NCBI GenBank assembly: GCA_904395785.1
Contig: CAJFOG010000050.1
Coordinates: 1-33,390 of the forward strand
Source of the DNA: an uncultured Eubacterium sp.
Lineage (GTDB): Bacteria > Bacillota_I > Bacilli_A > Erysipelotrichales > Erysipelotrichaceae
Direction: 5' to 3'
DNA: 33,390 bases
Positions 1 through 33,390 of the stretch are shown one piece after another. A model generated the notes under the pieces. The model ran no database searches, was not told where the DNA came from, and saw only the letters and a list, made by a program, of their open reading frames with translations. Each line of letters opens with the position of its first letter. The stretch's first letter is position 1. A program made the translations under genes and the position numbers.

Positions 1-2
1 GT

Positions 3-62
3 CAACGAGCAAAAGAAGCCTTACAAAAAGCAGAAAATAGAATTAAAGTATATGAATTATAA
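3..62 (+). CDS. atpC: C-terminal fragment, probably F1F0 ATP synthase epsilon subunit (…QRAKEALQKAENRIKVYEL*)
   Basis: Frame 3 reads QRAKEALQKAENRIKVYEL-stop. It resembles the helical AtpC C-terminus, and the ywzB/spoIID/spoIIQ/mbl genes downstream match the Bacillus neighbourhood of the atp operon. Only 19 residues are visible. Confidence 0.5.
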   Translation, partial: QRAKEALQKAENRIKVYEL

Positions 63-63
63 G

Positions 64-86
64 AAAAGCACGAAGGGTGCTTTTTT
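64..86 (+). terminator. Rho-independent terminator after atpC
   Basis: AAAAGCAC-gaagg-GTGCTTTTTT: 8-bp perfect stem plus T-run directly after the stop codon. Confidence 0.85.
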
Positions 87-96
87 CATATATAAA

Positions 97-124
97 AAGG
101 TATCACATGAAGATGTGATACCTT
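97..124 (-). terminator. Terminator hairpin for the minus-strand LRR gene
   Basis: AAGGTATCACAT-gaag-ATGTGATACCTT, a perfect 12-bp stem; on the minus strand it is followed by TTT. Confidence 0.8.
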
Positions 125-458
125 ATAGATTATTTATCATGAATGAATTTACGGGTAACAGCTAAAGCATAAAGGCATATAGCACTAATACTTGATAATA
201 TCCAAAACATAACTTTATTCGTAGAGTCAGAAGTACTAGGAGTAGAGTCTTTATCTTGAAGTGCGTTATTTTTATTTATAGAATGATTGGTATCTAAATT
301 TGTAGAATTAGAATGCTCATTAGGTTTTTCCACTTTATTTGAATTATTTTCAAAAGATTCATCATTATGTGTGTTATCTTCATTCGTATTTCCAGGTTTT
401 AGTTGATCTATGTTACTGGAATTATTTTCATTGTTTGAATCATTATGATTCCCATTGC

Positions 459-512
459 TAGTTTCATTATCGTTGGTAGTTTCATTATCATTGGTAGTTT
501 CATTATCATTCG
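459..512 (-). repeat. Three tandem 18-bp units encoding NDNETT
   Basis: tagtttcattatcgttgg / tagtttcattatcattgg / tagtttcattatcattcg in the Asn/Thr-rich stalk. Confidence 0.85.
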
Positions 513-1917
513 TAATTGTACTATCATTAGTAGAAGTATCATTTTGTGCAACTTTTTGTGTTATTTTAAACTCATGTTCACTAGATGCTTCTTCATAGAA
601 ATCATCACTTTGTAAAGTAGCAATTACTTTATAAGAACCAGGTTCTATAGGAGCTTTATCTAATGCTATCCATTGATTATCTTTTTTCATATACCATATA
701 TAATTGATATTTCCACTACTTCCATCAGTAGATAAAGTTGGTTGATTAACAGAAGTATCATCAAATGTTTTGTCTAGAGTATCTTTAATTGTAAGAGTAC
801 TATTTGCTTTTTGAATAGTAAGATAAGTTATGACTTGATTATCTGCAATATTGTCATTCCCAATATAACGTATTTCAATAGGGATATCCTTACTAGCTTT
901 TAATAATCGTTTTGTAGTATCATAAGATAATGTAACGGTTTCTCCTGGATGTATTTGCACTGCATCACTTATTTGAACACCATTTGAGAATAAAGCAATT
1001 TGGTTAGTAGATAAACTTTTAACTGAGCTAAAAGTTGGACTTACATGTACTTCAATGTCAATTGTTTCTCCATGAGTAAATACAGAGTTTTCTAGACCAT
1101 TTTTCATTACAATAGGCGTTAATAAGCTATCGGATTTTTTTTATGTAAAAGATGTTGTACTGTATACACCACCATCATTAGTATATGAAGAAACATTATA
1201 TAATCCAGGTTTTGTTAAGGATAATTCTCCTTTATCATTAAATTTCATTATGGAAGGAGTTCCATTATCAATTGTCACGGTCACATCTGTGTTTGGATCA
1301 CCATAAATAGTTGCATGATAATAATACAGATTCTCTGCTTCTAATTTAGGAGCTGGAACATAAGTGATGTCTGGTGTAATAGTTAATGCATCTTGTAGAA
1401 AACTAGGTATTTGTTTTTCTTGAGACCAACTATATATATGTGTGAGTTTTGAAGCCTCAAAAAAAGCTTTTTGATGAATCTGTAAATCTTCAGTATTTTT
1501 AGGAAGTGTAACTTTAGAAATCGTGATAGAATTCATTTGTCTAAAAGATCTTTCTCCAATAATTTTTGTATTAGTATCACTTAAATTGATCCATTCAATG
1601 TTTGTATTAATGAAATTTCCCTCTACAATTTGGTGAAGGTTTTTTGGTAATAATATTTGTTTCAAAGAAGGCATTGAAAAATTTTGAGGTAGTTGTTTAA
1701 TATTAGTAGAAGATAAGTCAAGAACTTCAATTGGTGCAACAGAAGTTCCATCAAGTGCTACATTATCAAAGCTTTCTAATGTAGCAGGCAGTTTTATCGA
1801 GGTAAGATTTGGAAGACCAATACATCCATTCTCTAAGGTTTTTATTTTTGTATTGGAAAGGTCTATTGATGTAATTTTTAAATCATTACTATATAAAGCA
1901 CCAAGAGCTAACTCTTC

Positions 1918-2160
1918 AAGAGTATTTGGAAATTTAATTTCTTCAAGCGCATAACAATCAGAAAAGGTACCTCCATATAATATTGATATATTTGTATTTG
2001 ATAAATCTAATATAGAAATTGTAGATAAACCAGAAAATGAACCAGCTTGAACTGTTGTGAGAGTATTTGGAAATTTAATTTCTTTCATATTATCCCAACC
2101 TACAAAAGTGGCTGAAGGAATTGATGTTATGTTTGTATTTGATAAATCTAAATATGCAAT
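1918..2160 (-). repeat. Imperfect 141-bp periodic LRR repeat
   Basis: gagtatttggaaatttaatttctt at 1920 and again at 2061; tttgtatttgataaatcta at 1991 and again at 2132. The offset is 141 bp in both cases (47 codons, about two LRRs). Confidence 0.8.
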
Positions 2161-2588
2161 AGAAGTATTGAAAAAACAGCGGCTTCTAAACTTTCTAGTG
2201 AATTAGGAAACTTTACTGATGTTAAATTTACACAATTCATAAATATACTTTCTGGAAGCGTTTTTATAGAAGTTTTTGAAAAATCAAAAGAGGTAATGGA
2301 GGAGTTGTACATACAATTTTTCTCCTTTAATAGTAGTTAACTATATATAATTAACTTCATGCATAAATATTTTAATTATAATTTATTTGTAATTAAAGTG
2401 AATTTGTGAAATAAATATAAAACGTATAAGTTATATTCATTTTTTCTATAGTTCATTTACATCATACAAAGGAATAGAGTTGAAGGATGTCGAATTAAAG
2501 AATTATGAATTATATCATGAGGTATGATAAGTATTTATCTTTTGGAAAATGGTGTTATAATTAGTAGTAAGAAGCTAGGAGTGAGCGT

Positions 2589-3188
2589 ATGAGAAAAATA
2601 TTTTGTAATAAAGGGAAGAAGAAGGTTCAAAAGCAAGGTTGGAAATATGAATTATTAGATTTAGTAAAAACATTTATTGTTTGTTTTATTGTAGTATTTA
2701 TTATTACAACATTTGTTGTAAAGCCAGTACAAGTGGATGGTGATAGCATGTATCCTACATTAATTGATAAAGAAATTGGTGTTGTGAATATTTTTAGTGC
2801 GAAATTTACAGGTGTTCATAGATTTGATGTAGTTGTAGTACAGAATGAAACAACAAAAGATCCTTGGGTAAAACGAGTGATTGGAATGCCGAATGATACG
2901 ATAGAAGCCAAAGATGATGTTGTATATATCAATGGAGAGAAGATTGATGAACCATATTTAGATAATAGTTATGCCGAAAGTATTCGTAAGCAAGGAAAGA
3001 AATTCACAAATGATTTTGGACCAATTACATTAAAGGATGATGAGTATTTTTTAATGGGTGATAATCGTATCGTCTCTTATGATTCTAGAAAAGTAGGTGC
3101 ATTTCATAAAGAAGATATCATAGGAAAAGATGCATATATTATTTATCCATTTACACAAATGAAAATTGTAAGAAATACAATAAAGTAA
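2589..3188 (+). CDS. lepB: Type I signal peptidase
   Basis: N-terminal TM, GDSMYPTL (Ser region), KRVIGMPND (Lys region), GDNRIVSYDSR box. Confidence 0.93.
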   Translation: MRKIFCNKGKKKVQKQGWKYELLDLVKTFIVCFIVVFIITTFVVKPVQVDGDSMYPTLIDKEIGVVNIFSAKFTGVHRFDVVVVQNETTKDPWVKRVIGMPNDTIEAKDDVVYINGEKIDEPYLDNSYAESIRKQGKKFTNDFGPITLKDDEYFLMGDNRIVSYDSRKVGAFHKEDIIGKDAYIIYPFTQMKIVRNTIK

Positions 3189-3210
3189 AAAAAGCAATAA
3201 GCTTTTTTTT
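3187..3210 (+). terminator. Rho-independent terminator after lepB
   Basis: AAAAAAAGC-aataa-GCTTTTTTTT. Confidence 0.75.
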
Positions 3211-3236
3211 TATGGGCAAAATATTTGACATATTTG

Positions 3237-3265
3237 TTGACAATAGCTAACTTTTTTTATAGAAT
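3237..3265 (+). promoter_or_regulatory. Putative sigma-A promoter of the siderophore ABC operon
   Basis: TTGACA (3237-3242), 17-bp spacer, TAGAAT (3260-3265). Confidence 0.6.
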
Positions 3266-3273
3266 AAATATCG

Positions 3274-3295
3274 GAGTTAGCTTAGAGTAACTCTA
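3274..3295 (+). promoter_or_regulatory. Candidate operator dyads downstream of the -10
   Basis: GAGTTA-N8-TAACTC (3274-3293) overlapping TAGAG-TAA-CTCTA (3283-3295). Confidence 0.4.
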
Positions 3296-3332
3296 GTTAT
3301 CAATTTCTGTTAGTGGATATTAACAGAAAGGG

Positions 3333-4391
3333 GTGTTGGGAGGTTTTAATATTAAAGGCTATAAATTTACAGTAATACTCTTGGGGATATTAGTAGTTTT
3401 ATCTGTTATTTCTTTATTTATAGGAGTCACAGATATTCGTTTAACTGATATTCTAAAAGGGGATACTGAACAATTACAGATGTTAGTAATCTCACGTATA
3501 CCTAGATTATTGGCAATATTATGTACAGGTATTGGAATGAGTGTTGCAGGATTAATTATGCAAAAACTTTGTATGAATAAATTTGTTTCGCCTTCTACTG
3601 GTGCAACAATTTCTTCCGCTCAATTAGGTATTTTATTTGCATTACTTTATTTACCAAACTCTACCATTTTTGGACGTGCAGTATTTGCTTTTTCAACCGC
3701 GATTTTAGGTACATGGATATTTGTATATTTTATTCAAAAAATACAATTTAAAGATGTGGTTATGGTTCCATTAGTAGGGATTATGTTTGGGAATGTAATA
3801 GGTGGAATTACAAATTATCTTGCGTTTAAATATGAAATGACACAAGCATTGTCATCATGGTTAGTAGGAAACTTTTCATTAGTTTTAAAAGGACGATATG
3901 AATTGGTATATATGATTATACCTCTAGTTATCATAGCATTTATTTTTGCGAATCATTTTAATATCGTAGGAATGGGAAAAAACTTTTCTAAAAATTTAGG
4001 TGTTAACTATAACGTAATGATGTTTTTAGGATTGTCTATTGCCTCAATGATTACCGCAAGTATTGTGGTAGTTGTAGGTAGTATTTCGTATATAGGTTTA
4101 ATTGTACCTAATGTTGTTGCGATGTTTAAAGGTGATAAGATACGTGGAACATTAGTTGATACTGCGGTTTTTGGAGCTTTATTTGTATTGATATGTGATA
4201 TGATTGGTCGATCATTGATTGCACCATACGAATTACCTATTGAGCTGATTGTTGGTGTATTAGGTAGTATTATATTTGTTGGCTTGTTGTTTTATCGTTT
4301 ACAGTATGGGAATAAAAGTATTTCTCTTCGATGGTTTTCACAAGGAACAAGTTGTGCGCAACCTGTGATGAAGGATGGTGAAACCAAATGA
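3333..4391 (+). CDS. yclN: FecCD-family iron-siderophore ABC permease (YclN-like)
   Basis: Multi-TM permease with FecCD-type motifs (SRIPRLLAILCTGIGMSVAGLIMQ); operon order permease-permease-ATPase-SBP. Start codon is uncertain (GTG 3333, TTG 3336 or ATT 3351). Confidence 0.85.
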   Translation: MLGGFNIKGYKFTVILLGILVVLSVISLFIGVTDIRLTDILKGDTEQLQMLVISRIPRLLAILCTGIGMSVAGLIMQKLCMNKFVSPSTGATISSAQLGILFALLYLPNSTIFGRAVFAFSTAILGTWIFVYFIQKIQFKDVVMVPLVGIMFGNVIGGITNYLAFKYEMTQALSSWLVGNFSLVLKGRYELVYMIIPLVIIAFIFANHFNIVGMGKNFSKNLGVNYNVMMFLGLSIASMITASIVVVVGSISYIGLIVPNVVAMFKGDKIRGTLVDTAVFGALFVLICDMIGRSLIAPYELPIELIVGVLGSIIFVGLLFYRLQYGNKSISLRWFSQGTSCAQPVMKDGETK

Positions 4392-5359
4392 ATGAAATAA
4401 TGAGAAAAAATAGATTAAAATTAGTATGGTTAGCAGGACTTAGTATAGTAGCTATTATCATTTATTTATGTTTATTTATGAATTTACGCTATTTTGAATA
4501 TTTTATGAGTCTTCGTGTCCCAAAAGTTATTGTTATGGTAATTGTTTCATTTGCGATTGGTGGAGCATCTATTATATTTCAATCAATTATTAACAATACA
4601 ATTGTAACGCCATGTTTATTGGGTATGAATTCCTTGTATACGTTAATCCATACAGCTGTTGTTTTCTTTTTAGGATCAACTAGTATATTGGTCGCGAATG
4701 CAAATATATCATTTGCGATAGATGTTGTGTTAATGGGAATAGTGGCAACGCTTATTTATAGCTATTTATTTAAGAAAACTAAGCATAATGTATTATATGT
4801 ATTATTGACAGGTACGATTATGACAACGTTTTTTACAAGTATTCAAACTACGTTAACACGTGTGATGGATCCAAATGAATATGATGCGTTATTAGCTACT
4901 TTAGTTGCAAGTTTCAATAATATCAATACATCTATTATTACATTTTCTGTAGTGTTAATGGCACTCATTGTCTTCGTGTTAAGAAAAGAATTAGCATTAT
5001 TAGATGTTATTACATTAGGAAAGGCACAAGCTATTAACTTAGGTGTAGACTACGATAAAGTAATTCGTAAGTTATTATTAGGAGTTACATTATTTATTGC
5101 GGTGGCAACAGCTATGGTCGGTCCGATTTCCTTTTTAGGGTTAATTATAGCGAACTTATCACGACAATTGTTGAAAACATATCGCCATACGTATTTAATA
5201 CTTGGTTCTTGTTTAATAGGAACAGTGATTTTAATTGGTGGTCAAATAGTGGTAGAACATTTCTATAACTACAATATACCAATTAGTGTATTTATTACGG
5301 TAGGTGGAGGTATTTATTTCTTGTACTTACTTTTAAGACAAAGGAGGGGTAGTGCATGA
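4388..5359 (+). CDS. yclO: FecCD-family iron-siderophore ABC permease (YclO-like)
   Basis: LRVPKVIVMVIVSFAIGGASIIFQSIINN; overlaps the preceding gene by 4 bp. Confidence 0.85.
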   Translation: MNEIMRKNRLKLVWLAGLSIVAIIIYLCLFMNLRYFEYFMSLRVPKVIVMVIVSFAIGGASIIFQSIINNTIVTPCLLGMNSLYTLIHTAVVFFLGSTSILVANANISFAIDVVLMGIVATLIYSYLFKKTKHNVLYVLLTGTIMTTFFTSIQTTLTRVMDPNEYDALLATLVASFNNINTSIITFSVVLMALIVFVLRKELALLDVITLGKAQAINLGVDYDKVIRKLLLGVTLFIAVATAMVGPISFLGLIIANLSRQLLKTYRHTYLILGSCLIGTVILIGGQIVVEHFYNYNIPISVFITVGGGIYFLYLLLRQRRGSA

Positions 5360-6108
5360 TTATAAAAAAACTTACAAAAAAATATGATGAAAAAGTAGTT
5401 GTAGATAATGTAGATTTTGAAATTCCAAGAGGTAAAGTGATTTCATTAATAGGACCAAATGGTGCGGGGAAATCCACTGTTATGGGGATGATTTCTAGAT
5501 TAATTGAACGTGATAGTGGCTCTATCCATTTTGAGGAAAAAGATATTACTAAGTGGAAAAGTAAAGATTTAGCGAAACGTTTGGCTATTTTAACGCAAAC
5601 AAATGCGATTCAAATGAAATTAACAGTACGAGAATTGGTTACATTTGGTAGATTCCCTTACAGTGGTAGTCATGTGACAAAAGAAGATGAACAAATTATA
5701 GATCGAGCGATTGAATATATGGAATTAAAAGAATTTGAAAATCGTTTTATTGATGAGTTATCTGGTGGGCAAAGACAACGTGCTTATATTGCGATGGTTA
5801 TAGCGCAAGATACTGAATATGTATTGTTAGATGAGCCTACGAATAACTTAGATATTTACCATGCGACAAATTTAATGAAGATGGTAAGAAAACTATGTGA
5901 TGAATTAGGAAAAACGGTGATTTTAGTTTTACATGAAATAAATTATGCAGCCTTTTACTCAGATTATATATGTGCATTTAAAGATGGTAAAATAGCAAAA
6001 TTTGGGACTGTAGAAGAAGTCATGACGAAAGAAGTTTTATCAGAAATTTATCGTGTCGATTTTGAGATTTTAGAGATAGAAGGGAAACCTTTATCTATAT
6101 ATTATTAA
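5356..6108 (+). CDS. yclP: Iron-siderophore ABC transporter ATPase (YclP-like)
   Basis: Walker A GPNGAGKST, signature LSGGQRQR, Walker B YVLLDEPTNNLD. Confidence 0.92.
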   Translation: MIIKKLTKKYDEKVVVDNVDFEIPRGKVISLIGPNGAGKSTVMGMISRLIERDSGSIHFEEKDITKWKSKDLAKRLAILTQTNAIQMKLTVRELVTFGRFPYSGSHVTKEDEQIIDRAIEYMELKEFENRFIDELSGGQRQRAYIAMVIAQDTEYVLLDEPTNNLDIYHATNLMKMVRKLCDELGKTVILVLHEINYAAFYSDYICAFKDGKIAKFGTVEEVMTKEVLSEIYRVDFEILEIEGKPLSIYY

Positions 6109-6126
6109 ATAGAAGGAGAGTAGAAT

Positions 6127-7071
6127 ATGTTTAAAAAGTTATTTAGCATTGCATGCTGTGGACTATTAGCTATTGCAACAGGTTGTACAGCAGATCAAAT
6201 CAAAGATAGCAAAAGTGAGGTAGTAATTAAGGCATTAAATAAAGATGGAGAAGCTGCTGAGATTACAGTACCTTCAAATCCTGAAAAAATTGCAGTACTT
6301 GATATGGCATTACTTGATATTGTGGATAGTTTAGGAGTAGGTGATCGTGTTGTTGCAGTTCCTAAAACTAGCGTGGATTACTTAAAAAAATATGGTGAAG
6401 ATGAAAAAGTAAAAAATGCTGGTACAGTAAAAGAAGTAGATATGGAAGCTTTAATGGAAGCGCAACCAGATGTAATTTTTATTGGTGGTCGTTTATCTAG
6501 TCAATATGAAGCATTAGAAAAAATTGCTCCAGTAGTATATTTATCAAATGATTATAAAAATGGTATTGTGACAAGTGTAAAAAATAATGCGGCTGCAATT
6601 GCATCTATTTTTGGGAAAGAAAGTGAAGCTAAGAAATTAACAGATGCTTTTGATGCACGTATCGCAAAAATTGCGGAAGCCTCTAAAGGAAAAACAGCAA
6701 TTGTTGGGTTAGTTACAAGTTCAAGTTTTAATACATTAGGAAATGACAGTCGTGGTTCTATTATTGGAATGGAAGCAGGATTTGAAAATATTGCGACTGA
6801 TGTAGACTCTACACATGGGAATGAATCATCTTTTGAATTATTAGTTAAAAAAGATCCTGATTACATTTTCGTAATTGATAGAGATTCTGCGATTAATAAA
6901 GAAGGAGCACAATTAGCAAAAGATGTAATGGATAATGAATTGGTACAAAAAACAAAAGCTTACAAAAATAACCACATCGTATACTTAACATCTACAGTTT
7001 GGTATTTAGCTGAAGGTGGTATTACTGCGATGGATACAATGTTGAAAGATATTGAACAAGCAATATTATAA
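6127..7071 (+). CDS. yclQ: Iron-siderophore substrate-binding lipoprotein (YclQ/CeuA-like)
   Basis: Lipobox IATGC; periplasmic-binding fold motifs (PEKIAVLDMALLDIVDSLGVGDRVVAVPK, QPDVIFIGGR). Confidence 0.9.
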   Translation: MFKKLFSIACCGLLAIATGCTADQIKDSKSEVVIKALNKDGEAAEITVPSNPEKIAVLDMALLDIVDSLGVGDRVVAVPKTSVDYLKKYGEDEKVKNAGTVKEVDMEALMEAQPDVIFIGGRLSSQYEALEKIAPVVYLSNDYKNGIVTSVKNNAAAIASIFGKESEAKKLTDAFDARIAKIAEASKGKTAIVGLVTSSSFNTLGNDSRGSIIGMEAGFENIATDVDSTHGNESSFELLVKKDPDYIFVIDRDSAINKEGAQLAKDVMDNELVQKTKAYKNNHIVYLTSTVWYLAEGGITAMDTMLKDIEQAIL

Positions 7072-7075
7072 GATG

Positions 7076-7107
7076 AAAAGCTGAGAGGAAACTCTTGGCT
7101 TTTTTTC
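7076..7107 (+). terminator. Terminator after the yclNOPQ-like operon
   Basis: AAAAGCTGAGAG-GAAA-CTCTTGGCTTTT plus T-run; two G·U pairs. Confidence 0.85.
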
Positions 7108-7234
7108 ACATATGTATAAAAATAAATGAGTATTATTTATGAGATTTATAAAACAAAATAGAACTATTTGTAAATCAGTGATATAATAAAGGAAACCTTT
7201 TATAGGGAAACGTGTTACATTAGGAGGTATTTTA

Positions 7235-8416
7235 ATGACAAACAAGGAAAAAGATAATCACCGTAATGATGATGTAGATTTAACGGGGATGATACATATA
7301 TATCGAGAAGATAACGATTTACGTAAAAAAATAGAAGAAATGAAGCGTGAAAAACAAAAACAAGAAGGTATTTTAAAAGGAGAGGTAAATCCTTTAACAG
7401 GAGAAGAGTATACAGATTTATTTAAAAAAGAGGTTATACAAGATGATAGTGAACATACAAAAATGATGCAGACATCTACATCTGTTGAAGATACGATGAT
7501 GATAGATAAAACACAAGTTTATGCAAAAAATAATCAAGAAGATACATTGATTACTTCTGCAGATGATTTAAAAGTGCATATTTTAGAAGAAAGTGATGAA
7601 GAAGAAGACGATGATGTATTTGATGATTATGAAGAAAAAGAAGAAGAAATAAATACTGAAAATGATGGAAAACTTATGAATAAAATTATTACAGGTGTTA
7701 TTTTGCTTATTGTGGTAGTTTTATTAGTTGGTGGTGTGATTTTTGGAGTACGCTATGCATTGAATGAATTTTTATCAAGCAAACCTGTAAAAGATAGTGA
7801 AATAGTAGAAGAGAATAATACAGAAGAAACACAGAAAAATCCAGTAGAAGAAAATAATACGACTACAAATAATGAACATCAAAAAAATGAAGAACCTGTA
7901 GATAATAGTGCAAAAATTGCAAGCTTGAAGAAACAAAAAGAAACATATGAATCTAAATTAAATGAAGCTAATCAAAACTTAGAAAGTGCAAAGAAAACAC
8001 AAAGTGAAGCACAACAGAAATTAGATGAATTAAAAACTGTATTAACGCAGGCTCATGAAGCACAAACACAGGCTGATACGTATTATAAAGAACAAAATAT
8101 TAGCGAATTAGAAAGTGCAATGACACAGAAGAAAGAATTTTTAAATAATTTAATTGAACAAGGTGATGAAGAGTTAATTGCAGAAGCGAAGACAGCATAT
8201 CAAAATGCACAAAATGCATATAATACTGCCTATAATGAATATCAATCATTAATCTCAAAAGCGACTGCCTTAAATACACAATATAATAACGAGGCAGGAA
8301 GTATAAATCAAAGTCTTGAACAAGCCAATAAGAGCGTTGAGCAATATACACAACAAGTATCTTCATTACAACAAGAGATTTCTAATATTGAATCACAGCT
8401 ACAACAATTGCAGTAG
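7235..8416 (+). CDS. Bitopic membrane protein with acidic cytoplasmic N-terminus and extracellular coiled coil, function unknown
   Basis: RBS AGGAGG; TM IITGVILLIVVVLLVGGVIFGV; acidic stretch EESDEEEDDDVFDDYEEKEEE; heptad-like Gln/Ala/Lys-rich C-terminus. Confidence 0.8.
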   Translation: MTNKEKDNHRNDDVDLTGMIHIYREDNDLRKKIEEMKREKQKQEGILKGEVNPLTGEEYTDLFKKEVIQDDSEHTKMMQTSTSVEDTMMIDKTQVYAKNNQEDTLITSADDLKVHILEESDEEEDDDVFDDYEEKEEEINTENDGKLMNKIITGVILLIVVVLLVGGVIFGVRYALNEFLSSKPVKDSEIVEENNTEETQKNPVEENNTTTNNEHQKNEEPVDNSAKIASLKKQKETYESKLNEANQNLESAKKTQSEAQQKLDELKTVLTQAHEAQTQADTYYKEQNISELESAMTQKKEFLNNLIEQGDEELIAEAKTAYQNAQNAYNTAYNEYQSLISKATALNTQYNNEAGSINQSLEQANKSVEQYTQQVSSLQQEISNIESQLQQLQ

Positions 8417-8445
8417 TCAATATTAGATAGATAGGAGGAACATTT

Positions 8446-9627
8446 GTGGAGCGATGGATTTCTTTTTTACATCGGAAATTCGATAATTATAGTTTAGAAG
8501 AATATTGTGTTATGATTATTGTATGTACAATTTTTCTTCCATACTATTTTTCTGTATGTTCAATTATTTTCTTCTTATTTTATTTGGCAGTAAAAGGAAA
8601 GTTATTTAAAATTATTCGTGAAGTTTCTAAAGCGTGGTTTGCGATTATCTTTTGTTTAGGAACATCGTTTGTAGCGGTCTGCCATCAAAATTATTTAGGG
8701 GCACTTTGTGGTCTTGTGATATTATGTATTATGATGTTTACGATATATTATCGTACAATTATCAATAAGCGATTATTTGAATTATTAATGGATGCTTGTT
8801 GTATTATATCTTTATTTTGTGTTGTATGGGCAGTGATGGAATATGCGAAAATTGTTGATCAGCTAGGTTTAGATTTTTTCATGTTTGAGATAGAAGATAG
8901 TCCAAAACATCGAGTGAATTCAACATTTTTTAATGCGAATTATTATGCTATGATGATAGAATTTATCGTGTTAATTTGTGTGTATAAAATGATGCAGATG
9001 AAAACAAAAAGAAGAATTATTTTTTATACGATTGTGATTAGTGCTAATTTATTTGCCTTATATTTAACAGGTTGTCGTACTGCATGGATTCCATTTGTTG
9101 TGACAATTCCTCTCATGTTTTTAATGAATATGAGAATGCGCTTTTTTACTGTAAGTATGGGTGCTATTTTAGCAGGTGGAATGAGTATATTGTTTCATCC
9201 ACAGTTGATGCAAAGAACATCAATTTTTGTAGATTTTATGAAACGAGCAAACATATGGAAAACTGCTATATATGGAATCATGGAACATCCTTTATTTGGA
9301 CAAGGTCCACTTACGTATATGCACATTTATAAAACATATCATGGGCATCCAACACAACATGCACATAGTGTATTTTTAGATCCTTTATTAAGTCATGGGA
9401 TTGTATTTGTAGTGATATTTGGTGTATATTTACTAGGAAATATTAAGGAGCACTGGTTATTATTTAGAAGAAAAATCGATATTCGCTTATGTTCGTTATT
9501 TACTGCATTTGTTCTTACCGTGCTGTTACATGGAATGTTGGACTATACGATATATTGGGTACAAACAGCTCAACTATTCTTATTAGTATGTTCTGCAAGT
9601 AGTATGTATTTTAAAAAAAATGTTTAA
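8446..9627 (+). CDS. O-antigen ligase/polymerase (Wzy/WaaL-like) family membrane protein
   Basis: Polytopic; conserved-type segments NSTFFNANYYAMMIE, TGCRTAWIPF, GQGPLTYMHIYKTYHGHPTQHAHSVFLDPLLSHGI. GTG start. Confidence 0.8.
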   Translation: MERWISFLHRKFDNYSLEEYCVMIIVCTIFLPYYFSVCSIIFFLFYLAVKGKLFKIIREVSKAWFAIIFCLGTSFVAVCHQNYLGALCGLVILCIMMFTIYYRTIINKRLFELLMDACCIISLFCVVWAVMEYAKIVDQLGLDFFMFEIEDSPKHRVNSTFFNANYYAMMIEFIVLICVYKMMQMKTKRRIIFYTIVISANLFALYLTGCRTAWIPFVVTIPLMFLMNMRMRFFTVSMGAILAGGMSILFHPQLMQRTSIFVDFMKRANIWKTAIYGIMEHPLFGQGPLTYMHIYKTYHGHPTQHAHSVFLDPLLSHGIVFVVIFGVYLLGNIKEHWLLFRRKIDIRLCSLFTAFVLTVLLHGMLDYTIYWVQTAQLFLLVCSASSMYFKKNV

Positions 9628-9677
9628 AAGTATGCATGTAGTATGTGTACTTTTTATTATCATAGGAGGTAGTATAT

Positions 9678-9881
9678 ATGCAATTTTATATTGTGAATAT
9701 TGGTGTACATTTATTATGTTTTATTGTATGTTTTTATGCATTAAGTTGTTTAAAGTTTGAAAAGTTTTGTGATGTTCGCTATCCAATAAAAGTACAATTA
9801 TTACTATTGTTGATGGCGTTAGGATTAGGATATTTAGTAGCTCAGTTTTTATTAGCTTTAACAATTTTTAATGGGTTATAG
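9678..9881 (+). CDS. ywzB: DUF1146 family small membrane protein (YwzB-like)
   Basis: 67 aa, two TM segments, RYPIKVQLLLLLMALGLGYLVAQFLL; located before spoIID as in Bacilli. Confidence 0.7.
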   Translation: MQFYIVNIGVHLLCFIVCFYALSCLKFEKFCDVRYPIKVQLLLLLMALGLGYLVAQFLLALTIFNGL

Positions 9882-9930
9882 GAATACTTGTGATAAGCTT
9901 TTACATAAATTAGAATAAGGATGTGAGAGT

Positions 9931-10851
9931 TTGAAAGTAGTATTAAAATTTTGTATTATTATGTTATGTGTTGTAGCGGTATTTTTCTTATGGATACATA
10001 GTGGTCAAGAGTTGCATTGGAGCTGGAATACGATTTTACGCTATGATGCGAACAAAAAAGATAAAAAGAAAGTATCAGTAGTACGGCAAGATGGCACCCA
10101 ATTATTTCTTGATATGGATGAGTATTTATTAGGTGTTATTCCTTCTGAGATGCCAGTATCTTTTGAATTAGAAGCATTAAAAGCACAAGCGGTTGCCGCA
10201 AGAACATATGTTGTACAAAGGAATTATCAAGTAGATGATACAGTTTCAACGCAAGTATACCGTGATCCTTCACAACAAAAAGAAATGTGGAAAACATCGT
10301 ATGATACATATGTGGAAAAGATTTCATCAGCAATTGCGGAAACGAAAGATGAAATTATTACTTATAACGGTAAAGCAATTTCTGCAGTGTTTTTTAGTAG
10401 TTCTTGTGGAAAAACAGCAAATGCAGAAGAATATTGGGAAAATGAAGTTCCGTATTTAAAAAGTGTAGATTCTATATGGGATCAGGAGGAAGAAGGTTTT
10501 AAACAAACAATACAACTATCACAAGAGGAGTTTTCAAAGGCGTTAGGATTTGAAAATCTTGTATCTAAAATAGAAACACCAATCTTATATGATAGTGGTT
10601 ATGTGAAAAGTATTACAATAGATACGATTACTTTTTCAGGTAGAAAGATAAGAGAGAAGTTAAACTTACGTTCTTCTAGTTTTACGATTGAGAAGAAAGA
10701 AAATATTTATTATATTACCACAAAAGGATATGGGCATGGGATAGGGATGTCTCAATATGGAGCACAGGCTATGGCAAAAAAAGATTATACGTATCAAGAA
10801 ATTATTTCTCATTATTATCAAGGTGTAAAAATAGAGAAAATGGATGTATAA
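9931..10851 (+). CDS. spoIID: Stage II sporulation protein D (lytic transglycosylase)
   Basis: MDEYLLGVIPSEMPVSFELEALKAQAVAARTYVV and GYGHGIGMSQYGAQAMAKKDYTYQEIISHYY; TTG start. Confidence 0.93.
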   Translation: MKVVLKFCIIMLCVVAVFFLWIHSGQELHWSWNTILRYDANKKDKKKVSVVRQDGTQLFLDMDEYLLGVIPSEMPVSFELEALKAQAVAARTYVVQRNYQVDDTVSTQVYRDPSQQKEMWKTSYDTYVEKISSAIAETKDEIITYNGKAISAVFFSSSCGKTANAEEYWENEVPYLKSVDSIWDQEEEGFKQTIQLSQEEFSKALGFENLVSKIETPILYDSGYVKSITIDTITFSGRKIREKLNLRSSSFTIEKKENIYYITTKGYGHGIGMSQYGAQAMAKKDYTYQEIISHYYQGVKIEKMDV

Positions 10852-10892
10852 ATAAGGCGTTTTAAGGGCATAATCATCTTAGAGGTGATGAA

Positions 10893-11513
10893 ATGTATAG
10901 CTATGTGAAACATAAGAAATTTACAAAAAGAAAGATGCTATTGTTATGTTGTATCTTAGGAGTTTTAGGTTTATCATATTTCTCTTACTACAATATGAAT
11001 CAAAAAGAGAATAAGGAAACAGCAGTATTTAAAGAAGAAGAAAATGTTGTATTAACATTGGCGGACATGACACAAAAAGGTGTATTTCCTTTTAGTGTTA
11101 AGGCACAAACTGTATTGGAGTATTATGATGGTAGTAATCATGATGTAGATAGTATTACAAAATTTGAAGGTGTCTATAGAGGAAATCAAGGAATTGATTA
11201 TGCTTTAAATAATGAATCTTTTGAAGTTATGCCTATTTTTTCTGGTACAGTAACAGAAGTAAAAGAAGATGAGTTATTCGGTCAAAGTGTAACTATTCAA
11301 AGTAGTGATGCGATTAAGATTACATACCAAAGTCTTTCAAATGTATCGGTAAAACAAGGTGATGAAGTCTCTCAAAAACAAGTGTTTGCGAATGCTGGTG
11401 AAAATATCTATCATAAAGATTTAGGGATACATTTACATGTTGTTGTTGAACAGAATAGTGTTGTGATTGATCCTAAGTTAGTTTATGATAAAACATTAGA
11501 AGAATTAAAGTAG
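10893..11513 (+). CDS. spoIIQ: SpoIIQ-like degenerate M23 (LytM) protein
   Basis: N-terminal TM, RGNQGIDYALNN and LGIHLHVVVEQ LytM motifs; between spoIID and mbl. Confidence 0.82.
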   Translation: MYSYVKHKKFTKRKMLLLCCILGVLGLSYFSYYNMNQKENKETAVFKEEENVVLTLADMTQKGVFPFSVKAQTVLEYYDGSNHDVDSITKFEGVYRGNQGIDYALNNESFEVMPIFSGTVTEVKEDELFGQSVTIQSSDAIKITYQSLSNVSVKQGDEVSQKQVFANAGENIYHKDLGIHLHVVVEQNSVVIDPKLVYDKTLEELK

Positions 11514-11540
11514 TACCGAGGTATGGTACTATTTTATTTT
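11512..11540 (+). terminator. Terminator after spoIIQ
   Basis: AGTACC-gaggtat-GGTACT followed by ATTTTATTTTT. Confidence 0.65.
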
Positions 11541-11643
11541 TATTAGAAAAATGTGGAAAACTAATTAAGAATATATAATAACGCTTTTTAAATTATATTT
11601 TTATGTTATAATATATCATGCCAAAGAATGGAGGAATAAAGGT

Positions 11644-12630
11644 ATGTTTTCAAAGGAAGTTGGAATTGACTTAGGAACAGCGAATTTATTAATGTATGTA
11701 AAAGGCGAAGGTGTCGTTATTGATGAACCTAGCGTTGTAGCAATAGATGCAGAAACTAAAAAATGTCTTGCGGCAGGGCAAGAAGCAAAAGACATGCTAG
11801 GGAGAACTCCTGGTAGAGTTTTAGCTATTCGTCCACTAAAAGATGGAGTAATTGCGGATTTTGAAGTTACTGAAATTATGTTAAACTTCTTCTTTAAGAA
11901 GTTAGCAATTAAGGGAATGTTTAAACGCCCTACCATTCTTATTTGCTGTCCAAGTAATATTACAAGTGTTGAACGTAATGCGATTCGTGATGCAGCGTAT
12001 CGTGCAGGTGCAAAAAAAGTTTATATTGAAGAAGAACCAAAAGTTGCGGCAGTTGGTGCTGGTTTAGATATTGGAAAACCTAGTGGTTGCATGGTATTAG
12101 ATATAGGTGGAGGAACTACAGATGTTGCGGTAATTTCTCTTGGAGAAATCGTATCTAGTACATCATTAAAAATTGCTGGTGATACATTAGATAGAGATAT
12201 TATTAAATTTGTGAAAGAAGAAAAGAAATTATTAATTGGTGATCGTACAGCAGAAGATGTGAAAAAGCAGATTGGTAATGCATGGAAAGGTAGTATCGAT
12301 GAAACAATTGAAGTGAGTGGTCGTGACCTAGTAAGTGGATTACCTACAACAATAAGTTTACATAGCGAAGAAATTCGTGCAAGTATGGCAGAAAGTTTAC
12401 AGGATGTTGTACGTGCTTGTAAAACAGTGTTAGAACAAACACCACCAGAATTAGCAAGTGATATTGTAACACGTGGTATTGTGTTAACAGGTGGAGGAGC
12501 TTTATTAAAAGGGTTAGACGAATTATTACGTAATGAATTACATATCCCTGTATATGTAGCCGACAATGCATTACGTTGTGTTGCGGAAGGTACAGGAATT
12601 TTATTAGAAAACTTACACATGGTTCGTTAA
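11644..12630 (+). CDS. mbl: MreB-family cell-shape protein (Mbl)
   Basis: VGIDLGTANLLMYVKGEGVVIDEPSVVAID, DIGGGTTDVAVISLGEIV, GIVLTGGGALLKGLDELL; genomic position after spoIID/spoIIQ. Confidence 0.92.
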   Translation: MFSKEVGIDLGTANLLMYVKGEGVVIDEPSVVAIDAETKKCLAAGQEAKDMLGRTPGRVLAIRPLKDGVIADFEVTEIMLNFFFKKLAIKGMFKRPTILICCPSNITSVERNAIRDAAYRAGAKKVYIEEEPKVAAVGAGLDIGKPSGCMVLDIGGGTTDVAVISLGEIVSSTSLKIAGDTLDRDIIKFVKEEKKLLIGDRTAEDVKKQIGNAWKGSIDETIEVSGRDLVSGLPTTISLHSEEIRASMAESLQDVVRACKTVLEQTPPELASDIVTRGIVLTGGGALLKGLDELLRNELHIPVYVADNALRCVAEGTGILLENLHMVR

Positions 12631-12663
12631 TAAAATCAATCGCATATAAAGCGAGGTGAATCT

Positions 12664-13743
12664 ATGGAGAGTCTGAAGTATCTTTTAATACCAATGGTAT
12701 TATCAGTAGTTTTAACACCAATTATAAAAGTAATCGCAATACGTTTACAAGTATATGCACAAATGAATGAGCGTACGATACATCAAGGAAAGATAGTGAG
12801 AATTGGTGGTGTAGCAATTTATGTATCATTTTTAATCTGTATGGCATTATTTGTGAAAACTGATATGACAACAAACGGTATTTTAATAGGTGCAAGTATT
12901 ATGTTTTTAGGTGGATTAATTGATGATATGATCAATTTAAAACCATGTTATAAACTATTGTTTGAAGTAGTTGCAGCAGTCGTATTAATTACCATAGGAA
13001 GTGTTTCGTTAGATACAATACGTCTTCCATTTGGAATTGTGATTGACTGGGGGATTGTGTCCTTTATTGTAACATTTATCTGGATTATCGGTATTACCAA
13101 TGCGGTAAATTTAATGGATGGTTTGGATGGTTTAGCAGGTGGTGTGAGTACAATAATTTTAATAGTTATTGCTTGTTTAGCTGTTATGGATGGAAGAATG
13201 GATATTCAAATTATGGCGTTGTTGCTGGCGGGAGCAACGCTTGGATGTTTATTCTTTAATTGGCATCCAGCAAGTATTTTTATTGGAGATTGTGGAGCAT
13301 TATTTTTAGGATTCATTATTTCGGCAATATCATTAAATGGATTCAAAAGTTCTACAATTATGACACTTGCATTACCAATTCTATTATTAATGTTACCTAT
13401 TATAGATACCTTAGGAGCAATTCTAAGAAGAAAATTAAGTGGACATAAATTTTCAGAAGCAGATAAAAAACATATTCATCATTTGTTGATGCAACGTTTT
13501 GGACACCGTAATACAGTAATTATTTTATATATAGTGACTGCATTATTTGGATTTACTGCATATATTTATCTTGTCAATAAAACAACAGGATTATTTGTAT
13601 TATCATTAATAGTACTTGTGGTAGAGGTTTTTATTGAAATAAGCGGAATGATATCAAAACAATATCATCCATTACTTTCTATTGGACGCTTAATGACGAG
13701 GAAAGTTCTACATTGGATTTCAAAACATAAACAGACTCAATAG
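12664..13743 (+). CDS. tagO: Undecaprenyl-phosphate GlcNAc-1-phosphate transferase (TagO/WecA type)
   Basis: GGLIDDMINLKP, NAVNLMDGLDGLAGG, SIFIGDCGALFLGF, HIHHLLMQRFGHRN. Confidence 0.88.
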   Translation: MESLKYLLIPMVLSVVLTPIIKVIAIRLQVYAQMNERTIHQGKIVRIGGVAIYVSFLICMALFVKTDMTTNGILIGASIMFLGGLIDDMINLKPCYKLLFEVVAAVVLITIGSVSLDTIRLPFGIVIDWGIVSFIVTFIWIIGITNAVNLMDGLDGLAGGVSTIILIVIACLAVMDGRMDIQIMALLLAGATLGCLFFNWHPASIFIGDCGALFLGFIISAISLNGFKSSTIMTLALPILLLMLPIIDTLGAILRRKLSGHKFSEADKKHIHHLLMQRFGHRNTVIILYIVTALFGFTAYIYLVNKTTGLFVLSLIVLVVEVFIEISGMISKQYHPLLSIGRLMTRKVLHWISKHKQTQ

Positions 13744-13753
13744 ATACAAAAGA

Positions 13754-13801
13754 AGCTGTAGCGAAATGAATTTATAAAAGTTCATTTCACGCAGTTTTTT
13801 T
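13754..13801 (+). terminator. Terminator after tagO
   Basis: CTGtaGCGAAATGAA … TTCATTTCacGCAG followed by T7. Confidence 0.75.
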
Positions 13802-13892
13802 ATTTTGATAAGCATAAAATCTATGATATTTATTTATTGTTAATTAACGGCTTCTCCTCTCATATGATAATATAGAATTTACTAATAAGAAA

Positions 13893-13924
13893 ACCTATGT
13901 CACTATAAATTAAGTGACATAGGT
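13893..13924 (-). terminator. Terminator of ldh
   Basis: ACCTATGTCACT-N8-AGTGACATAGGT, perfect 12-bp stem; T-rich on the minus strand. Confidence 0.85.
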
Positions 13925-13930
13925 AAATTG

Positions 13931-14875
13931 TTAAATATCTAATTGTTGAATTACATCTTGTAATGCAGTAGCACTTTCAATAAGCTTTTGTTTTTCTTCT
14001 TCATTTAATGAAATATCGATTACTTTTTCAATACCTTGATTACCAACTACACTAGGAATGCTTAAATATATATCATGTAATCCAAGTTCTCCATTCATTA
14101 AAGTAGAAACAGGTAGTACAGCATGTTCATTTTTCACAATAGCTGTGGCTATTCTACTAACAGCTACAGCCACACCGTAATATGTAGCACCTTTTCTATT
14201 AATAATTTCATATGCACTATCGCGAACTTCTCGATATAAACGATCCATTGCCTCTTGATGTTCAAAGTGTCCGCGTAATTCACAGAAATGATTGATATTG
14301 ATGCCTGCAACAGATGCTCCAGACCATACTGCTAATTCGCTATCACCATGTTCACCTATAATATAAGCATGAATATTACGTGGATCTACTTCTAAATGTT
14401 GACCAAGAACATGTTTAAATCTTGCAGTATCAAGCACAGTACCAGAACCTATTACGCGATGTGCAGGAAATCCAGATAGTTTCAAAGTAACATAAGTTAA
14501 GATATCAACAGGATTAGAAACAATTAATAGGATTCCTTCACAATTTCTGTTTTTAATCTCTGGAACAATACTTTTAAAGATTTCTACATTTTTCTTAACT
14601 AAATCTAATCTAGTTTCATTAGGCTTTTGGTTAGCACCAGCTGTAATTACGATTAAACCAGCATCTATAATATCATCATAAGTACCTGCATAAATCTTCA
14701 TAGGATTTTGATAAGCACTACCATGACTTAAATCCATAGCCTCACCTTCTGCTTTATTTTGATTTGCATCAATTAATACCATTTCTGAAAATAATCCAGT
14801 ATTAATTAAAGAAAAAGCAGTAGTTGCACCTACAAAACCACAACCAATTACCGCAACTTTTTGTATGTTCGTCAT
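13931..14875 (-). CDS. ldh: L-lactate dehydrogenase
   Basis: GCGFVGATTAF, LIVSNPVDILTYV, GSGTVLDTARF, IIGEHGDSELAVWS. Confidence 0.95.
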   Translation of the reverse strand: MTNIQKVAVIGCGFVGATTAFSLINTGLFSEMVLIDANQNKAEGEAMDLSHGSAYQNPMKIYAGTYDDIIDAGLIVITAGANQKPNETRLDLVKKNVEIFKSIVPEIKNRNCEGILLIVSNPVDILTYVTLKLSGFPAHRVIGSGTVLDTARFKHVLGQHLEVDPRNIHAYIIGEHGDSELAVWSGASVAGININHFCELRGHFEHQEAMDRLYREVRDSAYEIINRKGATYYGVAVAVSRIATAIVKNEHAVLPVSTLMNGELGLHDIYLSIPSVVGNQGIEKVIDISLNEEEKQKLIESATALQDVIQQLDI

Positions 14876-14903
14876 AATATCTCTCCTTTATTTTTACATA
14901 CAT

Positions 14904-14948
14904 AGTATAAATTAGATTAAGAAAATGTGCAAATTAAATACACATTTT
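14904..14948 (-). promoter_or_regulatory. ldh promoter with overlapping dyad
   Basis: Minus strand TTGCAC (14932-14927), 17 bp, TATACT (14909-14904). Inverted repeat AAAATGTG-N11-CACATTTT (14922-14948) overlaps the -35. Confidence 0.6.
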
Positions 14949-15029
14949 GAGTATACATCAATAGTATAAACAAATTTATAAAAGATATTCTGTAAATAGA
15001 GTTATTATTGTTTATATGAAAATGTGTGT

Positions 15030-15197
15030 TTGAGGTTGAAGTCGATAGAAAAAGATCGACGGAAATAGTATGAGATACAGGGCGAAAGGGTAGGAGAACA
15101 TAGCCGTAGAGGAAACTTCCATGAAAAAAGGAGGATGAGCTAGCATCCTCCACTTCATCAAGGGCAAGAATATTATATGTCCTTGGTGAAGGTTTTT
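15030..15197 (+). ncRNA. Candidate structured noncoding RNA, family unknown
   Basis: GC-richer island between ldh and a DHFR-like gene with no credible CDS. Stems GTCGAT-N8-ATCGAC (15041-15060), GGAGGATG-N6-CATCCTCC (15130-15151), and CTTCATCAAGG…CCTTGGTGAAG (15153-15191; its G·U pair forms only on the + strand), followed by T5. Confidence 0.55.
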
Positions 15198-15313
15198 CAA
15201 TATAAATCAAAGAATATCCTTTAAGTAGTATATAGTTGATTATAAGTTAATGAAACTATAGAGATTATGAATGTGAGTAAAGTGTTTTCTGTGTGTGTTA
15301 GTATGATGAAGAA

Positions 15314-15844
15314 TTATTTTACTTTGTATCTTAACTCACATATCCCATGATATTGGACTGTATCAATGAGTTCTAAATTTGTCATAGCTTCTGATTCAGG
15401 AAATAAGGCAATTCCAGAACCTAATATAATTGGAAGAATCGCAACATGTATTTCATTAATTATATTAGCTTGTAATGCTTGATGTACTACATTTGCACCA
15501 CCGCATATCCAAATATGTTTTCCTTCTGTCTGAATTAAAGAAGAAATTATGGTTTGTAAAGATTCATTTGTAAAATAAATATTCTTTTTATTCTCTAGTT
15601 GGCGATGTGTTAAAACATACGTCTGTAATTCTTCATATACCCATTGATTAGGTGTCAATTCTGTAGTAATTTGTTGATATGTGTGATAGCCCATAATTAC
15701 TGTATCTACTGTATGAATAAATGTTTCATAAGTTGTAGGTGTATTAGAATCCATATTTTGTGCGTGCATCCATGATACATCACCATCTTCTTTTGCAATA
15801 TATCCATCAAGGCTAGTGCCAATATATAAAATTACTTTGCGCAT
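15314..15844 (-). CDS. Dihydrofolate reductase / RibD C-terminal-domain family protein
   Basis: MRKVILYIGTSLDGYIAKEDGDVSWM, TVIMGYHTYQQI, IWICGGANVVHQAL. Start trimmed to the ATG with GGAGGG RBS (track start was 15880). Confidence 0.88.
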   Translation of the reverse strand: MRKVILYIGTSLDGYIAKEDGDVSWMHAQNMDSNTPTTYETFIHTVDTVIMGYHTYQQITTELTPNQWVYEELQTYVLTHRQLENKKNIYFTNESLQTIISSLIQTEGKHIWICGGANVVHQALQANIINEIHVAILPIILGSGIALFPESEAMTNLELIDTVQYHGICELRYKVK

Positions 15845-16003
15845 ATATATTCCCTCCATTTTGAGTATGAATTCTAACAAAATTTTTATATTTCGTCAAT
15901 TAGAAATAAGAACTATTTTTAAGGCTATAAAGATGTTTTATTTGAGTATACTACAAAAGAGATGTAACAACATCATATGCTAGTATGGAATGGAGAGTGA
16001 GTT

Positions 16004-17929
16004 ATGAACAAACGTTTAGATATACAAGTAGAAGCATTATTAAAAGATGCGAAAAAAGAAGCAAAGGAGATAGGAAATCGCTATTTAGGTAGTGAACATG
16101 TATTATTGGCAATATTGCATAATCATTCAACAACACTTGCGAAAGAGTTATCGAAAAAAGGGTTGCATTATGATCGAATGAAGCAAGATATACAAGTTTT
16201 GTTTGGCGCAAATCAATCATATGATGGTGAAATTGAAAAAACACAAGTAGTAGAAGAAATATTAGAAAAAAGTATGCAAATGGCTGATGAAAGAAATGAA
16301 GGAAAAGTAGATCTGGATTTATTTATAGAAGCATTGCTTGATACACAAGATTGTGTAGCTAGAGAATTATTGCATAGATATGACATTGATTATGAAGATG
16401 TGCTGCAACATGTACAGCAAGTTGGATGGAAGATGTTAGATCGATGTAGTGAACTTAGAAGGATGTATGAAAAAGGAAAAGATGTACAATTATATGGTAG
16501 AGAGCAAGCACTATGTATGATGAGTGCAGTATTGTCTCGAAAAGAAAAAGCAAATCCCATGTTAATTGGAGAAGCAGGTGTAGGAAAAAGCGCCCTTGTG
16601 GAAAAACTTGCCTATATGGTAGAAAATGAGGAAATTGAGATGTTGAAAGGTTGTAGAATTTATGAGTTAAACTTAAATGCATTGGTTGCAGGAACAAGGT
16701 ATCGAGGTGATTTTGAGGAGAAGCTTCAAAATTTAATGGATATGATTGAACAAACCCCAAATGTTATTGTGTTTATTGATGAGATTCATCAAATGATAGG
16801 GGCAGGAAAATCAGAAGGAAGCATTGATGTAGCAAGTGTATTAAAGCCATATTTAGCACGTAGTAGTATACGTTGTATAGGGGCAACAACATTAGAGGAA
16901 TATACGCGTTATATTGAACAAGATCGAGCATTAGAAAGAAGGTTTCATATCATAGAATTAAAAGAGCCTACGATAGAAGAAACAAAGGCTATTTTAATTG
17001 GGAAAAAAGAAGTATATGAACAATTTCATAAAGTGAAAATTGATGAAAATAGTATGACTACCATTATACAAAAATGTGAACGTTATATGGGGAATCGTAA
17101 ATTTCCAGATAAAGCATTTGATGTATTAGATTTAGCATGTGTAAAAGCAACAACACAAAAAGGGATTGTCGATAGTGAAATTGTAACTAGGGTTGTAGAA
17201 GAAATAACAGGTATTTATAAAAAAGATAAGAAACAATTAATGCAGCTTAAACAACATGTGATGAAAGGGATGTTATATCCACAAGAAGATGTGATGGAAA
17301 AGTTAATGCGACAATTGTATTGGATTCAACAAGATGTTTTATCAAGTAGTCCATTAGGTGTATGGTTAGTGTGTGGAAAAGAAGGTAGTGGAAAAATGTC
17401 GTGGATTCGTAACTTTCATACATCATATTTTCCTAATACGCCAATGATAGAAATCGATATGATTCAAGGATTTGAGCAATTAGAAACAGCGATTTCAATG
17501 ATACGAAGAACAATGAATACAACAATTTGTATTAAAAATATTCATAAAGCTAATTTGCGTCAATTATGGTTTTGGAAAGAAGCAATAGAAAAAGCAGAAT
17601 TATCGTATGGGTTTAAAAAAGTAAGTATAAAACAATGTATATTGATATTTCATATGGATGAAGCGTATCAATATACGCATAATCTTCTCCAAGCAAAAGG
17701 TGATGTGAAAGTGAGTTTACCTAAAGAATTTATGCGTATATTTGATGAAGTATTTTTGTTTCAAAATTTGCAGTTAACACAAAAAAAAGAAGTAGCAATG
17801 AAACTACTAAAAAATTGGAATGTCTGTATGAATGTGGATGATATAGAAACTTTAGTTACACCTACACATACTTTAGAAGAATTAAAGACAGTATTAAAAA
17901 ACCATGTAATCGATCAAGTATATAGTTAA
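16004..17929 (+). CDS. ClpC/ClpA-like AAA+ protein with Clp_N domain, intact D1 and degenerate D2
   Basis: Clp_N repeats (NRYLGSEHVLLAIL), D1 Walker A GEAGVGKSA and Walker B VIVFIDEIHQ. The second module has GKEGSGKMS and TTICIKNIHKA in place of Walker A/B. Confidence 0.88.
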   Translation: MNKRLDIQVEALLKDAKKEAKEIGNRYLGSEHVLLAILHNHSTTLAKELSKKGLHYDRMKQDIQVLFGANQSYDGEIEKTQVVEEILEKSMQMADERNEGKVDLDLFIEALLDTQDCVARELLHRYDIDYEDVLQHVQQVGWKMLDRCSELRRMYEKGKDVQLYGREQALCMMSAVLSRKEKANPMLIGEAGVGKSALVEKLAYMVENEEIEMLKGCRIYELNLNALVAGTRYRGDFEEKLQNLMDMIEQTPNVIVFIDEIHQMIGAGKSEGSIDVASVLKPYLARSSIRCIGATTLEEYTRYIEQDRALERRFHIIELKEPTIEETKAILIGKKEVYEQFHKVKIDENSMTTIIQKCERYMGNRKFPDKAFDVLDLACVKATTQKGIVDSEIVTRVVEEITGIYKKDKKQLMQLKQHVMKGMLYPQEDVMEKLMRQLYWIQQDVLSSSPLGVWLVCGKEGSGKMSWIRNFHTSYFPNTPMIEIDMIQGFEQLETAISMIRRTMNTTICIKNIHKANLRQLWFWKEAIEKAELSYGFKKVSIKQCILIFHMDEAYQYTHNLLQAKGDVKVSLPKEFMRIFDEVFLFQNLQLTQKKEVAMKLLKNWNVCMNVDDIETLVTPTHTLEELKTVLKNHVIDQVYS

Positions 17930-17953
17930 GCGTCTTTTAGGCGCTTATTTTTT
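17928..17953 (+). terminator. Terminator after the Clp-like gene
   Basis: AAGCGTC-tttta-GGCGCTT followed by ATTTTTTT. Confidence 0.75.
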
Positions 17954-17963
17954 ATTAAAGATA

Positions 17964-18036
17964 TTGACAACTAAAGTTGTCAATATTATAATTAAAATGA
18001 CAAATATAGTTGTCATTTTGGCATAAATAATTGTCA
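17964..18036 (+). promoter_or_regulatory. XRE/DUF3169 promoter with tandem operators
   Basis: TTGACA (17964-17969)-17-TATAAT (17987-17992). TGACAA-N6-TTGTCA at 17965-17982 and 17998-18015; extra half site TTGTCA at 18031-18036. Confidence 0.85.
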
Positions 18037-18048
18037 GAAAGGAGAATT

Positions 18049-18261
18049 ATGGATGTACGTAATAATGTAAAACTATATCGTGTTAAGCTTGGAATTAATC
18101 AGCAACAGTTAGGTATGTTAGTACAAGTATCTAGACAAACGATTAGTTTAATTGAAAGAGGAGATTATAATCCATCTATATCATTAGTATTGAAACTTGC
18201 GAAAGTATTTGAATGTAAGGTAGAAGATTTATTTTATTTGGAGGAGCAAATTGATGAATAA
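18049..18261 (+). CDS. XRE-family HTH transcriptional regulator
   Basis: VKLYRVKLGINQQQLGMLVQVSRQTISLIERGDYNPSISLVLKLAKVFECKVEDLF; start trimmed to the ATG after AAGGAG. Confidence 0.92.
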   Translation: MDVRNNVKLYRVKLGINQQQLGMLVQVSRQTISLIERGDYNPSISLVLKLAKVFECKVEDLFYLEEQIDE

Positions 18262-18964
18262 GAAGTTAAAGTATGTTGGGAATATTCTATTATGTGCATT
18301 AATTGGAGGATTTTTTGGTTATTTTATTCCATGGCTAAATGAGAATATAACTTTATATGAGGTAGATTTTGGCTTTTTTGTTTGGATGCCTAGTATCTTC
18401 CTATTTATTTTGGGGCTTTATTTTTTTCTTAAAGGAAAAGCAGTTATAAAAAAAGGAATTGAAGATGATGTATGTTATGACAAAGCAGATAAACAGTTAA
18501 CGCTTGCACTTGGATGTGTTGGTGTTAGTTTACCAATAATTATGATTTGTATGATTCTTGCATTTATGAATTTGTTGTATATGGAATCTTTCACAATAGT
18601 TATGCATTGTATAATTCTAGTATTATTGATTATGATACAAACATATTTACAAAAACAAATTATTGATGCAGTTAAAATTATATATCCAGAAAAAAGGGGA
18701 AATATATATGATACAAATTTTGAGAAAGACTGGTTAGATAGTATGGATGAAGCAGAATTATCTAGAATGTATCAATGTGGTTATAGAGCATTTAAAAAAA
18801 TGAATGTTATTTATGCGATTTTAGTTCTTGTTTTATTTATATTTAGTGCAGCAAATATCATTGATGTTTTTTCTTCTTTACTTGTTGGTAGTTTATGGAT
18901 GATGCAATATATTGTTTACTTTGTTAATTTGTATAAAATGGAACATGGAAAGAATAGATGTTAA
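18254..18964 (+). CDS. DUF3169 family membrane protein
   Basis: Polytopic; PEKRGNIYDTNFEKDWLDSMDEAELSRMYQCGYRAF resembles DUF3169; overlaps the XRE gene. Confidence 0.75.
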   Translation: MNKKLKYVGNILLCALIGGFFGYFIPWLNENITLYEVDFGFFVWMPSIFLFILGLYFFLKGKAVIKKGIEDDVCYDKADKQLTLALGCVGVSLPIIMICMILAFMNLLYMESFTIVMHCIILVLLIMIQTYLQKQIIDAVKIIYPEKRGNIYDTNFEKDWLDSMDEAELSRMYQCGYRAFKKMNVIYAILVLVLFIFSAANIIDVFSSLLVGSLWMMQYIVYFVNLYKMEHGKNRC

Positions 18965-19024
18965 TAAATAATAATTGAGATATTTTATACTTTCTATGAA
19001 TGAGTTATAGAGATTATTATATGA

Positions 19025-19050
19025 AAAAGGACACCGTTGGGAGGTGTCTT
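19025..19050 (-). terminator. Terminator of ispD
   Basis: Minus strand GACACC-tcccaac-GGTGTC followed by CTTTTTC. Confidence 0.65.
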
Positions 19051-19082
19051 AATTTCATTAAGGAAAGAAACTTCAAAAGATA

Positions 19083-19736
19083 TTATCTTTTTGATAAATC
19101 TACTAAATCTTTTGATGTTGTAACTTTTATATTGTTATAACTTCCTTCTACCACCTTGATACGAGTAGATGAATATAATTCAACTAGCATTGCATCATCA
19201 CTTACCAAATTTGGGTTATGTTTTGCTTGTTCATGGCATTTTTTGATAAGTTCTGTTTTAAAAGCTTGTGGTGTTTGAGCACATTGATAGTTACTACGGT
19301 TTGGAGTATGTACAACATACCCATCTTTTACTTCTTTAATCGTATCAATGACTGGTACCATCAATAATGCCGCATCATCATATAATAAAGCTTGTTTTAA
19401 AGCATGAATTTGATCCATTGTAATAAATGGACGTGCACCATCATGAATCATTACATATGTACTAGTTACAGCTTGTAAGCCATTGTAACTACTTTCTTGT
19501 CTTGTAGTTCCTCCTTCTACGTATTGAATCTTTTGGTGTTGTAGATGTTGTGTAAATATTGATTGTTCCTGTTTAGATATAACCATAATAATTTGTTTAC
19601 AATCAATATCTTCTATAAAAGGTTGTACAGTATGTTGAATAACTGTAGTACCATTCATAGGATAAAAAACTTTGTTGTAGTCCAACTTTGTTCGTGTGCC
19701 TTTTCCAGCAGCTACAATAATTACACTATATTTCAT
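19083..19736 (-). CDS. ispD: 2-C-methyl-D-erythritol 4-phosphate cytidylyltransferase (IspD)
   Basis: VIIVAAGKGTR, IHDGARPFI, VPVIDTIKEV, QTPQAFKTELI, SDDAMLVE. Confidence 0.85.
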   Translation of the reverse strand: MKYSVIIVAAGKGTRTKLDYNKVFYPMNGTTVIQHTVQPFIEDIDCKQIIMVISKQEQSIFTQHLQHQKIQYVEGGTTRQESSYNGLQAVTSTYVMIHDGARPFITMDQIHALKQALLYDDAALLMVPVIDTIKEVKDGYVVHTPNRSNYQCAQTPQAFKTELIKKCHEQAKHNPNLVSDDAMLVELYSSTRIKVVEGSYNNIKVTTSKDLVDLSKR

Positions 19737-19880
19737 GACTATATCATAGCATAGATATGAGAATTGTAAATAAAACAGTTTTATTAATGAGGGGTTATAG
19801 TAGGATTTCCATAGTAAGCGTATTGTATTTTTATTATTATTATTGTATTATCATAGTAAAATGAATATGGAGATGATTAC

Positions 19881-21662
19881 ATGAAACTCTTTACAGTTGG
19901 ACCTGTGATGATGAGAAAAGAAACATTATTAGAATCAGCGACTCAGCTTCCTTATGCAAGAACTGAACAGTTTTCTTATATGATGAAAGATATTGAACAT
20001 ATGTTGAAACAAGTAGTTGATGCAAGAGAAGATGATAAAGTATTTATGATAACGGGAAGTGGCACATGTGCTATGGAAGCCGTTGTATCAAGTTGTTTTG
20101 ATGAACATGACCATGTATTAATTATAGATGGAGGTTCTTTTGGTGAACGTTTTGTTGAGTTATGTGATATTTATCATGTTCCGTATACAAAAGTATCGCT
20201 ATCATTTCAAGAAGCCTTAACGAAACAGCATTTTGATGCTTATAAAAATGAGAGATTTACTGCTATTTTAGTGAATATACATGAAACTTCTACAGGGCAA
20301 TTGTATGATTTATCAATTTTAAAAGAGTTTGCCTTAGAAAAAGGTATTCCTTTAGTTGTAGATGCAATTAGTGCAGTTTTAGCAGATGATATCAGTATGA
20401 AGTTAGATGCATTAGATGTTGTGATTATGAGCTCTCAAAAAGCTTTCGCATTAGCACCAGGTTTATCAATGATTGTAATGAGTGATTCTTTTTTCCAAGC
20501 GTATGCAGCAAAAAAACAACCAAAAACCATGTATTTAAATTTAGTGTCATATGAACAAAATATGAGAAGAGGACAGACCCCATTTACTCCAGCAGTAGGA
20601 ATTGTGATTACGTTATGGCAAAGGTTACAACAAATACTACATGATGGAGTGAAAAAAGAACAGGAAGCTGTTATAGAACGTGCTAAATATTTTCGTAAGT
20701 TGTGTAAGCAGCATGGGTTTCATATACCTGAAACATATCCATTATCTAACGCATTAACCCCTATTTATTTTGTAGATGGATGTGCAAAGGAGATATATCA
20801 ATATTTAGTAGATAAAAAAGGATATTATGTAACACCTTCTGGAGGAGCATTGGCAAATTATTTATTAAGAATTGGGCATATTGGAGAATTAAGTCTTCAT
20901 GACTATGATGCATTAATTGAGGCGATGCTTACCTTTTATACCGAAAAAAGAAAAAAACGTAAAATGATTTTGATGGCTGCTGGTATGGGGACAAGAATAG
21001 CACAAGCTGCGAATGGTCCAAAAAGCTTATTAAAAATCGGTGAAGAACCGTTGATTGAACATACAGTAAAATTATTATTAGAAAATGATTTTGAAGTGCA
21101 TATTGTATTAGGGTATGAAGGAAAAAAAATAAAAGAAGCTTTACAAGCATATCCAGTAATATTCCATGATAATCCATTTTATCGATCTACAAATAGTATT
21201 GCGTCTTTATGGTTTGTGAAAGAGGAATTATTGAGTGGACAAGAAATTTATTTAGCAAATGCAGATGTATACTGGGAACAGGATTTATTGGATCAATTAA
21301 TTGCGTGTGAAAAAGATGTCATGATGTTGATGGATGAAAGACGTAAATTATGTGGAGATTATTTCTTTGGGTGTGAGAATGGATTATTGCGTCATTATGG
21401 AAAAGATTTGAATGAAGATTTACGTAGTGGTGAATATGTAGGAATTGCGAAGGTGCAACCATCTTTTGTGAGAAAATTATATGAACAATTAGAATATTTG
21501 GTGGCTTTAGGTGAATATCAAAAATGGTGGGAAGATGCTTTATATACATTATTAGATACAGAATGTATTCATGTAGAAGATGTATGTGGGAAATTTTGGT
21601 CAGAAATAGATGTGTATGAAGATTATTTACGAATATTATCGTATAAAAACCTTAAGCAATAA
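19881..21662 (+). CDS. Fusion of class-V aminotransferase (PhnW/AEP-transaminase-like) with nucleotidyltransferase (PntC/LicC-like)
   Basis: N-terminal half: LFTVGPVMMRKETL, MITGSGTCAMEAVVSS, SSQKAFALAPGLS (PLP Lys). C-terminal half: MILMAAGMGTRIAQAANGPKSLLKIGEEPLIEHTV, LANADVYWEQDL, FWSEIDVYEDYLRI. One continuous ORF. Confidence 0.85.
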   Translation: MKLFTVGPVMMRKETLLESATQLPYARTEQFSYMMKDIEHMLKQVVDAREDDKVFMITGSGTCAMEAVVSSCFDEHDHVLIIDGGSFGERFVELCDIYHVPYTKVSLSFQEALTKQHFDAYKNERFTAILVNIHETSTGQLYDLSILKEFALEKGIPLVVDAISAVLADDISMKLDALDVVIMSSQKAFALAPGLSMIVMSDSFFQAYAAKKQPKTMYLNLVSYEQNMRRGQTPFTPAVGIVITLWQRLQQILHDGVKKEQEAVIERAKYFRKLCKQHGFHIPETYPLSNALTPIYFVDGCAKEIYQYLVDKKGYYVTPSGGALANYLLRIGHIGELSLHDYDALIEAMLTFYTEKRKKRKMILMAAGMGTRIAQAANGPKSLLKIGEEPLIEHTVKLLLENDFEVHIVLGYEGKKIKEALQAYPVIFHDNPFYRSTNSIASLWFVKEELLSGQEIYLANADVYWEQDLLDQLIACEKDVMMLMDERRKLCGDYFFGCENGLLRHYGKDLNEDLRSGEYVGIAKVQPSFVRKLYEQLEYLVALGEYQKWWEDALYTLLDTECIHVEDVCGKFWSEIDVYEDYLRILSYKNLKQ

Positions 21663-21675
21663 AAGGTGGGATATA

Positions 21676-22649
21676 ATGCAAGATGTATGTGATTTAACAA
21701 AGAAGTTGTGGAGAATATATTATATGTCTAAATGTGAGGACTGTATAGAAGATTTATTCCCTTACATTGATGAGCAATGTGTGATAGTAGGTACAGGAAA
21801 ATATGAATATTATCACTCAAAAAAGAAATTTGTGCGGCACTATTAATAGAAGAAAAAAAAGGGTATTTTACGAAGTTTAAAATTTTAGACGAGTGGTATA
21901 AAATGAAAATAATAAATGAAAGCACTGTGCTTGTATATGGTGAAATTCATGTTGTGCATGAACAAGAAAATTATCCAGAAGCTAATATTGATATGGGAAC
22001 AAGGTTTTCTGTGATTTTTCAACAGAAAGAAGGTATGTGGAAAATTATGCATTTACATCATTCTATACCTAATATTGAACAGCAACAAGGTGAATCTTAT
22101 CCAAGAACACTATCTGAAAAATTAAAAGAGACCCAAGAGCTCGCAAAAAAATTAAGAAATCTTGCAAGAAAAGACCCACTTACGAATTTATATAATCGTC
22201 CTGCTTTTTTTGAGGAAGGTAGGAAACGGTTAAAGAAGCAAAAGAATTGTTATTGTATGTTAATTGATTTAGACTACTTTAAATCAATTAACGATACGTA
22301 TGGCCATGTCAAGGGTGATGATGTGCTTAGAAAGGCTGGTCAAATCATAGAAAGCTCTATTCAAAAAGAAGATATTGCAAGTCGTATTGGTGGTGATGAA
22401 TTTGCAGTATTATGTAGTGATGTAGACGATAAGATTATTTGTAATATTGCGGAAAGCATTTTACAGCATTATCATGAGGAAATGAATATAATGCTTGGAA
22501 CAACTATGGGGATGTCGATAGGAATTACAAAAGTTTCTAGTAGGGAAACGATGAAAGATGCGTATCATAAAGCTGATTTAGCATTATATGAAACAAAAAG
22601 AAGAGGAAGAAATGGCTATAGCTTATATGCAATGCATGTATTGAAATAG
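21676..22649 (+). pseudogene. SnoaL-like domain plus GGDEF diguanylate cyclase, split by a -1 frameshift at an A6 tract
   Basis: MQDVCDLTKKLWRIYYMSK… loses frame after YYHSK. Restoring one A in 21819-21824 gives …YYHSKKEICAALLIEEKKGYFTKFKILDEWYKMKIINESTVLVYGEI… running straight into the 21903 ORF with RIGGDEFAVL. Confidence 0.85.
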
Positions 22650-22667
22650 ATTTTCTTTAAATATTTC

Positions 22668-22697
22668 TTTACATGTTGATATTAGCAGTGTTATAAT
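22668..22697 (+). promoter_or_regulatory. Putative rpsF operon promoter
   Basis: TTTACA-18-TATAAT. Confidence 0.55.
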
Positions 22698-22703
22698 TTA
22701 GTA

Positions 22704-22760
22704 ACGGGTAGATTTTATCTTCCCCGCTCTATATGAAATAGGGCCTTAGACCATGAGGAG
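22704..22760 (+). promoter_or_regulatory. Likely S6:S18 autoregulatory leader of rpsF-ssb-rpsR
   Basis: 5' UTR with CCCC preceding hairpin GCTCTAT-atgaa-ATAGGGC, and flanking GGT…ACC pairing near the RBS. Family assignment comes from position and a CCG-containing element, without covariance evidence. Confidence 0.45.
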
Positions 22761-22769
22761 GTGTACGGA

Positions 22770-23063
22770 ATGAAAAAATATGAAATCATGTACATTGTGA
22801 ATGCTTCATTAGAAGATGCAGCTCGTAACGAAGTTATGAATGGTTTACACAAAATCATTACTGATAACTCAGGTTCAATCGAAAAGGTTGAAGAATGGGG
22901 TGTAAAAGAATTCGCATATGAAATCAAACACATGAACAAAGGGTACTATGTTGTAATTAATGTTGAAGCTAACAACGAAGGAATTCACGAATTCGAACGT
23001 TTAGCACGTATCAACAACAACATTGTGCGTTTTATGGTTGTGAAAACACAAGACGAAGAATAA
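22770..23063 (+). CDS. rpsF: 30S ribosomal protein bS6
   Basis: MKKYEIMYIVNASLEDAARNEV; AGGAGG RBS; start trimmed from 22761. Confidence 0.96.
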   Translation: MKKYEIMYIVNASLEDAARNEVMNGLHKIITDNSGSIEKVEEWGVKEFAYEIKHMNKGYYVVINVEANNEGIHEFERLARINNNIVRFMVVKTQDEE

Positions 23064-23084
23064 TAACAGAAAGGAAGATGGACT

Positions 23085-23558
23085 ATGATCAATCGTGTAG
23101 TTTTAGTTGGTCGCCTTACAAAAGATCCAGTTTTACGTAAAACAGGGTCAGGTGTCAGTGTAACATCTTTTACTGTTGCGTGTGATCGCCGTATTAAAAC
23201 GGAGGGGCAACCTACAGCTGATTTTATCAACTGTGTTTGTTGGAATAAGGTTGCGGATAATACAGCACAGTACACACATAAAGGTTCATTAGTTGGTGTT
23301 GAAGGTAGAATTCAAACACGTAACTATGATGATCCAATGAGTGGTAAGCGTGTATATGTAACAGAGGTTGTTGCGGATACGGTGCAGTTTCTAGAACCAA
23401 AAGGTAGTGGAAACAGTGGTATGGCAATGAATGCTTACACGCCAGATTATGAGCCGATGAATCAGGGATATCAACCTGATAATGCTTCGCAGTCCTTCTC
23501 CGACAGTTTTGCAGCGAGTGATACATTAGATATCGCAAGTGATGACTTACCATTTTAA
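23085..23558 (+). CDS. ssb: Single-stranded DNA-binding protein
   Basis: [19 protein letters not shown], acidic tail DIASDDLPF. Confidence 0.97.
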
Positions 23559-23578
23559 TGGTAGAAAGGAGATATACT

Positions 23579-23809
23579 ATGGCTTTCAAAAAACAACGTA
23601 TGGGACGTAAGAAAGTATGTTACTTCACAAAAAATAAAATCGAATACATCGATTATAAAGATGTTGAATTATTAAAAAGATTTATTTCTGCAAATGGAAA
23701 AATCATCCCAAGACGTGTAACTGGTACTCGTGCGAAATACCAACGTATGTTAGCAACTGCTATCAAACGTGCACGTCAAATGGCTTTATTGCCTTACGTA
23801 AGCGAATAA
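23579..23809 (+). CDS. rpsR: 30S ribosomal protein bS18
   Basis: [50 protein letters not shown]; start trimmed from 23558. Confidence 0.97.
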
Positions 23810-23818
23810 TTTACGTAT

Positions 23819-23846
23819 AGACTTCCGTATAACGGGAGTCTTTTTT
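23819..23846 (+). terminator. Terminator after rpsR
   Basis: AGACTTCCG-tataa-CGGGAGTCT followed by T-run. Confidence 0.85.
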
Positions 23847-24042
23847 AATGATTAGACAGGATAAGAAGTTTACTATATAATATAATAACAATATAAGCTT
23901 GGGTGAATGATAAAAGAAGAATAAGAATATATACTATAATTTAATGTTTAATTCAGAAAACTACATGAGATAATCAATATAAAAAAGAATCTAAAAAACA
24001 TAAATGACATATAGAAAAAGTTAGTGGAAAGGATGAAAAAGT

Positions 24043-24363
24043 ATGAAGAAATGGATTGAGAATGCTGGAGGTTGTATTGTTTCAAAAAATATTATAACAG
24101 GAAAAGGAAAATTGAAGTGGTGTGTGAGAGAAGAATCAATGAATGAAATAGATAATGGATGGAGATTTTTTTCAGATATTGATAATGATGAATTTTTAAG
24201 CAGACTAGATCATATGTGTATATGTGATTTTAATACAGTTGCAAATATAGAGCCAGCAATCCTTTCAATATATGCGTGTGAAGTAGGAACAGATATTGAA
24301 TTGATAGAGAAAGATGGTGAAAAAGTATTTTTAGATAGTACTACAGGAGAAAAATTATATTAA
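24043..24363 (+). CDS. DUF2185 / Imm33-like immunity-type domain protein
   Basis: GGCIVSKNIITGKGKLKWCVREES…DNGWRFFSDIDNDEFL…MCICDFNTVANIEPAILSIY matches the DUF2185/Imm33 pattern. Confidence 0.7.
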   Translation: MKKWIENAGGCIVSKNIITGKGKLKWCVREESMNEIDNGWRFFSDIDNDEFLSRLDHMCICDFNTVANIEPAILSIYACEVGTDIELIEKDGEKVFLDSTTGEKLY

Positions 24364-24564
24364 ATGATAGATAGGTGTAATGGAATATGATGTGCCTAAT
24401 GTGTGTATGGATAGCATATGTGGAAAAGTTAAGGTGTATATACATAGTAAATGAATGGATGCATATGATATGAAAAAAGAGTTCTTAAGAATATAATCCA
24501 TATGCGAAGACTATAGAGTGATTTTATAGTAGGATGAACAGATGCTAAGAAGGTGAAAATACTT

Positions 24565-25461
24565 ATGGATACAAAAAAATTAACAGAGGGTGCAATGATG
24601 CTTTCTCTTATTTGTGTATTAATGCTTGTAAATCGTATGTTTGCAGGTATGTTTGATGTGATGATATGTTTTTGTATATGTTTTCCAGTGATTGTATACA
24701 CGGTAAAATATGGTTGGAAAGACAGTTTAATCTTATTGGTAAGTGCAATGCTTATTTCTTGTTTTATATCTAATTTAGTAACTTTATTTTATTTGTGTGC
24801 TTATATGGTTTGTGGATATGTATATGGAATAGGAACGCATAATAAGTGGAAAAATGGATATTTGTTGATGATTACATTTATCCTTTCTTTTATCAGTACA
24901 ATCATATCTACTGTGGTGTTAGCTTCTATGTTTGGGTATGATGTGCAAGAAGATGTAATGTTAATCAAAGAGTTTGTGGTATCTATATCTTTTCATCAAG
25001 TTGAATTTTCTTCTTCTACTATTCATATCATTCTTATATTAGGTACGGTTTTCACAAGTATTTTGGAAACGATTTGTATTCATATATTTGCGATTTATTT
25101 ATTACATAGACTTTGTTTGCCTTATCGTAAAATGAAAACAATTAGGGAATTTATGCTTCCTGAGTGGGTATTTTACATCAATATTTTTATTTGGCTTCTA
25201 TATTTCATAAGAAATGTGATAGAATTAAAGAAAGAAGTTATAGACATAATTACTGTGCTTTATGTTATTAGTTTTATTTTTATGCTTATTTGCGGTATGA
25301 TTAATATTATTTGTATCGCGATTGAAAAACGTAATAAAGCTTACATTATATTAGCATGGATAGGATTGTTTATACCGACTGTAAGGATGGTATTTGCGTG
25401 GATTGGGTTATTAGGTGGTATTTTTAATTTACGTAAATTAGATATGAGAAAGAAAAGTTGA
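24565..25461 (+). CDS. yybS: YybS family (DUF2232) membrane protein
   Basis: LTEGAMMLSLICVLMLVNRMFAGMFDVMICFCICFPVIVYTVKYGWKDS; conserved rpsR-yybS-gdpP-rplI order. Confidence 0.82.
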   Translation: MDTKKLTEGAMMLSLICVLMLVNRMFAGMFDVMICFCICFPVIVYTVKYGWKDSLILLVSAMLISCFISNLVTLFYLCAYMVCGYVYGIGTHNKWKNGYLLMITFILSFISTIISTVVLASMFGYDVQEDVMLIKEFVVSISFHQVEFSSSTIHIILILGTVFTSILETICIHIFAIYLLHRLCLPYRKMKTIREFMLPEWVFYINIFIWLLYFIRNVIELKKEVIDIITVLYVISFIFMLICGMINIICIAIEKRNKAYIILAWIGLFIPTVRMVFAWIGLLGGIFNLRKLDMRKKS

Positions 25462-25471
25462 GGTGTTGAAC

Positions 25472-27460
25472 GTGGATCGTCTGGAAAATTTTAAAGTACA
25501 GATTGCGATTATCATATTTGCACAACTTGTTGCGTTACTTGCTTTTTATTTGGCTGATATTGATCAGATAAGTATGATACCAATGGTTGTGTTAGTTGTG
25601 TTGAATATTTTGATTATTCTTTGGATAGTATATCATTTTCAAAATGAAAAGATTCAAAAAGAAATTAATATTTCCCATATTTTAGGACATGATGCAAAGG
25701 ATGCATTGATGTATGGACAGATTGGTATTATCACATATGATGAGCAATATCATGCAACATGGATCAATGATTTTTTGCAAGAGCGTAAGTTATCTTTAGT
25801 TGGGAAGAAGTTGACTGCATGGATTCCAGAAATCTCGCAATTGTTTCAAGATGATGTAGATCGTATTGTCGCAAGAAGTGGAGACTATGTGTATGAAATC
25901 ATTCGTAAAGAAGGGGGACAAGTGCTATTTTTAAAGGATATTAGTGAAGTACGTAATTTGAAACAACGTTGTATGGAAGATAGTGTTGTAGCTGGATTGA
26001 TTCAATTAGATAACTATATGGAAATTCAACAATATGAAGATGAGGCTCGTATGGCACAAATTAATACGTGTTTGCGTCAACCCGTTTTAGAGTGGGCAAC
26101 ACAGTATGGAATGTTTGTTCGACGTTTACGAAGTGATCGTTTTTTAGTTATTTTAAATGAAAAGATTTTTGCGCAAGTAGTGAAAGATAAATTTTCAATT
26201 TTAAATACTGTTAGAAAAAGTGCAGAAGAAATTGATGCTTCGATTACGTTAAGTATGTCATTTGCACGTGGGACAGATGATTATCGTTTAATGGATTCCA
26301 TGGTAAATGATTTACTTGAATTGGCACAAAGTAGAGGGGGAGATCAAGTTGCGATTAAGCGTTATGGGGAAAATGTGAAATATTTTGGTGGAAATAGCGA
26401 AGCGAAAGAAAAACGTAGCAGAGTTCGTGTTCGTGTTATGTCACAAGCAGTGAAAGAAGCGATTTTAGAAGCACAACGCGTATTTGTGATTGGACACCGG
26501 GAGATGGATTTTGACTGTATGGGTAGTGCATTATGTATGTCATCATTAGCACAAGCATATGGGAAGGAAACGTATGTTGTTAGTCGAAGTGGTGGTATTG
26601 AAGCACAATTACAAGCGGCATTATACGAGTTTCATGATGTATTAGATAAACGGCATAAGTTTATAGAAGATAGTGAGGCTGCTCGTATGATAAAAGACCA
26701 TGATTTAGTAATTGTAGTTGATCATAATAATCCAAATCAAACAGGTGCTCCATTAACTTTAGAACAGGCAAATCGTATTGTGGTCATTGATCACCATCGT
26801 CGTAGTGAAGAATTTATGAGAAATCCATTGCTTGTATATGTGGAAACAAGTGCAAGTTCTACATGTGAATTAGTAAGTGAGTTTTTACCATATCAAACAA
26901 ATAAAGTAAATTTATGTGAAGAAGAAGCGACATTAATGTATGTAGGAATCTTAGTAGATACAAACCGTTTTAGGCAACGTACAGGAAGTCGTACATTTGA
27001 AGCAGTTGCATACTTGAAAAATCAAGGAGTTGATGCGATAGGAGCTGAGAATTTATTAAAAGAATCATATTCTGAATTTGAAGCAAAAGCACATATTATG
27101 CGTTTTGCGAAACGCTATCACGAACATATGATGATTGCACCTGTTATGGAAGGTATTGTTTCTCGTTCTTTAATATCTCAAATTGCGGATAGTTTATTAG
27201 ATATTAAAGGAATGGAGGCTAGTTTTGTGATTGGAGCGATTGATCATGAAACTATTGCTGTATCTGCACGTAGTAAAGGTGTTGTGAATGTACAAGTCAT
27301 TATGGAAAAAATGTCTGGTGGAGGTCATTTTGGAGCAGCAGCATTACAACGTAAAAATACAACAGTAGAAGCTGTATATGAAGAATTAATACAAAAAATA
27401 GAAGAATATACAAAAGAAAGTAAGGAGGAAAGTGAAGATGAAAGTAATCTTATTAAGTGA
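25472..27460 (+). CDS. gdpP: c-di-AMP phosphodiesterase GdpP
   Basis: Two N-terminal TMs, PAS-like and degenerate GGDEF regions, DHH (GHREMDFDCMGSALCM, VVDHN, VIDHHRR) and DHHA1 (MSGGGHFGAAA). Start GTG 25472 or 25463. Confidence 0.93.
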   Translation: MDRLENFKVQIAIIIFAQLVALLAFYLADIDQISMIPMVVLVVLNILIILWIVYHFQNEKIQKEINISHILGHDAKDALMYGQIGIITYDEQYHATWINDFLQERKLSLVGKKLTAWIPEISQLFQDDVDRIVARSGDYVYEIIRKEGGQVLFLKDISEVRNLKQRCMEDSVVAGLIQLDNYMEIQQYEDEARMAQINTCLRQPVLEWATQYGMFVRRLRSDRFLVILNEKIFAQVVKDKFSILNTVRKSAEEIDASITLSMSFARGTDDYRLMDSMVNDLLELAQSRGGDQVAIKRYGENVKYFGGNSEAKEKRSRVRVRVMSQAVKEAILEAQRVFVIGHREMDFDCMGSALCMSSLAQAYGKETYVVSRSGGIEAQLQAALYEFHDVLDKRHKFIEDSEAARMIKDHDLVIVVDHNNPNQTGAPLTLEQANRIVVIDHHRRSEEFMRNPLLVYVETSASSTCELVSEFLPYQTNKVNLCEEEATLMYVGILVDTNRFRQRTGSRTFEAVAYLKNQGVDAIGAENLLKESYSEFEAKAHIMRFAKRYHEHMMIAPVMEGIVSRSLISQIADSLLDIKGMEASFVIGAIDHETIAVSARSKGVVNVQVIMEKMSGGGHFGAAALQRKNTTVEAVYEELIQKIEEYTKESKEESEDESNLIK

Positions 27461-27884
27461 TGTGAAAAAGTTAGGTAAAAAAGGTGATGTTGTTGAAGTT
27501 AGTGATGGATATGCGAAAAACTTCTTAATGAAACAAAAACTTGCAGTGCAAGTTACTAAAAAAAGTATGGAAATCTTAGATGAACAACATCTACAACAAG
27601 ATTTACAAGAAAAACAAATGGAAAGTGATGCGGAAGCATTAAAAAAAGAACTAGCAAAAATTACATTAGAGTTTTATGTGAAAGTTGGAAATGGTGGACG
27701 TGTATTTGGGAGTGTTTCTACAAAACAAATTGTGGAGCAGTTACAAAAAGTACATGGTATTAAGTTGGAAAAGCGCAAATTTATTGATAAGGAACCAATT
27801 TATTCGTTAGGGTATACAGATGTAAAGGTAGATTTATATCGTAATAAAGTTATTGGAAATATTCGTGTACATGTGAATGGATAA
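27438..27884 (+). CDS. rplI: 50S ribosomal protein bL9
   Basis: MKVILLSDVKKLGKKGDVVEVSDGYAKNFLMKQKLAV; overlaps the gdpP 3' end. Confidence 0.96.
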   Translation: MKVILLSDVKKLGKKGDVVEVSDGYAKNFLMKQKLAVQVTKKSMEILDEQHLQQDLQEKQMESDAEALKKELAKITLEFYVKVGNGGRVFGSVSTKQIVEQLQKVHGIKLEKRKFIDKEPIYSLGYTDVKVDLYRNKVIGNIRVHVNG

Positions 27885-27895
27885 GGAGTTTTACC

Positions 27896-29239
27896 ATGAA
27901 TAAAGAGTTGCCACATAGTAATGAAGCTGAACAGGCAATCCTTGGAAGTATGATGATATATCCAAATGTATCAAGTGTTGTATTTGATCAAAATTTACAA
28001 GAAGAAGATTTTTATATGGATATTCATCGTCGTATTTTTCGTGCGATGTTAGAAATTAGTGATAGTAAAAAACCGATTGATTTAACAACATTAGTTTCTC
28101 GTCTACAAGATACGCAACAATTACATTTAGTTGGTGGTATGGAGTATATTTTACGTTTAAGTGATACAGCGATATCTCCTGCCAATAGTACAACTTATAT
28201 TGATTTGATTAAAAGTCGTGCGCATTTAAGAAGGTTGATTGAAACTGCACAAGTCATTGTTGAGGAGGGGTATGATACTTCCTCTTCTTTAGATGATATT
28301 ATGGATAAAGCAGAGCGAGATATCTTAAATGTAACTAGAGATCGTAAAGCAACAGAATTTCGTTCAAGTCGTGCTGTTGTATCGACTGTTATGCATGAGT
28401 TGGAACAACTACGTAATAGTGATACAAGGATTACTGGTATTAAAACAGGATATACAGATTTAGATGGAATGACCAATGGTTTTCAGCGTGGAGATTTAAT
28501 TATTCTTGCGGCTCGTCCTGCAATGGGAAAAACAGCATTTGCGCTAAATTTAGCCTTAAATGCATCCTTTTATAATGAAGGTGCAATTGCGATATTCTCG
28601 CTAGAGATGCCTGCGGAAGCATTGATGAAACGTATTTTAAGTGCGAAAAGTGCAGTAGAATCTAGTAAGCTTAGAAGTGGATTTATCAGTGATGATGAAT
28701 TTAGTAAATTAAATGAAGCTGCACAAGAACTTATGAAATGTAAGCTATTTGTGGATGATAGTTCCAATGTGAAAATTAGTGAAGTATTTTCTAAATGCCG
28801 TAAGTTAAAAAGTGAACATGGATTAGACCTTGTAGTAATTGACTATTTACAGTTAATTAGTGGTAGTGGAAGAGGTGGAGAAAACCGCCAACAAGAAATT
28901 TCTGAAATCTCTCGTTCTTTAAAAGGGCTAGCCAGAGAAATGGAATGCCCTGTTATTGCGTTATCACAGTTATCACGTTCCGTAGAATCACGTCCAGATA
29001 AGCACCCAATGTTGTCAGATTTACGTGAATCTGGTGCGATTGAACAGGATGCTGATATTGTCATGTTTTTATATCGTGATGAATATTATAATAAAGATCA
29101 TGAACAAGAACAAAACAATCCTACTGATAAAACAGATGTGGATATCGCAAAACATCGTAACGGAGCGACAGGTCGTGTAGAATTAGCATTCCAAAAGTCT
29201 ATTTCAGCATTTTTTAACATAGCAAAATCTAATTATTAG
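27896..29239 (+). CDS. dnaB: Replicative DNA helicase DnaB
   Basis: PHSNEAEQAILGSMM, LAARPAMGKTAFALN, LVVIDYLQLISG, SDLRESGAIEQDADIVMFLYR. Confidence 0.97.
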   Translation: MNKELPHSNEAEQAILGSMMIYPNVSSVVFDQNLQEEDFYMDIHRRIFRAMLEISDSKKPIDLTTLVSRLQDTQQLHLVGGMEYILRLSDTAISPANSTTYIDLIKSRAHLRRLIETAQVIVEEGYDTSSSLDDIMDKAERDILNVTRDRKATEFRSSRAVVSTVMHELEQLRNSDTRITGIKTGYTDLDGMTNGFQRGDLIILAARPAMGKTAFALNLALNASFYNEGAIAIFSLEMPAEALMKRILSAKSAVESSKLRSGFISDDEFSKLNEAAQELMKCKLFVDDSSNVKISEVFSKCRKLKSEHGLDLVVIDYLQLISGSGRGGENRQQEISEISRSLKGLAREMECPVIALSQLSRSVESRPDKHPMLSDLRESGAIEQDADIVMFLYRDEYYNKDHEQEQNNPTDKTDVDIAKHRNGATGRVELAFQKSISAFFNIAKSNY

Positions 29240-29252
29240 GAAGGATATACAT

Positions 29253-29999
29253 ATGAAATTTGCCTTATTAGCAAGTGGTTCAAAAGGCAATTGTTGCCTT
29301 GTGAAGCATAAGGATACCAAAATTATGATTGATTGTGGGACTACAGGGAAATATTTAAAAACATGTTTTGATCGGTTATCATACGATCCTTTACAAACAG
29401 ATGCATTACTGATTACACATACACATAAAGACCATGTGTCACAAGTAAAACTATTTGATCGTTTACCGACATTTGCATCTAGTCCACTTACAAAAGATCG
29501 TTTATCATCTATTCTTCCTTATGATATTGTACAAGTAAAAGATCTAAAAATTACTGCATTACCAATGAGTCATGATTGTGAGGGAACAATAGGGTTCACA
29601 ATTGAATGTGAAGGCGAAAAGATGGTATATATCACAGATACTGGTTATATTAAAGAAGAAGTAAAACAATACATAAAAGGTGCAGATTATTATGTGTTTG
29701 AAAGTAATCATGATGTGGAAATGTTGATGCAGACAAAACGCCCTGTATTTATAAAACAGCGTATCATTAATGATTATGGACATTTGTGTAATGAAGATAG
29801 TGCAAATATATTAAGTGAAATTATTGATGTGAATAAGACAAAAGAAATTGTGTTAGCACATATTTCACAAGAAGGAAATACAAGAGAAAAAGCATTACGT
29901 ACATTACAAGAAACATTACATCGTAAACAAATCAAACATGATCATATGAAATTATATCCTGCAGATCAATTTTCTATTTATATCGGTGGGAAAAAATAA
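29253..29999 (+). CDS. walJ: MBL-fold hydrolase WalJ/YycJ
   Basis: FALLASGSKGNCCLV, LLITHTHKDHVSQV; followed by htrA. Confidence 0.9.
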   Translation: MKFALLASGSKGNCCLVKHKDTKIMIDCGTTGKYLKTCFDRLSYDPLQTDALLITHTHKDHVSQVKLFDRLPTFASSPLTKDRLSSILPYDIVQVKDLKITALPMSHDCEGTIGFTIECEGEKMVYITDTGYIKEEVKQYIKGADYYVFESNHDVEMLMQTKRPVFIKQRIINDYGHLCNEDSANILSEIIDVNKTKEIVLAHISQEGNTREKALRTLQETLHRKQIKHDHMKLYPADQFSIYIGGKK

Positions 30000-30011
30000 G
30001 GGAGGATATCT

Positions 30012-31091
30012 ATGAAAAAGATGACGTCATTTCTTCTAACTTTGTTGTTTTTTTGGAATATCATCATTACAATACAGTACTATCTTTTCACGACACAAAA
30101 AGAAAATCAAGTTACATATACACCATCTTCTACCATTCAACAAGCAAGTGTAGAAATATCTAGTAATGTAACGGAATTAGTAAAGAAAAGTGAAAATAAA
30201 GTAGTAACTGTAACATCTTCTTTACATGGACAAAGTGTAGGAACAGGTAGTGGTGCAATTTATCGCTTAGATAATGATACCGTGTATATTATTACAAATT
30301 ACCATGTGATTGCGGATGGTAATGAAACATCTATTATTTTTGCGAACCAAAAAGAAAGTGAAGCAGAAATTGTAGGAAAAGATCAATTAACAGATTTAGC
30401 ACTTTTGAAAACAAAGATAGATTTTGAAGTAGAAGCATTCACAATTGGTGATTCTTCTCTTACACAAAAAGGAGAATACGTCATTGCGATGGGAAGTCCG
30501 TTAGGTATTGAATATCAAGGAAGTGTATCTGGTGGATTAATTAGTGGGTTAAATCGAAGAATGGAAATGGATATTGATGATGATGGAATATCTGATTGGG
30601 ATATGAATGTTTTACAAACAGATGCAGCTATCAATCCAGGAAATAGTGGAGGACCACTGATTAATCAAGCGGGAGAATTAATTGGAATTAACTCAATGAA
30701 AATTGCGGATACAACAGTAGAGGGATTTGGATTTGCGATACCTATTAATGAAGTAATTCCTATTATTACACAATTAGAAAAAGAAGGGAAAGTAATACGT
30801 CCGATTTTAGGAGTATCTGTACAATCTATTTATCAATTGTCCAATTTTGAGAAAACATATTTTGGATTAACTGATGAAGAAGGACTATTTGTGGTGAATG
30901 TATCACAAGGTTCCCCAGCACAAAAAGCAGGTATTCAAACAGGGGATCTATTAGTATCAATAGATGGTGTAACCTTAACAGATTTTAAACAGTTTAGACA
31001 AATTTTATATTCTCATAAAGTAAATGATAAGATACATATCGTTTATAAAAGAGATGGAAAACAAGTAGAAAAAGAAATCACACTAGCATAG
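30012..31091 (+). CDS. htrA: HtrA/DegP-family trypsin-like serine protease with PDZ
   Basis: Triad contexts ITNYHVIAD, LTDLALLK, NPGNSGGPLIN; PDZ GSPAQKAGIQTGDLLVSIDG; N-terminal TM. Confidence 0.94.
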   Translation: MKKMTSFLLTLLFFWNIIITIQYYLFTTQKENQVTYTPSSTIQQASVEISSNVTELVKKSENKVVTVTSSLHGQSVGTGSGAIYRLDNDTVYIITNYHVIADGNETSIIFANQKESEAEIVGKDQLTDLALLKTKIDFEVEAFTIGDSSLTQKGEYVIAMGSPLGIEYQGSVSGGLISGLNRRMEMDIDDDGISDWDMNVLQTDAAINPGNSGGPLINQAGELIGINSMKIADTTVEGFGFAIPINEVIPIITQLEKEGKVIRPILGVSVQSIYQLSNFEKTYFGLTDEEGLFVVNVSQGSPAQKAGIQTGDLLVSIDGVTLTDFKQFRQILYSHKVNDKIHIVYKRDGKQVEKEITLA

Positions 31092-31137
31092 TAATAATCT
31101 ATGCTTTTTCTAATATAAAAAGATGGAGGGTATTTAT

Positions 31138-31941
31138 ATGATTTTATATTTTAGTGGAACGGGAAATAGCCTATTGGTTGCACAACGATTAAAAGAAAAA
31201 TTACAGGATGATATTGTATCACTAAATGATGTATTGAAATATTCAACATCATATAAATTCACATCAACCAAACCATTTGTGATTGTTTGTCCTATTTATG
31301 CATGGAGATTACCTTTTAAAATAGAACAATTGATAAAAAAAGCAAACTTTAAAGGAAACAACAACGTGTATTTTGTTGCGACATTAGGAGCAAATGCAGG
31401 AAATGCTAGTGCATATTGTAGAAATATTATACAAAAGAAACAATTAACATATAAAGGATTTTATCAAATTATTATGCCTGATTCTTATGTGGTGGCAGAA
31501 CGTATGGTATCAAAAGAAGAAGCAAAACATCAGATACAGCATGTGATAAAAGATATTGATATACTAAGTGAAATAATAGCATGTGAAAAAGATATAGATA
31601 CACCAGCTAACAAATCCTTAAAAAATAGTTTCTTATCAAGTGTTGGATATTGGGGCTTTCATCATTTTATGGAACATAGTCGATCATTTACAGTACTAGA
31701 TACTTGTATACGTTGTGGAAAATGTATACAAGGGTGTCCGACAAATAATATTGTGTTTCATAAAAACAGTGTTAAGTATAAAAATGACTGTATGTTTTGT
31801 TTATCTTGTCTACACCATTGTCCAACCCAAGCATTAGAGTATAAAGGTAAAATAAAAGAAAATGGACAATATGTTTGTCCTGATATTAATGAAATTATAG
31901 GTGGGACAGTAAAGGGACAAAGAGATTTTAAAAAATCTTAA
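31138..31941 (+). CDS. EFR1-type flavodoxin-ferredoxin (2x[4Fe-4S]) protein
   Basis: YFSGTGNSLLVAQRL (FMN loop), CIRCGKCIQGCP and CMFCLSCLHHCP; start trimmed from 31123 (GGAGGG RBS). Confidence 0.9.
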   Translation: MILYFSGTGNSLLVAQRLKEKLQDDIVSLNDVLKYSTSYKFTSTKPFVIVCPIYAWRLPFKIEQLIKKANFKGNNNVYFVATLGANAGNASAYCRNIIQKKQLTYKGFYQIIMPDSYVVAERMVSKEEAKHQIQHVIKDIDILSEIIACEKDIDTPANKSLKNSFLSSVGYWGFHHFMEHSRSFTVLDTCIRCGKCIQGCPTNNIVFHKNSVKYKNDCMFCLSCLHHCPTQALEYKGKIKENGQYVCPDINEIIGGTVKGQRDFKKS

Positions 31942-31977
31942 AGAAAACTGTTATACTTACTCAATGGAGTGATGTAG

Positions 31978-33390
31978 ATGTTTTTAAAAAAAATAATGTT
32001 ATATGGAAAAACATACCCATTGAGTATATATTTATTAAGTATGTTATGTATATTTCTTTTTGTGTATGATAACTATTACTTCAATATTACAAAAACGAAA
32101 TATACATTTTTTGTGTTTTCCACAGTCATTGCGACGTTATGTTACATAATATGTAAAGGAAGACGATGGCTTATTTATAAAAAATGGAACTTACAGTTAT
32201 CAATTGTGGATAAGTGTTTTATGATATGGATAGTTATACAAGTAGTATCAGTTGTATGCTCGTCGTATTTTAAGGAAGCAATTGATGGAAGTCTTGGGCG
32301 AAATACAGGGCTTATTTTTAGCTTGTTATGCGTAAGTGCATATTGGATAGTGTCAAGATCTAAAATATATTTAAAGCATATATGTATGTTATATTTAACA
32401 TCTTGTAGCTTATTACATATCCTTGCCATATTAAATTTTTATTCAATAGATTTACTAGGATTTTATATTAAACTATCGGATTATCAATCTTCATTTTTTA
32501 TTTCCACAACAGGGAATATTAATTTTTATGCATCTATCATTTGTTTAAGCCTACCAATTAGCTGTTACTTATATATTAAGTTACAAAACTATCAGAAGAT
32601 ATTGTTAATTATGAATAGTTTAGGTTTTATGGGATTAATATGTGGAAATAGTGATAGTGGATATTTAGGAATAGGTTGTATGTTTTTAATTTTATTATAT
32701 ATTAGTAGTAGATCTATTCATAACTTTAAAAAATGTATAGTTTTGATAATCATATTTTTGACATGTGGAAAACTATTAAGTATATGTAGTATGTTATTTC
32801 CTATTGCTAGTAGATTATATTATACGTTATCTTCTTTTTTTACAGATAGTATCGGTTCATGGATATTATGGTTACTATTTATATGTATATATTTTATTAT
32901 AGAATTTTATGAGGAAAAGTTATCTTCTTATATGCGATATGTAAGAGTTGGATTAGTTACTTTCTATATTTTTATGTTATGTATATTTGTCTTCTTATTT
33001 ATCTATTTAAGTTTTATAAATACAAATATTCAAATTGGATATTTATCCACATACTTTAGATGGAATGATCATTGGGGAACAGGCAGAGCAAAGGCTTGGA
33101 GAGCATTATGGGAAGTCTTTACAAATTTTTCATATAAACAAAAATTATTTGGTTTTGGACCTGATACAACAAGAGCTATTATGTTTTTAAACTATGGAAA
33201 TGATACTTATTTGGTACAATATGATAATGCGCATAATGAGTATTTACAATATTTAATGACAATAGGGATTGCAGGACTTTGTGGTTATATAAGTATTTTT
33301 TCCACAATGTTTTATCGAATTTATCAATATAAAAATATATTGACAGTTAGAGTAATCGCTATTACAATTACAGTAGGAGCATACTTAATA
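31978..33390 (+). CDS. O-antigen ligase/polymerase family membrane protein, 3' truncated by the window end
   Basis: ATG at 31978 (MFLKKIMLYGKTYPLSIYLLSMLCIFLF…) stays open to 33390 (471 codons). Motif GTGRAKAWRALWEVFTNFSYKQKLFGFGPDTTRAIM…YDNAHNEYLQYLMTIGIAGL. Absent from the ORF track because no stop lies inside the window. Confidence 0.85.
   Translation, partial: MFLKKIMLYGKTYPLSIYLLSMLCIFLFVYDNYYFNITKTKYTFFVFSTVIATLCYIICKGRRWLIYKKWNLQLSIVDKCFMIWIVIQVVSVVCSSYFKEAIDGSLGRNTGLIFSLLCVSAYWIVSRSKIYLKHICMLYLTSCSLLHILAILNFYSIDLLGFYIKLSDYQSSFFISTTGNINFYASIICLSLPISCYLYIKLQNYQKILLIMNSLGFMGLICGNSDSGYLGIGCMFLILLYISSRSIHNFKKCIVLIIIFLTCGKLLSICSMLFPIASRLYYTLSSFFTDSIGSWILWLLFICIYFIIEFYEEKLSSYMRYVRVGLVTFYIFMLCIFVFLFIYLSFINTNIQIGYLSTYFRWNDHWGTGRAKAWRALWEVFTNFSYKQKLFGFGPDTTRAIMFLNYGNDTYLVQYDNAHNEYLQYLMTIGIAGLCGYISIFSTMFYRIYQYKNILTVRVIAITITVGAYLI

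Follow-up and report, generated by a model that had tools for sequence, protein, structure and literature searches.

In Treponema denticola PntC (Tde-PntC), residues Glu104 and Glu196 are positioned to bond the amine of AEP, and LicC has an Asp at both matching positions (PMC6697681). The Campylobacter jejuni enzyme Cj1437 aminates dihydroxyacetone phosphate (DHAP) to (S)-serinol-P for the capsule (PMC11800397); in C. jejuni HS:5, fructose-6-P is first coupled with CTP and then reduced (PMC10918830); and MfGL-II of Mycoplasma fermentans contains phospho-2-amino-1,3-propanediol (PMC3403081). Among the papers searched, none named CDP-serinol or CDP-aminoglycerol, and the sole match for 'phosphoserinol' concerned engineered serinol production.

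The sequence analysed here (the window, that is, the whole stretch of 33,390 nucleotides) encodes an aminotransferase fused to a nucleotidyltransferase (NTase). The reading that we favour, with a probability of about 0.5, is that this fusion is a bifunctional enzyme that supplies the cell surface with a CDP-activated amino-alcohol phosphate, most likely CDP-serinol.

The fusion ORF and its junction

The frame is free of internal stops; the opposite strand of the same stretch is dense in them. The match of both halves to their superfamilies is far beyond chance: Aminotran_5 (PF00266) at aa 26-208 (4.7e-11, 42.7 bits, gathering threshold 21.5) and NTP_transf_3 (PF12804) at aa 363-486 (6.4e-10, 39.9 bits, gathering threshold 27). 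The profiles thus bear out an earlier note on this DNA, which had seen an aminotransferase and a LicC/PntC-type nucleotidyltransferase in one ORF. Foldseek comparison of the predicted fusion structure (mean pLDDT 80.6, pTM 0.53, low confidence at approximately aa 280-340) gave 3f0h as the top match and 6pd2 among the top matches; the pTM and the weak region make the model uninformative on the relative placement of the domains.

Table 1 Features of the fusion ORF and further genes of the window mentioned in the text.
Feature	Coordinates	Strand	Description or basis
Fusion ORF	19881..21662	+	ATG at 19881, stop ends at 21662, 593 aa
Class-V PLP aminotransferase domain, aa 1-350	19881..20930	+	Pfam, PDB 3f0h, SQK motif, tree
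Short basic linker TFYTEKRKKRK, 6-A and 7-A runs	20931..20963	+	Sequence, one-base test
LicC/PntC-like NTP_transf_3 NTase domain, aa 362-593	20964..21659	+	Pfam, PDB, alignments, tree
Fusion stop codon	21660..21662	+	Sequence
IspD	19083..19736	-	221 bits, above cut-off
WecA/TagO-type gene	12664..13743		
Wzy_C (O-antigen ligase/polymerase-like) protein	8446..9627	+	
Wzy_C (O-antigen ligase/polymerase-like) protein	31978..33390	+	
Small Imm33-domain protein	24043..24363	+	

The domain junction reads acc gaa aaa aga aaa aaa cgt aaa ATG, and Met362 of the fusion corresponds in the alignment to the start codon of the NTase genes that stand alone in the relatives. In six relatives' loci (G013, G007, G415, G437, G100 and Fusobacterium vincentii) there are two adjacent genes, overlapping or one base apart; identity to the aminotransferase and NTase halves is 50% and 54% in G013, and 48% and 58% in G007. 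Removal of one A from the 7-A run at 20951-20957 gives an aminotransferase of 361 aa whose TGA overlaps the NTase ATG, and addition of one A gives one of 360 aa with a TAA just before it. Since a single A in either direction restores the two-gene layout, the fusion seems to have arisen from an older arrangement through a change of one base, whether real or artefactual. The "no break" of the earlier note consequently stands for the open frame through 593 aa, but the single chain hangs on one A.

An alternative that touches the architecture only, and that we regard as somewhat unlikely, is that a sequencing artefact, or else a one-base frameshift of very recent date, accounts for the single chain, two proteins serving the same pathway being the functional form. 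The abutting or overlapping genes of the six loci and the stops restored beside the NTase ATG fit this alternative, as does the TAAAATG junction of G013, which is kept in the window, but out of frame. However, A-runs of 7 (20510) and 8 (21122) elsewhere in the ORF stay in frame, and the ribosome-binding sequence (AAGGAGG or AAAGGAGG) that precedes the NTase start in G013 and G007 is gone at the window junction, where an A-rich linker takes its place, as expected if it were no longer needed; both features speak for a real fusion.

Kinship of the two halves and the search for phosphonate genes

The best PDB match of the N-terminal half was 3f0h (1.2e-74), and the SQK motif with Lys187 was invariant in the alignment of the aminotransferases (A1). 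The top NCBIfam match of the fusion, TIGR03301 (PhnW-AepZ), remained below its cut-off (146 bits against 360.8), as did those of the relatives' aminotransferases (131-174 bits); on sequence grounds this match is one of superfamily kinship, not of membership. A tree of 38 aminotransferases placed its 18 PepM-linked AEPTs on one side of a branch with support 100, and the clade of the window enzyme (support 99), which also occurs in Ruminococcus, Fusobacterium and Bacteroides, stood apart from them; the PepM-linked AEPTs were only 23-28% identical to the window aminotransferase. The closest named relative in the searches was an Erysipelotrichaceae MAG, whose locus (L062) is that of G013 by coordinates and sequence.

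The C-terminal half matched LicC first in the PDB (1jyk, 2.6e-12) and then PntC-AEPT (6pd1). The NTase clade of the window had a support of 97/95, apart from LicC and from the Lachnospiraceae PntCs. The diagnostic column of the alignment is that of Glu104 of Tde-PntC: Asn460 in the window NTase (motif ANADV); Asn throughout its clade, including the NTases paired with HisC-like enzymes, and likewise in Fusobacterium vincentii (MNADV); Glu in 17 PepM-linked PntCs of Lachnospiraceae/Clostridia, as in Tde-PntC; Asp (Asp105) in LicC; and His in L060, a diverged PepM-linked NTase, so that Glu is not universal among PepM-linked NTases. The second acidic residue, the Glu of a WWE motif, is kept in the window clade as in Tde-PntC. 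The window NTase is therefore not assigned to LicC, which lies on another branch and whose choline-pocket Asp105 is replaced by Asn, nor to PntC, there being no pepM in the genome and no Glu in the Glu104 column.

Profile searches of the window's genome, a 1.9-Mb MAG, found neither PepM (PF13714, TIGR02320) nor Ppd (TIGR03297), an absence that the earlier note had itself named, together with a lack of CTP:2-AEP activity, as refuting its phosphonate substrate; completeness of 97.6% in 222 contigs leaves a small gap in this absence. Two low-scoring candidates were rejected: a PF13714 match (22.8 bits, below cut-off) within an apparent tRNA-dihydrouridine synthase, and a TIGR03297 match of 18 bits, far below cut-off. 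PepM was also missing from 15 other genomes in which an aminotransferase of this clade lies beside a cytidylyltransferase (G005, G007, G013, G023, G032, G051, G058, G072, G100, G160, G221, G285, G306, G415 and G437; 5/15 are single-contig assemblies). As a positive control, TIGR02320 recovered 8 true PepM (373-424 bits, above cut-off) in 395 genomes of the class, and the PepM search also detected that of G573; of the eight PepM loci of the class, four contain consecutive AEPT, Ppd and PepM genes, and PepM is accompanied by an NTase in the remaining four. Among the three genomes with a HisC-type arrangement (see below), that of Lachnotalea glycerini (G571) encodes a PepM at another place, and none was found in the other two. 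The phosphonate reading of the fusion, judged by the lack of PepM in its own and the 15 other genomes, the separate branch of the aminotransferase and the Asn in place of Glu, is not supported.

Phosphonate tailoring without own synthesis was considered separately. AEP would be imported, the NTase would convert it to CMP-AEP and the aminotransferase would interconvert AEP and phosphonoacetaldehyde. Both halves are distant kin of PhnW/AepZ and PntC, and a PhnS2/T2/U2-like ABC transporter is encoded close to the pair in G007 and, in G013, on the contig that holds the pair, making imported AEP possible there. We nevertheless find this alternative unlikely for the fusion: the AEP-contacting Glu is replaced by Asn, the transporter scores below the NCBIfam cut-offs, no match to its permease was found in the window's genome at E<=1e-20, and in G013 and G028 the transporter shares its operon with another NTase, one fused to an HTH domain (Glu-type in G028), so that it was discarded as a partner of this pair.

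The transporters themselves (L145:1832-6071 in G013, L046:68-4390 in G028, L037:11821-15144 in G007) occur in genomes without PepM; together with the HTH-fused NTase they possibly constitute a salvage route in which imported AEP or a phospho-amine is activated with CTP.

Neighbouring genes and partner swapping

The fusion is surrounded by housekeeping genes in the window, with no surface genes directly adjoining; a WecA/TagO-type gene is found further away (Table 1). The divergent neighbour is a true IspD, a second and different cytidylyltransferase. Other observations in the window were two Wzy_C proteins, each alone among housekeeping genes, and the Imm33-domain protein, located between an ssb-containing block and a block with GdpP-like, ribosomal L9-like and replicative-helicase-like genes. 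There were no matches in the Rfam and tRNA scans of the window, in the viral contig scan or in a first scan of the genome contigs with P0001.

The earlier note was right that the window holds no LicD-type transferase, but the genome itself encodes one LicD, and on contig C106 a teichoic-acid cluster with a true TagD, two TagF-type transferases and transporter genes. The decoration of the cell surface that it had suggested is likely, as most of the relatives' loci are clusters for capsule, LPS or teichoic acid that include LicD or TagF-type transferases. LicD lies within the fetched stretch (7-20 kb) in 10/15 clade loci, and GNATs recur near the pairs. Ruminococcus albus 7 has the order LicD, aminotransferase, TagD-Gfo/Idh, LicD, GNAT, LicD, glycosyltransferase, pyruvyl transferase, flippase; Fusobacterium vincentii SB055 has LicD, aminotransferase and NTase amid glycosyltransferase-like genes; in Bacteroides finegoldii, genes for an LTA-synthase-like protein, a phosphotransferase, a TagF-type (CDP-glycerol glycerophosphotransferase) protein, the aminotransferase and a TagD-like protein stand in a row; and the G013 pair precedes an FrhB-like gene, a pyruvyl transferase and LicD. 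The F. vincentii sequence (NZ_CP084075.1, L146) is filed as a plasmid; at 2.1 Mb, with housekeeping genes and almost unannotated, it is probably a chromosome.

Next to each clade aminotransferase (in G058, one gene away) is either an NTP_transf_3 gene or a gene for a fusion of a TagD-like cytidylyltransferase to a Gfo/Idh domain, and in the aminotransferase tree the partner switches between the two at least 2-3 times, on branches with good support. The TagD-Gfo/Idh fusion is recurrent beside the clade (L039:7848-9143, L043:10792-12117, L147:9094-10368), and no model among the families seen describes it. Its TagD parts reach 87-124 bits on the glycerol-3-phosphate cytidylyltransferase model (cut-off 165), against 178 bits for the stand-alone TagD of the window's genome, and consequently their substrate may differ from that of true TagD. 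The NTase partner varies too: in Galacturonibacter, Lachnotalea glycerini and a Lachnospiraceae MAG, the closest NTases (48-50% identity) each follow a HisC-like aminotransferase (232-261 bits, cut-off 276.6; 163-174 bits on the CobD model), with a GNAT upstream in 3/3 and a PF04464 CDP-glycerol glycerophosphotransferase (TagF) upstream in 2/3 of these loci. HisC acts on an acetol phosphate. By homology, the HisC-like partner would act on compounds of this kind, the simplest of which, DHAP, may be the substrate.

These partners bear on a further alternative, in which CDP-ethanolamine or another small amino-phosphate is made, phosphoethanolamine (or a related amine) arising from glycolaldehyde phosphate and being transferred by LicD. 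Glycolaldehyde phosphate is not known as a common metabolite, which speaks against this route, and the TagD-like partners, the TagF-type neighbours and the HisC-like replacement point instead to a three-carbon, glycerol-like phosphate. The kinship of the NTase to LicC, the LicD neighbours of the relatives and the use of ethanolamine-P beside serinol-P in the C. jejuni capsule (PMC11800397) argue for it, and on balance we hold it to be rather improbable. Ordinary serine/alanine-glyoxylate metabolism, with a housekeeping aminotransferase and an incidental NTase half, is very improbable, for despite the similarity of the aminotransferase half to the BhcA, AGAT and SerC families a cytidylyltransferase is adjacent or one gene away in 15/15 non-window clade members examined, a pairing found equally in F. 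vincentii, R. albus and B. finegoldii.

A proposed CDP-amino-alcohol route and its comparison with known systems

The cytidylyl chemistry, substrate, order of steps and acceptor that we infer for the fusion are as follows. The aminotransferase would aminate a keto-phosphate, most likely DHAP, to serinol phosphate (2-amino-1,3-propanediol phosphate); the NTase would use CTP to attach CMP to it, yielding CDP-serinol, a donor resembling CDP-glycerol; and from this donor phospho-serinol would pass to wall teichoic acid or another glycan through a transferase of LicD or TagF type encoded elsewhere in the genome. The CTP step might also come first and amination second, an order with a parallel in C. 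jejuni HS:5, where activation of the sugar phosphate comes before its reduction.

This CDP-amino-alcohol route is favoured because PepM is absent from 16 genomes in all under a working control; because both halves branch apart from the PepM-linked enzymes, with Asn for Glu; because the NTase exchanges with TagD-Gfo/Idh and the aminotransferase with a HisC-like partner; because LicD is directly beside the aminotransferase in F. vincentii and R. albus; because the genome has its own TagD, TagF cluster and LicD; and because of the precedents of Cj1437 and MfGL-II. Counted against it are the phosphonate substrates of the deeper kin of both halves (PhnW/AepZ and PntC), the AEP-type transporter of some relatives, the lack of surface genes directly beside the fusion, the Glu of WWE shared with Tde-PntC and the His of L060, the incompleteness of the MAG and the PepM of L. 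glycerini. That the product is a CDP-activated amine other than a phosphonate is probable; that it is a serinol derivative specifically falls somewhat short of even odds; a different keto-phosphate, for instance glycolaldehyde phosphate, is also compatible with the evidence. The product is possibly undescribed so far.

More tentatively still, the clade may represent a widespread, unrecognised bacterial route to CDP-serinol or a close CDP-amino-alcohol, from which phospho-serinol would pass onto teichoic acids, capsules and LPS. Its parts would be interchangeable, with aminotransferases of two kinds, cytidylyltransferases of two unrelated kinds and, in some cases, an oxidoreductase or acetyltransferase. 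Here a single chain would carry both core steps, its domains arranged opposite to those of the phosphonate fusion. Annotation by similarity would call the fusion a phosphonate enzyme, with an AEP transaminase as its first half, and the evidence argues otherwise for the whole clade. If the CDP-amino-alcohol reading is true, gut and oral bacteria should carry a so far undescribed surface decoration bearing an amine; the structure 3F0H would gain a candidate function, and the source of 2-amino-1,3-propanediol in the lipids of Mycoplasma fermentans might be explained.

Among the known systems, PntC-AEPT of T. denticola (Tde1415, PDB 6PD1/6PD2) likewise joins an NTP_transf_3 NTase and a class-V aminotransferase in one chain. 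However, its NTase comes first and it lies in a ppm (pepM) neighbourhood (PMC6697681), whereas the window fusion starts with the aminotransferase and has no pepM; similarity is low in both halves, and the AEP-contacting Glu104 corresponds to Asn. A Treponema-order NTase-aminotransferase fusion (L141:6711-8537 in G498, similar in G545; 609 aa with code 4) was observed without PepM, with Glu at the PntC position in G498 (IEGDLY), in small genomes with in-frame TGA. The methionyl-tRNA synthetase MetRS of Mycoplasma penetrans (PDB 9OS7) also carries NTase and AGAT (class-V aminotransferase) domains in one chain, N-terminally, but with the NTase first and fused onto MetRS, the NTase domain having no known function (PMC13215547). 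LicC (CTP:phosphocholine cytidylyltransferase, PDB 1JYK), the best PDB sequence match of the NTase half, differs in its separate branch, in having Asp where the window has Asn, and in not being fused to an aminotransferase. The Eubacterium rectale aminotransferase 3F0H falls inside the window clade, beside a member paired with TagD-Gfo/Idh, and is a single-domain protein with no assigned function, in contrast to the fusion. Finally, the capsule DHAP aminotransferase Cj1437 is likened to the window enzyme by the reaction proposed for the latter (DHAP to serinol-P) and by its surface role; in the Cj1437 pathway serinol-P is amide-linked to glucuronic acid without CTP activation, whereas the route proposed here would use CTP.
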